Shown here: positions 1 through 64,000 of the stretch, in pieces
How positions within the stretch are numbered: position 1 is the first letter of the stretch
How the letters are laid out: each line of letters begins with the position of its first letter
DNA from: Rhizobium sp. ACO-34A
GTDB lineage: Bacteria > Pseudomonadota > Alphaproteobacteria > Rhizobiales > Rhizobiaceae
Length of the DNA: 64,000 nt
Direction: 5' to 3'
NCBI GenBank assembly: GCA_002600635.1
Contig: CP021371.1
Location: 3,599,001-3,663,000, forward strand
Program-made: the position numbers and the translations under genes
The notes under the pieces: generated by a model
Database searches by the model: none
Told to the model about the DNA's origin: nothing
Seen by the model: the letters and a program-made list of their open reading frames with translations, nothing else

Positions 1-1160
1 AGATGGTTCGCGACGGCCATGCCTTCCGCTGCTTCTGCACGCCGGAACGCCTGGAAATGATGCGTGAAGCCCAGCGCGCCAAGGGCCTTCCGCCGAAGTA
101 TGACGGTCACTGCCTGAACCTCAAGGCCGAGGAAGTCACCGAGCGCATGGCATCGGGTGAACCCTCCGTCGTGCGCATGAAGATCCCGACCGAAGGCTCC
201 TGCGACTTCAACGACGGCGTCTATGGCGACGTTTCGATCCCGTGGGAAGCCGTCGACATGCAGGTCCTGCTCAAGGCCGACGGCATGCCGACCTATCACA
301 TGGCGAACGTCGTCGACGACCATCTGATGAAGATCACCCACGTCGCCCGCGGCGAGGAATGGCTGGCCTCGGTGCCGAAGCACATCCTGATCTACAGGTA
401 TCTCGGTCTCGAGCCGCCGAAGTTCATGCACCTGTCGCTGATGCGCAATGCCGACAAGTCCAAGCTGTCGAAGCGCAAGAACCCGACCTCGATCTCCTAT
501 TACTCGGCACTCGGCTACCTGCCGGAGGCCCTGATGAACTTCCTTGGCCTGTTCTTCATCCAGATCGCCGAAGGCGAAGAGATGCTGACCATGGACGAGC
601 TTGCCGAAAAGTTCGATCCGGACAACCTTTCCAAGGCCGGCGCGATCTTCGACGTGCAGAAGCTCGACTGGCTGAACGGCCGCTGGATGCGCGAAAAGCT
701 GACGCCCGAGGAATTCCTCGCACGCGTCTTCGAATGGGCCTCGGAAAACGACCGCCTGACGGAAGGCCTGAAGCTCGCCCAGAGTCGTATCTCCAAGCTC
801 GGCGAACTGCCGCAGCTCGCCGGCTTCCTGCTGGCGAACGACGTCGGTCTGACGCCTGCATCCTTCGCCGGTCTCAAGACCTCCCCGGCCGAAACGCTGG
901 AGATCGTCAACACGGTGGCCTTCGATCTCGAAAAGATCCTCGAATGGAACGTCGAGACGATCGAGCAGGAACTGCGCGACATTTCCGATCGCCTCGGCAA
1001 GAAGCTGCGCGTCGTCACCCCGCCACTGTTCGTGGCCGTGTCCGGCAGCTCGCGTTCGCTACCGCTGTTCGACTCGATGGCGCTTCTCGGCCGCTCGGTC
1101 GTGCGCCAGCGCCTCAAGGTCGCATCGCAGGTGCTGACCTCGATGGTCGGCGCGCAGTAA
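1..1160 (+). CDS. gltX: Glutamyl-tRNA synthetase, 5'-truncated by the window
   Basis: Class I aminoacyl-tRNA synthetase that charges tRNA-Glu in the cytoplasm; about 385 C-terminal residues are present and the HIGH-motif end lies outside the window. Seen: a CFC...YDGHC pattern typical of the GluRS zinc-binding insert (residues about 10-37 of the fragment), the THVARGEEW segment, and the KMSKS-loop variant KLSKRK at about residue 154, followed by the anticodon-binding half. The reading frame is open back to the first base, so the coding region runs off the left edge. lysS follows after 41 bp on the same strand, so the two may be cotranscribed. The GlnRS/GluRS split is not tested, but the zinc motif and length favour bacterial GltX. 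Confidence 0.93.
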   Translation, partial: MVRDGHAFRCFCTPERLEMMREAQRAKGLPPKYDGHCLNLKAEEVTERMASGEPSVVRMKIPTEGSCDFNDGVYGDVSIPWEAVDMQVLLKADGMPTYHMANVVDDHLMKITHVARGEEWLASVPKHILIYRYLGLEPPKFMHLSLMRNADKSKLSKRKNPTSISYYSALGYLPEALMNFLGLFFIQIAEGEEMLTMDELAEKFDPDNLSKAGAIFDVQKLDWLNGRWMREKLTPEEFLARVFEWASENDRLTEGLKLAQSRISKLGELPQLAGFLLANDVGLTPASFAGLKTSPAETLEIVNTVAFDLEKILEWNVETIEQELRDISDRLGKKLRVVTPPLFVAVSGSSRSLPLFDSMALLGRSVVRQRLKVASQVLTSMVGAQ

Positions 1161-1201
1161 GAAAGTCTCGATCGGCAAACAGCCGTCACAGGAACGAATG
1201 A

Positions 1202-2695
1202 ATGTCTGAAACGAAGAACGAAACCGCCCTTTCCTCCGACGCCACCGAAGTGCGCGCCCAGAAGCTGGCGAAGCTGCGCGAAACCATCGGCGACGTCTAT
1301 CCGGCGCATTTCCACCGCACCATGACGAACGCGGAGCTTTCGGCGAAATACGAAAGCCTGGAGCCCGATACCGAGACGCAGGACGTCGTGACCGTTGCCG
1401 GCCGCGTCTATTCCTCGCGCAATTCCGGCATGTTCATGGACATCCATGACGCCTCGGGCAAGATCCAGATCTTCAGCCACAAGGATGTCACCCCGGAAGA
1501 AGCCCGCAACATGCTGGCGCTGATCGACCTTGGCGACATCATCGGCGTCACCGGCACCGTGCGCCGCACCAAGCGCGGCGAACTGTCGATCAACGCCCGC
1601 GAAATCGTCATGCTGACGAAGACGCTGCTGCCGATGCCCGAAAAGTGGCATGGCGTTGCCGATGTCGAGATCCGCTACCGCAAGCGCCACCTCGACCTTC
1701 TGACCAACGATGAATCGAAGCTGCGTTTCCTGCAACGTTCGAAGATCATCTCCGGCGTTCGCCGTTTCATGGAAACGGACGGCTTCATGGAAGTCGAGAC
1801 GCCGATGCTGCAGTCGATCTACGGCGGCGCGACGGCCGAGCCCTTCAAGACCCACCACAACACGCTGAAGATGGACATGTACCTGCGCATCGCGCCGGAA
1901 CTGTTCCTCAAGCGCACGCTGGTTTCGGGCCTTGCCGACAAGATCTTCGAGATCAACCGCAACTTCCGCAACGAAGGCGTCTCGACCCGGCACAATCCCG
2001 AATTCACCATGATGGAGTGCTACTGGGCCTATGCCGACTACGAGGACGTGATGGACCTCGTCGAACGGCTGTTCGCCAGCCTCGCGACGGCCATCCACGG
2101 CACCACGGAAGTGCCCTACGGCGACAAGGTCCTGTCCTTCAAGGGTCCGTTCCGCCGCATCTCCATGCCGGGCTCCGTCAAGGAAAAGACCGGTATCGAC
2201 TTCCTCGCCATCAAGACGGACGAGGAAGCCCGCGCCGCTGCCCGCCACGCCGGCTTCGAAGTCGAGAAGGACGCGACCTGGGGCGAATGCCTTGCCTTCA
2301 TCTTCGAGGAAACCGTCGAAGGCGACCTCATACAGCCGGCGCACGTCGTCGACTTCCCGAAGGACATCTCGCCCTTCGCCAAGGAGGTCCCGGGCGAGCC
2401 GCGCCTCGTCGAACGCTTCGAGACCTATGTCAACGGCTGGGAGCTCGGCAACGCCTTCTCCGAACTCAACGATCCGGAAGAACAGCGCGCCCGCATGGTC
2501 GAGCAGCTTGCCCAGGCCCACGCCCGTGGCGAGAAGGAAAAGGCGCTCGATGACGAGTTCCTCGACGCCATGGACCAGGGCATGCCGCCCGCCGGCGGTC
2601 TCGGCATCGGTATCGACCGCCTGATCATGGTGCTGACCAACGCCCCGTCGATCCGCGACGTCATCCTCTTCCCCGCCCGCCGCAACAAGGACTGA
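1202..2695 (+). CDS. lysS: Lysyl-tRNA synthetase, class II
   Basis: Cytosolic class II synthetase of 497 residues that attaches lysine to tRNA-Lys. An N-terminal OB-fold anticodon-binding domain (about residues 60-150, VTVAGRVYSSRNSGMF) precedes the catalytic core. Motif 2 is seen as FRNEGVSTRHNPEFTMMECY, and motif 3 near the C-terminus as GIGIDRLIMVL. The ATG at 1202 is preceded by AGGAACG and gives a normal-length protein. Some alphaproteobacteria carry the unrelated class I LysRS; this is clearly the class II form. A strong intrinsic terminator follows at 2723-2751. A 668-codon open frame on the opposite strand is only a shadow of this gene. Confidence 0.95.
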   Translation: MSETKNETALSSDATEVRAQKLAKLRETIGDVYPAHFHRTMTNAELSAKYESLEPDTETQDVVTVAGRVYSSRNSGMFMDIHDASGKIQIFSHKDVTPEEARNMLALIDLGDIIGVTGTVRRTKRGELSINAREIVMLTKTLLPMPEKWHGVADVEIRYRKRHLDLLTNDESKLRFLQRSKIISGVRRFMETDGFMEVETPMLQSIYGGATAEPFKTHHNTLKMDMYLRIAPELFLKRTLVSGLADKIFEINRNFRNEGVSTRHNPEFTMMECYWAYADYEDVMDLVERLFASLATAIHGTTEVPYGDKVLSFKGPFRRISMPGSVKEKTGIDFLAIKTDEEARAAARHAGFEVEKDATWGECLAFIFEETVEGDLIQPAHVVDFPKDISPFAKEVPGEPRLVERFETYVNGWELGNAFSELNDPEEQRARMVEQLAQAHARGEKEKALDDEFLDAMDQGMPPAGGLGIGIDRLIMVLTNAPSIRDVILFPARRNKD

Positions 2696-2722
2696 GGCAG
2701 GTTCGAACAGGAAATAATACAG

Positions 2723-2751
2723 AGAGGCGGCTGGTGGCTGCCTCTTTTTTT
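2723..2751 (+). terminator. Rho-independent terminator after lysS
   Basis: A 9-bp stem (AGAGGCGGC / GCTGCCTCT with one G-U pair) and a 5-nt TGGTG loop run directly into seven T residues. It lies 28 bp after the lysS stop and separates lysS from the convergent gene ending at 2804. Confidence 0.9.
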
Positions 2752-2803
2752 GCCTACCGCCCAGCCTTGGCTTTACTTCGATAGCATTGCGGGAACAGCC
2801 ACG

Positions 2804-3670
2804 TTACTCGATCACAAAATTCCATTCGATGCGGCCGTGCAGTGGTGCGCTGACCTGACCCGCATTGTGAGAAGCCGAGCCGACACCGCTGATCTCTGCC
2901 GACCCGGCCCATTCGCCGGGACTGTCTGACGGCTGGTCGTACACTGTCAGAAATCGTTCTCCCTCGACCAGCGACACCGCCTTCTCATCCGTAAACGCCT
3001 CGACCCCGAGCGTAACCCCGACCGGCAGGGAAACGGGAAGACGCAGGCTCATCGTATTCGCCGCCTTGTCGATGGTCATCTCGACCCCGCAAAGGGTGTC
3101 GGTCAGGCGCTCGTCGGTGACCGGAAGGCTCCGGTTTCCACTGCGGGAGAATCTGTAGGACCGCGCCGGTTGCGGCGGTGGTATATAGACCCCGCTCAGC
3201 GTATCGCTGACCTTCAGGCTTCCCGTTACACAGGTCCCGTTGCGGTCCCCGGCAAGATTGTGGAAACGCCCCGGCTGCTGACCGGTCATCTGCTGGAAGA
3301 CATTGCCGCCATTGCCCTTAGCCGCAAACTCCATCATCACACGGGCAAGACAGGCCTGATCGCCAACACAGGCATTGATCCCGCCCTTCAGCCCTTCCAT
3401 CTCCGGAGAGAGTACGGCACCGGCAGGCTTTGCCGCGACGATGGGAAATCCGTCATTGCCGACCTCGACCATCGCGAATTCGACAGCCATCCCTCTCTTC
3501 GCATCGATTGCCGCCCATTCGACGCCATTCGGCATGTCGACCCGCTGCGAGCCGGAAAGCTCCAGCCTGACCGTCAACCGCCCTCTCGAATTACCCTCGA
3601 ACGGATCATTCGCGGTAACATGAGTGGCGTTGATCAGGAACAGACTCGCAAGACAAATGGCAACGCGCAT
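2804..3670 (-). CDS. Secreted/periplasmic protein of unknown function
   Basis: 288 residues. The ATG at 3670 is chosen over a longer frame because it follows AAGGGGGA at good spacing and starts a clear signal peptide (MRVAICLASLFLINATHVTA, probable cleavage near ...VTA|ND). The mature part is soluble-looking with four cysteines in two neighbourhoods (NACVGDQAC; GTCVTG and DTLCGVE), compatible with two disulfides. It has no transmembrane segment after the leader. I do not recognise the family. It converges on lysS and follows, on the same strand, the GHG-repeat membrane protein, from which a 190-bp gap separates it. Two 12-bp direct repeats lie upstream at 3746-3777. Confidence 0.75.
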   Translation of the reverse strand: MRVAICLASLFLINATHVTANDPFEGNSRGRLTVRLELSGSQRVDMPNGVEWAAIDAKRGMAVEFAMVEVGNDGFPIVAAKPAGAVLSPEMEGLKGGINACVGDQACLARVMMEFAAKGNGGNVFQQMTGQQPGRFHNLAGDRNGTCVTGSLKVSDTLSGVYIPPPQPARSYRFSRSGNRSLPVTDERLTDTLCGVEMTIDKAANTMSLRLPVSLPVGVTLGVEAFTDEKAVSLVEGERFLTVYDQPSDSPGEWAGSAEISGVGSASHNAGQVSAPLHGRIEWNFVIE

Positions 3671-3745
3671 GACAAATCCCCCTTGCTCAAGCGAAGGGCA
3701 AGTCATAACGGGCGGCCATTTTGACGCCAATGTCGCAAGGTCGGG

Positions 3746-3777
3746 AAAGAGTTATGCCGGAACGCAAAGAGTTATGC
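3746..3777 (-). promoter_or_regulatory. Two direct 12-bp repeats upstream of the secreted-protein gene
   Basis: AAAGAGTTATGC occurs at 3746-3757 and again at 3766-3777, a 20-bp period (about two helical turns). It lies 76-107 bp upstream of the start at 3670. Tandem half-sites at this spacing are typical of activator or response-regulator sites. That function is inference only. Confidence 0.4.
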
Positions 3778-3860
3778 GATCCGGTCGGTTTCTGCAGATG
3801 GCGCTGAACATTGGCAGAAGCATAACAGGAATGCCGCCGGGCGGCATTCCACAGGGTCAC

Positions 3861-5468
3861 TCAGTGACTGGCTTCCGCTTGCTGCTTGGCATCCTTGCTC
3901 TCGCTCGCCTTGGGCGGCAGCGCGAGGCTGTCCTCGGCCGGGATAACGGCAGCCGGCTGTTCGTCATGCGCCTTTGTCTCATCGGCACTGGGCTCATGCT
4001 CCGCCGGGGCAGCAGCAGCGTTGACCGGGGCGGCACGCAGCTTCGCAAGCCACGCGGCACCTGCCGCATCGGCTTCGGTGCTCATCTCGCCATCCCCGTG
4101 ATCCGCCACCGCGGCTTCGGCCTTATTGGCCTCTCCGGGCTTCGCTGCCGGCGCATGGGCCTGCTCACCGGCCTGCTCTCCATGCAAACCGTCTTCAGCC
4201 GCCGGTGCTGCCGGAGCGCTCGCCTGCTCGGCAGGCACGACCTTCTGGCCGGCGCCTCCGAACGGCAGCGGCTTGACTTCCTTCTCCCCGAAAATCATTC
4301 CGCTGACGGAGCCAAACCAACCCTTCGACGCCTCGGCAGCAGCCGGAACGGCAGCAACTTCATGCTCCGGAGCAAACGGCTCCGTTCCATGCGCGATGGC
4401 CTGTTTTCCTGCCGCCGTGTCATGCGGCATTTCCTCAGCCACCGGCTTCGCGTCACCGTGCCCGGCATCCTCTTCGGCGGCTGCCTGTTCGATCACGGGT
4501 TCACCATCGCCCGCCTCGCCTTCAGCGGCAGGTGCGGCTGCATGGTCTTCAGAACCGGGAGCGGCAGCGTCTTCCTTGTCGCCACCGAGGATCATGCCCT
4601 TGATCGAGGCGAACCAGCCCTTGCTCTTGCCCTCGGCTCCTTCAGGTGCAGCCTCGCCATGTCCTTCGGCCGAAACCTCGGCACCATGACCTTCAGCAGG
4701 AGCCGCCTCGCCATGGCCGGACGCCTCGCCGTGACCCGACGACGCGCCTTCCTCCTTGGCTTCACCATGGCCTTCTGCAGGCTTGGTCTCGCCATGACCC
4801 TCGGAAGCTGCGCCATGCCCGTCCGGCGTCGCGACTTCCGGCTTCACGCAGTCCGTTTGGTCGTCGAGCCGGGAAACCAGCTGGCCGATATCGTCTTCCG
4901 TCAGATTGATCTTTTCGCCGTAGAACTGGCCGATTTCATTGGCCTGCCTGTCGACGTAACGTGCGGTAAACATCTGCCCGCCGGCATATTCCGGCACGCG
5001 CGAGGGATCGGAAATGAAGAGAACATCGGCACCTATGGCGCGACCGCGCATATCGGGCACCGTCTTCGGCCCCTTGGTATCGAGAACCACCACCTGGATC
5101 AGGTCCGGTTTCATCTGATCGTGAACGACGCTCGCCACGCGCAGTGCCGTCCTGACCCGCGCAAGACCGTCATCGGTTTCAGCGGTGGTGATGTATTTGC
5201 GGATCCAGAAGCGATCCTTCTTCTTCACCGTGACGGTCTTTACCTCGGTGCAGGCAAGGCCGTTCAGCTGGGCATAGGAAGGTCCAAGAATCTTGTCCGC
5301 GCCGATATAGACGGCAGCGGCTCCGGTCGTGCCGCACAGCACCAGCACACCGCCGAATGCGAGAACCAGTTTTCGTGAGATATGGATCTTGCCGATACCC
5401 TTCACGCCGAAAACCCCAACATCGCGATGCCCCGCTGTTTCACGCAATACTGAGGCGATACTTGCCAT
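3861..5468 (-). CDS. Single-pass membrane protein with GHG-repeat, His-rich low-complexity tail
   Basis: 535 residues. A short cytoplasmic N-terminus, one hydrophobic segment at about 33-55 (LVLAFGGVLVLCGTTGAAAV), then a conserved-looking periplasmic domain to about residue 210 with two cysteines. After that comes a long acidic Ala/Glu/Gly/His-rich region with about eight GHG(E/A/D) units, and two copies of a K-G-W-F-x-S-(I/V)-x-G-M-I motif. No family is recognised. The many His and Glu residues could bind divalent metal, and the gene is divergent from a Mn/Fe importer, with Mur-like dyads in the shared gap. A metal-buffering role is inference. The ATG at 5468 has a weak ribosome site; a strong AGGAGG lies about 38 nt further upstream, but the frame is closed there. 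Confidence 0.75.
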   Translation of the reverse strand: MASIASVLRETAGHRDVGVFGVKGIGKIHISRKLVLAFGGVLVLCGTTGAAAVYIGADKILGPSYAQLNGLACTEVKTVTVKKKDRFWIRKYITTAETDDGLARVRTALRVASVVHDQMKPDLIQVVVLDTKGPKTVPDMRGRAIGADVLFISDPSRVPEYAGGQMFTARYVDRQANEIGQFYGEKINLTEDDIGQLVSRLDDQTDCVKPEVATPDGHGAASEGHGETKPAEGHGEAKEEGASSGHGEASGHGEAAPAEGHGAEVSAEGHGEAAPEGAEGKSKGWFASIKGMILGGDKEDAAAPGSEDHAAAPAAEGEAGDGEPVIEQAAAEEDAGHGDAKPVAEEMPHDTAAGKQAIAHGTEPFAPEHEVAAVPAAAEASKGWFGSVSGMIFGEKEVKPLPFGGAGQKVVPAEQASAPAAPAAEDGLHGEQAGEQAHAPAAKPGEANKAEAAVADHGDGEMSTEADAAGAAWLAKLRAAPVNAAAAPAEHEPSADETKAHDEQPAAVIPAEDSLALPPKASESKDAKQQAEASH

Positions 5469-5559
5469 AACGTTGTTGAAGAAGGTTTAATCTCGCCTGA
5501 ACAATCCTCCTCAATCGGCAGCCGATCCATCCTCGCTCCGGGCGCTTCCCTCCCTTTAG

Positions 5560-5576
5560 TTGCAAATAATTCGCAA
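5560..5576. promoter_or_regulatory. Mur-box-like dyad 1
   Basis: TTGCAAATAATTCGCAA: arms TTGCAAAT / ATTCGCAA around a central A, with one mismatch. It lies upstream of the candidate sitA -35 and 92 bp from the start of the divergent His-rich gene. It resembles the Mn-responsive Mur (Fur-family) sites known upstream of rhizobial sitABCD, as I remember them. Confidence 0.6.
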
Positions 5577-5581
5577 TAGCA

Positions 5582-5609
5582 TTGACAAGCCGGAATTCCG
5601 CGTTACCTT
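5582..5609 (+). promoter_or_regulatory. Candidate sigma-70 promoter of sitABCD
   Basis: TTGACA at 5582-5587, a 16-bp spacer, then TACCTT at 5604-5609. The predicted start would fall inside dyad 2, so a bound repressor would block initiation. Inferred from motif match and position. Confidence 0.5.
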
Positions 5610-5612
5610 TTA

Positions 5613-5629
5613 TTGCGAATTATTCGCAA
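5613..5629. promoter_or_regulatory. Mur-box-like dyad 2
   Basis: TTGCGAATTATTCGCAA is a perfect 8+1+8 palindrome overlapping the likely sitA transcription start. Its centre is 53 bp (about five turns) from dyad 1, so both sites would lie on the same face of the helix and bracket the promoter. This fits manganese-dependent repression by Mur. Confidence 0.65.
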
Positions 5630-5648
5630 AAACTTTTCGGAGTCCTGA

Positions 5649-6539
5649 ATGTCGATACGCATCCTCCCCGCGCTGGCGGCTCTGGCAATGTTCGTTTTCC
5701 CGCAAGGAGCCGGAGCGGCCGAACGCCTGAAGGTCATCACCACCTTCACCGTCATCGCCGACATGGCGAAGAATGTCGCAGGCGATGCGGCAGACGTCGA
5801 AAGCATCACCAAGCCGGGCGCCGAAATTCATAACTACCAGCCGACCCCGCGCGACATTCTCAAGGCTCGCGATGCGAACCTCGTTCTGTGGAACGGCCTC
5901 AATCTCGAGCGCTGGTTCGAGAAATTCCTCGCCAATCTCGGTGACGTTCCCTCCGCTGTCGTCAGCGACGGTATCGAGCCGATGAGCATTTCCGGCGGTG
6001 CCTATGACGGAAAACCGAACCCGCACGCATGGATGTCTCCGGAAAACGCGGTTCTTTATGTCGAGAATATCCGCAAGGCGCTGAGCGATGCCGACCCGGA
6101 CAATGCCGCCACCTATGCCGCCAATGCCGCCGCCTATTCCGAGAAGATCAAGGCGGAGATCGGTCCGTTGAAAGCCGAGATCGACACGCTGCCGGCCGAC
6201 AGGCGCTGGCTCGTCACCAGCGAAGGCGCGTTCTCCTATCTCGCCCGCGACCTCGGTCTGAAGGAACTTTATCTCTGGCCGATCAATGCCGATAGCCAGG
6301 GCTCCCCGCAGCAGGTGCGCGCCGTCGTCGATGCGGTCAGGGAACACAATATCCACGTCGTCTTCAGCGAGAGCACGGTGTCCGACAAGCCTGCCCGTCA
6401 GGTCGCCGCCGAAACCGGCGCGGCATATGGCGGCGTGCTCTATGTCGACTCCCTCAGCGAAGCCGACGGCCCCGTCCCCACATATATCGATCTTCTTCGC
6501 GTGACCGTCGCCACCGTCGCCAAAGGCCTGACACAATGA
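5649..6539 (+). CDS. sitA: Mn(II)/Fe(II) ABC transporter, periplasmic binding protein
   Basis: 296-residue cluster A-I (ZnuA/SitA/PsaA) solute-binding protein with a signal peptide ending ...GAGA|AE. The four expected metal ligands are visible: His in GAEIHNYQP, His in NPHAWMSPE, Glu in [10 protein letters not shown], Asp in [11 protein letters not shown] Glu in the third position, rather than His, is the pattern of manganese/ferrous-iron binders, and there is no His-rich loop as in ZnuA. The start ATG follows GGAG at 5639. Its stop overlaps the start of sitB (ATGA). The two Mur-like dyads and promoter lie directly upstream. A zinc substrate is the main alternative. Confidence 0.88.
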
Positions 6540-7483
6540 TTATGGGAAGCTCTGGGATCGCCGGAAACACAGGCAAGGCCGCCGCCCGGGAAGGCATCCG
6601 CGCCGACGATATCACCGTCACATACCGCAACGGCCACACGGCGCTTCGCCATGCGAGCTTTGCCGTTCCCAAAGGCACGATCACCGCACTCGTCGGCGTC
6701 AATGGCGCTGGCAAGTCCACCATCTTCAAGGCCATCATGGGTTTCGTGCCGCTGGCGGCCGGCAGGATTTCGGTGCTCGGAATGCCCGTCCGTGAAGCCC
6801 TGCGCCAGAACCTGGTTGCCTATGTGCCACAGGCCGAAGAAGTCGACTGGAACTTCCCCGTTCTGGTCGAGGACGTGGTGATGATGGGCCGCTACGGCCA
6901 CATGAATTTCCTGCGCATTCCCGGCCGCCGCGATCATCAGATGGTGGACGAGGCGCTCGCCCGCGTCGGCATGAGCGATTTCCGCAAGCGCCAGATCGGC
7001 GAACTCTCGGGCGGCCAGCGCAAGCGTGTCTTCCTCGCCCGCGCGCTCGCCCAGGAAGGACAGGTGATCCTGCTCGACGAACCCTTCACCGGGGTCGATG
7101 TCACCACCGAGGAACAGATCATCGCGCTGATGCGGGATCTGAGAGCCGAAGGCCGCGTCATGCTGGTTTCCACCCACAATCTCGGCAGCGTGCCGGAATT
7201 CTGCGACCGGGCCATCTTCGTCAAGGGAACCGTGATCGCCTCCGGCCGGACGGAGGACACCTTCAACGAGGAAAACCTCAAGATCGCCTTCGGCGGCGCG
7301 CTCCGCCACTTCGTTCTGGGTGGCGCCGAACTGCACGACGATGCCGACAGCCGGCAAGTCAAGGTCATCACCGACGACGAACGCCCCTTCGTCATCTACA
7401 GCACACCGGAGACGGAAAACACGACGGAAAGCCGAACGGAAATACCGGAAGCGGAGGGCATCGATGATCGACGTCCTTCTTGA
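6536..7483 (+). CDS. sitB: Mn(II)/Fe(II) ABC transporter, ATP-binding protein
   Basis: 315-residue cytoplasmic ATPase. Walker A GVNGAGKS, signature LSGGQRKR, Walker B VILLDEP and a switch His (STHN) are all intact. The start overlaps the sitA stop by 4 bp. The C-terminus carries about 45 extra polar residues (from [10 protein letters not shown] on) beyond the usual ATPase end, and these overlap the start of the next gene by 20 bp. It drives the two following permeases. Confidence 0.9.
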
Positions 7484-8336
7484 GCCTTTCGGCTATGACT
7501 ACATGCGCAACGCCATTTTCGTCAGCGCGCTTGTCGGCGGCGTCTGCGGCTTTCTATCCTCCTATCTGATGCTCAAGGGCTGGTCGCTAATCGGCGACGC
7601 CCTCTCCCACGCCATCGTGCCGGGCGTCGCCGGAGCCTACATGCTCGGCCTGCCCTTCGCCTTCGGCGCTTTCATCTCCGGCGGTCTTGCGGCGGCGGCC
7701 ATGCTTTTCCTCAACCAGCGAACCCGCCTCAAGGAAGACGCCATCATCGGCCTGATCTTCACTTCCTTCTTCGGGCTTGGCCTGTTCATGGTCTCGCTCT
7801 CTCCCGTTTCGGTGAACATCCAGACCATCGTGCTCGGCAACATCCTCGCCATCACACCGGCCGATACGCTGCAGCTCGTCATCATCGGCGGCGTCAGCCT
7901 CGTCGTCCTGACGGCCAAGTGGAAGGACTTCATGGTCGCCTTCTTCGATGAGAACCACGCCCGCTCGATCGGCCTCAGGCCGGATCTGCTGAAAGTGATC
8001 TTCTTCACACTGCTCGCCGGCTCCACCGTCGCCGCTCTCCAGACAGTCGGCGCCTTCCTCGTGATCGCCATGGTGGTGACGCCGGGCGCGACCGCCTACC
8101 TGCTCACCGACCGCTTCCAGCGCCTCATCGTAATGGCCTTCGTAATTGGCGCGGCCACGAGCTTTATCGGCGCATACATCAGCTATTTCCTCGACGGAGC
8201 GACCGGCGGCGTCATCGTCGTGCTGCAAACCGCAATCTTCCTGACCGCTTTCGTCTTCGCGCCGAAGCATGGCCTTCTTGCCGCCCGCCGCCGCGCCCGG
8301 GCGGCACTCGCAGAACCATTGGAGGCAGCGCAGTGA
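7464..8336 (+). CDS. sitC: Mn(II)/Fe(II) ABC transporter, permease 1
   Basis: 290-residue ABC-3 family inner-membrane permease with many hydrophobic segments, e.g. [20 protein letters not shown] and [20 protein letters not shown]. The true start is the ATG at 7464 ([11 protein letters not shown]); a longer in-frame extension is just overlap with the end of sitB. The family hallmark [14 protein letters not shown] is present. Its stop overlaps the GTG of sitD. It pairs with sitD to form the transmembrane channel. Confidence 0.9.
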
Positions 8337-9190
8337 ACGACACGCTCGAACTTCTCATCCTGCCCTTCCAGCTTCCCTTCATGCAGTCGGCCTTCGTCAT
8401 CACGCTGATGATCGCCGTGCCGATGGCGCTGCTCTCCTGCCTCTTGGTGCTGAAAGGCTGGTCGCTGATGGGGGATGCGGTCTCCCATGCCGTGCTGCCG
8501 GGAATCGTGATCGCCTATATCGCTGGCATCCCGCTCGCCATAGGCGCCTTCATCGCCGGCCTCACCTGCGCGCTATTGACCGGCTATCTCAAGGAAAACA
8601 GCCGCATCAAGGAAGATACCGTCCTCGGCATCGTCTTCTCCGGCATGTTCGGCCTCGGACTGGTGCTTTACGTGAAGATCGAGAGCGACGTGCATCTCGA
8701 CCATATCCTGTTCGGTGACATGCTCGGCATCCTGCCGTCCGACCTTCTGGAAACCGGCCTGATCGCCCTTGCCGCAACGGTCTTTCTGGTGATCCTGCGC
8801 AAGGATCTTCTGGTACAGGCCTTCGATCCGCAGCACGCCCGCGCCATCGGCCTGCCGGTCCGGCTGCTGCATTACGGCCTGCTGGCTGTGTTGTCGCTCA
8901 CGGTCGTCGGCGCACTGAAGGCCGTCGGCATCATTCTTTCCGTCGCCATGCTGGTGGCTCCGGGCGCAATCGCCTTCCTCATCACCCGGCGGTTTCAGGC
9001 AATGCTGGTGACGGCGGTCGCCGTCGCCGTCACCGCTTCCGTCGCCGGCATCTATCTGAGCTTCCTGATCGACAGCGCCCCCGCCCCGACCATCGTTCTC
9101 CTGATGTCGGCCATGTTCGTCGCCGCCTTCCTGCGCACCATCTGGAAATCGCGCATTGGCCAGCGATCAGCGGTCGTCAACGATGGCTGA
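8333..9190 (+). CDS. sitD: Mn(II)/Fe(II) ABC transporter, permease 2
   Basis: 285-residue ABC-3 permease, paralogous to SitC (shared CLLVLKGWSLMGDAVSHAVL and the VVGALKAVGII helix). It starts with GTG at 8333, overlapping the sitC stop (GTGA). It is the last gene of the four-gene operon; a RIME element follows at 9239. No intrinsic terminator with a T-tract is obvious, so the RIME hairpin may serve as the transcript 3' end. Confidence 0.9.
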   Translation: MNDTLELLILPFQLPFMQSAFVITLMIAVPMALLSCLLVLKGWSLMGDAVSHAVLPGIVIAYIAGIPLAIGAFIAGLTCALLTGYLKENSRIKEDTVLGIVFSGMFGLGLVLYVKIESDVHLDHILFGDMLGILPSDLLETGLIALAATVFLVILRKDLLVQAFDPQHARAIGLPVRLLHYGLLAVLSLTVVGALKAVGIILSVAMLVAPGAIAFLITRRFQAMLVTAVAVAVTASVAGIYLSFLIDSAPAPTIVLLMSAMFVAAFLRTIWKSRIGQRSAVVNDG

Positions 9191-9238
9191 TATCCCTTTA
9201 CCAACGGCTCCTGTGATCGACAGCAGAATCCTCAGCGC

Positions 9239-9350
9239 CGTCATCCCGGCCCTGAGCCGGGATCCAGCGCGATCAAGTCTTTGATCGCAAAAGAGTCTTT
9301 TGCACGATAGACATCGCGCTGCTGGATGCCGGACTAAATCCGGCATGACG
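9239..9350. repeat. RIME-type intergenic element, copy 1
   Basis: 112-bp element bounded by CGTCATCCCGG and CCGGCATGACG arms, with an inner CGCGATCAAG...GATCGC palindrome and GCGCTGCTGGATG. Nearly identical in sequence and equal in length to 28687-28798. Matches the rhizobial RIME1 palindrome family as I know it. Confidence 0.8.
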
Positions 9351-9403
9351 GGAAAAGATGCGTCGACTTCAACAACATCCCTTCTCAGCCGCCCGATTCG
9401 TCG

Positions 9404-10630
9404 TCACGGACGGCTGATCTCTTCGAGATACCAGTTGATGTAGCGCAGCTCGTTCTGCTCCATCGGCGCAATCGGCCCCGGCTCGTAGAAATGCGAGCGC
9501 ACGCCCCGCGCCGTGTGTTCGATGATCGCCTTGTCCTCGTCGGTCGTCACCCGCCAGAGCCAGGTGAGCTTTTCGAAGTCGTAGTCGATACCCGCCTCGG
9601 CCTTGCCGTCGACCAGCCAGATCAGTTCCATCTCGCAGGTATCGACTGTCTTCGGGATGAAGCGGTAAATCATGCCGTGGTCGGCATAGCAGACGAGAAA
9701 ACTCGTGCCGCCGAGATGGATCGAGGTAACGCCACCGTCGAAATCGGTGAACCGCCCCATCAGCGTGCTGAGCGGCTGGCCATCCTTGCTGCCGGTCTTC
9801 ACGCCGTCATAGAGCGCATAGCGGAAGGCATGGATCGTTTCCTTGCCGCCAGCCGAAGACTGCCAGTGATTGCCCGATCCGATTTCGATGCCGAGCGCGC
9901 AGGTTCGCGCCTCCATGGCCGCATTCAATTCCTCGATCATATGCAGCGGCTGTTCCAGCGCATGCGTCTCGGAATACTCCGGATGAGCCGGACCGCAGTG
10001 ATAGCACTCGACGTAGTTTTCGACCGCAAGCTTCCAGTTCGCGTCGATCACATAGCTCTGCCGATGCGCGACCTTCGCGCTCGCCCAGCCGTATTGGCCA
10101 CAGGTCGCGTGCAGCAGCGCTTCGACCTCGCTGAAATCGAGCGGTTCCTTCGCAAAGGAAATGAACACCAGCCCCTCGACCACCCGCACATGTGCCTTCT
10201 TCAGCCCATGCGCCTGCCGGTCGAAGTCCTTCGGCATCAGGCGCGCCGCCCTCAACGTACCGTCATTGCCATAGGTCCAGGCGTGATAGGGACAGACGAA
10301 GGCCTTGGCATTGCCCTTCTCCTTGGTGCAGACCTCCGCCCCGCGATGACGGCAGAGATTGAGCAGCGCATGCACGCGGCCATCCGCTCCGCGCGTCAGG
10401 ATCACCGCTTCCGAGGCAAGCTTGAAAACCTCGAAATCCCCGGGATTGGGAATGACGCTCTCATGCGCCAGACAGTGCCAGTGGCGGAAGAATACCCGCT
10501 CCATATCCCGCTCGAAGATCGCGGGATCGAGATAGAACGGACGCTCCAGCGCATAGCCCGGCCGGTATGCGGAAACGAGCCTGTCGATGGCGTCAGGCTC
10601 CGTCACTCTGCTGATTTCCGATGCGAGCAT
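9404..10630 (-). CDS. Rieske non-haem iron oxygenase, alpha subunit (methylamine/betaine demethylase type)
   Basis: 408 residues. The N-terminal Rieske [2Fe-2S] domain has C-R-H (LLNLCRHRGAEV) and C-P-Y-H (FVCPYHAWTY) ligands. The C-terminal catalytic domain has the mononuclear iron motif ECYHCGPAHPEY. It resembles oxygenases that N-demethylate quaternary amines (glycine-betaine GbcA, stachydrine Stc2, carnitine CntA). Two FAD/GcvT dehydrogenases sit upstream in the same direction and would oxidise the demethylated products, giving a consistent pathway. No reductase partner is present in the window, so electrons must come from elsewhere. The ATG at 10630 follows GGAGAT. The exact substrate cannot be read from sequence. 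Confidence 0.8.
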   Translation of the reverse strand: MLASEISRVTEPDAIDRLVSAYRPGYALERPFYLDPAIFERDMERVFFRHWHCLAHESVIPNPGDFEVFKLASEAVILTRGADGRVHALLNLCRHRGAEVCTKEKGNAKAFVCPYHAWTYGNDGTLRAARLMPKDFDRQAHGLKKAHVRVVEGLVFISFAKEPLDFSEVEALLHATCGQYGWASAKVAHRQSYVIDANWKLAVENYVECYHCGPAHPEYSETHALEQPLHMIEELNAAMEARTCALGIEIGSGNHWQSSAGGKETIHAFRYALYDGVKTGSKDGQPLSTLMGRFTDFDGGVTSIHLGGTSFLVCYADHGMIYRFIPKTVDTCEMELIWLVDGKAEAGIDYDFEKLTWLWRVTTDEDKAIIEHTARGVRSHFYEPGPIAPMEQNELRYINWYLEEISRP

Positions 10631-10754
10631 GAATGGATCTCCATTAAACAGACCGGAAGACCGCGTTCCGGCGCGCGCATTTCGACTTTGTTCGCGTTCT
10701 TGGGCAGGCCACTCTTTGCAAACCGCCCCTCGTCTACCTCTGGCCTTGTGGGCC

Positions 10755-10892
10755 GCCCCTCATCCGGCTGCCGCCACCTTCTCCCCGTAAACGGGGAGAA
10801 GGGGTTTGCCGCACCGCTTTCACCATCAACGAGTTGTGAGTAAGCCACGTCCCCTCTCCCCGCTTGCGGGGAGAGGGTTAGGGTGAGGGGCA
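10755..10892. repeat. Rhizobial intergenic palindromic repeat (CCCCTCATCC family), copy a
   Basis: Begins CCCCTCATCCGGCTGCCGCC, has TTCTCCCCGTAAACGGGGAGAA and CTCTCCCCGCTTGCGGGGAGAG hairpins, and ends GGGTGAGGGG, the complement of the outer arm. It occupies most of the 296-bp gap between the Rieske gene and the FAD/GcvT gene. The same family recurs at 22787, 24222, 34168 and 52123. Confidence 0.75.
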
Positions 10893-10926
10893 ACGACTGC
10901 TCTCTCAACCGGGTCAAACACACCGC

Positions 10927-13392
10927 TCACATCTTCACCCGTTCCGCCTTGGGGTCGTACAGCGGCGCAAGCGAAGCCTCGGCCGCGAACCGTTCCCCGG
11001 CGATTTCGATCTCGTATTTCGATGCCAGGACGTCGGCTGCGCTCTGACCCTCGCAGGGCACATAGCCAAGGCCGATCGCACCTTTAAGAAAATGGCCGTA
11101 ATTGCCCGACGTAATGGTTCCGACGATTTTTCCGTCACGGACCAGCGCCTCGTTGTGAAAGACCAGCGGTTCCGGATCGATGAGGCGCAACTGCACGAGC
11201 CGGCGCTTCAGCCCCTCTTCCTGCTTTTTCAACACCGCATCCCGGCCGATGAAATCGCCCTTTCCGGTTTTGACCGCAAAGCCCAGCCCCGCCTCCAGCA
11301 CATGGTCCTCGTCGGTGATGTCATGCCCGAAATGGCGGAATGCCTTTTCGATGCGGCAGCTGTCGAGCGCGTGCAGACCGCACAGTTTCAGCCCCAGGTC
11401 TTCGCCGGCCGCCTCCAGCGCCTCGAAGACATGCGCCGCCTGATCCGACGAGACGTAAAGCTCCCAGCCCAGCTCGCCGACATAGGTGACGCGATGGGCA
11501 CGGGCGAGGCCGTAACCGATCTCGATCTCGCGGGCCGAACCGAACGGATGGGCCGCATTGGAAAAATCGCTCGGGCTCACCTTATTGAGCAGTTCGCGCG
11601 ATTTTGGCCCCATGACGCAGAGAACACTTTCCGCGGCGGTCACATCGGTCACCACCACGAAGTCATCAGGCAGAAGGTTCTTGCGCAGCCAGGCAAGGTC
11701 GCGCTGGAGCGTCGCGCCCGGAACGACGAGGAAGAAGGCCGTCTCCGAGAGACGCGTGACTGTCAGGTCGCTTTCGATACCGCCCCGGCGGTTGAGCATC
11801 TGCGTATAGACGATCCGGCCCGCCTCGACGTCCATCTGGTTGGCGCAAAGCCGTTGCAGGAAAGCGAGCGCATCGCGGCCCTCCACGCGGATCTTGCCAA
11901 AGGACGTCATGTCGAACAGGCCCACGCCTTCGCGCACCGCCATGTGTTCGGCGCGCTGGTTGTCGAACCAGTTCTGCCGCTTCCAGCTGTAGCGGTATTC
12001 CTTTTCCTGCCCCGCTCCGGCAAACCAGTTCGCCCTTTCCCAGCCCGCCACCTCGCCAAAGACGGCGCCGCGCTTCTTCAGGTGTTCATGGATCGGCGAG
12101 CGGCGCACGCCGCGCGCCGTTGCCATCTGCCGGTAGGGAAAGTGGTCGGCATAAAGCAGGCCCAGCGTCTCGGTGACACGCTCCTGCAGATAAAGCCGGT
12201 TTTTCTGGAAAGGCTGTGCACGGCGGATATCGACCTCCCAGAGATCGAAGGGCGGCTCGCCGTCGTTCATCCACTGGGCCAGCGCCATGCCGGCCCCGCC
12301 GGAAGAGACGATACCGATGGAGTTGTATCCGGCCGCCACCCAGTATCCCTTAAGCTCCGGCGCTTCCCCGAGATAATAGCGATCGTCGGGCGTGAAGCTT
12401 TCCGGTCCGCAGAAAAAGGTATGGATGCCGGCCGTCTCCAGCATCGGCATGCGCCTTACCGCCATTTCGAGGATCGGCTGGAAGTGATCGAAATCGTCGG
12501 GAAGCTGGTCGAAACAGAAATCCTCGGAAATTCCGTCCATGCCCCAAGGCTTGGCCTTCAGTTCGAAGGCGCCGAGCAGCATCTTGCCGGCATCCTCCTT
12601 GTAATAGGCCTGCTCGTCGGGCACGCGCAGCACCGGAAGCTGGCCAAGTCCCGGCACCGGCTCGGTGACGATGTAGAAATGCTCCGCCGCATGCAGCGGC
12701 ACTGTCACACCGGATTGGGCCGCGAGATTGCGTCCCCACATGCCCGCGGCGTTGACCACGTTCTCGGTCTCGATCACATGGCGCTCGCCGGCCTGCTCGC
12801 AGACGACGCCCGTCACGCGGCCATCCTTCGTCAGGACATCGATGACCTTGACGCCCTCGATGACAGTCGCGCCATGCTGCCGGGCGCCCTTCGCCAGCGC
12901 CATCGCGATATTGGCCGGATCGCACTGGCCGTCGAGCGGCAGATGCACCGCCGCCTTGACGTCCGAGACATTCAGATACGGATAAAGCTCCGTCACCCGC
13001 GCCGGATCGATTTCCTGCACATCGACATTGAACGCCCGCGCCAGCGAGGCCTGCCGGTAGATTTCCTCGCGCCGCTCGTCCGTCAGCGCGACGGTGATCG
13101 AGCCGTTCTGCTTCATGCCCGTGCCGATCCCGGTTTCCGCCTCGAGCCGCACGTAGAGATCGCGCGAATATTTCGCGAGCCGCGTCATGTTCTGGCTGCC
13201 GCGAAGCTGGCCGATCAGCCCGGCGGCATGCCAGGTGGTGCCGGATGTCAGCTGCTTGCGCTCCAGAAGCACCACATCGGTCCAGCCGAGCTTGGCGAGG
13301 TGATAGGCAACCGAACAGCCGGATACACCGCCGCCGATGATGACGGCCCTCGCCTTGGACGGAACAGGCTTGAGGGAAGTGGTATTGCTCAT
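10927..13392 (-). CDS. FAD-dependent oxidoreductase with GcvT domain (dimethylglycine/sarcosine dehydrogenase-like), paralogue 1
   Basis: 821 residues. An N-terminal DAO-type FAD domain ([20 protein letters not shown], then GTTWHAAG, whose His matches the covalent-FAD histidine of dimethylglycine dehydrogenase) is followed by a C-terminal aminomethyltransferase (GcvT) fold (about 440-810, with [10 protein letters not shown] and [16 protein letters not shown]) that binds folate and captures one-carbon units. The expected role is oxidative demethylation of an N-methyl amine to an amine plus methylene-THF. Its start overlaps the stop of the next paralogue upstream by 4 bp, so the two are translationally coupled. 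The precise substrate (dimethylglycine, sarcosine or another betaine) is open. Confidence 0.83.
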
Positions 13393-15839
13393 GCCTTCAG
13401 CCTCTCGTTCGATGCATCCCAGATCGACTGATCCGGCTGTACGACCGCCTTGAACCGGTCGCCGAAAATCTCGACTTCTATCGCGGTGCCGGGCTCGCAG
13501 AGATCGGCGCGCAGCATGCCGAGAGCGATGGACTTGCCGACCCGGTAACCCCAGTTGCCGGAGGTTGTCTCTCCGACCACCTGTCCGTCATGCCAGAGCG
13601 TCGACATATAGGGCGCGTCGCAATCATCAGCCTCGACGACCAGCGTCACGAAGCGTTTCGAAACGCCCCGCTGCTTCTCGGCCAAAAGCGCCGCCTTGCC
13701 CTTGAAATCCGGCTTCGACCAGTCGACGAACCGTTCAAGCCCGCCTTGCAGCACGGTGTAGTCGGTCGAAAGATCGCCCTTCCAGGCGCGATAGCCCTTT
13801 TCCACGCGGAGACAGTCCAGCGCCTCCATGCCGAAGGGTTTCAACCCGTGGCTCTTGCCCGCCATCCAGATCGCGTCGAAAACATCGGGCGTATCCTCGA
13901 CCCTGGTATGGATCTCCCATCCGAGTTCACCGGCAAAGGAAACACGCACGAGCTGGCACCAGCGCCCGCCGATCTGCGCCGACTGATGTGTGAGCCACGG
14001 GCGGGAAAGATCGGCGTCCGTGACATCGGCGAGGATCGCGCGGGAGTAAGGCCCGGTCAGGATCTGGCAGGAGAAGGCCTCGGTTACATCTTCGATAACG
14101 AAAGCGGCATCGGCCGGTTTAAGCTTCAGGAGCCATTCGTAATCATGCCACTGGGCGGTCGCAGCCGTTATGAGGAAGAAGAAATCCTCCTCGATCGCCA
14201 TCACCGACATCTCTGTGACGATCCGGCCCTTGTCGTCGGCGAAATAGGCAAGCCCGATCCGCCCGGGCTTCGGCACGCGACCGGTGATGATGGAGGAAAG
14301 CCAGTCGCGCGCACCAGCACCCTTCACCCGGTAGCGGGAAAATCCCGGCAGATCGAGAATGCCCGCAGCGTCACGTACTGCAAGACACTCCTCCTCGATC
14401 CGCGGACTCCACGGCCCGTTCCGGTCCCATGTCTGGGTTGCCGCTTCCGAGGTATCGTCGCCGGGCTTTGCATACCACATCGCCCGCTCCCAGCCGTTAT
14501 AGGGCTTGAACTGCGCACCGAGCGCCACGATCCGGTCATGGATCGGGGAAAGCTTGCGATTGCGCCCCGCCGGCCAATAGTGCTTCGGGAAGTGCATCGC
14601 ATATTCATGGCCGTAGATCTCCATGCCCTTGGCGACGCAATAATCGGGATCGGACGCGAAGGAGGTGTAACGGCGCGGATCGCAGGACCACATGTCCCAT
14701 TCCGTCTCGCCCTCCGTCACCCATTCGGCCAGCACCTTGCCGGCCCCGCCCGCCTGACAGATGCCGAAGGTGAAGACGCAGGCCTCGAAGGCATTCGGCA
14801 CGCCGGGCATCGGGCCGATCAGCGGATTGCCGTCCGGTGCATAGGGAATGGGACCGTTGATCATCTTGGAGAGACCCGCCGTGCCAAGGATCGGTACGCG
14901 CTCGACGGCATCGTTGAGATACCACTCCAGCCTCTCCAGATCGTCGGGGAAAAGCTGGAAGGAAAAATCCTCCGGCATCGGGTCGTCCTTCGTCACCCAA
15001 TGCGCCCGACAGGCCTTTTCGTAAGGCCCGAGATTCATGCCGTATTTTTCCTGCCGGAGATAATAGGAGCTGTCGACATCGCGCAGCAGCGGCAGCTTGT
15101 GGCCCGCCTCCCGAGACCATGCCTCCAGTTCAGGAATGGTGTCGAACAGCATGTATTGATGGCTCATCACCATCATCGGCACATCGCGACCGAACAGCTT
15201 GCCGACCTCGCGGGCATAATAACCGGCGGCGTTGACGACATATTCGCAGCGGATCTCGCCAAGCGGCGTGGTCAGCACCCACTCACCGTTTTCCCGGCGC
15301 GCCGCGGTGACGGGACAGAAGCGAACGATCTTCGCGCCCATGTCGCGCGCGCCCTTCGCCAGTGCCTGGGTCAACTGGGCCGGATCGATATCGCCGTCAT
15401 AGGGATCGTAGAGCGCTCCAGTCAGGTCATGGGTTTCGAGGAACGGATATTTCGACCGCATCTCGTCAGTCGACATGATGTCGAGGTCCATGCCCTGATA
15501 GCGGCCCATGCCGACGACGCGCCTGAACTCCTGCAGGCGCTCCTTCGTGTGACCGATCCTGAGCGATCCCGTGACGTGATAGTTCATAGGATAATCGACC
15601 AGCCCGCCGAGCTTCGCGTAAAGCTCGGTCGAATAACGCTGCATGTTCATGATCGACCATGAAGAGGAGAAGGTCGGCACATTGCCGGCCGCATGCCAGG
15701 TCGAGCCTGCCGTCAGCTCGTTCTTTTCCAGAAGCACGCAATCCGTCCATCCGGCCTTCGCCAGATGATAGAGCGAAGAGGCCCCCACGGCCCCGCCCCC
15801 GATGATGACGACACGTGCCGATCCGGGCAGTTGAGACAT
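13389..15839 (-). CDS. FAD-dependent oxidoreductase with GcvT domain, paralogue 2
   Basis: 816 residues with the same architecture as its downstream neighbour: FAD-binding [33 protein letters not shown] with the candidate flavin-linking His, then a GcvT-like C-terminal half ([17 protein letters not shown]). It is the first gene of the operon, immediately facing the LysR gene at 16079. Having two coupled, diverged copies suggests successive demethylations of one compound, or two electron-transfer partners. Family knowledge predicts a soluble enzyme that passes electrons to an electron-transfer flavoprotein. The ATG at 15839 has only a weak ribosome site in front of it. Confidence 0.83.
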
Positions 15840-15940
15840 CTATATTCCCCTCTTGTTTTGGCGTGAGCTTGCAGAAGGAAATGACGTTCATCAAGCGAGC
15901 GGATTTCGCTTTATTGATCGAAGAATTCGATTAGATTGCC

Positions 15941-16046
15941 TAAAGCATGTCGCGCAAAAGTGTGCCGCGGTTTTGCGGCAACGACATGCGATAAAACAAA
16001 AGCTCAAAGCGTGCGGAGCGAATCTGAAAGATCGCGACACGCTTTG
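15941..16046. repeat. Rhizobial intergenic palindromic element in LysR/FAD divergent gap
   Basis: AGCATGTCGCGCAAAAGTGTG...CGACATGCG forms one hairpin, and CAAAGCGTG...CACGCTTTG forms a second. The composition is typical of dispersed Rhizobiaceae palindromes. It fills about half of the 239-bp divergent control region and ends 32 bp before the LysR start, so it may carry or displace regulatory sites. Confidence 0.6.
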
Positions 16047-16078
16047 GATGTCGCCATGACCGGCCAACGGAGAAAACC

Positions 16079-16966
16079 GTGCAGATCGAGCTGATCGAAA
16101 CCTATCTCGACCTGATGGAGACACGCAGCTTCAATCGCACCGCCGAGCGGATGAATATCAGGCAATCGACGGTCTCCCATCGTGTCAAGGCGCTGGAGGC
16201 AGCCCTCGGCCGTTCGCTCTTCACCCGCAACAAGGGCGGCACCGCTCCGACGCCCGCCGGCCTGCGTTTCCTCGACCACGCGCGAGCGCTTCAACGTCAA
16301 TGGCATGAGGCGGCTCGCACGGTCGAAAGCGCCGGTGCCTACGAGCACGCCATGCGCATCGGCGTCCAGCAGGATGTGGCCGAGGAACTCGCCGGTCCAT
16401 GGCTGAGAGCGGTCCGCGCCGACCTGCCCGGAACCTCGATCTATATCGAGGCCGACTATTCGATCCAGATGAACAGGGACCTTGCGAGCGGCGATCTCGA
16501 TCTTGCGATCCTCTACACGCCCCACTTCCTGCCGGACCTGCATTACGAGCGGATCGGGGAAATGACCTATGTGCTGGTCAGTACCCTGTCATCGAGCGTG
16601 GACGATCTGAACCGGGAGAACTACATCAGCGCGAGCTATTCCCCGGCCTTCGACAGGATGCATCGGCTGGCCCTGCCGCAACTTGCCACCACGGCGTTGT
16701 CCTCCGGCCAGAACGTCACCATCTCGGGTCTGCTGAAAAGCCTCGGTGGCGGCGCTTTCGTGACGAAGGCGACCGCTGAAAGTCTTCATCGCACCGGTAT
16801 CGCCCATATCGTCGGAGACATCGCACCGATCCCGCAGACGGTCTATGCCGCAACCGGCATTCGGACACGCCACGCGCACCAGCATCGCCGCGTCATCGCG
16901 GCGATGGAAGCCCTGTTAGGAGCGGGCACGCCGAGGCCACAGGACCCCGGACAGCCCACAGGCTGA
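16079..16966 (+). CDS. LysR-family transcriptional regulator
   Basis: 295 residues with an N-terminal winged helix (SFNRTAERMNIRQSTVSHRV at about 18-37, LGRSLFTRNKGG) and a type-2 periplasmic-binding-like effector domain. GTG start at 16079 with CGGAG in front. Divergent from the FAD/GcvT-Rieske operon, which it probably controls in response to a methylated-amine ligand. This is the usual LysR arrangement but unproven. The short effector domain ends ...PRPQDPGQPTG. It is convergent with the autotransporter gene, whose stop lies 11 bp away, with no room for a terminator. Confidence 0.88.
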   Translation: MQIELIETYLDLMETRSFNRTAERMNIRQSTVSHRVKALEAALGRSLFTRNKGGTAPTPAGLRFLDHARALQRQWHEAARTVESAGAYEHAMRIGVQQDVAEELAGPWLRAVRADLPGTSIYIEADYSIQMNRDLASGDLDLAILYTPHFLPDLHYERIGEMTYVLVSTLSSSVDDLNRENYISASYSPAFDRMHRLALPQLATTALSSGQNVTISGLLKSLGGGAFVTKATAESLHRTGIAHIVGDIAPIPQTVYAATGIRTRHAHQHRRVIAAMEALLGAGTPRPQDPGQPTG

Positions 16967-16977
16967 GATATCTCTCG

Positions 16978-19900
16978 TCAGAACCGAACGTCGAAGCGGC
17001 CCTTGATCTGCTGCTCCCAATCGCCACCACCGGCCTGACCGGCATAGGAAACCCCGAAGGTCGCCGTCTTCGACAGCGAGACGGAAAGGCCAGCCTCGAA
17101 GACCGCGACGTCGCGTGCGATCGGCGTACCGGCGACGGTGAAGGCATCCCCCGTCGCAAAGGCGTGTTCCGAGGTCGGCGTTGCATCGCCGAATGCATGA
17201 CGCCAGCCGACCATGCCCTGCAAGCCGATGGGAGTGCCACCAAGATCGATGGGCGCGGAAGCCCTGAGGCCCAGCGTCGAATAGGTCACCGCGTAATCAT
17301 CACTGGAAGCGGAAATAGCTGCATCGCCACCCGTTTCGGTCATGCGGTCCGTATGCAGCAGCACATGGGCAAGCCCCGCAAACGGCGAGAAATGGCCGAT
17401 GCCCGTGTCTATGCCGTAGCTTGCCTCGCCGAAGAACTGTGCGGTCGAGGCATCGTAATCGGCATCGAGATCCTCGCTGAAGCTGCCGATATCGACGGAC
17501 CGGTCGGTCGATATCTGATGCCAGGTGTAAGCACCGCCGAACCTCAGATCGAATGCGCCGAGCGAGCGGCTGCCATACACACCGAGAGAGTAATTGTCCG
17601 ACGTGCCCGACGAATCGCGGCCGTTCACGTCGAAGCTGGTCCGGCTGTAGCCACCGGCAAGACCAAGACGCCAGTCTTCGAGGAACACCGCGTCGGCACC
17701 GCCGAGGAAGCCGCCCGTATTGTGTTCGAGCGAGGCGGCGTTGCCGTCGCTGTCTGCCTTTGCCCAGGAACCGAAGGACGACAGCCAGAAGCCGTGCTCT
17801 CCGGTCGCCTCGCCGGCGAGAAGCCGGGCGTTCAGACCGTCGCGGACAAAGCGGCTTTCATCCACCAGCATGCCCTTGACGGAAGCGTGGATTTCGCCCG
17901 ACAGCGCATCATAGGCCGGACGGACGGCGCTTTCGCCGAGACTTGCCACGACGCTCTGCACCGGATCGCCGCTCGCCATGCTGTCGAGCGCGGTACCGAC
18001 AGCGATCTGGTTGCGGGTCTGCCCCAGGCTCGCAAAGCTCGTATTGTTACGCGACAGCGTCAGGTAGATGTTGTTGGCGTCATAGACCAGCGTGCCATCG
18101 AGGAAGACGAAGCCGTCCGAGATCGAACCGAAGGTTCCAGATACACCGCCATCCGCCGCCAGGATCGTATAGACCGTGCCGACCGAATAGGTGCTGCCGT
18201 TATCCGTACCGTTTTCCGGACCGAAATAGACGCTGGCGCCGGAGTTGATGGTGGCTGTTCCCGTCGCATGCAGAAGGTCGCTGCGACCGGCATCGTCGAT
18301 CTCGACGGAATAGGTGGAGCCTGAAGCAAAGGTGATATTGGCAACGGTCAGCGTACCGATCGAATTGCCGGGAGCGACCGTACCGCCGCTGGCGACATAT
18401 ACATTACCGAGCGTGCCGGAACCGCCGAGCGTAGCCCCCGAAAGAACATTGGCGACGGCAGTCAGCGTCGAGGTATTCACCGAAACCAGTCCGCCCTCGA
18501 TGCTCAGGTCTCCGGTGAACGAAGAATAATCGCCGGTCAACTTGGTAAGACCGGAGAGGAAAGACAGCGTTCCAGCGCCCTCCACATCGGAAGCGAAGAC
18601 ATAGCTGGTGCCGGTGTGATTGAATACGATTTCGCCGTCACCGTCGCCGAAGATCACGGCCGAGGCATTGACCGTGCCGGCAGCAGCGGCCGCGGCACCT
18701 CTCTCGGCGCCGATATTGAGCGTGCCACTCGATGACGAGTCGTCGGCGATCACGATCCGGTCCGCACTGACAGTTGCGCCATCCGACACCGTCAACACGC
18801 CATCACCCTCGATACCGACCGAAAGCCGGCCAGCGATCGTGAGGTTCGAACCGGCGCCCGATACGAGAACGGAACCGTAAGAATTGGCTTCATTGCCGAT
18901 ATGCAGGCGGTTACCGACGACCGAGCCGCCATCCGTCACGGTCAGATAACCCGCACCGAAACGACCGACATTGAGATCACCGGAATAAAGCACGGAGGAA
19001 TCGACAAGCGCAGACCATGTCGAGCCTGTTCCCGTGACCGTCATCCTGCCCACGGAACCGGAAAGATCGCCCAAAATACCTTGAAGCGAACTGATGGAAC
19101 CGCCGGAGGAGATGGTCACCATGCCTTCCGAACCGGTATTGTGACCGACGAAGAACGCACCGCTCATTTCCCAGGACGAGCCGGCGCCCGCCACCCTCGC
19201 CTCGCTGTTCGACCCGTTTTCGGTGCCGACATAGCCGTCCGTGCTGGTGACGACGCCGCCATCTGAAACCAGCAGGAAGCCTGTACCGAGGTTACCGACA
19301 TAAAGCACACCGGTATTGTCCCAGCGGCTCCCCGCATTGGTCACCGCCGCGCGGCCATATCCCGTCGAGTTCCAGCCGAGGATCGCACCGGCGGAATTCA
19401 CCTGACCGCCGCTCTGGACGACCATCAAGCCCTCGCCATCATAACCGATGCCGATGCGGTTGGCCACATCAAGCGTCGAATCGGAAACGGTGATCCGGCT
19501 GTCGGCAAGCGCTCCGTAACCTGCATAGAGCGTCCCGGCGCTCACATAGCCGCCGTGTTCCAAAGTCAGCCTGCCGAACCCATCCAGGCCAATATTGAGA
19601 TTGTTGGTAACCGTGAAGGCGCTGTCCGTGCCGGAGATATAAATGGTGCCATCACCGTCACTCGTATAGCCGAGCGAAGCGCTGGCCGCCTCCACAACGC
19701 CACCGTCAGTTATAATGAGCTGCCCGTCCGTGCTTCCCCCGACAACAAGGTCGTTATCGATCTCCCAGCGGCTATCGGTGTCCATCACCCTGACGATGCT
19801 GCCGGAAGCAGTGTCCAGATTGGCGATCGTGGCACTGCCGGTATGAACATAACCGCCATCGGAGATCCAGAGCGAGCCTACACCGCCACCGCCGACCATC

Positions 19901-20607
19901 AAATGATTGGTATTTTCCCAAGTAGAGCCTGCGCCGTCGACGATCACCGAACCGCTCGTGTTCAGACCATCGGCGACAGACGCGTTCTGGCTGGTCACAT
20001 CCGAGCCGGAATAGACGTAAAGATGGCCCGTGCCACCAGCCGTCGCGTCACCGCCGTAACCGACGTAGAGATATCCACCGACGGACAGAATGGAGTCATC
20101 CTCCAGACGCGCGGTTCCCTCGCTTCCGGCACCGGCACCAAGGTACAGCGAACCGGCATCGACTTTGCCGCTGTCCTCGATATAGAGATAACCGCTTCCC
20201 GCCTGACCGAGGTAAAGTGAGCCCGTATTCTGCCAGACATTGCCCGAACCGGTAATGGTCAGCGACCCGGTCGAACCGGCGTTCCAGCCAAACGTGGCAG
20301 TCGTCGTTGTCAGATCGTTCGCGACGGTCAGGTCTCCCGTGGCGGAGAGGCCGATCAGGAGATTGCCTGCGTAGCCTGCGCCGCCAGCCAACCAGACGCC
20401 CGTCATATCGATACGCGCTTCGTCACCAGCTACAGGGGCACCGCTACCCCAAATCCAGTTGCCGTTTTCGAACCAGTTGGCATTCACGGCACCGGTCCAC
20501 AAAACGGTCCCGGCGAAAGCGGGAACGCCAAAACCGCCGGCAACCAACAGAGCTATCATGCTGGTGGACGTCAAACGACGAAGCCGGGCATAGCGATTGA
20601 ATTTCAC
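16978..20607 (-). CDS. Type Va autotransporter with repetitive beta-helix passenger
   Basis: 1209 residues from a GTG at 20607, preceded by GGGGGAGG; a longer ATG frame from 20658 lacks that and would bury the leader. Signal peptide MKFNRYARLRR...VPAFA|GT. The passenger (about 35-900) is made of roughly nine units of the form G-x-G-S-x-W-x-N-x-x-x-L-x-V-G...G-x-G-x-L-x-I-S-D-G-G-x-V, typical of autotransporter-associated beta-helix repeats. It ends with a linker (GTLGNVYVASGGTVAPGNSI). The C-terminal 280 residues form an outer-membrane barrel ending in ...RFDVRF with the terminal Phe. No protease, lipase or adhesin active-site motif is seen. A surface structural or adhesive role is likely but not shown. 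Confidence 0.87.
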   Translation of the reverse strand: MKFNRYARLRRLTSTSMIALLVAGGFGVPAFAGTVLWTGAVNANWFENGNWIWGSGAPVAGDEARIDMTGVWLAGGAGYAGNLLIGLSATGDLTVANDLTTTTATFGWNAGSTGSLTITGSGNVWQNTGSLYLGQAGSGYLYIEDSGKVDAGSLYLGAGAGSEGTARLEDDSILSVGGYLYVGYGGDATAGGTGHLYVYSGSDVTSQNASVADGLNTSGSVIVDGAGSTWENTNHLMVGGGGVGSLWISDGGYVHTGSATIANLDTASGSIVRVMDTDSRWEIDNDLVVGGSTDGQLIITDGGVVEAASASLGYTSDGDGTIYISGTDSAFTVTNNLNIGLDGFGRLTLEHGGYVSAGTLYAGYGALADSRITVSDSTLDVANRIGIGYDGEGLMVVQSGGQVNSAGAILGWNSTGYGRAAVTNAGSRWDNTGVLYVGNLGTGFLLVSDGGVVTSTDGYVGTENGSNSEARVAGAGSSWEMSGAFFVGHNTGSEGMVTISSGGSISSLQGILGDLSGSVGRMTVTGTGSTWSALVDSSVLYSGDLNVGRFGAGYLTVTDGGSVVGNRLHIGNEANSYGSVLVSGAGSNLTIAGRLSVGIEGDGVLTVSDGATVSADRIVIADDSSSSGTLNIGAERGAAAAAAGTVNASAVIFGDGDGEIVFNHTGTSYVFASDVEGAGTLSFLSGLTKLTGDYSSFTGDLSIEGGLVSVNTSTLTAVANVLSGATLGGSGTLGNVYVASGGTVAPGNSIGTLTVANITFASGSTYSVEIDDAGRSDLLHATGTATINSGASVYFGPENGTDNGSTYSVGTVYTILAADGGVSGTFGSISDGFVFLDGTLVYDANNIYLTLSRNNTSFASLGQTRNQIAVGTALDSMASGDPVQSVVASLGESAVRPAYDALSGEIHASVKGMLVDESRFVRDGLNARLLAGEATGEHGFWLSSFGSWAKADSDGNAASLEHNTGGFLGGADAVFLEDWRLGLAGGYSRTSFDVNGRDSSGTSDNYSLGVYGSRSLGAFDLRFGGAYTWHQISTDRSVDIGSFSEDLDADYDASTAQFFGEASYGIDTGIGHFSPFAGLAHVLLHTDRMTETGGDAAISASSDDYAVTYSTLGLRASAPIDLGGTPIGLQGMVGWRHAFGDATPTSEHAFATGDAFTVAGTPIARDVAVFEAGLSVSLSKTATFGVSYAGQAGGGDWEQQIKGRFDVRF

Positions 20608-20802
20608 GAAGAGGCCTCCCCCGAAGCATTCATCCGCGCAAACAAAAGCCACGCGCACAAATTAACAACTTCAAATATACGAATAGAATCTTTCAGCCCG
20701 TTGTCGAATAGCGGCCTGAATCGGTCAATAAAGTTTTCAGCAAATTCGGCTTTGGAACCTAAAATGGTCGAGCAAGATTTCGATCGACAGCCGGTTTATC
20801 GA

Positions 20803-21696
20803 TCAACGACCAGCGGCAGCTTCCGCCGCATTCCTGCGGGCCACCACCTGCTCCCGCCAGACGGTAAAAATACCAGCGGCAACGACAATTATTGAGCCGA
20901 GAATCATGTTGAACCGCAGCGTCTCACCAAACACCACGACGGCGATCCCCGAACCGAGCACGAGCTGCCAGTAGGCGATCGGCTGCAGCACCACGGCGCT
21001 CAGCTTGTCATAAGCCTTGATCAGGGAGAAATGCCCGATAATGCCGGTGCAGCACAGCGCCAGCATCCAGCCCCAGTCCTTCGCGGCAATCGGCGTGAAG
21101 AAGGCCGGCGCAATCGCATTGGTGCAGACGAAGCCGACCATGCACATGTAGAAGAAGCTGGTCACCGGCTGGTCCACCCGGCTGACGAGGCGGGTGAGGA
21201 TGCCGTAGACCGCGCCGAAGATCGCGCACATCAGCGGCAGGATGACGTAGCCGTTGAAGCCGGCCGGCCCCGGCGACAGGATCAGGACCACACCGCACAG
21301 GCCGACACCGATCGCCGTCCACCGCCGCCAGCCGACCTTCTCGCCAAGAAGCGGCACGGACAGAAGCGCCACGAAAATCGGAGCGGAGGCGAAGATGGCC
21401 TGCGACTGTGCCAGACCCGCATAATGAAATGCCGCAACCGATACGAGGATCTGTCCGCCGAGCAGCAGCCCGCGCAGGATCTGCAGGATCGGCCTTTGCG
21501 TCCGAACCGCGGTCTTCAGACCTCCCCCCGAGCGCAGGGCAAGAAACAGCGCGAAGGCGGCAAATGCCCAATAACGCACGACCGCCACCACGACAGGCGA
21601 ATAGCTCTCCCCGAGATGTTTCGAGATCCCGTCCTGAAAGGCGAAGACGGTAAAAGCCGTAAGGGCAAAGAGATAGCCAAGCGGCGTGGATTTCAT
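20803..21696 (-). CDS. DMT-superfamily (EamA) transporter
   Basis: 297 residues, about ten hydrophobic segments in two EamA halves (e.g. YLFALTAFTVFAFQDGISKH and GWRRWTAIGVGLCGVVLILS). The start at 21696 (MKSTPLGYL) gives normal family length; a longer frame to 21909 would run through the divergent promoter and into the LysR gene. Inner-membrane metabolite or drug exporter; substrate unknown. Divergent from a LysR gene, with an 8-bp inverted repeat between them, which suggests control by that regulator. The last 15 residues (ARRNAAEAAAGR) are cytoplasmic. Confidence 0.83.
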   Translation of the reverse strand: MKSTPLGYLFALTAFTVFAFQDGISKHLGESYSPVVVAVVRYWAFAAFALFLALRSGGGLKTAVRTQRPILQILRGLLLGGQILVSVAAFHYAGLAQSQAIFASAPIFVALLSVPLLGEKVGWRRWTAIGVGLCGVVLILSPGPAGFNGYVILPLMCAIFGAVYGILTRLVSRVDQPVTSFFYMCMVGFVCTNAIAPAFFTPIAAKDWGWMLALCCTGIIGHFSLIKAYDKLSAVVLQPIAYWQLVLGSGIAVVVFGETLRFNMILGSIIVVAAGIFTVWREQVVARRNAAEAAAGR

Positions 21697-21766
21697 CGGG
21701 GTCGCAGTCGGGAAAAATGCATGGAGCGCAATAGGAGAGAATGCCATATTATCGGCATCCTGACAT

Positions 21767-21788
21767 TTGCAAAGTTGCATCTTTGCAA
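21767..21788. promoter_or_regulatory. Inverted repeat in the DMT/LysR divergent gap
   Basis: TTGCAAAG - TTGCAT - CTTTGCAA is a perfect 8-bp inverted repeat with a 6-nt spacer, placed between the divergent starts at 21696 and 21859. It is a good candidate LysR binding site, based on position and symmetry only. Confidence 0.45.
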
Positions 21789-21858
21789 GGCTGCCCTGCG
21801 GGAATGATGGTCTCCTGCCCCGCTTGCGGCACTCTGCAAGCCATGGTCTAAACACCGC

Positions 21859-22767
21859 ATGGCCTTCACCCTTCGCCAGTTGCAGTATTTCATCGCCGTT
21901 GCCGAACAAGGCTCGGTGACGCGCGCCGCCCAGAACCTTTCGATTTCCCAGTCATCCGTTACCGAAGCGATCAAGGAACTGGAAGGCGATCTTGGCGTGG
22001 AGTTGTTCGAGCGTCATCCGCGCGGCCTGTCGATCACCCATAACGGGCACCAGTTCCTGCGCCACGCAACGAAGATTCTTGCAACGGTCTCGGATGCCCG
22101 CAACGCCTTTTCGGAAACCAAGGAAAATACCGGCGGCAAGCTCAACATCGGCGTCACCTCGCTCGTTGCGGGTTATGTGCTTTCCGATCTTCTCGCGCGT
22201 TATCGCCGCGCCTGCCCGGGCGTCGAGGTCTCGGCCATCGAGGACAACGGCTCCTATCTCGAACATCTGCTGATCGGCGGCGAACTGGACGTGGCCGTCA
22301 TGGTCATTTCCAACCTGCGCGACCGCATGGCCCTGCAGGCGGAAATTCTCGAAACCTCGCCATATCGCCTCTGGCTGCCCATGGGTCATCCGCTGGTGTC
22401 GGCGGACATCATTTCGAGCGCCGACATCGCCCGCGAACCGCTGATCATGCTGACCATCGACGAAATCGAGGAAAATACCGGCAAGCTGCTCGCCGCACTC
22501 GGCGCCCGGCCGCATGTCGCCTTCCGAACCCGCTCGGTGGAAGCGGTCCGAAGTCTCGTCGCAACCGGTGCCGGCGTCGCCCTGCTTCCCGATCTCGTCT
22601 ACCGCCCATGGTCGCTGGAAGGCGACCGCATCGAAAGCCGCGACGTCTCGGGCGCACTGCCCGTCGTTCAGGTCGGCATGGTCTGGCGCAAGGGCTCGAG
22701 CCTGCCCCAGGCCGCCCGCGACTTCGTCGGCATTGCCGAAGCGCTCAGAAGCGGCCGCGGACGGTAG
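21859..22767 (+). CDS. LysR-family transcriptional regulator
   Basis: 302 residues. N-terminal winged helix (FTLRQLQYFIAVAEQGSVTR, then SISQSSVTEAIKELE) and a LysR substrate-binding domain. Divergently paired with the EamA exporter gene, so it is the probable regulator of that exporter. The HTH is intact and the length is normal. The ATG at 21859 gives the canonical MAFTLRQLQYF start. Followed by an intergenic repeat at 22787 and then the polyamine-type ABC operon, which has its own start and is not necessarily under this regulator. Confidence 0.88.
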   Translation: MAFTLRQLQYFIAVAEQGSVTRAAQNLSISQSSVTEAIKELEGDLGVELFERHPRGLSITHNGHQFLRHATKILATVSDARNAFSETKENTGGKLNIGVTSLVAGYVLSDLLARYRRACPGVEVSAIEDNGSYLEHLLIGGELDVAVMVISNLRDRMALQAEILETSPYRLWLPMGHPLVSADIISSADIAREPLIMLTIDEIEENTGKLLAALGARPHVAFRTRSVEAVRSLVATGAGVALLPDLVYRPWSLEGDRIESRDVSGALPVVQVGMVWRKGSSLPQAARDFVGIAEALRSGRGR

Positions 22768-22786
22768 CATCACATCGCGATCACCT

Positions 22787-22905
22787 GCCCCTCATCCGGC
22801 TGCCGCCACCTTCTCCCCGCAAGCAGGGAGAAGGACGATGGGGCCGCCGTTCTGCTTCCTTCTCCCCGCCTGCGGGGAGAAGGTCCCGGCAGGGGGATGA
22901 GGGGC
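22787..22905. repeat. Rhizobial intergenic palindromic repeat, copy b
   Basis: Same CCCCTCATCCGGCTGCCGCC...GGATGAGGGGC outer arms as copy a, with TTCTCCCCGCAAGCAGGGAGAA and TTCTCCCCGCCTGCGGGGAGAA hairpins. Lies between the LysR stop and the ABC-operon start, upstream of the likely promoter region (22906-23038). Confidence 0.75.
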
Positions 22906-23038
22906 AATCACCCGTGGTTTCGGAAAAACCGATAGCAACTTTCTGATAAATGGATTTGCGAATGCGGCAATTTCGCGTCACCTTCATCGTCGGGAACAAA
23001 CGCCGCGATAAGGCGGCCCCGAACCGGGAGAAATTGCC

Positions 23039-24199
<1,161 letters not shown>

Positions 24200-24221
24200 T
24201 CGAGACTGCCTGAGGGGAATT

Positions 24222-24378
24222 GCCCCTCACCCTGACCCTCTCCCTGCAGGCGGGGAGAGGGAACGTGCCCCAAGATTGTCGTCGTAATGCATGGCAACCG
24301 ATAGATCCGCAAAGGTTGACGGATATCGGCCTTCTCGCCGCTCGCGGGGAGAAGGTGCCGGCAGGCGGATGAGGGGCA
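24222..24378. repeat. Rhizobial intergenic palindromic repeat, copy c (inside ABC operon)
   Basis: GCCCCTCACCCTGACCCTCT...CTCGCGGGGAGAAGG...GGCGGATGAGGGGC. It fills the 200-bp gap between the binding-protein gene and the ATPase gene. An intercistronic palindrome here could stabilise the upstream mRNA, as REP-type elements do. Confidence 0.75.
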
Positions 24379-24399
24379 AATCACCCGACCGGAGTACCC

Positions 24400-25389
24400 A
24401 TGACCGCAGCCGTTGAATTCTCGCAGGTGTCGCGCCATTTCGGCACCGTCAAGGCCGTCGATGCCGTCGATCTCGTGATCGCGCCCGGCGAATTCTTTGC
24501 CATGCTTGGCCCGTCCGGTTCCGGCAAGACAACGTGTCTGCGCCTGATTGCCGGCTTCGAACAGCCCACCGCCGGCCATATCGAGATCTTCGGCGAAACG
24601 GCGGAGGGCGTCCCGCCCTATCGCCGCAACGTCAACACCGTCTTCCAGGACTATGCCCTCTTCCCGCATCTCAACATCCTCGACAACGTCGCCTACGGGC
24701 TGATGGTCAAGGGTGTCGAGAAATCCGAGCGGCTGCAGATGGCGGAGCAGGCGCTCGATCTCGTCAAGCTTCCCGGCTATGGCGCCCGCAAGCCCGGCCA
24801 GCTTTCCGGCGGCCAGCGGCAGCGCGTGGCGCTCGCCCGCGCGCTCGTCAACAAGCCCAAGGTCCTGCTTCTCGACGAGCCTCTCGGCGCGCTCGACCTG
24901 AAGCTTCGCGAAAGCATGCAGGAAGAGCTGAAGACCCTGCAGCGCTCTCTCGGCATCACCTTCATCTTCGTCACCCATGATCAGGGTGAAGCCCTCTCCA
25001 TGGCCGACCGCGTCGCCGTCTTCAACGAAGGCAGGATCGTTCGGGCCGGTACGCCGGAAGAGATCTACAATCGCCCGAAGACCCGCTTCGTCGCGGATTT
25101 CGTCGGCTCGTCCAACATTCTGACGCCGGCCGAAACGAAACGGCTGGGTGGCGAGGAAAAATGGGCAAGCCTTCGCCCCGAGGCAATCCGGATCGTTTCC
25201 GAGGGCGGCCAGATCGCAACCGTCCGCTCCCACAGCTTCCTCGGTGCGGCGACCCGCATCTCGCTGATGATCGACAAGATTTCGCTGAACGTCATGGTCC
25301 CCGCCGGCCAGCCGGTTCCCGCGGTCGGCGACAGCACCGCTATCGGCTGGAAGCCCTCCGACCTGCACTACATGGATGGCGCGGCATGA
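24400..25389 (+). CDS. Polyamine-type ABC transporter, ATP-binding protein
   Basis: 329-residue PotA/CysA-type ATPase. Walker A GPSGSGKTT, Q-loop QDYALFPHL, signature LSGGQRQR, Walker B LLLDEPLGALD and switch THDQ are intact, followed by a C-terminal TOBE-like regulatory domain (about 240-329). The ATG at 24400 begins MTAAVEFSQV. The stop overlaps the first permease start (ATGA). It energises uptake with the two permeases that follow. Confidence 0.9.
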   Translation: MTAAVEFSQVSRHFGTVKAVDAVDLVIAPGEFFAMLGPSGSGKTTCLRLIAGFEQPTAGHIEIFGETAEGVPPYRRNVNTVFQDYALFPHLNILDNVAYGLMVKGVEKSERLQMAEQALDLVKLPGYGARKPGQLSGGQRQRVALARALVNKPKVLLLDEPLGALDLKLRESMQEELKTLQRSLGITFIFVTHDQGEALSMADRVAVFNEGRIVRAGTPEEIYNRPKTRFVADFVGSSNILTPAETKRLGGEEKWASLRPEAIRIVSEGGQIATVRSHSFLGAATRISLMIDKISLNVMVPAGQPVPAVGDSTAIGWKPSDLHYMDGAA

Positions 25390-26336
25390 CCGATCTTTCG
25401 GCAACCTCGATCCTGCCCGCCGGCAACGGCCCCTTGCGCCGCGTGTCGGATCTCTTCTGGCGCCGCCCCGCCCTGCTGCTTGTGCTGATGCTGGTGCCGC
25501 CGCTGCTCTGGCTCGGCGTCATCTATGTCGGCTCGCTGATCGCGCTTCTCCTGCAGAGTTTCTTCGCCATCGACGAATTCTCCGGGATGATCAATTACGA
25601 GTTCACGCTCGCGACCTATGAGCAGCTGCTCATTCCTTCGAATTTCGACATCATCCTTCGCACCCTGCTGATGGCGATCGCCGTCACGCTCGCCTCCGCG
25701 GTACTCGCCTTTCCGATTGCCTATTACGCGGCCCGTCATGCCAAGGGTAAATGGAAGGCCTTCTTCTACATCGGCATCATGCTGCCGCTGTGGTCGAGCT
25801 ATCTCGTCAAGGTCTATGCCTGGAAGCTGATCCTCGCCAAGGAAGGCATTCTCACCTGGGCTTTCGCCAAGCTTCACCTGTCCTGGCTTCTCGATGCAGT
25901 GCTCGCCTTGCCCGTCATCGGCGGCAACTCCCTTTCGATCAGCTATATCGGCACCTTCATCGTCTTCGTCTATGTCTGGCTGCCCTACATGATCCTGCCG
26001 ACACAGGCGGCGCTGGAGCGCGTGCCCGGCAATTTGATCGAGGCTTCCGCCGATCTCGGCGCGAAACCGGACCAGACATTCCGCCATGTGCTGTTTCCGC
26101 TTGCGCTACCGGGCATCATCGCCGGCTCGATCTTCACCTTCTCGCTGACGCTCGGCGACTACATCATCCCGCAAATCATCGGCTCATCGCGCCTCTTCAT
26201 CGGGCAGGCCGTCTACACCCAGCAGGGCACGGCCGGCAATGTGCCGCTTGCCGCCGCTTTCTCGGTCGTACCGATCGTCATCATGGGCATCTATCTCTGG
26301 ATCGCCAAACGCATGGGGGCCTTCGATGCGCTCTGA
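25386..26336 (+). CDS. Polyamine-type ABC transporter, permease 1
   Basis: 316-residue inner-membrane permease of the PotB type with six or so transmembrane segments and the EAA loop ([20 protein letters not shown]). The start is the ATG overlapping the ATPase stop; a longer upstream frame at 25161 is spurious because it lies within the ATPase gene. Its end overlaps the next permease by 11 bp. Part of the 23-28.6 kb uptake operon. Confidence 0.88.
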
Positions 26337-27141
26337 CAGGAACAATGGCGCCGGCTGGCCCCTGAAACTTGCGGCCGCAGGCGGGCTCGCCTTTCTGCAC
26401 CTGCCGATCCTGCTGATCTTCGTCTACGCCTTCACCACTGAGGAGAAGAGCTTCCAGTGGCCGCCACCGGGCTTCACCACGCAATGGTTCTCCGTTGCCT
26501 GGAACCGTCCGGACGTATGGGAAGCGCTGACGCTTTCGCTCAAGGTCGCCTCCATCGCCACCGCCATTGCGCTGGTGCTCGGCACGCTTGCGGCGGCAGC
26601 CGTCGCCCGGACCGCCTTCTTCGGCCGGGAAGCGATCTCGCTGCTCGTCATCCTGCCGATTGCGCTTCCCGGCATCATCACCGGTATCGCGCTGCGCTCG
26701 GCCTTCTCGTTCGCCGAGATACCCTACTCGATGTGGACGATCATTCTCGGCCACGGCACCTTCTGTGTGGTGGTGGTCTACAACAATGCCGTCGCCCGCT
26801 TCCGCCGCACCTCCGGCTCGCTGATCGAGGCCTCGATGGACCTTGGCGCCGATGGTTTCCAGACCTTCCGCTATGTGGTCCTGCCGAACATTGCGACGGC
26901 GCTTCTGGCGGGCGGCATGCTGGCATTCGCCCTGTCCTTCGACGAAGTCATCGTCACGACCTTCACCGGCGGACAGCAATCCACCCTGCCGATCTGGATG
27001 CTGGAAGAACTGATCCGTCCGCGCCAGCGTCCGGTGACCAACGTCGTCGCCATGCTCGTGGTGCTCGTCACCTTCCTGCCGATCCTCTGCGCCTATTACC
27101 TGACCCGCGATACCGACAGCGTTGCCGGCAGCGGGAAATAA
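26326..27141 (+). CDS. Polyamine-type ABC transporter, permease 2
   Basis: 271-residue PotC-type permease. The EAA loop is seen as [20 protein letters not shown], with hydrophobic segments such as [18 protein letters not shown]. The start ATG at 26326 lies inside the end of permease 1, a typical translational coupling. The dehydrogenase gene follows after 29 bp. Together with permease 1 it forms the transmembrane pore. Confidence 0.88.
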
Positions 27142-27170
27142 CAACCATTCAAGACTGAGGGAGAACCAAA

Positions 27171-28595
27171 ATGGACACGCAAATGCTGATCGGCGCGAAA
27201 TTCGAAGCCGGCACGGAGACAGAGGAAAAGATCCTCAACCCCAAGACCGGGGACGTGATCCTCGACCTGCCCGAAGCCTCGCTCGGTCAGATCGACGCCG
27301 CCGTCGACGCGGCCGAAAAGGCCTTCGATGACTGGGCCGCCACCACACCCGGCCAGCGCTCCGCCTACCTGCTGGCCATCGCCGATGCCATCGAGAAGGA
27401 TGCCGATGGCTTCGCCGCGCTGGAAAGCCTCAATTGCGGCAAGCCGATCAATGCCGTGAAGAACGACGAAATCCCCGCGATCGTCGATTGCTGGCGCTTC
27501 TTCGCCGGCGCCATCCGCTCGCTGCACGCGCCGGTCGCCGGCGAATACCTGCCGGGCTTCACCTCGATGATCCGCCGCGATCCGGTCGGCATCGTCGGCT
27601 CCATCGCGCCGTGGAACTACCCGCTGATGATGATGGCGTGGAAGCTCGCCCCGGCAATCGCCGGCGGCAATACCGTGGTCTTCAAGCCCTCCGAGCAGAC
27701 CCCACTCACCGCGCTGAAGATGGCCAAGCTTCTCGCGGATATTCTGCCGGAAGGCGTGGTGAACGTCGTGCTCGGCCGCGGCGAGAGCGTCGGCAACGCG
27801 CTCATCAACCACCCGAAGATCGGCATGGTATCGATCACCGGTGACATCGCCACCGGCAAGAAGGTGCTGGCGGCCGCTTCCAAGACCGTCAAGCGCACCC
27901 ATCTCGAACTGGGGGGCAAAGCCCCGGTCATCGTCTATGACGATGCCGATATCGACGCCGTCGTCTCCGCGATCCGCACCTTCGGCTATTACAATGCCGG
28001 TCAGGACTGCACTGCCGCATGCCGCATCTACGCCGCTGACAAGGTCTATGACAATTTCGTCGCCGACCTCGCCTCCGCCGTCTCGACGCTGAAGTTCAAC
28101 CAGGCCGACGACACCGAAAACGAGATCGGCCCGCTGATCTCGAAGCGCCAGCGCGACCGCGTGGAAAGCTTCGTCACCCGCGCTGCCGAGCACAAGCACA
28201 TGGAAGTCGTCGCCGGCGGCAAGGTCTCCGGTGACAAGGGCTTCTTCTACACCCCCACCGTCATTGCCGGCGCCCTGCAGGACGACGAGATCGTCCGCCG
28301 CGAGGTCTTCGGACCGGTCGTCTCGGTCACCCGTTTCTCGGAGGCCGAGGATGCCATCGCCTGGGCAAACGACAGCGACTACGGCCTCGCCTCGTCCGTC
28401 TGGACCAAGGACATCTCCCGCGCCATGAAAACCGCCGCCCGCCTGCGCTACGGCTGCACCTGGATCAACACCCACTTCATGCTGTGCAACGAAATGCCCC
28501 ATGGCGGCCTGAAACAGTCCGGCTATGGCAAGGACATGTCGGTCTACGCACTGGAAGACTACACCGCCGTCCGCCACGTCATGATCGCGCACTGA
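27171..28595 (+). CDS. patD: Gamma-aminobutyraldehyde dehydrogenase
   Basis: 474-residue NAD-dependent aldehyde dehydrogenase. The catalytic Cys lies in [14 protein letters not shown], a signature I associate with PatD/YdcW-type enzymes, the general-base Glu in LELGGK, and the NAD-binding [10 protein letters not shown] is present. It converts 4-aminobutanal, formed from putrescine by a transaminase, to GABA. The aminotransferase step is not encoded nearby. Its position directly after the ABC genes supports putrescine-like import and catabolism as one unit. The start ATG at 27171 is preceded by GAGGGAGAACC. Betaine-aldehyde dehydrogenase is the closest alternative. Confidence 0.82.
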
Positions 28596-28686
28596 AAAGG
28601 AGGAACGGCGTGTCTTCCACGCCGTCAGATTGCTGGCAAACCATTTGCAGGCTGTCTCTTTGCGCCGGCAGCATTTCATCCACTGC

Positions 28687-28798
28687 CGTCATCCCGGACT
28701 TGTTCCGGGATCCAGCGCGATCAAGTCTTTGATCGCAAGAGAGTCTCTTGCGCGATGGACATCGCGCAGCTGGATGCCGGATCAAGTCCGGCATGACG
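28687..28798. repeat. RIME-type intergenic element, copy 2
   Basis: 112 bp with CGTCATCCCGGACTTGTTCC and CCGGATCAAGTCCGGCATGA as outer arms and a GCGCGATCAAG...CTTGCGCGAT middle palindrome; near-identical to 9239-9350. Lies between convergent genes ending at 28595 and 28815, where its hairpins may act as a bidirectional transcript end. Confidence 0.82.
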
Positions 28799-28814
28799 GG
28801 GATATGTCTTCACC

Positions 28815-30746
28815 CTATCCCGCCCGCTTCATGAAAGCGATATTGCCTCGAAGCGCCTCGGCGGCACCCGCGACGGAAGCGCTTTCTCGCGGATACCCGG
28901 TGGAGAGGCGGTCACTGGCCCGCGCCAGCGCGGCCACGGCTTTCTCCGGCTCCGAACTCACCTTCTTCAACCGCTGCAGGGCGGCCTTGGCAGCCCGTTC
29001 CTCGCTATCGGTCAACGCGCCCGAACGGACGAGATCCTGCAGGGAGAGGATCGAATAGCCGACAGAAAGAACGGCAAGCCCGCCGTCGGTGACGTCGCGG
29101 TGCGTATCGCCGCTGCGCTCGGCAAACCGGATCATCCGGAAGAGACGGTGGTAGAGACGGCCACGCCAGGTCAGGCGGTGCTGCGAGGCATCCTCCGCCC
29201 GCGCCATGTCCTGCAACTCGTGCACCATCATGACGATGAGCGTTTCGAGACGCTTTCCGGCATTGAGCGGGAAGATCAGCTTGTAGGCGACGAACGCCAC
29301 GACCGGTGCCAGCACGACGGCAATCGCGCCCGACAGCATCGAGGGAAAGTCCCCCGTCAGCGGATAGGCCGGGTGCAGCAGCAGCAGCGACACCATGGCA
29401 TAGTCGAATGCGGTGGGAAGCGTGCGCCGGTGGGAGAAGAACAGCGACGCCCCAAGGATGAACGGCATCGTCAGCAGCACGACCTGAAGCTCGTTGGCGG
29501 CAAACGGCCAGACAAGGAACCGGCAGGCAAGCGCCCCGAGCGCGCCGAAAACCTGCCCGAGCAGCACGAAGCGCATCGTGTGGGCGGGGTTGTCGAAGGT
29601 CGAAAAGATCGTCGTCATGATCGACAGGCCGAGTAGCAGGAACGGCGCGGCCTCCCACCCCGTCGCGACCCACAGGAGACCGACAAGAAGCATGCAGAGC
29701 GTCGCGCGGATGGATGCCTGACGCGCACCGATCCAGTCGCGGTGCAGCACAACCGGATGACTGGCATGTCCCGCATGAGCCGTCGTCTCGACATGTTGAC
29801 CAAGTGCTGCGCGATGGGCGCGGATGGCCTCGCTCAGCGTTTGCAGCGCATCGCCGAGATCGGTGTCGCGGCCGGCGAGCGCCGCCGCTTCATCGATCCG
29901 CGCCAGCGGACCGTCTGAACCATTGCCAGCCTCGAAACCGGCCGCGGCCTGATCGAGCAGATCGGCAAGGCCTCCGTTGCGGCCATGACCGCCGCGACGA
30001 CCGGCAAGCAACAGCGATATCTGCACCGACAGCACCGTGCGCATGGCGCGAACGGCCTGACGCGAACGGAACGACCCGGCTCCATGCGGATCCAAAACCT
30101 CATCGATCGCCGCCATTTCGGCCAGCAAGGCCCGCTGTTCGTCGCCGAGCGCCGTGGTATTTCCGCCCCGAAGAGCTGTCGCAAGGTCGCGCAACAACCG
30201 CGCCGTCACCCGGCGCATCCGGCCGGTCATCTCGTGTTCGGCAGCAGCCGGCGTCAGCAGCCAGCCGATCACCAGCGCGGTCAGAACCCCAACCATGATC
30301 GTCGCCGCGCGGTCGGCGCCGAGAGACAGCACGTGGTCCGGATGCCCGGTATCGAGCAACGCCACCATGGACGCCGAATAACCCGACAGCATGGCGCCAT
30401 AGGAAACATAGCCGCGAAGCAGATTGCCCGCCGCGACGCAAAGCCCGATCCACACCGACAGGCCGATGACGAGCGGCCGGGGATCTCCGCCGGAAAATGC
30501 AACGAGACCGACCCCGGCGGCGACACCGATCAGCGTGCCCAGCGCACGGAAAAGGCCTTTTTCCAGCAACTGACCGCGTGTGGGCTGCGAAGCCGCCCAG
30601 ACCGTCATCGCCGACCATTGGGGATGCTCAAGCCCGAGCAACCATGCAATGAACAGCGCCAGACAGGCGGCAACCGCCGTCCTGAGCGCGAAATTCAGCC
30701 GAGGCAGATCGAAACCGAACTTCGCCATCCGTTGTGCCAGCACCAT
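28815..30746 (-). CDS. FUSC-family membrane protein (aromatic-acid/fusaric-acid efflux type)
   Basis: 643 residues with the FUSC/ArAE layout: a membrane block (about 20-170, FALRTAVAACLALFIAWLLG, then WSAMTVWAASQPTRGQLLEK with the conserved QPTRG), a soluble central region, a second membrane block (about 350-500), and a cytoplasmic C-terminal tail. Family members export hydroxybenzoates, fusaric acid and similar compounds, usually with an HlyD-type partner; none is adjacent here. It starts 3 bp after the MarR gene stop, so the two form an operon in which MarR presumably represses both. Substrate unknown. Confidence 0.83.
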   Translation of the reverse strand: MVLAQRMAKFGFDLPRLNFALRTAVAACLALFIAWLLGLEHPQWSAMTVWAASQPTRGQLLEKGLFRALGTLIGVAAGVGLVAFSGGDPRPLVIGLSVWIGLCVAAGNLLRGYVSYGAMLSGYSASMVALLDTGHPDHVLSLGADRAATIMVGVLTALVIGWLLTPAAAEHEMTGRMRRVTARLLRDLATALRGGNTTALGDEQRALLAEMAAIDEVLDPHGAGSFRSRQAVRAMRTVLSVQISLLLAGRRGGHGRNGGLADLLDQAAAGFEAGNGSDGPLARIDEAAALAGRDTDLGDALQTLSEAIRAHRAALGQHVETTAHAGHASHPVVLHRDWIGARQASIRATLCMLLVGLLWVATGWEAAPFLLLGLSIMTTIFSTFDNPAHTMRFVLLGQVFGALGALACRFLVWPFAANELQVVLLTMPFILGASLFFSHRRTLPTAFDYAMVSLLLLHPAYPLTGDFPSMLSGAIAVVLAPVVAFVAYKLIFPLNAGKRLETLIVMMVHELQDMARAEDASQHRLTWRGRLYHRLFRMIRFAERSGDTHRDVTDGGLAVLSVGYSILSLQDLVRSGALTDSEERAAKAALQRLKKVSSEPEKAVAALARASDRLSTGYPRESASVAGAAEALRGNIAFMKRAG

Positions 30747-30749
30747 CGC

Positions 30750-31202
30750 TCAGTGCTCCCCGGTTTCGTGTGTTGCCCGGATACGGGCCTCGATCTTCTC
30801 GAAAGCGCCGAGCAGCACGGCAATCTCGGCGTCATCGAGATCCTGCAGCATTTCGTCCTCAAGCGGCAACAGCCGCTCCAGAATGGCGGAGACCCGCTCC
30901 GTGCCGGCGGGCGTGAGATAAAGACGTCTGGCCCTGCGGTCCTCGGCTTCGGTGCGCCGTTCCACCAGTCCCTGCCGCTCCAGAATATCGAGCAGGCGCA
31001 CGAGGCTCGATCCGTCGAGGCCTATGCGGGCGGCAAGTTCCTTCTGTGTCAGGCCGTCACCGATCCTGTGCAGATGAAAGAGCGGCGACCATGTCGCATC
31101 GCTCAAGCCGACAGCGGCCACACCCTCATCCACGTGCTGGCGCCAGCGGCGCGACAGCCCAACGAGACGAAACCCGAATTCCCTGCGCAATTTTGTGTTC
31201 AT
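30750..31202 (-). CDS. MarR-family transcriptional regulator
   Basis: 150 residues with the winged-helix core (LTQKELAARIGLDGSSLVRLL at about 53-73, then RRTEAEDRRARRLYLTPAGT, the typical MarR wing). Cotranscribed with the FUSC efflux gene and preceded by a clear inverted repeat at 31210-31224 next to its own start, so autorepression and ligand-induced release are likely. The ATG at 31202 is the first start in frame. The natural ligand is probably an aromatic acid, judged from the family only. Confidence 0.88.
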   Translation of the reverse strand: MNTKLRREFGFRLVGLSRRWRQHVDEGVAAVGLSDATWSPLFHLHRIGDGLTQKELAARIGLDGSSLVRLLDILERQGLVERRTEAEDRRARRLYLTPAGTERVSAILERLLPLEDEMLQDLDDAEIAVLLGAFEKIEARIRATHETGEH

Positions 31203-31209
31203 GTGAATT

Positions 31210-31224
31210 GATTTGTATCAAATC
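31210..31224. promoter_or_regulatory. Candidate MarR operator
   Basis: GATTTG-TAT-CAAATC, a perfect 6-bp inverted repeat that also contains TTGAT-N4-ATCAA, 8 bp upstream of the MarR start and in an AT-rich stretch unlike the flanks. Position and symmetry suit autoregulation. Confidence 0.5.
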
Positions 31225-31379
31225 TATTTTGATAGCAAGTATTTTTGCTGCATCGCAAAATCCTTGATGAAGATTGCCGCCCAAGGCACACGCAAGGCTG
31301 GTGTTTACCTTCCCCGTGGATAATCCGGCAGCAAAACCGCCGCTGTATTATCGTCTGTCGCGATCAACGGAGTTCCTGT

Positions 31380-32069
31380 ATGCGCCGCGCCATGCCCCTC
31401 TTTCTCGCAACCGTCCTTCTGGCAGTTGCCGCCGCCCTGCTCCCGCAAACGCTCAGGGCGCAAGAACCACGGGTTATCCCGGCTCCGAACCTCTATTCGA
31501 ACCCTTCGGATGATGCCTCCTACTGGCACGTCATGGGGCTTCGTCCCGGCGATACGCTGAACGTGCGCTCCGGTCCGGGACCGGCATTTCGCATCATCGG
31601 GGCTCTGGAGGAAGGAACGCCGATCCGCAATCTCGGCTGCCGAAATCGCGAAGGCGGTTATTGGTGCCGGATCGCTACCTATGACCGGCCGCGGTTGAGC
31701 GGCTGGGTCAACGGCCGGTTTGTCAGCGATGAATATGTGCAACCCGACGGCGCCTATCGCCCCTATCCCACCGATCCGTCATGGCCGGGGGCCAACGGCT
31801 ACGAACAGAGCGGCGCCTTCAACTGCCGCTTCGGTCGCGACCCGCGGCTCTTCCGCTGCCCCTTCGGGCTGCAGCGTCGTGGCACCAGCGCCGAAATCGC
31901 TATTGAAACACCGGATGGCGTCGTCCGCTCGCTGATCTATCGCGCCGGCCGCTTTACCAGCGAGGATGGCGTGGAAGTGCGCTCCCGCAAGGAAGGCGCA
32001 AATGCAGTCGTGACGATAGAGGGAGTGGAAACCTACTTCATCCCCGACAACGTCGTGATGAACTGGTGA
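31380..32069 (+). CDS. Secreted protein with bacterial SH3 domain
   Basis: 229 residues. Starts at the ATG at 31380, preceded by GGAG. Signal peptide MRRAMPLFLATVLLAVAAAL... with cleavage near LRAQ|EP. An SH3b domain at about 45-110 shows the hallmark LNVRSGPGPAFRIIGALEEG and GWVNGRFVSDEYV. A C-terminal region with two more cysteines (FNCRFGRDPRLFRCPFG) follows. SH3b domains commonly bind cell-wall peptides; the exact role is unknown. It faces away from the MarR gene and ends 45 bp before the transaldolase stop (convergent). Confidence 0.78.
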   Translation: MRRAMPLFLATVLLAVAAALLPQTLRAQEPRVIPAPNLYSNPSDDASYWHVMGLRPGDTLNVRSGPGPAFRIIGALEEGTPIRNLGCRNREGGYWCRIATYDRPRLSGWVNGRFVSDEYVQPDGAYRPYPTDPSWPGANGYEQSGAFNCRFGRDPRLFRCPFGLQRRGTSAEIAIETPDGVVRSLIYRAGRFTSEDGVEVRSRKEGANAVVTIEGVETYFIPDNVVMNW

Positions 32070-32114
32070 GGAACACCTCCCCGCCCGCAAGGCAGGGAGG
32101 TGAAACTGTCATTT

Positions 32115-33071
32115 TCAGACAGAGAGAGCCTTGGCGACCTGGCCGCGCAGCGTGCCGAGATCCTTGGCGAATGCGCGGATGCCTTCGGCGAGCTTCTCGG
32201 TCGCCATGGCGTCTTCGTTGAGCGCCCAGCGGAAGGCCTTCTCGTCGAGAGAAACCAGCGGATCCGCCGTTACCTTGTCTGCCGACAGAACCTGGGTCAG
32301 CGTACCCGTATCCTTGTCCAGCTCATCGAGCAGCGCCGGGCTGATCGTCAGGCGGTCGCAACCGGCCAGCGCTTCGATCTCTCCGGCATTGCGGAAGGAA
32401 GCGCCCATCACGATCGTCTTGATGCCGTTGACCTTGTAGTAGTTGTAGATCGACCGCACGGACACGACGCCCGGATCGGTTTCCGAGGTGTAATTCTCGC
32501 CCGTCGACTTCTTGTACCAGTCGAGAATACGGCCAACGAAGGGCGAGATCAGGAATACGTTTGCCTCGGCGCAGGCGATTGCCTGAGCCTTGGAGAAGAG
32601 AAGCGTCAGGTTGCAGTCGATGCCTTCCTTCTGCAGCACTTCCGCAGCGCGGATGCCTTCCCAGGTGGAGGCGAGCTTGATCAGGATACGATCACGCTCG
32701 ATGCCGCGCTCCTTGTAGCCGGCGATGATTTCATGCGCCTTGGCAATCGAGCCCTTGGTGTCGAAGGAGAGATCGGCATCGACTTCGGTCGAGACGCGGC
32801 CCGGAACCAGTCCGGCAAGTGCTGCACCGACGGAGATCGCCAGACGGTCGGCGACCGCAGCGGTGACGGCGTCGCTCGAACCACCCTTGGCCTTGCCCCA
32901 GGCAATCGCCTCCTTGAAGGCATCGGCAAAGGCATCCGTTCCCAGCGCCTTCAGAACGATGGTCGGGTTGGTGGTGCAATCCACCGGCTTCAGCCGCGCA
33001 ACGGCCTCGATATCGCCTGTGTCGGCGACAACCGTCGTCATGGAGCGAAGCTGTTCGAGTTTGGAAGTCAT
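32115..33071 (-). CDS. tal: Transaldolase
   Basis: 318-residue TalB-type enzyme of the non-oxidative pentose phosphate pathway that moves dihydroxyacetone between sedoheptulose-7-P / glyceraldehyde-3-P and erythrose-4-P / fructose-6-P. N-terminus [20 protein letters not shown] and [12 protein letters not shown] are diagnostic; the Schiff-base Lys lies in [14 protein letters not shown] place the start at the second ATG (33071) because GAGG lies 9 nt upstream of it and would touch the first ATG at 33080. The length then equals that of typical TalB. No cotranscribed pentose genes are adjacent. Confidence 0.93.
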
Positions 33072-33195
33072 GGTCGTCATCCTCGGTTTAGACCGGCCCG
33101 GCCGGAACGTGCCAGACTATCACCAGCCGAAGACGGCAAAGTCAAGAACGCTTGGGATAACGTTTCAATCGATTTACGGATCCACGGTTTCCCGC

Positions 33196-34086
33196 CTAAT
33201 TTTCGACCTGCCCAGCTTCCCAGCCCAGCATGGCGCGCTTGCGCGTCAGCCCCCAGTGATATCCGGTGAGCGCGCCGCTCTTGCCGAGCGCCCTGTGGCA
33301 GGGAACCACGAAGGAGATCGGATTGCGGCCGACGGCCGCACCCACCGCGCGGCTCGCGGTCGGCTGACCGATCTTCGCGGCGATATCCGAATAGGTGACG
33401 GCCTTGCCGAGCGGAATCAGCAACAGGCTTTCCCACACCCGGACCTGAAAATCCGTGCCGATCAGCACCACTCTCAAAGGCTGGTCGTCGCACCAGCGCG
33501 CGGGATCGAAGATCCGGCCGGCATAGGGTTCCGTTGCCGCGCTGTCGGCAATGAAATGCGCATTCGGCCAGCGCCTGGCCATATCGTCGAAACAGGCCGC
33601 CTCATCGCCGGAATCGGCGAAGGCAAGACCGGCGAGCCCCCTGTCCGTCACCATCACCAGCGCATGGCCGAAAGGTGACGAATGGAACCCGTAGCGGATC
33701 GTCAGTCCTCCGCCCTTCGCCTTCCATTCGCCGGGGCTCATCGCCTCGTGAGTGACGAACAGATCGTGCAGGCGACCGGGGCCGGAAAGGCCAAGTTCGA
33801 TGGATGTTTCGAGAAGCGGCATGCCTTCCTGCCCGAGCAGCCGCTTGGCGTGATCGAGGGTGACGGCCTGCAGGAAGGCCTTCGGGGAAAGCCCCGCCCA
33901 GCGGGTAAACGTCTTCTGCAGCTGCGTCGGCGACTGGCCGAGCCTTGCCGCGATGGTCTCCAGCGACGGCTGTTCCTGATAATCGAGCGACAGCATCTCG
34001 ATCACCTTGCGGACGGTCTCATAGTCCGAGCCCACCGGAGTGATGTCACTGGTTTTCGAAAGGTCGATCTGTGGTGCGAACGTCAT
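33196..34086 (-). CDS. Ada-like protein: AraC-type HTH fused to O6-methylguanine-DNA methyltransferase
   Basis: 296 residues. The N-terminal AraC-type helix-turn-helix (about 15-125, SLETIAARLGQSPTQLQKTF and LSPKAFLQAVTLDHAKRLL) is joined to a C-terminal suicidal methyltransferase domain with the active-site VVPCHR (Cys about 263) and preceding GKAVTYSDIA. Compared with E. coli Ada, the N-terminal zinc domain that senses methyl-phosphotriesters is missing. The protein can therefore repair O6-methylguanine, but a classical Ada activation switch is not evident. The ATG at 34086 follows GAGG. A monocistronic gene between tal and a repeat region. Confidence 0.87.
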   Translation of the reverse strand: MTFAPQIDLSKTSDITPVGSDYETVRKVIEMLSLDYQEQPSLETIAARLGQSPTQLQKTFTRWAGLSPKAFLQAVTLDHAKRLLGQEGMPLLETSIELGLSGPGRLHDLFVTHEAMSPGEWKAKGGGLTIRYGFHSSPFGHALVMVTDRGLAGLAFADSGDEAACFDDMARRWPNAHFIADSAATEPYAGRIFDPARWCDDQPLRVVLIGTDFQVRVWESLLLIPLGKAVTYSDIAAKIGQPTASRAVGAAVGRNPISFVVPCHRALGKSGALTGYHWGLTRKRAMLGWEAGQVEN

Positions 34087-34167
34087 GGCATGATCCTCAT
34101 GTTGAGGAGAACTTCACCACGGTCACGCGACGGACGCCACCCGTTTCTTGCGCGGCCGATCTGGTTA

Positions 34168-34420
34168 CCCCTCATCCGCCTGCCGGCACCTTCTCCCCCT
34201 AAACGTCAGGGCATTGGGTTGCAGGTGGCGCGGTGCGTGTAGCCCCTCCCCCTTGTGGGGAGGGGTTGGGGAGGGGCCTTCGCTCCGCATCAAAACCCCT
34301 CCCGCCTGCCGGCCACCCTCCCCACAAGGGGGAGGGTTAAGAATGCCGCGCCGCTGCACGTTCCATATGCCATCGCCTTGCAGTGAACCGGGAGAAGGCA
34401 CCGCCAGGCGGATGAGGTGC
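34168..34420. repeat. Composite nested intergenic repeat, copy d
   Basis: Outer arms CCCCTCATCCGCCTGCCGGC and GGCGGATGAGG enclose a second inverted pair (GGTGGCGCGG / CCGCGCCGC). This in turn encloses a perfect 21-bp inverted repeat at 34244-34264 and 34316-34336 (CCCTCCCCC...GGGGAGGG). It fills the 345-bp gap 34087-34431, which holds no gene. Confidence 0.7.
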
Positions 34421-34431
34421 CGCCCGGCCCC

Positions 34432-34929
34432 TCAAATCCGCCGCTTCACCGTCGCCAGTGCCCCCTTGAACGCACGCGCGAAACTCTCCCGATCGTCAGG
34501 ATTCAGGAAGGAACCGATGTCGGTACGCCGCCCCTCGCCCGCCACATGCATGGAGACGATACCAATCTCGTCATGCCTCCGAACGAAGAAGCGCGCCCAG
34601 AACGGATTGAACCGGTGCTCGGTCATACGGCCCGAAGGCGTGAACTTGCGGATGGACACGCTGGTTCGGGAAACCGTGACTTCCTCTCGCGCACGGGCAG
34701 CACGGTAGTTGAGCCAGAAGGCGCCATAAAGCAGCAGGAAATCCAGCCCGAAGAAGAAGGCGATGGGCCAGGCGCCGGTTGCCGTGAAGAAAATCGCGTG
34801 AACGCAGCAGATCGCCCCCGTCAACATCAGCAGAATGCGGAACCCCTTTCGGCCGAGCGAGCGATAGGGGATCAATTCGGCAGCAAATATCGGCTTCTCG
34901 GCGGCGCTGTTCAGATTGCCTTTGGTCAT
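34432..34929 (-). CDS. DUF2244 family membrane protein
   Basis: 165 residues with two adjacent transmembrane helices (ILLMLTGAICCVHAIFF and IAFFFGLDFLLLYGAFWLNY) and a conserved C-terminal soluble part (FNPFWARFFV, SFLNPDDRESFARAFKGAL). It matches the alphaproteobacterial DUF2244 family, of unknown function. Its start is only 22 bp from the divergent nth start, an arrangement often conserved in alphaproteobacteria as I recall. Confidence 0.83.
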   Translation of the reverse strand: MTKGNLNSAAEKPIFAAELIPYRSLGRKGFRILLMLTGAICCVHAIFFTATGAWPIAFFFGLDFLLLYGAFWLNYRAARAREEVTVSRTSVSIRKFTPSGRMTEHRFNPFWARFFVRRHDEIGIVSMHVAGEGRRTDIGSFLNPDDRESFARAFKGALATVKRRI

Positions 34930-34945
34930 TCCACCCGACTATAGA
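34916..34945 (+). promoter_or_regulatory. Candidate leaderless promoter of nth
   Basis: TTGCCT (34916-34921), an 18-bp spacer and TATAGA (34940-34945). The nth ATG begins 7 nt after the last base of the -10, with no Shine-Dalgarno sequence. This geometry predicts an mRNA starting at or next to the AUG. Confidence 0.45.
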
Positions 34946-34951
34946 TTGTCC

Positions 34952-35731
34952 ATGACGAGTCCCATCAAGAAATCCAGCACCCAAACTTCGCAAAAGTCAA
35001 ATCCGGGCGGAGCGAGACGCAAGGCACCCGCCTTCCGCAGCGCCTATAGCCGCGCGGAACTGGAAGAAATCTTCCGGCGCTTTTCCATCCAGCGTCCCGA
35101 ACCGAAGGGAGAACTGGAGCACGTCAATCCCTTCACGCTCGTCGTGGCCGTCGCCCTTTCCGCGCAGGCGACGGATGCCGGCGTCAACAAGGCGACCCGC
35201 GCTCTCTTCAAGGTGGCGGATACGCCGCAAAAGATGCTCGATCTCGGAGAGGAAAAGCTCCGCGATTACATCAAGACCATCGGCCTTTACCGCAACAAGG
35301 CGAAGAACGTCATCGCGCTCTCACAACGGCTGGTCGACGTCTACGGCGGCGAAGTGCCGAAAACCCGCGAGGAACTGATCACCCTGCCCGGCGTCGGCCG
35401 CAAGACTGCCAATGTGGTGATGTCCATGGCTTTCGGCATTCCGACGATCGCCGTCGACACCCATATCTTCCGCATCGCCAACCGCATCCGCCTTGCTCCC
35501 GGCAAGACCCCGGACGAGGTGGAAGACAAGCTGCTCAGGATCATTCCGAAGCACTGGCTCTTTCACGCCCACCACTGGCTGATCCTGCACGGGCGTTACT
35601 GTTGCAAGGCGCGGCGCCCCGAATGCGAGCGCTGCGTCATCGCCGACATCTGCAAATCAGGTGAAAAGACCTGCGACGTGCCGGCTCCGCTGGTGGAACT
35701 GCCGCAGCAAATCATCGGAGCGACGGAATAG
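34952..35731 (+). CDS. nth: Endonuclease III
   Basis: 259-residue DNA glycosylase/AP lyase that removes oxidised pyrimidines in base-excision repair. Helix-hairpin-helix LPGVGRKTANVV with the catalytic Lys before it, the catalytic Asp in TIAVDTHIFR, and a C-terminal [4Fe-4S] ligand set C-x6-C-x2-C-x5-C (CKARRPECERCVIADIC). The N-terminus has about 30 extra basic Ser/Lys-rich residues relative to E. coli. The ATG at 34952 is preferred over a TTG at 34916, which would lie inside the divergent gene. See the leaderless-promoter entry. Confidence 0.93.
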   Translation: MTSPIKKSSTQTSQKSNPGGARRKAPAFRSAYSRAELEEIFRRFSIQRPEPKGELEHVNPFTLVVAVALSAQATDAGVNKATRALFKVADTPQKMLDLGEEKLRDYIKTIGLYRNKAKNVIALSQRLVDVYGGEVPKTREELITLPGVGRKTANVVMSMAFGIPTIAVDTHIFRIANRIRLAPGKTPDEVEDKLLRIIPKHWLFHAHHWLILHGRYCCKARRPECERCVIADICKSGEKTCDVPAPLVELPQQIIGATE

Positions 35732-35789
35732 AGCATAATCCGGCCAGAGTGAAACGAGGATCGACAAGATTATGCTTCAAACAAAAGAG

Positions 35790-35834
35790 TTTAGAGCGCC
35801 GATCTGATTCAATCAGATCGAACAGCGCTCTAAA
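35790..35834. repeat. Long hairpin downstream of nth
   Basis: Outer TTTAGAGCGC / GCGCTCTAAA and inner CGATCTGATT-C-AATCAGATCG, an uninterrupted-looking 45-bp cruciform. It ends 19 bp before the IS630 element and lies after both nth and, before IS insertion, the CysZ-like gene. It probably served as a shared 3' end. Resembles dispersed rhizobial palindromes. Confidence 0.65.
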
Positions 35835-35853
35835 TGCGCCGGGGCTTCCGTTA

Positions 35854-36895
35854 GAGCGTTTCATGTTTTGTTTGAAGCGTAGCCAGCGTTGACAAGGTAG
35901 TTGGCACACTCGTCTGGGCTGATGGTTTGGACGAGTGAGCCAAGATGGCGCCAAGTGTCGTCGATAGTCCGCATTTGTGCTTTTCGCATCCAATGCTTGA
36001 TCTTGGCAAAGGCCTGTTCGATCGGATTGAGGTCTGGTGAATAGGGCGGCAAGAACCAGAGCCTTGCGCCGGCGGCCTTGATCAACTGGCGTATCTGCCC
36101 GGATTTGTGGCTGCCCAGATTGTCCATGATGACGATGTCGCCTGGCCGCAGCGTCGGGACGAGTTGTTGCTCGACATAAGCCTTGAAGCATTGGCCATTG
36201 ATCGGGCCGTCGAAGACGCAAGGGGCGGTGAGACGATCGGCCCGGAGCGCGCCGACGAAGGTCAACGTGCGCCAATGGCCATGCGGAGCAAAGCCACGCA
36301 GGCGTTTGCCCTTGACACCCCAGCCGTAGAGCGGGGCCATATTGGTTTTGATCCAGGTTTCGTCGATGAACACGAGCCTTTGAGGATCGAGCGACCTCTG
36401 CCATGACTGCCAGCGCTTGCGCCGACGAGCAATGTCAGTGCGTGCCTGTTCAAGGGCAAACATCGTTTTTTTTGAAGCGCAGCCCCTCGCGGCGCAGGAA
36501 ACGCCAAACGGCGTCATGCGAGACAATCACGCCTCTCACCGCCAATTCGTCCTTGAGGCCGTGCAGGCTGATCTGCGGCGTCTGAACAATCCGCTCGGCT
36601 ATGAAAGCACGATGCGGTTCCAAAAGGCGTTTGCGATGCCCTCCCATCTGACCGGGTGCGACGGAGCCGCTGCGGCGATACCGCTGCGACCACTTCACAA
36701 CAGATGACACCGAGACACCGAACCGCGCCGCCACCGAGCGGCAGCTCTCTCCCGCCGCAACAGCGCCCACAACTCGTTCACGCAGATCATTCGAAAGAGG
36801 TGCGACCATCAATGCTGACCTCCTCTCAGCCAGCATCTTGAATCACATTCGATCCCAAAAGGGAATCCGCGATTCAAACAAAGTCAGAAACGCTC
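35854..36895 (-). mobile_element. Complete IS630-family insertion sequence
   Basis: 1042 bp flanked by TA (35852-35853 and 36896-36897), the expected IS630 target duplication. Terminal inverted repeats begin GAGCGTTTC at both ends and share TTTGTTTGAA after a 4-nt divergent block (about 26 bp in all). One two-frame transposase lies inside. The right junction falls inside the stop codon of the neighbouring CysZ-like gene (TAA before insertion, TAG now). Both ends look intact, so the element may still be mobile. Confidence 0.9.
35861..36809 (-). CDS. IS630-family transposase, two frames joined at an A8 slippery run
   Basis: The N-terminal half (helix-turn-helix, GESCRSVAARFGVSVSSVVK) is read from the ATG at 36809, which has AGGAGG 9 nt upstream. 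The catalytic half continues in the +1 (or -2) frame. The crossover is at eight A residues (36466-36473, minus-strand sense), after FKK. Joined length is about 315 residues, normal for the family. DDE residues: Asp in VFIDETWIKT, Asp in VIMDNLGSHKS, Glu in SPDLNPIEQAFAKI. I read this as programmed frameshifting or transcriptional slippage rather than decay, because both parts are otherwise clean. Confidence 0.82.
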
Positions 36896-37608
36896 TAGAC
36901 CCGGAAGCCGGCGTCGCGGCGGCTCAGCATCTTGTGCAGATGCACCATCAGCGAGGCCGCAAAGAGCGGCGTCAGCAGGTTGACGATCGGAATGGCGAGA
37001 AAGCCGGCGATCACCAGCCCGCCGATGAAGACGGTCGAGGAATTCTTCACCCGGAACATCCGCGCCTCCTGCGGCGAGCGAAAGCGCATGGCGGCGAATT
37101 CGAAGAATTCCCGGCCGAGCAGATAGCCGTTCACCAGAAAGAAGGCGATCAGGTTCACGCCCGGAACGAAGAGCAGGATCAGCGCCACGATGTTGCCGAG
37201 CACCACCACGCCGAAGAACTTGAGCGACGACAGGATGGCATCGCCGAGCGGCATGGCCACACCCGGCGCATCATCGGGATAATGCTGCTTCTCGATCACC
37301 TCGGCCACATCGTCGAGGAAGAGACCGGCGATGATCGCGGTGACGGAGGAAAGCAAAAGGGCAAGCGCCAGCGCCAGTCCGATGCTCGCAAAAATGCCGA
37401 ACACGAAGCCGAGCCAGCCGGCCCAGTCCGGCATGCCGGGAAGAAAGCCGTCGATCCACGGCATGACGTAAGCGATAAAGCTCTCGCGCACCGCCACCCA
37501 CAGTCCCACGAGGACGAGAACGGTAAGCCCGATGACCTTCCAGAAGACCTTGCGAGTTTCGGGAGCGAAGAGATTGAACAGGGCCAGCCGGGCCGCTTCG
37601 ATAATCAT
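36895..37608 (-). CDS. CysZ/EI24-like membrane protein
   Basis: 237 residues with four or more hydrophobic segments (VIGLTVLVLVGLWVAV, LGFVFGIFASIGLALALALL, FFGVVVLGNIVALILLFVPG, VFIGGLVIAGFLAIPIVNLL) and the EI24-type sequence FVPGVNLIAFFLVNGYLLGREFFE. Relatives include the sulfate transporter CysZ. The start is set at 37608 because ACGGAG is 6 nt upstream; an ATG at 37614 abuts it. The last sense codons are intact. The stop codon TAG is built from the target TA plus the first base of IS630, so the protein is unchanged, but its original 3' end is now about 1 kb away. Confidence 0.8.
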   Translation of the reverse strand: MIIEAARLALFNLFAPETRKVFWKVIGLTVLVLVGLWVAVRESFIAYVMPWIDGFLPGMPDWAGWLGFVFGIFASIGLALALALLLSSVTAIIAGLFLDDVAEVIEKQHYPDDAPGVAMPLGDAILSSLKFFGVVVLGNIVALILLFVPGVNLIAFFLVNGYLLGREFFEFAAMRFRSPQEARMFRVKNSSTVFIGGLVIAGFLAIPIVNLLTPLFAASLMVHLHKMLSRRDAGFRV

Positions 37609-37772
37609 GCACATCTCCGTGAAGTCTGCTCGGATGTAGGAAGCGGCAGGGCGGGCCACAAGCCTTGCCGTTGCACCGGCCCGATAATCAGAAGTGGATC
37701 TGGAAAAAGCAGATCGGGAAGCCTGCTCCGGGAAACCTCCACGCAGCCGGGTTCCGCCGCCGCCCTCCAGCC

Positions 37773-38558
37773 TCAGAGACGATAGAGTTCCGAGCGTCGC
37801 TCCGCGAGATAGGGGTTCTGTTCGCGGCATTCGTCATAGGCCGATGGCTCGACCTCCGCGACCAGCAGCGCTTCCCTTGCACCAGCGCGCGCAAGCTCGT
37901 CGCCGTCGGGACCGACGATCACCGAGCGGCCGCAATATTCCGCCGAGTTCTCCGAGCCGCAAAGGTCGGAATAGACGATGAAGACCCCGTTTTCGAAGGC
38001 GCGCGTCGGCACGACGGCATCCGCGACACGCCGGCTGATGACACCGGCCGGAAGAGCGGTCGGCACCAGCACCAGTTCGGCACCGGCCAGCGCCACGCTG
38101 CGCACATATTCGGGGAACTCGACATCGTAGCAGATCAGCATCGAGGTCTTCATGCCGCAAAGGTCGAAGACATGCGGGATATCGTTTCCGGGCGTAAACG
38201 CCGCCCGCTCCGCATCGCCGTAGAGATGCCCCTTGCGATAGAATTCGCGACTGCCGTCCGGCCGCATCAGCACCGCGGAATTATAGACGGCATTGCCCTC
38301 GCGCTCGGGAAAACCGGCGCAGATGGCGAGATCGAACGTTTCGGCGATATCGGCGAGAGCATCGATCAGTGCCCCATCCCGCGTTTCCGCGATTTCGTCG
38401 AAGAGTTCTCCCAGCGCATAACCGCTTGTCGAAAGCTCGGGCGTCACCAGCAGATCGGCCCCCATGTCGGACGCAGCTTCGGCAGCCCTTGCGATCTTCA
38501 TCAGGTTTTCGGCGATATCGCCGGAAACGGGTTGCATCTGGAAAAGCGAAATCAGCAT
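37773..38558 (-). CDS. Carbon-nitrogen hydrolase (nitrilase superfamily)
   Basis: 261 residues with the complete Glu-Lys-Cys triad: E41 in TPELSTSGY, K109 in FYRKGHLYG, C143 in LICYDVEFPE. The nitrilase-superfamily fold hydrolyses amides or nitriles; the sequence resembles aliphatic amidases and the amidase domain of NAD synthetases rather than true nitrilases. The start at 38558 is chosen because AGGA lies at suitable spacing, unlike the longer frame. Flanked by exoD upstream and the CysZ-like gene downstream on the same strand, with gaps of 95 bp and more. Substrate unknown. Confidence 0.83.
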   Translation of the reverse strand: MLISLFQMQPVSGDIAENLMKIARAAEAASDMGADLLVTPELSTSGYALGELFDEIAETRDGALIDALADIAETFDLAICAGFPEREGNAVYNSAVLMRPDGSREFYRKGHLYGDAERAAFTPGNDIPHVFDLCGMKTSMLICYDVEFPEYVRSVALAGAELVLVPTALPAGVISRRVADAVVPTRAFENGVFIVYSDLCGSENSAEYCGRSVIVGPDGDELARAGAREALLVAEVEPSAYDECREQNPYLAERRSELYRL

Positions 38559-38653
38559 GGGACATTCCTGAAACGGCATTGCGACGGACGGAAGATAGGC
38601 CTGTCAGCAACGCTTTGCAAAGCGCCAGACGCATTGCCGACAGCTTTCCTGCC

Positions 38654-39313
38654 TCAGAAGAGCATGGTCGTCAGAAGCAGGATCACGCCCTTGATCAGGG
38701 CGAACAGCACGCCGGCCACCACGGTCACGGAAATGGCGAACATCATCATGCCGAGCAGCACGCAGAGACCGTCACGTTCAAGGATGCCGAAGGAAAACAG
38801 ACATATGGCAATGGCCGGAAGGATGTTTCCGAGCGGTATCGGCAGGATCAGAATGATCGACAGGATCAGACAGAGAAAGCCGGTCAGATATTCGGCCGGC
38901 GGATGGATCAGGAAACCGAGCCGCGGCCGCAGCATCCTCTCACCCCGGGCAAGCCACGGCGAGACACGGCTAACGACGGCGGAAAAATCGGATCGCGCAA
39001 TCGACCGGTTGGCGATGATCTTCGGCAGCCAGGGCGATTGGCCGAGCATCAGCTGCGCGGAGAGAAAGACCAGCGGCGCGCCCGTCAGCGCCGATGTTCC
39101 CGGCGGCGAGGGAATGACGTTGGGAAGCGCGAAGATCAGGATCAGGGCGCCGAAGGCCCGGTCGCCCATCGCCTGGAAGATATCCGCGACCGAAACGCGT
39201 TCCCGGCTGGTATCGTCTGCGAGGCTGGCGAGGATTTCGGACAGGCGACTGCCGCGCTTCCGCTCGCCGCCATCTGCGGCGAGGTCGGCCTCATCCCCAA
39301 GCATCTCGCCCAT
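38654..39313 (-). CDS. exoD: ExoD family membrane protein
   Basis: 219 residues. An N-terminal soluble part (LSEILASLADDTSRERVSVA) leads into two hydrophobic blocks (FGALILIFALPNVIPSPPGT, and FLCLILSIILILPIPLGNIL with several following helices). NVIPSPPGTSALTGAPLVFL is the family hallmark. ExoD was first described in Sinorhizobium meliloti, where mutants are affected in exopolysaccharide and alkaline growth; the biochemical role is unknown. The ATG at 39313 gives the MGEML start. Confidence 0.85.
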   Translation of the reverse strand: MGEMLGDEADLAADGGERKRGSRLSEILASLADDTSRERVSVADIFQAMGDRAFGALILIFALPNVIPSPPGTSALTGAPLVFLSAQLMLGQSPWLPKIIANRSIARSDFSAVVSRVSPWLARGERMLRPRLGFLIHPPAEYLTGFLCLILSIILILPIPLGNILPAIAICLFSFGILERDGLCVLLGMMMFAISVTVVAGVLFALIKGVILLLTTMLF

Positions 39314-39411
39314 TCCAACTCCCTGTCGAACGATACCGGTGCCCTATGTAGTATCGCCTTAACCGCTGACAATGACGGTTGTTTGATGGAACGATGCCAC
39401 TTGGCGCGCAG

Positions 39412-41256
39412 TCAAACCTGAACGAGATGACCGGCGGACACCTCACGGTACTGCCGCTGCGGCGGCACGAACCCGACAGGCCGGATAGGGCTTTTGATCT
39501 CATCCGTCGAGAGGTTTCTCTTCACGTTTCGTCGAGCGGGATCCGGCACGGGCACCGCAGCCATCAGCTTGCGGGTATAGGGATGCTGCGGGTTCTCGAA
39601 AACCGCTTGTCGCGGCCCTATCTCGACGATTTCGCCGAGATACATGACCGCCACCCGATGCGACACGCGCTCCACCACGGCCATGTCGTGGGAGATGAAG
39701 AGATAGGCGAGATTGAAGCTCTGCTGCAGGTCGAGCAGGAGATTGCAAACCTGCGCCTTGATCGACACATCGAGGGCAGACACGGCCTCGTCCGCGACGA
39801 TCACTTTCGGATCAAGCATCAGTGATCGGGCAATCGCGATGCGCTGGCGCTGGCCGCCGGAGAACTCGTGCGGATAGCGCCGCATCATGTCGGCCTTCAG
39901 ACCCACGCGCTCCAGAAGGCTCGCCGCCTTTTCCCGCGCCTGCGCCTTGCTGCCGAGGCCATGCTCGATGAAAGGTTCCATCACCGCCGATCCCACGCTC
40001 ATGCGCGGATCGAGGCTGGCGAAGGGATCCTGGAACACCATCTGGATGCTTCGCCGCATCTTGCGCAACGAGCCGCGATCCAGCCGCACGACGTCGTAAC
40101 CATCGAGCGAAATCTGGCCGGCCGTCGGCTCGACCAGCCGCGTGATCGAACGCCCGGTCGTCGACTTGCCACAGCCGGATTCGCCGACGAGAGACAGCGT
40201 CTCCCCTTCCCTCAGATCGAAGGAGACGTTCTCAACCGCATGAACGGCACCGCTCTTGCGCCCGAGAAGCCCCGAGCGGATGTCGAACCGCGTCGTCAGG
40301 TTCTTCACCTCCAGAAGCGGTCGCTTGTGTTCATCGACACTTCCAGCTTCCGTTTCCGGCGTGGTGGTCTGCCCGGTCGAGATGTCGATCACCGGAAAAC
40401 GCATCGGGCGCTCCCGCCCGCCCATCGATCCGAGCTTCGGCACCGCCGAGAGCAGCGCCCGCGTATAGGGATGCTTGCCGCGATTGAAGATGTCGTCCGT
40501 CGTGCCGGTTTCCACCGCCTCGCCACGGAACATCACGATGGTGCGGTCGGACACTTCCGCCACGACGCCCATGTCGTGGGTGATGAAGAGAACCGACATG
40601 CCCTCCTCTTCCTGCAACAGCTTGATGAGGTCGAGGATCTGTCCCTGGATCGTCACGTCGAGCGCCGTCGTCGGCTCGTCGGCGATCAACAACTTGGGTT
40701 TCGACGCCAGCGCCATGGCGATCATCACCCGCTGACGCATGCCGCCGGAAAACTGGTGCGGATAGTCGTCGAAACGGCCCTTGGCGTTCGGAATGCGGAC
40801 CTTCTCCAGAAGATGCAGCACCTCTGCCTTCGCCTCAGCCGAAGAGATGTCGCGATGGCAGGTGATCGCCTCGGCAATCTGCTTGCCGATCGGAAAGATC
40901 GGATTGAGGCTGGTCATCGGCTCCTGGAAGATCATCGAAATGTCGTTGCCGCGGACCCGGCGCATCGCCTCGCTGTCGAGCGTCAGCAGTTCCCGGCCAT
41001 TGAGGCGCACGCTGCCCTCGATGCGACTCGCCCCCTTCGGCAACAACCGCATGACAGAGAGCGATGTCACGCTCTTTCCCGAACCCGATTCCCCGACGAT
41101 CGCCACCGTTTCCTTCGGCGCGATGTCGAAGCTCATGTTGCGCACCACCGGGCGCCATTCGTCGCCGATCCTGAAGGATGTCGTAAGTCCCCTCACGGAA
41201 AGGACGGGGACTGCATTGCCTGCCTGCGGATTGCCGTCATTCGTGGCATTCACCAT
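39412..41256 (-). CDS. Peptide-type ABC transporter, fused double ATP-binding protein
   Basis: 614 residues with two complete OppD/OppF-type ATPases in one chain. Domain 1 (about 20-270): [28 protein letters not shown]. Domain 2 (about 310-580): [29 protein letters not shown]. Each ends with the oligopeptide-ATPase C-terminal signature ([13 protein letters not shown] and [13 protein letters not shown]). This GsiA/YejF-like fusion replaces separate D and F subunits. It lies on the minus strand behind the M20 hydrolase, while the matching binding protein and permeases are divergent on the plus strand. The start at 41256 follows CGGAG. Confidence 0.9.
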
Positions 41257-41308
41257 TGCGCACTCCGTTCCACGACGATTGATATCGAAAACGCACGCCG
41301 TCCCGAAA

Positions 41309-42472
41309 TCAGGCGGCGAGCGCATTTTCCGCAAGCGTGACCCAGTAGCTGATGCCGTAGGGGATCGCCTCGTCGTTGAAATCATAGGCCGAATGGTGAA
41401 GGTTCGCGCTTTCGCCATTGCCGATGAAGACGAAGGCACCCGGTCGGGCCTCCAGCATGTAGGAGAAATCCTCCGCCCCCATCAAAGGCGGCATATTGCT
41501 CTCGACAGCCTTTTCACCGGCCACCTTGCGCATGATGCCGAGCGCGAATTCGGTCTCGTCGGCATGATTGAAGGTGACAGGATAACCGCGGCGATAATGC
41601 ACGTCGACGCTCGCCCCGAAGCTGCCGGCGATGCCCCGCGCGATTTCACTGAGACGCTTTTCCGCATAGTCGCGCGTCTCAGGCAGCAGCGTGCGCACGG
41701 TTCCCGAGAGCTTGACGGTATTGGCGATCACGTTGGAGGCTTCCCCGCCATGCACCGTCGCGACGGTGACGACGACGGATTTCAGCGGATCCACTTCGCG
41801 CGAGGCGATTGCCTGCAGCGCGATGACCACATGGGAGGAGACGAGCACAGGATCGATCGTCATGTGCGGCTGAGCCGCATGCCCGCCGCGTCCATGGACG
41901 ATGATCTCGAATTCATCGGCCGCCGCCATCACCGATCCGTTGCGGGTGGCGAAATGGCCGACCGGCAGGCCCGGCGCATTATGCATGCCGTAAACCTGGG
42001 AGATGCCGAACGTCTCCATCATGCCGTCATTGACCATTTCGAGACCGCCGCCGCCGCCCTCTTCCGCCGGCTGGAAGATCACTGCAATGGAGCCGCGAAA
42101 ATTGCGGGTCTCCGCCAGATACTTCGCAGCACCCAGCAGCATCGCCGTATGCCCGTCATGACCGCAGGCATGCATCTTGCCCGGTGTCCTGGACGACCAT
42201 TCACGGCCGCTCGTCTCGTAGATCGGCAGCGCGTCCATGTCGGCGCGGAAACCGACGACGGGCCCGCTGCCGCGACTGCCCTTGATGATCCCCACGACGC
42301 CGGTGCGCCCGATTCCCGTCTGGACTGTGTCGCAACCGAATTCCTTCAGCTTTCCGGCCACGAAATTCGAGGTGTCGTAAACGTCAAACAACAGTTCCGG
42401 ATTCTCATGCAGATGGCGCCGCCAACCGGCCACCTCCTGCTGCAATTCGCTGGCGCGATTGAGCACGGGCAT
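41309..42472 (-). CDS. M20-family amidohydrolase (hippurate/N-acyl amino acid hydrolase type)
   Basis: 387 residues. Binuclear metal ligands: ACGHDGHT, the catalytic Glu pair in FQPAEEGGGG, and a late His in NLHHSAYDFNDEA. The dimerisation insert GRGGHAAQPHMTIDP is present. It cleaves N-acyl or peptide-like amides in the cytoplasm. It sits between the double ATPase and the divergent binding-protein gene, which suggests that the imported substrate is an N-acylated amino acid or small peptide that this enzyme opens. The ATG at 42472 follows GAGGA; a longer frame to 42547 lacks a ribosome site. Confidence 0.86.
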   Translation of the reverse strand: MPVLNRASELQQEVAGWRRHLHENPELLFDVYDTSNFVAGKLKEFGCDTVQTGIGRTGVVGIIKGSRGSGPVVGFRADMDALPIYETSGREWSSRTPGKMHACGHDGHTAMLLGAAKYLAETRNFRGSIAVIFQPAEEGGGGGLEMVNDGMMETFGISQVYGMHNAPGLPVGHFATRNGSVMAAADEFEIIVHGRGGHAAQPHMTIDPVLVSSHVVIALQAIASREVDPLKSVVVTVATVHGGEASNVIANTVKLSGTVRTLLPETRDYAEKRLSEIARGIAGSFGASVDVHYRRGYPVTFNHADETEFALGIMRKVAGEKAVESNMPPLMGAEDFSYMLEARPGAFVFIGNGESANLHHSAYDFNDEAIPYGISYWVTLAENALAA

Positions 42473-42793
42473 TGTTTTTCCTCGTTTTTTGTTCAGTTCC
42501 CACGTTTTTATGCAACCATACTGCGCTGCCTTGAAGCGCCTTTGCAAGCTGCAATTTTCCTCCTTGAACGGAAAATAGGCCTATGCTTAGATAGCCCAAA
42601 TTTTGATCAGGCCCGCCAGCTGCAACAACCGTCAGGTGTGGGTCCAGTATTCGAGTGGAGGCCAACGAATCAAAATTAGCAAACAGGGTCAGAGACATAA
42701 AAAACGCCTGACCTTGTCTATCCCGGAGAGCCGGGAACTCTCCCGCGGATACATGTTTCATACAGCTCCAACAAAAAAATAGGGGAACAGCAT
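42473..42793. other. Divergent control region of the peptide-type ABC locus
   Basis: 321 bp without a gene. It is AT-richer than its flanks near 42540-42700. A stem CAGGGTCAG (42684-42692) / CTGACCTTG (42708-42716) with one G-U pair encloses an A-rich loop. A second GGGAACTCTCCCG fold follows. The binding-protein ATG at 42794 has AGGGGAACA before it. No riboswitch class is recognised, and the two promoters could not be placed with confidence. Confidence 0.4.
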
Positions 42794-44500
42794 ATGAACA
42801 GACTTCGTATTGCATTGGCGGCATCGGTAGCGGCACTGGCCTTCTCGGCAGCGCCCGCATTGGCCGAGCGAGGCTCGGACGGCGAGCTGAAAATTCTCTT
42901 CTGGCAGGCCATCTCCACCCTCAACCCCTATCTCTCCGGCGGCACCAAGGAAGTCTACGGCGCCTCGATGGTCATCGAACCACTGGCGCGTTACGACGAA
43001 ACCGGCGCGCTTGTGCCGATGCTCGCCTCCGAAATCCCGACCGTCGAGAACGGCGGCGTATCCGCCGACCTGAAAAGCATCACCTGGAAGCTGAAACCCG
43101 ATCTCAAGTGGTCCGACGGCACGCCGGTCACGGCCGACGACGCGATCTTCACCTGGAAGTATTGCACCGCGCCTGACGGCGGCTGCGCCCAGGCCGCCTA
43201 TTATGAAGGCGTGACCAGCGTGGAGGCAGTCGATCCCGCCACCATCAAGGTCTCCTTCGCCGAACCGAAGCCTTATCCCTACAGCGCCTTCGTCGGTGCA
43301 CAGTCGCCGATCATCCAGGCGGCCCAGTTCAAGGACTGCCTCGGAGCCAAGGCTCCGGAATGCACCTCCGCCAACTTCGGCCCGATCGGCACCGGCCCGT
43401 TCAAGGTGAAGGAATTCAAGCCGAACGACGTCATCACCTTCGAAGCCAACCCGAACTACCGCGATCCGGCCAAGCCGGCCTTCGCCACCGCCACCATCAA
43501 GGGCGGCGGGGATGCGGCATCGGCCGCACGCGCAGTTCTGGAAACCGGCGAATACGACTACGCCTGGAACATGCAGGTGGAACCTGAAATCCTCGCGACC
43601 ATGGTCGCCGCCGGAAAGGGCGAACTCGTCACCGCCTTCGGCACCCAGGTCGAGCGCATCGACATCAACCCCTATGCGGTCGATCCCTCGCTTGGCGACA
43701 AGCGCTCCACCAAGGAAGCAGGTCCGCATCCGGCCCTCTCCGATCCGGCCGTGAAGAAGGCCCTTTCGCTCGCCATCGACCGTGACGTCATCGACGAGAC
43801 CGGCTACGGCGAGGCCGGCCAGCCGACCTGCAACATCCTGCCCGCTCCCGATATCTACAAGTCGACCGATGTCGACTGGTGCCTGAAACAGGATCTCGAT
43901 GCCGCCAACAAGCTGCTCGACGACGCCGGCTGGGTGAAGGGTTCGGACGGGATACGCGCCAAGAACGGCACCAAGCTCTCCTTCCTCTACCAGACCTCGA
44001 CCAACTCCGTGCGCCAGGCGACACAAGCGCTGGTGAAGGACATGTGGTCCCAGATCGGCGTTCAGGTCGAACTGCGCAACGTCGCGGCTTCCGTCTTCTT
44101 CGGCGGCGATCCGGCAAGCCCGGACACCTTCCAGAAGTTCTATGCCGACGTGCAGATGTACACCAACAACTTCGACGGCACCGACCCGGAAAAGTACATG
44201 GCCGGCTGGATGTGCGACAAGATCCCGAGCCCGGCCACCGGCTGGCAGGGTGAAAACATCGTCCGCTACTGCAACCCGGAATACGACAAGCTCGTCGTCG
44301 AACTCGGCAAGACTTCCAAGCTCGAGGAACGCGCCGTCATCGCCAAGAAGCTCAACGACATGCTGACCAACGACGTGGCGCAGATCCCGCTCATTCACCG
44401 CGGCAGCGTCTCGTCCCATTCGGTCACCCTCGATGGCGTCAGGATGAACGCCTGGGACAGCGAACTCTGGAACGTCGCCGACTGGTCTCGCAAGAAGTAA
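42794..44500 (+). CDS. Peptide-type ABC transporter, periplasmic binding protein (family 5)
   Basis: 568 residues, signal peptide MNRLRIALAASVAALAFSAA ending ...PALA|ER. The fold of extracellular solute-binding family 5 (DppA/OppA) is clear from WKLKPDLKWSDGTPVTADDA, GTGPFKVKEF and ALSLAIDRDVIDE. Eight or so cysteines (e.g. KYCTAPDGGCAQ, FKDCLGAKAPEC) suggest extra disulfides, unusual for the family. It is followed by a perfect 15-bp hairpin and then two permeases, the standard arrangement for making binding protein in excess. The ligand is probably a small peptide or an acylated amino acid. Confidence 0.87.
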   Translation: MNRLRIALAASVAALAFSAAPALAERGSDGELKILFWQAISTLNPYLSGGTKEVYGASMVIEPLARYDETGALVPMLASEIPTVENGGVSADLKSITWKLKPDLKWSDGTPVTADDAIFTWKYCTAPDGGCAQAAYYEGVTSVEAVDPATIKVSFAEPKPYPYSAFVGAQSPIIQAAQFKDCLGAKAPECTSANFGPIGTGPFKVKEFKPNDVITFEANPNYRDPAKPAFATATIKGGGDAASAARAVLETGEYDYAWNMQVEPEILATMVAAGKGELVTAFGTQVERIDINPYAVDPSLGDKRSTKEAGPHPALSDPAVKKALSLAIDRDVIDETGYGEAGQPTCNILPAPDIYKSTDVDWCLKQDLDAANKLLDDAGWVKGSDGIRAKNGTKLSFLYQTSTNSVRQATQALVKDMWSQIGVQVELRNVAASVFFGGDPASPDTFQKFYADVQMYTNNFDGTDPEKYMAGWMCDKIPSPATGWQGENIVRYCNPEYDKLVVELGKTSKLEERAVIAKKLNDMLTNDVAQIPLIHRGSVSSHSVTLDGVRMNAWDSELWNVADWSRKK

Positions 44501-44505
44501 GTGCC

Positions 44506-44539
44506 ATTTCGCCGGGCCGACCCTTCGGCCCGGCGAAAT
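44506..44539. terminator. Intercistronic hairpin (mRNA-stability or attenuation element)
   Basis: Perfect 15-bp stem ATTTCGCCGGGCCGA / TCGGCCCGGCGAAAT with a CCCT loop, 5 bp after the binding-protein stop. It lacks a T-tract, so it is better read as an RNA-stabilising or partial-attenuation hairpin that raises binding-protein yield over permeases than as a full terminator. Confidence 0.7.
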
Positions 44540-44571
44540 CATTTCCTTCGTGACAGTCTGGGGACCAACCG

Positions 44572-45582
44572 ATGTTCACCTTCACCATTCGGCGATTGCT
44601 GTTTGCAATCCCGACGTTGCTGGTCATCAGCTTCATCATCTTCGCCTTGCTCGACCTTGCCCCGAGCGATCCGCTGAGCGACCTGCCGCTCACCATTCCT
44701 CCCGAGGTCCGCGCGCAGATCAGGGACGCGATGGGGCTCGATCAGCCATTCCTCATCCGCTACATGAAATGGCTGCAGCAGTTCTTCATCAATGAACCGA
44801 TCAACATCTTCGAACAGATCACCGGCATGACCGTCGGAGACGGCAACCGCCTGCGCGTGCTCTCATGGGCGACCCGCAGCCCGGTGGTCGACCTGATCGT
44901 CCAGCGCCTGCCGCAGACGCTCTGGGTGGTCGGCCTGTCCTATCTGTTCGGCGTCATGCTGGCGATCCCGATCGGCGTGGTCTCGGCCTACAAGCAGTAT
45001 TCGCTGTTCGACCAGATCGGCACCTTCGTTTCTATGGTCGGCTATTCGGTTCCGACCTTCTTTACCGGCGTGCTGCTGATCGTCGTGTTCAGTTCGTACC
45101 TGCAATGGTTTCCGTCGATCTACGACACCAACCTCGTGGTCAATGACTGGTCGAGCTTCGTCGCCCAGGTCAGGCAGATGTTCCTGCCGGTGCTCGTGCT
45201 GACGCTCTACAACACCTCGCAGATCAGCCGCTTCGTGCGGGCCTCCATGCTCGACAACCTGCACCAGGATTATGTCCGAACCGCCCGCGCCAAGGGCGTG
45301 AAGGAAAAGGTCGTGCTGCTGGTGCACGTCCTGCGCAACAGCCTGATCCCGGTCGTGACCGTCATCGCGCTCGGCGTGCCGACGATCTTCTCGGGCGCCA
45401 TCATCACCGAACAGATCTTCCGGGTGAACGGCCTCGGGCAGCTACTGATCACCGCGATCCAGGGAGCGGACATTCCGCTGGTCCAGACGCTGACCTTCAT
45501 CTTTGCCTTCCTGATCGTGTTCTTCAACCTGATTGCCGACGTTCTCTACGGCATCCTTGATCCGAGGATCCGCTATGACTGA
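44572..45582 (+). CDS. Peptide-type ABC transporter, permease (DppB-like)
   Basis: 336 residues, DppB/OppB family. N-terminal helix FTIRRLLFAIPTLLVISFII and a large first periplasmic loop, then the EAA region (VRTARAKGVKEKVVLLVHVL) and IVFFNLIADVLYGILDPRIRYD at the end, all typical. The start ATG at 44572 lacks a strong ribosome site. Its end overlaps the next gene by 8 bp. Forms the channel with the DppC-like protein. Confidence 0.9.
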   Translation: MFTFTIRRLLFAIPTLLVISFIIFALLDLAPSDPLSDLPLTIPPEVRAQIRDAMGLDQPFLIRYMKWLQQFFINEPINIFEQITGMTVGDGNRLRVLSWATRSPVVDLIVQRLPQTLWVVGLSYLFGVMLAIPIGVVSAYKQYSLFDQIGTFVSMVGYSVPTFFTGVLLIVVFSSYLQWFPSIYDTNLVVNDWSSFVAQVRQMFLPVLVLTLYNTSQISRFVRASMLDNLHQDYVRTARAKGVKEKVVLLVHVLRNSLIPVVTVIALGVPTIFSGAIITEQIFRVNGLGQLLITAIQGADIPLVQTLTFIFAFLIVFFNLIADVLYGILDPRIRYD

Positions 45583-46492
45583 CACCACCGTCGCAGCCGC
45601 TCCCGCCACGGAGAAGAAGAGTTCGCCGCTCGCAGATCTCTGGCGTCAGTTCCGCGCTCATCCCGGCGGTGTCGCCGGCCTTGTGGTCTTCGGCTTCATC
45701 GTCATCGCGGTCTATCTCGGCCCTTTCATCCACACGATCGATCCGAACAAGATCGACATCAAGGCGAAGAATCAGGGGCCGTCCTTCGCCCACCCCTTCG
45801 GCACCGACAATCTCGGCCACGACATGCTGGCCCAGGTTCTCGCCGGCGGGCAGATCTCGCTCGCCGTCGGCATCACGGCCATGCTGCTGTCACTGCTGCT
45901 CGGAACGCTGGTCGGGGTACTCGCGGGTTACATGAAGCGGATCGACGGACCGCTGATGCGGCTCACCGACCTCTTTCTCGCACTGCCGCTGCTGCCCTTG
46001 CTGCTCGTCATCATCATGCTCTTTCGAGATACATTGAGGGCAGCCTTCGGGCCGGAGACCGGGATATTCATCCTGATCGTCTTCGTCATCGGCATCACGA
46101 GCTGGATGCACACCGCCCGCATCGTGCGCGGCGACGTGCTGGCGGTCAAAAGCCAGGAATTCATCCTCGCCGCCAAGTCGAGCGGCATGCATGAATACCG
46201 GGTGATCCTCAAGCACATCCTGCCCAATGTCATGAGCTCGATCATGGTCTCGGCGACGCTCGGCATCGCCTCGGCCATCATCACGGAATCAGCGCTTTCC
46301 TTCCTCGGCCTCGGCTTCCCTTCGGACTTTCCGACCTGGGGACGCCTGCTCTACGACGGCGCCAACTTCCTGCAGATCAACCCGTCCCGTGTGCTCTGGC
46401 CGGGGCTGGCGATCTCGCTCACCGTCTTGAGCGTCAACTATATCGGCGACGCTATCCGCGACGCGCTCGATCCGAGAATGCTGAAACGGTAA
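45575..46492 (+). CDS. Peptide-type ABC transporter, permease (DppC-like)
   Basis: 305 residues. The N-terminal segment (PLADLWRQFRAHPGGVAGLV) and HPFGTDNLGHDMLAQVLAGG, plus the EAA loop (FILAAKSSGMHEYRVILKHI), are DppC/OppC hallmarks. Translation starts at the ATG inside the DppB gene end; an upstream in-frame start is rejected as overlap. The double ATPase that must power this pair is on the divergent transcript. Confidence 0.9.
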   Translation: MTDTTVAAAPATEKKSSPLADLWRQFRAHPGGVAGLVVFGFIVIAVYLGPFIHTIDPNKIDIKAKNQGPSFAHPFGTDNLGHDMLAQVLAGGQISLAVGITAMLLSLLLGTLVGVLAGYMKRIDGPLMRLTDLFLALPLLPLLLVIIMLFRDTLRAAFGPETGIFILIVFVIGITSWMHTARIVRGDVLAVKSQEFILAAKSSGMHEYRVILKHILPNVMSSIMVSATLGIASAIITESALSFLGLGFPSDFPTWGRLLYDGANFLQINPSRVLWPGLAISLTVLSVNYIGDAIRDALDPRMLKR

Positions 46493-46522
46493 GAAGTGGA
46501 AAGCCAATCAGACAACGAAAAG

Positions 46523-46538
46523 GGCGCCTCGGCGCCCG
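46523..46538 (+). terminator. Short hairpin after the permease gene
   Basis: GGGCGC-CTCG-GCGCCC, 6 perfect pairs and a CTCG tetraloop, 30 bp after the DppC-like stop. There is no T-tract, so termination is only likely. In the gap to 46771 the only other feature seen is a RIME-like element. Confidence 0.45.
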
Positions 46539-46571
46539 TCCTTCGATAACAGTCTCCACCGTCTCTTTCGA

Positions 46572-46657
46572 CGTCATCCTCGGTCTTGTACCGAGGATCT
46601 ACCCACGCCAATAAAATCAACGATCAGTAGATGCTCGGGACAAGCCCGAGCATGACG
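46572..46657. repeat. RIME-like intergenic element, copy 3 (diverged, shorter)
   Basis: CGTCATCCTCGGTCTTGTACCGAGGAT and ATGCTCGGGACAAGCCCGAGCATGACG outline two hairpins; 86 bp with the same CGTCATCC / GCATGACG ends as 9239 and 28687 but a different centre. Confidence 0.6.
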
Positions 46658-46771
46658 GCGGAGAGGCTCTCCATCTTCGTAAGATGTCCGAAGGCGTTTC
46701 AGCGTCCTTTCTCTTGGAACAGTCAAGGCGAAAAAACGGCACCGTCCCCACCTCGCGGCAATCGATGGCTG

Positions 46772-47122
46772 TCAGTGATACTTGGCCTGCTCCGCACTCA
46801 GAATACTATCGGCATCGAGCGAAGAAATCGGCAGATCCGTATTGTCGGGAATATCGCCGGAAAGCTGCAGCGCCAGGTAACGACCGCAGCACACACGCAG
46901 GAACGACGTGAAGTTGCCGAGATCATGCCCGGCATCGATCGATTCATTGTAAAGCTTGGCGATGAGCTGGATCACCGTCATGCGGTCACGCCGGCCGATT
47001 TCTTCCAGCGTCATCCAGAAGAAGTTCTCCAGCCGCACGCTGGTGACCATGCCGTCGATACGCATCGACTTGGTATGGCTTTCCCAGAGATTGGGATCCG
47101 CCTGAATGAAGAGCTTGCACAT
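46772..47122 (-). CDS. Ribbon-helix-helix domain protein
   Basis: 116 residues. SMRIDGMVTSVRLENFFWMT followed by LEEIGRRDRMTVIQLIAKLY matches the alphaproteobacterial ribbon-helix-helix (RHH_4) family of small DNA-binding proteins. The start is the ATG at 47122, with GGGAGG five to six nt upstream; another ATG at 47143 also has a GGAGG, but too close. Target genes unknown. It lies after the DJ-1 gene on the same strand, with a 16-bp-stem hairpin between them, so it is probably transcribed on its own. Confidence 0.78.
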   Translation of the reverse strand: MCKLFIQADPNLWESHTKSMRIDGMVTSVRLENFFWMTLEEIGRRDRMTVIQLIAKLYNESIDAGHDLGNFTSFLRVCCGRYLALQLSGDIPDNTDLPISSLDADSILSAEQAKYH

Positions 47123-47166
47123 GCTTTCCTCCCGATGTGCCATGTCCTCCGACAACCCGAACCTAG

Positions 47167-47208
47167 CGCATAGGCCCGAAAAGCGGAATCGATTTTCGGG
47201 CCTATGCG
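47167..47208. terminator. Perfect 16-bp hairpin between DJ-1 and RHH genes
   Basis: CGCATAGGCCCGAAAA / TTTTCGGGCCTATGCG with loop GCGGAATCGA. It lies 71 bp beyond the DJ-1-like stop, and the stem contains AAAA/TTTT ends, so a bidirectional terminator is possible. The loop segment CGGAATCGATTT also recurs near 53645, suggesting a dispersed repeat. Confidence 0.5.
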
Positions 47209-47278
47209 TCAATCAACAGATCAGCTCGAAACGGCGGGCACTTGAAGCCCACGGCCGCCTCGTTCGTCCGAACCGATA

Positions 47279-47845
47279 TCAGGCGGCAAGAACGGCCATG
47301 AACTGCGAAAGCCATGCCGGATGCGCCGGCCAGGCGGGCGCCGTCACCAGCTTGCCGTCGGTCACGGCGGCGTCGATGGCGATCTCGGCATATTTGCCGC
47401 CGGCAAGCTCGACTTCCGGACGGCATGCCGGATAGGCCGAGCAGGTGCGACCGGACAGAACGCCTGCGGCAGCGAGGATCTGCGCGCCGTGGCAAACGGC
47501 GGCCACCGGCTTGTCGGCATCGAAGAAGTGCTTCACGGCGGCGATGACGTCAGGATTGAGGCGCAGATATTCCGGCGCGCGACCACCGGGGATCACCAGC
47601 GCATCGTAGTCGGCAGCCTTGATATCGGCGAAGGTGGCGTTGAGAGCGAAGTTGTGGCCGCGCTTCTCGCTATAGGTCTGGTCACCCTCGAAATCGTGAA
47701 TGGCGGTCGCGATCGACTGGCCGGCCTTCTTGCCGGGGCAAGCAGCATGAACCGTGTGCCCGACGGCAAGCAGCGTCTGGAACGGCACCATGGTTTCATA
47801 GTCCTCGGCGAAATCACCGACGATCATCAGGATCTTCTTCGACAT
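47279..47845 (-). CDS. DJ-1/PfpI family protein
   Basis: 188 residues. Nucleophile Cys118 in AVCHGAQ with His119 adjacent, and the conserved Glu14 in GDFAEDYE, fit the DJ-1/PfpI triad (Cys-His, nearby Glu). Such proteins act as proteases, deglycases or glyoxalase-like enzymes, or as chaperones; which activity applies is unclear. The long insert ([20 protein letters not shown]) resembles that of E. coli YhbO/PfpI-type members. It ends the gap that faces the riboswitch-controlled transporter, but the two are divergent and need not be related. Confidence 0.85.
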
Positions 47846-48127
47846 GTCATCCTCCCTTTCAGATATGTCGGGTGGACGCTAACAAAGATCGGAAACCGGC
47901 GGGTATTATCACAATACTACAGAAGCGGATTTTGACGCCGGCCTTCGCCGCAGGGCAAGAATGCCGAAATAACAAGCATCAATTAGAATGCATACAAACT
48001 GAGCAAAAACACTCGATTGCCGCTCCCGTTTGCTCAATGCGCAGTCTCCATTTTTGGTCACCACGACGAACGCCCCCGAAACTGCCGGAAAATCCGATCT
48101 GGCACGGAACATGCAGAGAAGAGTTGG
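47846..48127. other. Gap upstream of the riboswitch
   Basis: 282 bp between the DJ-1 start and the first aptamer. No open frame of note and no recognised repeat. AT-rich near 47880-48010. It should contain the promoter for the leader RNA, but no convincing -35/-10 pair was found. Confidence 0.4.
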
Positions 48128-48169
48128 CGAGTAGAAGCGGTCAGGGCCCGGTGCCTGGGACATTGCTCG
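48128..48169 (+). promoter_or_regulatory. Candidate NMT1-motif (xanthine) riboswitch aptamer, copy 1
   Basis: P1 CGAG/CTCG (48128-48131, 48166-48169) flanks the conserved strands TAGAAGCGGTCA (48132-48143) and GGGACATTG (48157-48165). A short P2 (GGGC/GCCT) lies in between. Its conserved strands equal those of copy 2 at 50945. It lies in the 459-bp leader of the ABC binding-protein gene (NMT1 family), which is the gene type that gave the RNA class its name. A GCAA-tetraloop hairpin (48249-48269) and an alternative GGGCCC (48275-48280) complementary to the P2 strand precede the ribosome site at 48290. Confidence 0.7.
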
Positions 48170-48304
48170 AGTGAGAGACCTTTTGCTTTTCGCCGGACAA
48201 ATGCCGCTTCACATCGTATCGCCCAATCCCAACGAACCATAGAGCCCCCTGGCGTCGCAAGGCGCAGGATCGAGGGCCCCGTGAGCACAGGAGAAAAATC
48301 AGGA

Positions 48305-49300
48305 ATGACCAAAGCCCGCTTTGCCAAACGTTTTTACGTCTCGCTTTTCGCAACGCTGCTTGCCGGCTCCGCTTCGGCTGCCGACACCGTGGTCTTCCAG
48401 CTCGACTGGCTGCCGGGCGGCGACAAGGCGCCGATCTACGTCTGCATCGACAGGGGCTTCTGCGCCGAGGAAGGCATCGAGATCAAGGTCGAGCCGGGCC
48501 GCGGCTCCACCGAAGCGATCACCCGTCTGGCCGCCGGCACCTCCGACGTCGGCTCCGCGGATATCGGCGCGCTGATGGCCGCTCAGGTTACTGAAAAGGT
48601 TGCCGTCACCGGTATCATGTCGATCTTCAACAAGGGACCGCACGCCTTCTTCGCGCTGAAGGACAGCGGTATCTCCAAGATCGAGGACGTCAAGGGCAAG
48701 AAGGTCGCCACGTCGCCCTTCACCTCCTCCAACGTCTTCCTGCCGCTCGTCCTCGCCGACAAGGGCCTTGCAGAATCCGACATCACCCTGACCAAGGCCG
48801 ATCCCGGCGCTCTCGGCCCGATGCTGATGACCGGCGCGACCGACGTCATCATCGCATGGATGACCAACGTCTCGATCTTCAACGGTCAGGCCGCACAGGC
48901 CGGCAAGGAACTGGAGATCATGCCGTGGTACGCCGCCGGCCTCGATCTCTATTCCGCCTCGTTGCTGGCCTCCGACAAGTTCATCACCGAGCGCCCGGAT
49001 GTCGCCAAGCGTTTCATCAAGGCCTTCAAGAAGTCGATGGAATACGTGAAGGCCAATCCGGACGAATCCGCCGTTTCGGTCAACAAGATCGTGCCTGAAC
49101 TGCCGGTCGACGTGGTCAAGGGCGCGATCAAGGACACCATGGTCCTCGAATTCAACGAAGTCACGGACAAGGATGGCCTCGGCGTCTTCGAAACCGCGCG
49201 TCTTGCAGAAACCTGGAAGCGCGTGGCCGCCTCCCAGAAGCTCGATCTGGCCGCCCTCGACCCGGAAAAGAGCGTCAACCGCAGCTTCCTCGCCGAGTAA
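48305..49300 (+). CDS. NMT1/SsuA-family ABC transporter, periplasmic binding protein
   Basis: 331 residues with a signal peptide (MTKARFAKRFYVSLFATLLA, cleavage near GSASA|AD). The mature protein follows the NMT1/ThiY/SsuA pattern: FQLDWLPGGDKAPIYVCIDR, GRGSTEAITRLAAGTSDVGS, VATSPFTSSNVFLP. Such proteins bind small sulfonates, pyrimidines or purines. The aptamer upstream suggests a purine such as xanthine or urate. The ATG at 48305 has AGGAG 10 nt upstream. It starts the ABC operon that runs to 50883. Confidence 0.86.
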   Translation: MTKARFAKRFYVSLFATLLAGSASAADTVVFQLDWLPGGDKAPIYVCIDRGFCAEEGIEIKVEPGRGSTEAITRLAAGTSDVGSADIGALMAAQVTEKVAVTGIMSIFNKGPHAFFALKDSGISKIEDVKGKKVATSPFTSSNVFLPLVLADKGLAESDITLTKADPGALGPMLMTGATDVIIAWMTNVSIFNGQAAQAGKELEIMPWYAAGLDLYSASLLASDKFITERPDVAKRFIKAFKKSMEYVKANPDESAVSVNKIVPELPVDVVKGAIKDTMVLEFNEVTDKDGLGVFETARLAETWKRVAASQKLDLAALDPEKSVNRSFLAE

Positions 49301-49309
49301 GCATCGCGG

Positions 49310-50092
49310 ATGGCCGGCTCCATTTCTCCCCCCGCATTGTCGTTCAAGGGCATGGGGCAGGTCTACCAGACCTCCTCAGGCCCGCTCGAGGCGCTGCGGG
49401 CGGTGACCTTCGACGTGAGCCGCCACCAGTTCGTGGCGGTTCTCGGTCCCTCGGGCTGCGGCAAATCCACCCTGCTGCGCTCGATCGCCGGTCTGCTTCC
49501 GCCGACTTCCGGCTCGGTCGACGTGTTCGGCCATACCGTCACCGAACCGCGTGACGATGTCGGCATCGTCTTCCAGAAGCCGACGCTCCTGCCCTGGGCA
49601 TCCATCGAGGACAATGTCGTCTTCCCGATCAGGCACAAGACCGGGCGTGTTTCGGCGGAAGATCGCGTTCGCGCCCGCGAACTGTTGGCCAAGGTCGGCC
49701 TGGCCGGCTTCGAGAAGCGCCTTCCCTCGGAACTTTCCGGCGGCATGCAGCAGCGTGTCGGCATTGCCCGCGCCCTGCACCTCAACCCCGATATCCTGCT
49801 GATGGACGAGCCCTTCTCCGCGCTCGATGCCCTGACCCGCGAGGAAATGGGTTTCGAACTCCTGCGCATCTGGGAATCCCAGCCCAAGACCGTTCTTTTC
49901 ATCACCCACTCGATCAGCGAGGCCGTGCTGCTGGCAGACCGGGTTCTGGTGATGAGCGGCCGGCCCGGCACGGTCGCGGAAGACCTTGCCATCGACATCC
50001 CGCGTCCGCGCGGCGTCGAGACCACGGGGTCGAAGGCGATGCAGGATTACTCGGGCTATCTGCGCAATCTCCTTTTGAAGCGGGAGGCCTGA
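49310..50092 (+). CDS. NMT1-type ABC transporter, ATP-binding protein
   Basis: 260 residues, SsuB/TauB family. Walker A GPSGCGKST, Q-loop QKPTLLPW, signature LSGGMQQR, Walker B LLMDEPFSALD and switch THS are intact. It starts 9 bp after the binding-protein gene and ends 2 bp before the permease GTG, so all three are one transcription unit. Drives import through the adjacent permease. Confidence 0.9.
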   Translation: MAGSISPPALSFKGMGQVYQTSSGPLEALRAVTFDVSRHQFVAVLGPSGCGKSTLLRSIAGLLPPTSGSVDVFGHTVTEPRDDVGIVFQKPTLLPWASIEDNVVFPIRHKTGRVSAEDRVRARELLAKVGLAGFEKRLPSELSGGMQQRVGIARALHLNPDILLMDEPFSALDALTREEMGFELLRIWESQPKTVLFITHSISEAVLLADRVLVMSGRPGTVAEDLAIDIPRPRGVETTGSKAMQDYSGYLRNLLLKREA

Positions 50093-50094
50093 CC

Positions 50095-50883
50095 GTGAAC
50101 AACCAGACCGCTTTCCGCCGATTTCTGGACACCCCCGGCGTATTGCCGGCCGGAACCTTCCTGCTGATCCTGATCCTCTGGGAAGCCTCGACCCGCGTCT
50201 TCGCCATCCCGTCCTTCATCCTGCCCGCCCCTTCGCGCATCGTGCTGGAGGGCTTCGGCGACATCGAGGTCAAGCGCTGGATCGAGCATGTCTGGGCAAC
50301 CCTGCGCGTCGCGCTGATCGGCTATTTCCTGTCGATCGCCATCGCCCTTCCCATCGCCGTCATGCTGACCCGCTCCAAGATGCTGTCGGACGCGCTCTAT
50401 CCGATCCTCGTGGTGGTCCAATCCACTCCGATCGTCGCGGTTGCGCCGATCATCATCGTGGTTCTGGGCTCGGGCGATGCCCCGCGCATCGTCATCACCT
50501 GCCTCATCACCTTCTTCCCGCTGGTCGTTTCGACGGCCACCGGCCTGATGGCGACGCCACCAGAACTGATCGAGCTGTCGAAGAGCCTCAAGGCGCCGAC
50601 CCACCGGGAAATCACCCAGATCCGGCTGCCCTATGCGATCCCCTATATCTTCTCGGCACTGAAGATTTCGGTGACGCTCGCCGTCATCGGTGCGGTGGTT
50701 GCCGAGTTCGTCGCCGCGGAAAAGGGTATCGGCTACTTCATCCAGTTCTCGACGTCCTTCTTCAAGCTGCCCCAGGCCTGGGCGGGTCTTTCGGTGCTGG
50801 TGCTGATGTCGCTCATCCTGTTCCAGCTCGTCTCGCTGGTACAGCGCGTGTTCTTCCCCTGGAGCATTCCCAAGGGGCAATAA
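50095..50883 (+). CDS. NMT1-type ABC transporter, permease
   Basis: 262-residue SsuC/TauC-type permease with six or so transmembrane segments. The EAA loop is seen as ELSKSLKAPTHREITQIRLP. The GTG at 50095 starts 2 bp after the ATPase stop. The second aptamer follows at 50945, in the 168-bp gap before the oxygenase gene, so transport and oxidation can be tuned separately. Confidence 0.88.
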   Translation: MNNQTAFRRFLDTPGVLPAGTFLLILILWEASTRVFAIPSFILPAPSRIVLEGFGDIEVKRWIEHVWATLRVALIGYFLSIAIALPIAVMLTRSKMLSDALYPILVVVQSTPIVAVAPIIIVVLGSGDAPRIVITCLITFFPLVVSTATGLMATPPELIELSKSLKAPTHREITQIRLPYAIPYIFSALKISVTLAVIGAVVAEFVAAEKGIGYFIQFSTSFFKLPQAWAGLSVLVLMSLILFQLVSLVQRVFFPWSIPKGQ

Positions 50884-50944
50884 GCAGCCGGTAAATGCCG
50901 GCCATGAAATTCCGTCCCCGGCCGCTCGGCCGGAGACGGAGGCA

Positions 50945-51001
50945 GGAGTAGAAGCAGTCAAGCGCCCTCACGGATTTCTTCGGGCGCCGGGTCATTGCTC
51001 C
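50945..51001 (+). promoter_or_regulatory. Candidate NMT1-motif (xanthine) riboswitch aptamer, copy 2
   Basis: P1 GGAG/CTCC (50945-50948, 50998-51001, extendable by an A-T pair) encloses TAGAAGCAGTCA (50949-50960) and CGGGTCATTG (50988-50997). P2 is a perfect 6-bp stem GCGCCC/GGGCGC (50962-50967, 50982-50987) with a 14-nt loop. Downstream, a hairpin at 51011-51029 competes with an 11-bp anti-aptamer pairing (50983-50993 with 51020-51030, three G-U pairs) that would break P2 and the core. The oxygenase start is at 51052. Confidence 0.75.
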
Positions 51002-51051
51002 TTTTGGAAGGCGCCGGACGGTCCGGCGTCGAAACCTCTATGGAGACTGAA

Positions 51052-52047
51052 ATGAGTGCTAATTCCTATGGCCTTGCAGAACTGAACAAGGAAACCACCG
51101 TTGGCGGCGAGGGCCTCGAGGCCGAGCGCGAAATCCGCCAGATCGACATGAGCGATTTCGAGAACCGCAAGGCCGAGATCGCCGACCAGCTCTGGGAAGC
51201 CGCAACCACGGTCGGTTTCTTCCAGCTCGTCAACCATGGCATCCCGCAGGAACAGATCGACGAGGCCTTCGAATACGAAGCCCGCTTCTTCGACCTGCCG
51301 GCCGAGGTGAAGAGCAAGTATCCGCTGCTCAAGGGCACCAATTCCGGCTGGGAATACAAGGCTCAGGTGCGGCCCTCCACCGGCACCGCCGACCAGAAGG
51401 AAAGCTACCAGATCACCCTTCCCCGCATGAGCGTGCTGTGGCCGAGCGAGGAGGAACTGCCGGATTTCAAGGAAAAGATGCTGGCCTTCGAGCGCGTCAA
51501 CTGGGAACTCGGCATGAAGGTTCTCTCCTGCTTCGCCCTGAAGCTCGGCTTCCCGGAAGATTTCTTCACCACGCTGCATGAACCCTCGTCGAAGGAATAC
51601 CAGAGCACGCTGCGGCTCCTGCATTACCTGCCGCTCGTCGATCCTAAGCCGGAAGACTACAAGGCATGGCGCGCCGGTGCCCACACCGACTACGATTGCC
51701 TGACGCTGCTCCACCAGCGCCCCGGTCAGGGCGGCCTGCAGGTATGCCCCGGCCATGAATATGAGAGCCAGGCCTGGACCTCGATCCCGCCGCTGCCGGG
51801 CGTCGTTACCTGCAACATCGGCGACATGCTGATGCGCTGGAGCGACGACAAGCTGCAGTCGACGCTCCACCGGGTCCGCATGCCTCGTCCGGACGAGCCG
51901 CACGGCCCGCGCTACTCGCTCGCCTTCTTCTGCCAGGCCAATTGCGACGCCATGATCCAGGGCCCGGAAAAGAAGTACGAACCGATGACCGCCAACGACT
52001 ACCTGCAGATGCGCATCGCCGCCAACTTCGGCGGCAAGACCATGTGA
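51052..52047 (+). CDS. 2-oxoglutarate/Fe(II)-dependent oxygenase (isopenicillin N synthase superfamily)
   Basis: 331 residues. An N-terminal DIOX_N-type region (RQIDMSDFENRKAEIADQLW, FFQLVNHGIP) precedes the jelly roll. Iron ligands H211 and D213 (AHTDYD) and H273 (TLHRVRMP), plus the 2OG-binding R287-x-S289 (PRYSL), are all present. It would hydroxylate or oxidise a small substrate using O2 and 2-oxoglutarate. The start at 51052 follows GGAG; an ATG at 51040 overlaps that site and is rejected. The upstream aptamer makes a purine such as xanthine a plausible substrate, but other members of the family act on amino acids and hormones, so this is a hypothesis. Confidence 0.84.
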   Translation: MSANSYGLAELNKETTVGGEGLEAEREIRQIDMSDFENRKAEIADQLWEAATTVGFFQLVNHGIPQEQIDEAFEYEARFFDLPAEVKSKYPLLKGTNSGWEYKAQVRPSTGTADQKESYQITLPRMSVLWPSEEELPDFKEKMLAFERVNWELGMKVLSCFALKLGFPEDFFTTLHEPSSKEYQSTLRLLHYLPLVDPKPEDYKAWRAGAHTDYDCLTLLHQRPGQGGLQVCPGHEYESQAWTSIPPLPGVVTCNIGDMLMRWSDDKLQSTLHRVRMPRPDEPHGPRYSLAFFCQANCDAMIQGPEKKYEPMTANDYLQMRIAANFGGKTM

Positions 52048-52053
52048 CGGCCT

Positions 52054-52095
52054 GGGGCATTCGATCTCTCTTCTACAGGAGAGGTCGAATGCCCC
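52054..52095 (+). terminator. Strong hairpin after the oxygenase gene
   Basis: GGGGCATTCGA / TCGAATGCCCC (11 perfect pairs) with an inner CTCTC/GAGAG stem, starting 7 bp after the stop. It probably ends the transcript, though there is no long T-tract. Confidence 0.7.
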
Positions 52096-52122
52096 ACTCC
52101 TTCCTCCTTGCAATAGGTGACT

Positions 52123-52549
52123 TGCCCCTCACCCTGACCTGACCGGGGTCGAGCCGCGTGTCTCGACCCGTCCTTCGGCCCCTGCAAGCGGGGAGAGGGA
52201 ACGGAAACCTCGCGAAAACTCTCTCCACCAAGAAAGGAGGTGAAGGCTCGCAGCAAGCTTCCCTTCCCTACGGACCGATGGCCTTCTCTCTTTACTGGGG
52301 GACGACAGACGGAAAAGACGGGAAACATTGCGGCAGGCCGCCTCTCGCGACATCCCGACAGACAGGTCTCACTTTGCGACCGGCAGACAGCGCAGGCAAA
52401 AACGTCGCCGCACATCCCTTCTCCCCGCCTGCGGGGGTGAGGCGCGGTCCGCGAAGCGAAGCAATCGATCCTGTGAATCGATTGCAGCGACGAACGCCTT
52501 GAGCCAAAGCGAAAGGCCGGCCGGGTGGCGGTAGCCGGATGAGGGGCAA
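52123..52549. repeat. Extended rhizobial intergenic repeat region, copy e
   Basis: Bounded by GCCCCTCACCCTGACCTGAC and GGATGAGGGGC. It contains GGGTCGAG...CTCGACCC, TCTCCCCGCCTGCGGGGG and ATCGATCCTGTGAATCGATT palindromes. It occupies most of the 590-bp gap 52048-52637. The middle (about 52200-52400) is unlike copies a-c and may be an insertion into the element. No gene is seen. Confidence 0.6.
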
Positions 52550-52637
52550 CGCCGCCAGCCTCCGAAAAACCTCGCCCCTTGCCTCCCCGCCGTCTTCCGC
52601 CTAGCGTCCGCTCAGCCGATCACAGGAAGAATTCTCC

Positions 52638-53633
52638 GTGCCCACCCTCACCAATCTGCTTACCGACATCGACGGCGTGTCCGTCGGTCATAGCACCGAT
52701 CTTGCCCTCGGCTCCGGCGTCACGGCCATCGTCTTCGACGAGCCGGCGGTCGCATCCGGCACCGTGCTCGGCGGCGCGCCGGGCGGACGGGAAACGGCGC
52801 TGCTCGATCCATCGATGGTGGTGGAGGCCGTCGATGCGCTGGTGCTTTCCGGCGGTTCCGCTTTCGGTCTCGATGCCGCGGGCGGCGTGCAGGCGGGCCT
52901 GCGCTCCATCGGACGCGGTTTTCAGGTCGGCAACACCAGGGTGCCGATCGTGCCGCAGGCGATCCTCATGGACCTTTTGAACGGCGGCAACAAGGACTGG
53001 GGCCTGCAATCGCCCTATCGCGACATGGGCTACGAAGCCTTCAAGGCCGCAGCGAAAGGCCCGTTCGGACTCGGCACGGTGGGTGCCGGCACGGGCGCGA
53101 CGACGGCAACGTTCAAGGGCGGCCTCGGCTCGGCCAGCGCGGAAACATCGAGCGGCCACCGGATCGCGGCCATCGTCGCCGTCAATGCCATGGGTTCGGC
53201 CACCATCGGCACCGGCCCGCATTTCTGGTCGGCCCCGTTCGAACAGAACGGCGAGTTCGGCGGCAACGGCATGCCGCAGAACTTCACCGCATCCGACATC
53301 GCGCTGAAGGCGAAGGGCGTTAATCTCACCGCCACCACCATCGGCGCGGTCGTCACCGATGCCGTGCTCACCAAGGCGCAGGCCCATCGCCTGTCGATCA
53401 TGGCGCATGACGGCCTTGCCCGGGCGGTCCTTCCCGCGCATCTTCCGGCCGATGGCGACACCATCTTTGCCGCAGCGACGAAGGCCAGGCCGCTCTCCGA
53501 TCTCGCCAGTTTCATGGAGCTATGCCATCTGGCGACCATTGTCATGGCCCGCGCCATCGCCCGCGGCGTCTACGAGGCAACCGCGCTTCCGGTGGAAAAT
53601 GCCCAACCCGCATGGCGCGACCGCTTCGGCTGA
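52638..53633 (+). CDS. P1-family peptidase (DmpA/beta-peptidyl aminopeptidase superfamily)
   Basis: 331 residues. The N-terminal part (GVSVGHSTDLALGSGVTAIV, GGAPGGRETALLDPS) and LSGGSAFGLDAAGGVQ are typical of the P1/DmpA fold of self-cleaving Ntn-like hydrolases that act on D-amino acid or beta-peptides. Family members are processed internally before a Ser/Thr nucleophile. I cannot place that residue for certain; the AGTGATTATFKG region or NFTASD are candidates. GTG start at 52638, with AGGAAG upstream. Separated from the oxygenase by a repeat-filled gap, so a functional link is uncertain. Confidence 0.8.
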   Translation: MPTLTNLLTDIDGVSVGHSTDLALGSGVTAIVFDEPAVASGTVLGGAPGGRETALLDPSMVVEAVDALVLSGGSAFGLDAAGGVQAGLRSIGRGFQVGNTRVPIVPQAILMDLLNGGNKDWGLQSPYRDMGYEAFKAAAKGPFGLGTVGAGTGATTATFKGGLGSASAETSSGHRIAAIVAVNAMGSATIGTGPHFWSAPFEQNGEFGGNGMPQNFTASDIALKAKGVNLTATTIGAVVTDAVLTKAQAHRLSIMAHDGLARAVLPAHLPADGDTIFAAATKARPLSDLASFMELCHLATIVMARAIARGVYEATALPVENAQPAWRDRFG

Positions 53634-53742
53634 AGTCCGAAAATCGGAATCGATTTCCGCTCGGTTCGTGGCTTCAAGAAGTTAGCCCGCCCCGCGTTCG
53701 GCTATGTCCCGGTTCACGACAGCAGGCCATAGGTTCGTGGTG

Positions 53743-53928
53743 TACCCCCCTCTGCCCTGCCGGGCATCTCCCCCTCAAGGGGGGAGATCGGATGGTTGAC
53801 GCCGCCCGATCCAGCACAAACGCAAGCATCTTTGGATATTGGCGAAGATAAGTTGGGAAGCGGAGAGGCAGCCGTTCTGCCGATCTCCCCCCTTGAGGGG
53901 GAGATGCCCGGCAGGGCAGAGGGGGGTA
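53743..53928. mobile_element. MITE-like element with perfect 49-bp terminal inverted repeats
   Basis: Left arm 53743-53791 and right arm 53880-53928 are exact reverse complements over 49 bp, starting TACCCCCC / GGGGGGTA, with an 88-bp spacer without coding capacity. If the outermost TA at each end is the target duplication, the element is 182 bp with 47-bp arms and TA duplication, as left by IS630/Tc1-type transposases. It lies in the 352-bp gap 53634-53985, whose remainder shows nothing else. The arm sequence is of a kind I know as dispersed in Rhizobiales. Confidence 0.7.
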
Positions 53929-53985
53929 ACCCGGGCCACCATCGTGCATGCCCTGTGCAATAGATGCAAACGCCCGAAACCTGCA

Positions 53986-55101
53986 TCAAAGCCTGTGACG
54001 GAAGAGCCAGGCAGACACCGGCAGCGTGACCGAGGCGATGGCCGCCAGCGCCAGGAATTCGTACCTCACCTCCGCCAGCCCCGCCCCTTCCAGATAGACC
54101 TGATGCACGATGCTGATCGCATAGCGCAGCGGATTGATGAGGGTCAGATATTGCAGGACATCCGGCATGTTTTCGATCGGCGTTGTCATCCCCGAGAGCA
54201 GCGTGAATGGCATGATGGTGACGAAGGACGAAATCATTGCCTGCTGCATGGTGAGCGCCAGAGCCGACAGGAAGAGACCCACACCGACCACCGCCGTCAG
54301 GAACAACACGAGACCCGCATAGAGCAGGAAATAATTGCCTTCGAACGGGATGCGGAACCAGAACTGCGCCACCAGCAGGATGATGGTCGATTGCAGGAGG
54401 CCGACCATCATCGACGGGATCGCCTTGCCGATCATCACCTCGCCCGGCCGGAAAGGCGTCACCAGCAGCTGCTCGAACGTCCCCTCTTCCCGCTCGCGCG
54501 CCACAGACAGCGATGTCAGCACCATGGTCATCGTCATGGTGATCATCGCGACCATGGACGTGATCATGTTCCAGCGCGTCTCGAGATTGGGATTGAACCA
54601 CGCGCGGGTCGAAAGTTTCACCTGACCCGGCGCGGAAATGCCGTGGTCCTCACGCCAGTCTTCCGCAAACCTCTGCGCGATCTGCGAGACATAGCCCTGC
54701 GCGGTGCCGGCGGTATTGGAGTTGCGCCCGTCAGCAATCGCCTGCACCGAAGCCGTCTCGCCGGCGTTGAGCTTTCGCTCGAAACCATCCTCGATGACGA
54801 CGACCACAACCGCCCGCTGCGCATCGATCTGCGGCGCGATATCGGTGTCGTTGCGCAGCGTCGCCACCCTGCGGAAAACGCCGGAGCCATCGAAATGCCC
54901 GATCAGCTCGCGCGATGCGCCGCTGTGATCGAGATCGAGCACGGCATAGGGCACGTCATTCAGGTCATAGGTCGCGGCATAACCGAAGATCAGGCTCTGC
55001 ATGAGCGGCGGCAGCACCAGCAGGAACCGCGCCCGCGGGTCCTTGAGCATGGCGAGCAGCTCCTTGCGGATCAGGGCGACGATGCGAAAGAGCGTATCCA
55101 T
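53986..55101 (-). CDS. ybhR: ABC-2 family efflux permease (YbhR-like)
   Basis: 371 residues. One N-terminal helix (FLLVLPPLMQSLIFGYAATY), a large periplasmic loop (to about 170), then five helices with LSVAREREEGTFEQLLVTPF, typical of ABC-2 exporters. The start at 55101 follows CTGAGG; a longer open frame running upstream to 55728 is an artefact through the neighbour gene. Gene order ybhG-F-S-R and lengths match E. coli ybhGFSR, where YbhF/S/R form an exporter that affects chloramphenicol and cefoperazone sensitivity and cation tolerance. Confidence 0.82.
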   Translation of the reverse strand: MDTLFRIVALIRKELLAMLKDPRARFLLVLPPLMQSLIFGYAATYDLNDVPYAVLDLDHSGASRELIGHFDGSGVFRRVATLRNDTDIAPQIDAQRAVVVVVIEDGFERKLNAGETASVQAIADGRNSNTAGTAQGYVSQIAQRFAEDWREDHGISAPGQVKLSTRAWFNPNLETRWNMITSMVAMITMTMTMVLTSLSVAREREEGTFEQLLVTPFRPGEVMIGKAIPSMMVGLLQSTIILLVAQFWFRIPFEGNYFLLYAGLVLFLTAVVGVGLFLSALALTMQQAMISSFVTIMPFTLLSGMTTPIENMPDVLQYLTLINPLRYAISIVHQVYLEGAGLAEVRYEFLALAAIASVTLPVSAWLFRHRL

Positions 55102-55106
55102 ACCGA

Positions 55107-56258
55107 TCACCTCAGGCTCTTTTGCGTCGAACGGACCGCAATCGTCATCAGCAACAAGGCCATGCCGGCCAGCACCGCCGCATTGGGCAGCACGACGCTC
55201 CAGACATTGCCGGCGAGGAAAAGCGTCTGGAGAACCGAGACGAAGTAACGGGCCGGGAAGATGTAGGAAATCAGCCGGACGACCTCCGGCATGCTGCGGA
55301 TATCGAAGATGAAACCGGACAGGATCATCGCCGGCAGGAAGGAAACGATCAGGGTGATCTGGCTGGAAACGAACTGGTTGCGCGTCACAGACGAAATCAC
55401 CAGCCCCATGCCGAGCGCTACCAGCAGATAGAGCGAGGAGACGAAGATCAGGAGCAGCAGCGAACCGCGCATCGGCACGTTGAAAAGCACCTGGCTTCCG
55501 GCAATCGAAAGCCCGAGCCCCAGCATACCAAGCACGAAATAGGGAACCGTCTTGCCAAGCAGGATCTCGATAGGCCGGACAGGCGTGACGAACAGCGCCT
55601 CGAAGGTGCCTCGCTCCCATTCCCGCGCCACCACGAGCGACGTCAGAAGCGCCCCGATCAGGGTCATCACCAGCACGATCAGGCCGGGAACGAGAAAATG
55701 CTGGCTGTTGTTGGCCGAGTTGAACCACAGGCGGGTTTCGACAGCGACCTGCGGCACGCCGGCCGCAAGGCGGCCATCCGCCTGATGCCGCGCCGACCAG
55801 CTTCCGACTGCCCCTTGCGCATAGGACAGCACGATGCGGGCCGTGTTGGCGTCTGTTCCGTTCACCACCACCTGCACCTCGGCCTTGCCGAGCGCCAGAT
55901 CGCGGGCAAAATCGGCCGGAATACGCGCGATACCGTCGATCTTCGCCGTCCTCAGCAAGCGTTCGGCATCCACCATGGTCTTTACGTCGATGGTCGAAAA
56001 ATATTCCGACAGGCTGAAACCGGCGGCCAGTTCGCGGGCCTCGTCGCTCGATTCTTCCATCACCACCGCCAGCGGCACCCGCTTGACGTCGAAGCTCAGG
56101 CCGTAACCGAAGAGAATGAGCAGCAGCATCGGCATGACGATGCCGACGATGATGCTGCTCGGGTCGCGCAGCACCTGATAGCTTTCCTTACGGATCAGGG
56201 CCCCGATCCGCGCAAGGCTCGCAAGAGTTCCTCCAGTGCCGGACGTCGTGCCGCTCAT
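55107..56258 (-). CDS. ybhS: ABC-2 family efflux permease (YbhS-like)
   Basis: 383 residues, paralogous to the following permease: N-terminal helix IIVGIVMPMLLLILFGYGLS, large periplasmic loop, and VVAREWERGTFEALFVTPVR. Its start overlaps the ATPase stop by 4 bp and its stop lies 5 bp before the next start, so the four genes are tightly coupled. Forms a heterodimeric channel with the YbhR-like protein. Confidence 0.83.
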   Translation of the reverse strand: MSGTTSGTGGTLASLARIGALIRKESYQVLRDPSSIIVGIVMPMLLLILFGYGLSFDVKRVPLAVVMEESSDEARELAAGFSLSEYFSTIDVKTMVDAERLLRTAKIDGIARIPADFARDLALGKAEVQVVVNGTDANTARIVLSYAQGAVGSWSARHQADGRLAAGVPQVAVETRLWFNSANNSQHFLVPGLIVLVMTLIGALLTSLVVAREWERGTFEALFVTPVRPIEILLGKTVPYFVLGMLGLGLSIAGSQVLFNVPMRGSLLLLIFVSSLYLLVALGMGLVISSVTRNQFVSSQITLIVSFLPAMILSGFIFDIRSMPEVVRLISYIFPARYFVSVLQTLFLAGNVWSVVLPNAAVLAGMALLLMTIAVRSTQKSLR

Positions 56259-58027
56259 GCCGCCTGCTCCCGGCTACCGCCATCCTTTCCGCCCCGCGCC
56301 GTCTCGATAATGGCGATGAAGGCGTCCTCCATGGTCGGCTCACGTCCGTCGACCGCCGGGGCATGCGCCCGGATCTCGGCCGGCGTTCCCTGCGCCAGAT
56401 CCCGGCCGCCATCCATGATGACGATGCGGTCGCAGTATTCGGCTTCCTCCATGAAATGGGTGGTGACGATCACCGTCACTCCCTGCACCGACAGCGCCGA
56501 AATCCGCGCCCAGAATTCCCGCCGCGCCCGCGGGTCGGCGCCGCTGGTCGCCTCGTCGAGAAACAGGATATCCGGCTCGTGCAGCAGTGCGGCGGCCATC
56601 GCCAGCCGCTGCTTGTAGCCACCCGGCAGCTGTCCGCTCGGCATGCCCGCATGGTCGGCAAGCTCGAATTCCGCCTTCGCCCATGCAATCCGCTCGCGCC
56701 GCAGCTTGCCGGAAAGGCCATAGGCGCGCGCGAAGAAGTCGAGGTTTTCGTCAACGTTGAGGCTGCCATAGAGGGAAAACTTCTGCGCCACATAGCCAAG
56801 ACGCCGACGGGCCTCCGCCCTCGCCGTAAAGAGATCGGCACCCGCCACCTGCAGCTTGCCGGCGCTCGCCGGAAGAAGGCCGCAGAGCATGCGGAACGTG
56901 GTGCTTTTGCCCGCGCCATTTGGCCCGAGCAGACCGAAGATCTCGCCGCGCCGAACCGAGAAACTGACATTGTCGACGGCGGTAAAATCGCCGAACCGGC
57001 GCGTCAGATGCTCGGCGGCGACGGTCACATCGCCATCCTTGCCCGTCCGCGGCGTGAAGGAAACCTTGGCTTCCTTCCGTTCGCCGGCCACCTCCGAGAA
57101 GATCGCCATGAAGCCGTCTTCGAAACGCGGGGCGGCGATTGTGGAAGCAAGTCGCTCCCCCGAAAGCGACGGAACCGGCCTTTCCGGCCTGTCCATCACC
57201 AGCCGCACCTGCCCCGCCTCCGGCACCGCATCGATGACACCAGCCTCGCGCGCAAGCTTCACCTGCAGGCTACGGGCATTCATCCCCGCCGTCGGCGCGA
57301 CCAGATGAACCCTGCCCTTCGCCTTTTCTGTTATCTCGTCGGGCGTTCCCTGCGCCAGCATCGCGCCTTCATGCATGACCACGGCGCGGTCGCAGAACTG
57401 GGCTTCGTCGAGATAGGATGTGGCAACGATGACCGACAGCCTGTCCTCCCTGACCAGACGCAGCACGATTTCCCAAAGCTCCCGCCGCGACAGCGGATCG
57501 ACGCCGACCGTGGGCTCGTCGAGAAGAAGCAGATCCGGTGCGCGCACCAGCGTACAGGCAAGACCGAGCTTCTGCTTCATGCCGCCGGAGAGCTTTCCCG
57601 CCGGCCGGCCGGTGAAACGGCCGAGCGCGGTCATTTCCATCAACCGCGCATAGATGTCCTTGCGCGCGGTACGGTCGACACCGTGGAGATCGGCATAAAG
57701 ATCGAGGTTTTCCTGAACGGTCAGATCCTCATAGAGGCCGAATTTCTGCGGCATGTAGCCGATGCGGTTCTGCACCGCCTGAGGATCGTCGGCAACAGGC
57801 CGGCCGAAGACATCGAGCCGCCCGCTATCGGCCGGCATCAGACCGGCCACCAGACGGATCAGCGTCGTCTTGCCCGCTCCGTCGGGGCCGACCAGCGCCG
57901 TCAGCGTTCCCTGCTCGACCGCAAACGAGATCCCGGCAAGAGCTTCCGTCACCTTGCCGTCCTTGGTCCGGAAAGCCTTGCGAAGATCCTCGACGAGAAC
58001 GAGGCTCTCCCGGCCGTCGTCCGTCAT
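56255..58027 (-). CDS. ybhF: Double ATP-binding protein of ABC exporter (YbhF-like)
   Basis: 590 residues with two ATPase domains. Domain 1 (about 5-230): GPDGAGKTT, LSGGMKQK, LLLDEPTVGVDP. Domain 2 (about 330-580): GPNGAGKSTT, LPGGYKQRLAMA (a LPGG variant of LSGGQ), LFLDEATSGADP. A linker of about 100 residues lies in between. Length and arrangement match YbhF (578). Overlaps the HlyD-type gene stop and the permease start by 4 bp each. Confidence 0.88.
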   Translation of the reverse strand: MTDDGRESLVLVEDLRKAFRTKDGKVTEALAGISFAVEQGTLTALVGPDGAGKTTLIRLVAGLMPADSGRLDVFGRPVADDPQAVQNRIGYMPQKFGLYEDLTVQENLDLYADLHGVDRTARKDIYARLMEMTALGRFTGRPAGKLSGGMKQKLGLACTLVRAPDLLLLDEPTVGVDPLSRRELWEIVLRLVREDRLSVIVATSYLDEAQFCDRAVVMHEGAMLAQGTPDEITEKAKGRVHLVAPTAGMNARSLQVKLAREAGVIDAVPEAGQVRLVMDRPERPVPSLSGERLASTIAAPRFEDGFMAIFSEVAGERKEAKVSFTPRTGKDGDVTVAAEHLTRRFGDFTAVDNVSFSVRRGEIFGLLGPNGAGKSTTFRMLCGLLPASAGKLQVAGADLFTARAEARRRLGYVAQKFSLYGSLNVDENLDFFARAYGLSGKLRRERIAWAKAEFELADHAGMPSGQLPGGYKQRLAMAAALLHEPDILFLDEATSGADPRARREFWARISALSVQGVTVIVTTHFMEEAEYCDRIVIMDGGRDLAQGTPAEIRAHAPAVDGREPTMEDAFIAIIETARGGKDGGSREQAA

Positions 58028-59031
58028 GATCCGGCTCCCTCGGCAGGTTTGCCGCCAGCGGCCGGGAATGTCACCGTCGCCGGCATGCCGAGCCTGAGCT
58101 GGTCGTGAGGATCTTCCACATGCACCCGCACTTCGTAGACGAGGCTGGAGCGCAGCTCCTCGGTCTGCACCGTCTTCGGTGTGAATTCGGCGACCGGCGA
58201 GATGAAGCCGACCCGCCCGACGAAGGTCTTGTCAGGCGCGCTGTCAATGGCCACTTGCGCCGCCATGCCCTCGCGGATCAGGCCGAGTTCCTTTTCCGAG
58301 ACATAGGCCCGGACCCGCTTGTCGCCGGTCATGGCAAGCGACAGTACCGCGCGGCTCGGGGTCGCGATCTCGCCCGGTTCCATCAGCTTCGAGCGAATGA
58401 CGCCATCGGCCGGCGACTTGAGCTCCATGTCGGCCAGCTGCTCCTTGAGCACCGCAAGCTGGGCCTTTGCGCCGTCAAGCTGCGCTTCCGCCTGCGATAT
58501 CTTTTCCTCGCGCGGACCGGCAAGAACCAGATCGAGGGTCCTGCGGCTGACAATCGCCTTGGCAGCCGCGATTTCGGAAGCCGCCTTCGCCTCGTCGAGC
58601 GACTGCTGGCTCGCCGTGCTGGTGCTGACGAGCTGGCGAACGCGGTCATATTGCTGCTTGAGATTGGCGGCATCGGTTTCAGAGGCCACGAGGTTCGCCC
58701 GCGCCTGGGCAATCTCCTCGGGACGGCTGCCGTTGCGCAACTCGGCCACGACCGCCTCGTTATAGGCAATCGTCGCTTCGGCCTGCGCGATCTGCGGTTC
58801 AAGGTTACCGGCATCCTGCCGGGCGAGCACCTGCCCCGCATGAACGGAGGCACCCTCGTCCACCAGGATTTCCGCGACACGGCGGCTGGCGTGGAAGGCA
58901 AGATCGGCCTGATCGAACTCCACATTGCCATAAAGCGCAAAGCCCGCCGCAGCGCTCTGGCTTTCACGATAATACCAGGCAGCCGCCCCGGCCAGAGCAA
59001 GCAGAACCACCACAACAAGCGCTTTTCGCAT
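58024..59031 (-). CDS. ybhG: HlyD-family membrane fusion protein (YbhG-like)
   Basis: 335 residues. An N-terminal anchor (ALVVVVLLALAGAAAWYYRE), a lipoyl half (VDEGASVHAGQVLARQDAGN), a long coiled coil of about 120 residues (AQARANLVASETDAANLKQQ onward), the second lipoyl half (MELKSPADGVIRSKLMEPGE) and a beta-barrel end. It bridges the inner-membrane exporter to the outer membrane. The start at 59031 (MRKALVV) is chosen for the signal anchor; the open frame extends further upstream without support. Confidence 0.85.
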   Translation of the reverse strand: MRKALVVVVLLALAGAAAWYYRESQSAAAGFALYGNVEFDQADLAFHASRRVAEILVDEGASVHAGQVLARQDAGNLEPQIAQAEATIAYNEAVVAELRNGSRPEEIAQARANLVASETDAANLKQQYDRVRQLVSTSTASQQSLDEAKAASEIAAAKAIVSRRTLDLVLAGPREEKISQAEAQLDGAKAQLAVLKEQLADMELKSPADGVIRSKLMEPGEIATPSRAVLSLAMTGDKRVRAYVSEKELGLIREGMAAQVAIDSAPDKTFVGRVGFISPVAEFTPKTVQTEELRSSLVYEVRVHVEDPHDQLRLGMPATVTFPAAGGKPAEGAGS

Positions 59032-59082
59032 CACAAGTCTCCAGAATACCGCTTCAGCTAACGCCCTCTCGCTACATAAGTC

Positions 59083-59100
59083 AAATTCAAATTTTAATTT
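59083..59100. promoter_or_regulatory. Candidate CecR operator in the divergent gap
   Basis: AAATTCAAA-TTTTAATTT, an 18-bp palindrome with one mismatched pair, in the AT-rich middle of the 103-bp gap between ybhG and cecR starts. Such a site could control both genes. Confidence 0.45.
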
Positions 59101-59134
59101 TACTTTTTTGCCGCAATCCGCTAGCGTGCCGGAC

Positions 59135-59821
59135 ATGAAGGAAAGCGTGAACGAAACGGAAAAACGGCGCAGGCGCGACGATGGGGTCGCCACCCGCCGG
59201 CTGCTGCTCGACGAAGCAGCGAGGATCTTCTCGGAGAAGGGCGTCGGCCGCACGACGAGCAAGGAAATCACCGCGGCAGCCGGCACCAACACGGCGGCGG
59301 TGAACTACTATTTCGGCAGCATCGGCAAGCTCTACGAGGAACTGCTCGTCGACGCCCATGACCGGCTGGTCAGCCTCGACAAGCTGACGGCCATTGCCAG
59401 CCTCGACATCCCACCGCAGCAAAGACTGACGCGCCTGATAGAAATGGTCGCCACCATTCTGCTGGCATCACCGGGAGAGGCGGCATCCATCCGCCTGCTG
59501 ATGCGGGAGATCTTTTCGCCCTCTCCCGCCTTCGAGGTATTAAGGCAGAAGGCCATTCTTCCGAAGAAACGGGTTGTGACGAACCTTGTCGCGGAGACTT
59601 TGGGCCTTCCCCCGGAACATCCCATAGTCGCTCCCGCCACCATCGCCTGCGTCGGTCCCTTCCTGATGCTTCTGATCGGCGAAAAGACCGTCATTCCGAC
59701 GCTCTTCCCCGATCTCGGCCTGTCGCGGGACGAACTGCCGCAATTGACCCGCAGCATGACCATCTTCATGTTGGGCGGGCTGAAGGCGCTTGCAGATGAG
59801 ACGCATACTACGTCTGGTTGA
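59135..59821 (+). CDS. cecR: TetR-family repressor (CecR-like, DUF1956)
   Basis: 228 residues. The N-terminal HTH (ARIFSEKGVGRTTSKEITAA, NTAAVNYYFGSIGKLYEELL) is followed by a CecR-type C-terminal effector domain (PSPAFEVLRQKAILPKKRVV). Divergent from ybhGFSR exactly as in E. coli, where CecR represses ybhGFSR. The ATG at 59135 is preferred to a TTG at 59108. The ligand is unknown, probably an antibiotic-like or xenobiotic molecule. Confidence 0.85.
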   Translation: MKESVNETEKRRRRDDGVATRRLLLDEAARIFSEKGVGRTTSKEITAAAGTNTAAVNYYFGSIGKLYEELLVDAHDRLVSLDKLTAIASLDIPPQQRLTRLIEMVATILLASPGEAASIRLLMREIFSPSPAFEVLRQKAILPKKRVVTNLVAETLGLPPEHPIVAPATIACVGPFLMLLIGEKTVIPTLFPDLGLSRDELPQLTRSMTIFMLGGLKALADETHTTSG

Positions 59822-59910
59822 CCACCCTTCGGGCGGGTGACTATAGTGCCCGCAGCAGCATGGGGTTGAACGCCGGCATAAGACGCCGGCACGGCGGCTT
59901 CGCGAATTCG

Positions 59911-59952
59911 TCATGAAGACGCTCTATTGTTTCGTGATATGGCGCTTCATGA
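59911..59952. promoter_or_regulatory. Inverted repeat upstream of phaC
   Basis: TCATGAAG (59911-59918) and CTTCATGA (59945-59952) are perfect 8-bp arms separated by 26 nt, 40 bp before the phaC start. This may be an operator; no Pho-box consensus was recognised, although Pho control of rhizobial pta-ackA genes has been reported. Confidence 0.35.
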
Positions 59953-59991
59953 TCTGGAATCTGTTGCCTCCTGTCGGAAGAGAGGAAAAGC

Positions 59992-61806
59992 ATGTCGACT
60001 GCCAGCGTGATCCGGGCCGGAAATCCACCCCTTTCCAACATCGAAACGGCCATCGAGGCATTCGGGCCTGATGAAGGTTCCGAAGCGGAAGCCTTCGAAG
60101 CCCTCACCCGCATGAGCGAGGCGATGATAGCGCCCCTGACCGGCGGCCTTTCGCCGTCCGCGATTTCGCTTGCGATCTACGACTGGGCGATCCATCTCGG
60201 CATGGCTCCGGGCAAGCGTCTCGAACTGGTGCAGAAGGCGCTTCGCAAGAGCAACCGCCTGCTGACGCATCTCGCGGCAACGGTCGCGGACCCCAGGACG
60301 CCACCCTGCATCGAACCGCTGCCGGGCGACGACCGCTTCACCGCCGAGGAGTGGCAGCATTTTCCCTATAACGCCATGGCCCAGTGCTTCCTCCTGAACC
60401 AGCAATGGTGGCACAACGTCACCCGCGACGTTCCCGGCGTCACGCCCCACCATGAAGACGTGATTTCCTTTGCCACCCGCCAGATCCTCGACGTCTTCTC
60501 GCCCTCGAACTTTGCGCTGACCAATCCGGTGGTGATGAAACGCGCCTTCGAGACAGGCGGCATGAACTTCATCGAAGGCTTCAGGAATTTCATCGAGGAC
60601 GCCAATCGCGAACTGACGAAACAGCCGGTCGCCGGCACGGAGGATTTCGTACCCGGCGAAACGGTCGCGACGACACCCGGCCGCGTCGTCTATCGCAACC
60701 GTCTGATCGAACTCATCCAGTATTCGCCTGTGACGGAGACGGTCCATGCCGAGCCCGTGCTGATCGTGCCGGCCTGGATCATGAAGTATTACATTCTCGA
60801 TCTGTCGCCGCAGAACTCGCTGATCCGTTATCTCGTCGCGCAGGGCCATACGGTTTTCTGCATTTCCTGGCACAATCCGACCGCCGTCGACCGGGAGCTC
60901 GGCATGGACGACTATCGCCGCCTCGGCGTGATGGCCGCGCTCGATGCGATCAACGCCATAGTGCCCGGCAGCAAGGTGCATGCGACAGGCTACTGCCTCG
61001 GCGGAACCCTTGTTTCCATTGCCGCCGCCGCCATGGCGCGGGCGAAGGACGATCGGCTGGCCTCCGTCTCGCTGTTTGCCGCCCAGACCGATTTTTCCGA
61101 ACCCGGCGAACTGGCGCTCTTCATCGACCACAGCCAGCTGCACTTCCTCGAAAGCGTCATGTGGAACCGGGGCTATCTCTCCGCCGACCAGATGGCCGGC
61201 GCCTTCCAGCTCCTGCGTTCCAACGACCTCATCTGGTCGCGCGTGGTGCGCGACTACATGATGGGCGAGCGCTCCCCCATGATCGACCTCATGGCGTGGA
61301 ATGCGGACACGACGCGCATGCCCTTCCGCATGCATGCGGAATATCTGCAGCGGCTTTATCTCGACAACGAGCTTGCGGCCGGTCGCTTCATGGTCGATGA
61401 CCATCCGGCGGCATTGCAGAACATCCGCGCGCCCGTCTTTTCCGTCGGCACCGAGCGTGACCATGTCGCGCCGTGGAAATCCGTCTACAAGATCCACTAC
61501 CTGACCGATACCGACGTCACTTTCGTGCTGACCAGCGGCGGCCACAATGCCGGCATCGTCAGCGAACCCGGCCATCCCCACCGCCACTACCGCATCACCA
61601 CCAAGCTCACGGCCGATCCATGCCTGAGTGCCGAGGAATGGGCGGCCGATGCGCCCGTGCAGGAAGGCTCCTGGTGGACGCAGTGGTCGGCCTGGCTTGC
61701 CGGACATTCTTCGCCGGAAAAGGTGACCCCGCCACCGATGGGATCGAGCGAAAACGGCTATGGCGCCAGGGAAGCGGCTCCGGGTACCTATGTCCACCAG
61801 AAGTGA
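59992..61806 (+). CDS. phaC: Poly(3-hydroxyalkanoate) synthase
   Basis: 604-residue class I-type PHA synthase that polymerises hydroxyacyl-CoA at granule surfaces. The lipase-like box has catalytic Cys335 in TGYCLGG. The Asp in GTERDHVAPWKSVYKIHY and the His in SGGHNAGIV complete the triad. The start ATG follows GAGAGGAAAAGC. It is the first gene of a run with the MaoC-Pta fusion (8-bp gap) and ackA. I suspect it is a second synthase rather than the housekeeping one next to phaAB, since no phaA/phaB is near. Confidence 0.88.
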   Translation: MSTASVIRAGNPPLSNIETAIEAFGPDEGSEAEAFEALTRMSEAMIAPLTGGLSPSAISLAIYDWAIHLGMAPGKRLELVQKALRKSNRLLTHLAATVADPRTPPCIEPLPGDDRFTAEEWQHFPYNAMAQCFLLNQQWWHNVTRDVPGVTPHHEDVISFATRQILDVFSPSNFALTNPVVMKRAFETGGMNFIEGFRNFIEDANRELTKQPVAGTEDFVPGETVATTPGRVVYRNRLIELIQYSPVTETVHAEPVLIVPAWIMKYYILDLSPQNSLIRYLVAQGHTVFCISWHNPTAVDRELGMDDYRRLGVMAALDAINAIVPGSKVHATGYCLGGTLVSIAAAAMARAKDDRLASVSLFAAQTDFSEPGELALFIDHSQLHFLESVMWNRGYLSADQMAGAFQLLRSNDLIWSRVVRDYMMGERSPMIDLMAWNADTTRMPFRMHAEYLQRLYLDNELAAGRFMVDDHPAALQNIRAPVFSVGTERDHVAPWKSVYKIHYLTDTDVTFVLTSGGHNAGIVSEPGHPHRHYRITTKLTADPCLSAEEWAADAPVQEGSWWTQWSAWLAGHSSPEKVTPPPMGSSENGYGAREAAPGTYVHQK

Positions 61807-61813
61807 GGTCGAA

Positions 61814-63220
61814 ATGCACCAGCCCCTGCTGACGAACCGCATTTTCGAGGAGCTGGAGATCGGCGACAACGCCAGCCTCGAGCGCACCATCGGGCGCGAC
61901 GATATCGACCTCTTCGCCAGCGTCTCGGGCGACTACAATCCGGCGCATGTCGATCCCGAATTCGCCGCCAAGGATTTCTTCGGCCACATCGTCGCCCATG
62001 GCATGTGGACGGCAGCGCTCGTCTCTGCCGTTCTCGGCACAAGACTGCCCGGCCCCGGCACCATCTATCTCGGACAGGACCTGCAGTTCCGCAAGCCTGT
62101 CTCCCCGGGAGACACCATCACCGCCACCGTGACGGTCAAGGAAAAGCGGCCCGACAAGAACATCGTGCTGCTCGACACCCGCTGCACCAACCAGCATGGC
62201 GAAGATGTGCTGCTCGGCACGGCAACCGTGATTGCCCCGTCCGAACGCATCGCCTGGCCGCAAACCGTGCCGACGGCAATCGCCGTACAGCGGCACAACC
62301 GTTTCGATCCGATCGTTGAAGAGGCCCGCGCCCTTCCGCTGGCGAAAACGGCCTTCGTTCACCCCTGCTCGCCGGAATCCATTCAGGCCGCCGTGGAAAT
62401 GCGCGACGAAGGCCTGCTGGACCCCATTCTCATCGGCCCCGAGGCGAAGATCCGCGCTGCGGCGGAAAAGGCCGGCCTTAGCCTCGACGGTTTCGAGATC
62501 ATCGCCGTCGAGCACAGCCATGCCGCCGCCGCCAAGGGGGCGGAGCTGGCCGCCACCTGCAAGGTCTCGACCCTGATGAAGGGCAGCCTGCATTCCGACG
62601 AACTGCTCGGCGCCGTCGTCGCAGCCGGCTCCGGCCTCAGGACCGACCGGCGCATCAGCCATGTCTACATGATGGACGTACCCGCCTATTCCAAGCTTCT
62701 GGCCGTAACCGACGCCGCGATCAACATCGCGCCCTCGCTCGAACAGAAGCGCGACATCTGCCAGAACGCCGTCGATCTCATGCACATGCTCGGTCTCGTC
62801 GAGCCCAAGGTCGCCGTGCTCGCCGCCGTCGAAACGGTCAACGACAAGATGCAGGCGACGCTCGATGCGGCAGCACTCACCGTCATGTCCTCCCGCGGGC
62901 AGATCACCGGCGCGAAGGTCGATGGCCCGCTTGCCTTCGACAACGCCATCAATCTCGATGCCGCCCGCACCAAGGGCATCGTTTCACCGGTCGCAGGGCA
63001 GGCACACATCCTGCTGGTCCCCGATCTCGAAGCCGGCAACATGCTCGCCAAGCAGCTGATCTATTTCGCCGGCGCCGATGCAGCCGGCCTCGTGCTCGGC
63101 GCGCGCGTCCCGATCATCCTCACAAGCCGCGCCGACAGCGTGAAGGTCCGCATCGCCTCCGCCGCTCTGGCAAAACTGGTCGCCGCCAGAAATGCCCAGC
63201 ACGGACTGGCGCCCCTATGA
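61814..63220 (+). CDS. pta: Bifunctional MaoC-type enoyl-CoA hydratase / phosphate acetyltransferase
   Basis: 468 residues. The N-terminal MaoC-like (R)-hydratase domain has the motif SGDYNPAH (D40, H45) and spans about 1-150. The C-terminal phosphate acetyl/butyryltransferase domain (about 165-468) has FVHPCSPESIQAAVEMRDEG and LNGDEL-like segments (SLHSDELLGAVV, TDRRISHVYMM). The fusion could hand (R)-3-hydroxyacyl-CoA to PhaC and interconvert acetyl-CoA and acetyl phosphate for AckA. The start is the ATG at 61814 with GAGG upstream; the stop overlaps the ackA start (ATGA). This fusion recurs in Rhizobiales. Confidence 0.87.
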   Translation: MHQPLLTNRIFEELEIGDNASLERTIGRDDIDLFASVSGDYNPAHVDPEFAAKDFFGHIVAHGMWTAALVSAVLGTRLPGPGTIYLGQDLQFRKPVSPGDTITATVTVKEKRPDKNIVLLDTRCTNQHGEDVLLGTATVIAPSERIAWPQTVPTAIAVQRHNRFDPIVEEARALPLAKTAFVHPCSPESIQAAVEMRDEGLLDPILIGPEAKIRAAAEKAGLSLDGFEIIAVEHSHAAAAKGAELAATCKVSTLMKGSLHSDELLGAVVAAGSGLRTDRRISHVYMMDVPAYSKLLAVTDAAINIAPSLEQKRDICQNAVDLMHMLGLVEPKVAVLAAVETVNDKMQATLDAAALTVMSSRGQITGAKVDGPLAFDNAINLDAARTKGIVSPVAGQAHILLVPDLEAGNMLAKQLIYFAGADAAGLVLGARVPIILTSRADSVKVRIASAALAKLVAARNAQHGLAPL

Positions 63221-64000
63221 GTGAAAAACTCCTGCTGACCTTCAACGCCGGCTCATCGACGGTCAAGATCGGTCTGTTCCGGCGCGAGGATGGCCACGCC
63301 CGGCGCATCGGCAAGGGCATGATCGACTTTCGCCACAAGCCCCTCACCTTCCATCTGGTCGAGGGACCGGAAACCTTCGATGTTCCGCTGGAAGCGGAAG
63401 GCGGCGACGTGCTGCACGAAGTGTTGGAAGAAACCTTCGGCTGGCTTGCCAATCACTTCGACCTGAATGCGGTGACCGCCGTCGGCCATCGCGTCGTTCA
63501 TGGCGGCGATATCTTCCCCGGGCCGGTGCTGGTCGATGACGAGGTGATCGCCAGGATCGCCTCTCTGACGTCACTCGCCCCCCTGCACCAGCCGCAAAAC
63601 CTTCGGCTGATCGAGGCGATCCGGCATCTGAGACCCCAATTGCCGCAGACAGCCTCATTCGACACCGCTTTCCACCGCAGCCAGTCGCCAACCGTCCGGC
63701 GCTTCGCCATTCCCCGCGAATTCCACGACAGGGGCATCAAGCGCTACGGCTTTCACGGCCTGTCCTACAAGTTCATCGCCAGCGCCCTTGCGAAAGCCCA
63801 TCCCGAGCGTGCCGAGGGACGCACAGTCGTCGCTCATCTCGGCAGTGGCGCAAGCATCTGCGCAATCGAAAGCGGCTTGAGCCGTGACAGCTCCATGGGC
63901 TTTTCCACCATCGACGGCATCCCCATGGCCACACGCTCCGGCGCGCTCGATCCGGGCGTCATCTTCCACTGGATGGGAGAACTTGGCCTCTCTCGCGAGG
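63217..64000 (+). CDS. ackA: Acetate kinase, 3'-truncated by the window
   Basis: About 261 N-terminal residues of the ASKHA-family acetate (or propionate) kinase that makes ATP from acetyl phosphate. Visible motifs: NAGSSTVKIGLF at the start, GHRVVHGG, SFDTAFHRSQ, RYGFHGLS and GSGASICAI. The ATG overlaps the pta stop by 4 bp. The gene continues beyond the right edge, so its end and any following gene (fabI in some rhizobia) are not seen. Confidence 0.9.
   Translation, partial: MSEKLLLTFNAGSSTVKIGLFRREDGHARRIGKGMIDFRHKPLTFHLVEGPETFDVPLEAEGGDVLHEVLEETFGWLANHFDLNAVTAVGHRVVHGGDIFPGPVLVDDEVIARIASLTSLAPLHQPQNLRLIEAIRHLRPQLPQTASFDTAFHRSQSPTVRRFAIPREFHDRGIKRYGFHGLSYKFIASALAKAHPERAEGRTVVAHLGSGASICAIESGLSRDSSMGFSTIDGIPMATRSGALDPGVIFHWMGELGLSRE

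Follow-up and report, generated by a model that had tools for sequence, protein, structure and literature searches.

Two xanthine riboswitch aptamers at a rhizobial importer and oxygenase locus, with a predicted ON switch ahead of the oxygenase gene

Two separate copies of the xanthine riboswitch, one ahead of an NMT1-type ABC importer and one ahead of the gene of a 2-oxoglutarate (2OG)/Fe(II) oxygenase (OXY), were found in the window, i.e. the whole stretch of 64,000 nucleotides of Rhizobium sp. ACO-34A DNA analyzed here. The reading that is somewhat favored is that of a purine-responsive import and oxidation locus in which the OXY copy would be an ON switch and OXY would work beside xanthine dehydrogenase (XDH). 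The class and its gene partners have already been published (PMC7373994), and the new part is the sequence pattern, a CUCC end of the P1 helix beside OXY. This pattern suggests that the oxygenase copy acts as an ON switch. A more general proposal, for which the case is close to evenly balanced, is that the OXY-side copies of alphaproteobacteria form a distinct subtype (GGAG/CUCC, often with non-G12 and U37), in which a P1 strand serves as anti-Shine-Dalgarno sequence and xanthine or urate turns expression on.

Organization of the locus

All features described here are located on the + strand. The importer consists of an NMT1/THI5-like substrate-binding protein (SBP; PF09084; 48305..49300), an ABC transporter ATPase (49310..50092) and an ABC transporter permease (BPD_transp_1; 50095..50883). 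It is followed by OXY (51052..52047), which was assigned by its domains (DIOX_N/2OG-FeII_Oxy) and by alignment. The solved relatives of SBP include the pyrimidine-related THI5/THI13 and a formyl-aminopyrimidine binder. Aptamer I (48124..48173) leads the importer genes and ends 132 nt 5′ of the SBP start, while aptamer II (50941..51005) follows the permease gene and is separated from the OXY start by 46 nt. There is one riboswitch copy for the importer and another for the oxygenase, as the first-pass annotation had supposed.

The Shine-Dalgarno (SD) sequence of OXY, GGAG, is found at 51042..51045, 6 nt before the ATG at 51052. A strong hairpin (51010..51030; 9 bp, −16.7 kcal/mol) is located between aptamer II and this SD; it is not followed by a U run and was not called a terminator. 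Scans for terminators and sigma-70 promoters from 47850 to 52660 gave chance-level results only. On the importer side, a weak candidate for a leader ORF of 13 codons (MPLHIVSPNPNEP) may be present at 48201..48242; the same ATG in the near relative L034 opens a frame without an early stop.

Identification and class of the aptamers

A cmscan of the 64 kb window with all Rfam families returned exactly two gathering-level matches, both to RF03054 (Xanthine; cut-off 36 bits): aptamer I at 48124-48173 (51.6 bits, E 1.5e-8) and aptamer II at 50941-51005 (47.8 bits, E 1.7e-7). Across the 6.28 Mb genome no further RF03054 match was reported. The xanthine riboswitch identity that had previously been proposed for the two repeats was confirmed, and the letters at 48128-48169 (CGAG...CTCG) and 50945-51001 (GGAG...CTCC) were found as described. 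P1 of aptamer I is formed by 48128-48133 with 48164-48169 (CGAG/CUCG type; G12/A37 subtype) and P1 of aptamer II by 50945-50950 with 50996-51001 (GGAG/CUCC type; A12/U37 subtype). The compensating change in P1 comprises one closing pair (C-G versus G-C), and the P2b stems differ, both in agreement with the annotation. P1, P2a, P2b and the conserved J1/J2 nucleotides are present in both copies, and P2a of copy II contains a U14.U37 mismatch, as is the case in many OXY-side relatives. A non-G nucleotide 12 with U37 occurs in 45/78 regular OXY-side copies compared to 0/48 importer- or amidohydrolase-side copies. The nucleotides named as ligand contacts or supports in the cited part of the crystal structure paper (A6, A9, G10, C11, G35, A39 and U40; PMC8266621) can all be read in both copies.

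Among 134 aptamer hits in relatives (127 distinct), 91.8% of cells were kept paired and 208 cells had double-sided changes, where shuffles gave 71.3 and slid controls no more than 73, counts which are biased towards the tested structure by the fitting of the alignment to it. These data and the covariance-model E-values support the earlier view of a structured RNA and not a DNA duplication. Since neither aptamer, folded by itself, has an unusual energy (z −0.45 for I and +0.39 for II), the evidence for the aptamers is the covariance model and the covariation and not stability. The two RNAs are members of the NMT1/xanthine riboswitch class and would be expected to bind xanthine or urate. In addition, both are associated with partner types of the class given in the cited part of PMC7373994, namely NMT1 transporters and pcbC/DIOX_N-like dioxygenases.

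Sequence pattern of the oxygenase-side aptamers

For comparison 80 named OXY loci were used, in which a copy was termed near if the OXY SD lies within 50 nt of the aptamer. An OXY-side aptamer is present in 76/80 loci and an SBP-side copy as well in 47/80. The P1 3′ strand reads CUCC in 67/76 nearest OXY-side copies versus 0/48 SBP-side copies. By distance, CUCC was found in 66/68 copies with the SD at ≤50 nt and in 1/8 further off, a contrast weaker than the raw counts because the copies further off may have arisen as paralogues of the importer type instead of by alteration of the OXY type; those of L053, L054 and L057 resemble the upstream copy of the two in L055. The two near exceptions are L058 and L064, and all 66 near CUCC copies carry GGAG as P1 5′ strand. 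The class does not depend on the P1 closing pair, as 27/126 distinct rows have no standard pair there, yet where the SD is near the pair is G-C with the G on the 5′ side. A phylogenetic contrast test on supported branches gave 4 independent contrasts (mean 2.9 agreeing, 0.6 opposing), too few independent pairs for significance.

Further plasmid loci follow the same pattern, as 5/5 with a near SD are CUCC and 2/2 with a far SD are not. GGAG/CUCC was again present in two OXY loci from other classes of the phylum, in one of them extended to 7 bp (CUCCAAU/AUUGGAG). None of five near copies before non-OXY genes in other-class genomes is CUCC, so that a nearby SD is not in itself enough to give CUCC. 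A second OXY-side copy further upstream was detected in seven loci, and 5/7 of these, all from Roseomonas, also end in CUCC even though they are located >240 nt from OXY, which counts against the ON reading; their 5′ strand, however, is CGAG or CGGG and the closing pair is broken.

Pairing beyond the 4-bp CUCC/GGAG core was considered and rejected, as the flanking nucleotides showed no covariation (20/64 complementary versus 19.8 expected). Likewise, the fold of the window and a few lineages show pairing between GCAGUC of the aptamer and the ACUGC that follows the SD, but this is not general (mean Watson-Crick pairs: 2.44 observed, 2.26 shuffled, 2.50 swapped).

Predicted folding of the leader regions

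In the window CUCC (50998..51001) is both the P1 3′ strand of aptamer II and the predicted anti-SD sequence. As CUCC complements the SD core GGAG, P1 formation and masking of the SD exclude each other. In the free ensemble the OXY SD is paired to the P1 3′ region with a mean probability of 0.83, its partner in the MFE fold being CUCC, and this pairing drops to 0.00 with P1 favored. When the 68 near loci were folded, the SD was unpaired at 0.49 with P1 favored versus 0.24 with P1 penalized; the accessibility change was >0.3 in 23 loci and < −0.3 in 0. The mean change falls from 0.24 to 0.08 with shuffled linkers, and from 0.24 to 0.09 after an in silico swap of the closing pair (67 leaders). 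Part of the gain in accessibility is an automatic consequence of the complementarity between CUCC and the SD. In some loci the P1 end lies just 7-15 nt 5′ of the SD, and the ligand-bound helix could therefore also hinder the ribosome.

For aptamer I no effect on the SBP SD was predicted by folding. Over 47 leaders, importer-side copies had a mean effect of −0.01 on SBP's own SD (>0.2 in 3, < −0.2 in 4), and action on this SD was rejected for lack of a direction. A perfect helix of at least 6 bp between the P1 flank and a downstream start region is found in 16/50 importer-side leaders (48 SBP and 2 amidohydrolase leaders; 3.0 expected). It is not claimed for aptamer I, because L033 and L034, the nearest relatives of the window, have only 3-4 bp.

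The oxygenase and its genomic context

The best PDB profile match of OXY is thymine 7-hydroxylase (T7H; 5c3p, E 6e-40), whereas in single-sequence comparison an ethylene/succinate-forming enzyme was slightly ahead. H211, D213, H273, R287 and S289 are invariant in 10 aligned sequences, and the alignment of these with T7H revealed the HxD...H and RxS motifs for Fe(II)/2OG in OXY, the metal and 2OG residues being common to both enzymes. According to the cited part of PMC4787775, the substrate of T7H is a free base, which is sandwiched by F292 and Y217 and, as thymine, hydrogen-bonded by N87, E122 and N294. The aromatic residues are kept in OXY as F293 and Y/F214, positions which are not specific because another aligned family member has them. 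By contrast, the alignment did not recover the thymine hydrogen-bonding residues in OXY, E122 and N294 being replaced by Q120 and Q295 and no Asn being aligned at N87. OXY neighbors in relatives include amidohydrolases of the PRK12393 and cytosine-deaminase families, and on a Streptomyces plasmid a nucleobase:cation symporter is encoded 13 nt downstream of OXY. From the T7H match and these neighbors, the substrate of OXY is probably a free nucleobase, the likeliest candidate being a purine akin to xanthine or urate.

Elsewhere in the genome one cluster encodes XdhA, XdhB, XdhC, a PuuD-type urate oxidase and a guanine deaminase. The XdhB match scored 1371.9 bits (cut-off 849.5), and XdhB exceeded the cut-off in 47/49 OXY genomes searched versus 175/297 in the draw from the order.

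Discussion

In the proposed mechanism, with no xanthine or urate bound the CUCC of aptamer II would pair with the GGAG of the OXY SD and initiation would be blocked. The ligand would stabilize P1 (GGAG/CUCC), CUCC would be withdrawn and the SD freed, and OXY would be translated. Its product would then oxidize a free nucleobase, most likely a xanthine- or urate-related purine, beside the normal molybdenum XDH and not in its place. The add adenine riboswitch is a translational ON switch in which a strand of the ligand-stabilized helix otherwise masks the start region. The same logic is proposed for the OXY copy, here as a prediction only, and aptamer and ligand differ between the two.

A tentative alternative, which comes nearest to the favored reading, is a salvage route for modified purines (e.g. 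oxidized, N-methylated or deaminated), in which OXY would act together with its amidohydrolase partners and xanthine or urate would be the product sensed by the riboswitches. The combination of importer and PRK12393-family or cytosine-deaminase-family amidohydrolase and the second 2OG oxygenase of some loci are consistent with this, and the full XDH route alongside would fit a feeder pathway. However, sensing of a product would suit an OFF switch better than the predicted ON switch.

It is rather unlikely that both copies are ordinary OFF switches, through which the ligand would shut importer and oxygenase and prevent overproduction of xanthine or urate. In the cited part of PMC7373994 the class is described as an OFF switch that represses genes making oxidized purines, with control at the ribosome binding site for one representative, and the regulated genes are viewed as acting upstream of xanthine. 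The one reporter assay found described for the class, on an H. intermedia copy, gave OFF. As far as the cited part shows, binding was assayed on a tauA copy, and neither test covered an alphaproteobacterial OXY leader. Some OXY leaders of other classes use a far SD and a downstream competitor, e.g. GCUCUUGAAG/CUUCAAGAGC (L115), an arrangement which could give OFF. In the window and in 66/68 near leaders, however, the strand able to mask the SD is a part of P1, namely its 3′ strand, so that it cannot serve as a mask as well once the ligand is bound. For copy II, ribosome binding site control is predicted, with the sign ON instead of the published OFF. The OXY-side copies depart from the class as described in that the 3′ strand of their GGAG/CUCC P1 is complementary to the OXY SD, and many of them have non-G12 with U37.

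The first-pass annotation had the locus oxidizing xanthine without molybdenum XDH. Such a pathway, which would resemble HpxDE or fungal XanA, is now improbable and was rejected as stated. An oxygenase under a xanthine sensor would fit such a pathway, but OXY is of the DIOX_N/2OG-FeII_Oxy type, unlike XanA, which is of the TauD type. The genome itself encodes xdhABC, urate oxidase and guanine deaminase, and XdhB is present in nearly all OXY genomes searched. HpxDE oxidizes hypoxanthine and xanthine in Klebsiella, as described in the cited part of PMC7373994. The idea of oxygenase-based purine oxidation is common to both systems, and on two enterobacterial plasmids, one of Rahnella and one of Klebsiella, a PDR/VanB oxidoreductase gene and a LysR gene are found close to OXY. 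The genes of the present locus include neither a Rieske nor a PDR gene. Chance or duplication, i.e. a repeat without RNA function, would agree with the ordinary folding energies but is practically negligible in view of the E-values across 64 kb and all families, the covariation, and the position kept in most OXY loci.

If the ON switch is real, one RNA class gives opposite control through one closing pair brought into the ribosome-binding region, and OXY would be a prime candidate for a purine-consuming enzyme. The discoverers, in the cited part of their description, saw no gene degrading oxidized purines among the targets of the class (PMC7373994). If the OXY-side copies indeed form a subtype, their puzzle of why the class activates no such gene would be solved, and OXY would stand out as a consumer of the purine being sensed or of a closely related one.

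Two xanthine riboswitch copies and their genes

Two RNAs of the window matched the xanthine riboswitch family RF03054 (Rfam; cut-off 36 bits), one on the importer side at 48124-48173 (51.6 bits) and one on the oxygenase side at 50941-51005 (47.8 bits). They were the sole gathering-level matches of Rfam covariance models in the window, and no third RF03054 copy was reported in the genome search. The scan thus bears out the first-pass annotation, in which both RNAs had been assigned to the NMT1/xanthine class. The genes of an ABC importer, encoding the NMT1/THI5-like substrate-binding protein (SBP; PF09084 NMT1), an ATPase (PF00005) and a permease (PF00528), lie 3′ of the first aptamer. The gene for a DIOX_N/2OG-FeII_Oxy protein (OXY; ATG at 51052, Shine-Dalgarno (SD) sequence GGAG at 51042-51045) lies 3′ of the second, and these matches agree with the proposed placing of one aptamer before an NMT1-type importer and the other before a 2OG/Fe(II) oxygenase. 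A peptidase family S58 gene follows OXY at 52638-53633 and occupies the same place in 4 of 80 relatives' loci (L033-L036).

The class, originally named the NMT1 motif, binds xanthine, urate and 8-azaxanthine (Yu and Breaker, PMC7373994). The accessible part of that paper gives NMT1/THI5, tauA and pcbC-like dioxygenases as main gene partners, with DIOX_N among others, and reports adjacent copies in Hydrogenophaga intermedia. Since NMT1 and dioxygenase partners and adjacent copies are already described there, the window locus is a member of a published kind whose class and partners were known. Binding experiments were published on the Serratia plymuthica tauA copy (PMC7373994), and a crystal structure of the class is available (PMC8266621). 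A later study of the oxygenase-side copy was not found by title in the open-licence PMC literature.

The locus in relatives

We retrieved 80 named loci with a profile built from ten OXY proteins linked to riboswitches; they are the best 80 of 519 and therefore a non-random sample. The closest among them were those of Ciceribacter sichuanensis and Rhizobium cremeum (98% protein identity). Within these best 80 of 519, an aptamer was located 5′ of OXY in 76 loci and an additional one 5′ of the SBP gene in 47; the four loci without an OXY-side match were L050, L078 (contig edge), L084 and L085. Importer genes were usual across the 80 loci. Many loci also carried a PRK12393-family amidohydrolase (two tested: 600 and 588 bits, cut-off 543; 385 and 402 with the 8-oxoguanine deaminase model, under its cut-off of 532) or, alternatively, a LysR gene and a cytosine-deaminase-family amidohydrolase (two tested: 611 and 594 bits, cut-off 403), and some carried a second 2OG oxygenase, as assigned by similarity. 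The class is sparse, the riboswitch being detected in 10/297 genomes of the order and 18/397 of the phylum with stricter filters, by which weak matches are lost. On a Streptomyces plasmid, OXY is followed 13 nt downstream by a nucleobase:cation symporter gene. On an actinobacterial plasmid (L145:4450-6811), an OXY relative (60% identity) is accompanied by a nucleobase symporter gene, and model R1 gave no aptamer match; the gene therefore extends beyond Proteobacteria.

Two kinds of aptamer

The aptamer closing stem P1 ended in CUCC in 67 of the 76 nearest OXY-side copies, and in CUCG (28), CUCA (18) or a gapped form (2) in 48 SBP-side copies. GGAG/CUCC formed P1 in 66/68 OXY-side copies with the SD within 50 nt of P1 (near), and CUCC was present in 1/8 with the SD beyond 50 nt (far). 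Inclusion of 17 extra OXY rows, taken from the window, from plasmids and from genomes of other classes, gave 74/76 near and 1/17 far. The sole far GGAG/CUCC copy, L062, has a repeat-like stretch (cgtcattgcgaggag...cgcaatgacg; L062:7855-8000) between aptamer and OXY start. The CUCC rule was not followed by five near copies before other genes in other-class genomes, which adjoin Rieske oxygenases (L113, L132, L137), a cytidine-deaminase-like gene (L127) and an SBP gene (L134). Seven loci had two tandem aptamers 5′ of OXY with starts 192-332 nt apart (L052, L055, L056, L060, L061, L076, L079; in L076 the downstream match is weak at E 0.084). The upstream copy ended in CUCC in five of the seven, all Roseomonas; its 5′ strand reads CGAG or CGGG there, so the closing pair is broken. 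This weakens the rule as a claim on the 3′ letters alone and makes it slightly less probable.

Of 78 regular OXY-side copies, 45 had U37, and each of these had A, U or C at position 12; U37 occurred in 0/48 SBP- or amidohydrolase-side copies, all 48 of which have G12. G12A alone weakened binding 7-fold in the crystal paper (PMC8266621), in the accessible part of which no U37 variant was found. The two kinds appear to be ancient paralogues maintained by inheritance, and locus counts are therefore non-independent observations.

Predicted control of the OXY Shine-Dalgarno sequence

Because CUCC complements the SD core GGAG, the P1 3′ strand would either close P1 or mask the OXY SD, and the ligand would switch OXY on. 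In folding predictions for the window, the SD was paired with the P1 3′ region in the free ensemble with a mean probability of 0.83, its partner in the MFE fold being CUCC, and of 0.00 when P1 was favoured. Over the 68 near loci, the predicted unpaired fraction of the SD was 0.49 with P1, 0.28 free and 0.24 with P1 penalised; accessibility changed by more than 0.3 in 23/68 loci and by less than -0.3 in none, and the mean change, 0.24 with the native linkers, dropped to 0.08 when these were shuffled. No comparable folding effect was seen on the SBP gene's own SD in SBP leaders. The rival reading is that the OXY-side copy is an OFF switch in line with the published behaviour of the class, which was reported from a mutant versus wild-type reporter of an H. 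intermedia copy in the accessible part of PMC7373994 and counts against ON. Covariation was also looked for in the nucleotides flanking CUCC and GGAG and was absent, and independent phylogenetic contrasts were few (4 on supported branches, on average 2.9 agreeing and 0.6 opposing, not significant). That ligand turns OXY on is a prediction, testable and possibly surprising.

Other leader arrangements were observed. In L115, a locus of an other-class genome with an OXY-side aptamer and far SD, CUUCAAGAGC lies downstream of GCUCUUGAAG and can compete with P1 for it over 10 bp, at a site separate from the SD; L119 and L121, also from other-class genomes, have the same arrangement by eye. This layout is a different platform and could have the opposite sign of regulation. 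On the importer side, the P1 3′ strand and its flank complement (6-8 bp) a downstream segment often containing AUG or GUG (CGGCAU/AUGCCG, UCAUCAA/UUGAUGA; SBP leaders of L037, L038, L043, L066, L067, L097, L100, L102 and L110, among others), and complements of at least 6 bp occurred in 16/50 leaders vs 3.0 expected. Rhizobium, Agrobacterium and some Rhodobacterales have a short reading frame of about 60-67 codons immediately between aptamer and SBP gene on the importer side (L146:1625-1828; L140 from 2123; L139 from 2126; L086, L087, L090, L103, L107). These frames share the pattern H-x-C-x2-C, followed further on by R-x-C-A (with Y replacing C in L146). In L146 the annotation calls the ORF a hypothetical protein, and by eye a 6-bp complement of the P1 3′ strand (CUCGAC/GUCGAG) overlaps its SD; the L139 frame has no stop at the corresponding place.

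OXY substrate and the molybdenum xanthine dehydrogenase route

The best solved-structure match of the OXY profile was thymine 7-hydroxylase (E 6e-40), and with the single sequence an ethylene/succinate-forming enzyme matched slightly better. By hand mapping from the alignment, OXY shares with thymine 7-hydroxylase the Fe(II)/2OG residues and both base-stacking aromatics, and differs from it in the changed thymine hydrogen-bond partners. We infer the substrate from these kept and changed residues, which favour, without proving, a free nucleobase that is not thymine. The solved relatives of the SBP include pyrimidine-related proteins.

The locus had been proposed to act without a molybdenum xanthine dehydrogenase (XDH). 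The reading that it replaces this enzyme is not supported: the genome encodes XdhA, XdhC and an XdhB of 1371.9 bits (cut-off 849.5) in a cluster with guanine deaminase and a PuuD-type urate oxidase, and neither riboswitch copy was found at this cluster in the genome-wide aptamer search. For the XdhB search, 50 of the 80 OXY loci were chosen and 49 genomes were searched; XdhB was over the cut-off in 47/49, the exceptions being Tardiphaga and Bradyrhizobium (L088, L104), and in 175/297 genomes evenly drawn from the order, of which all ten riboswitch-bearing ones had a best XdhB match of E = 0. Urate oxidase PF06181 was present in 42/50. The OXY/importer locus adds to the classical XDH route.
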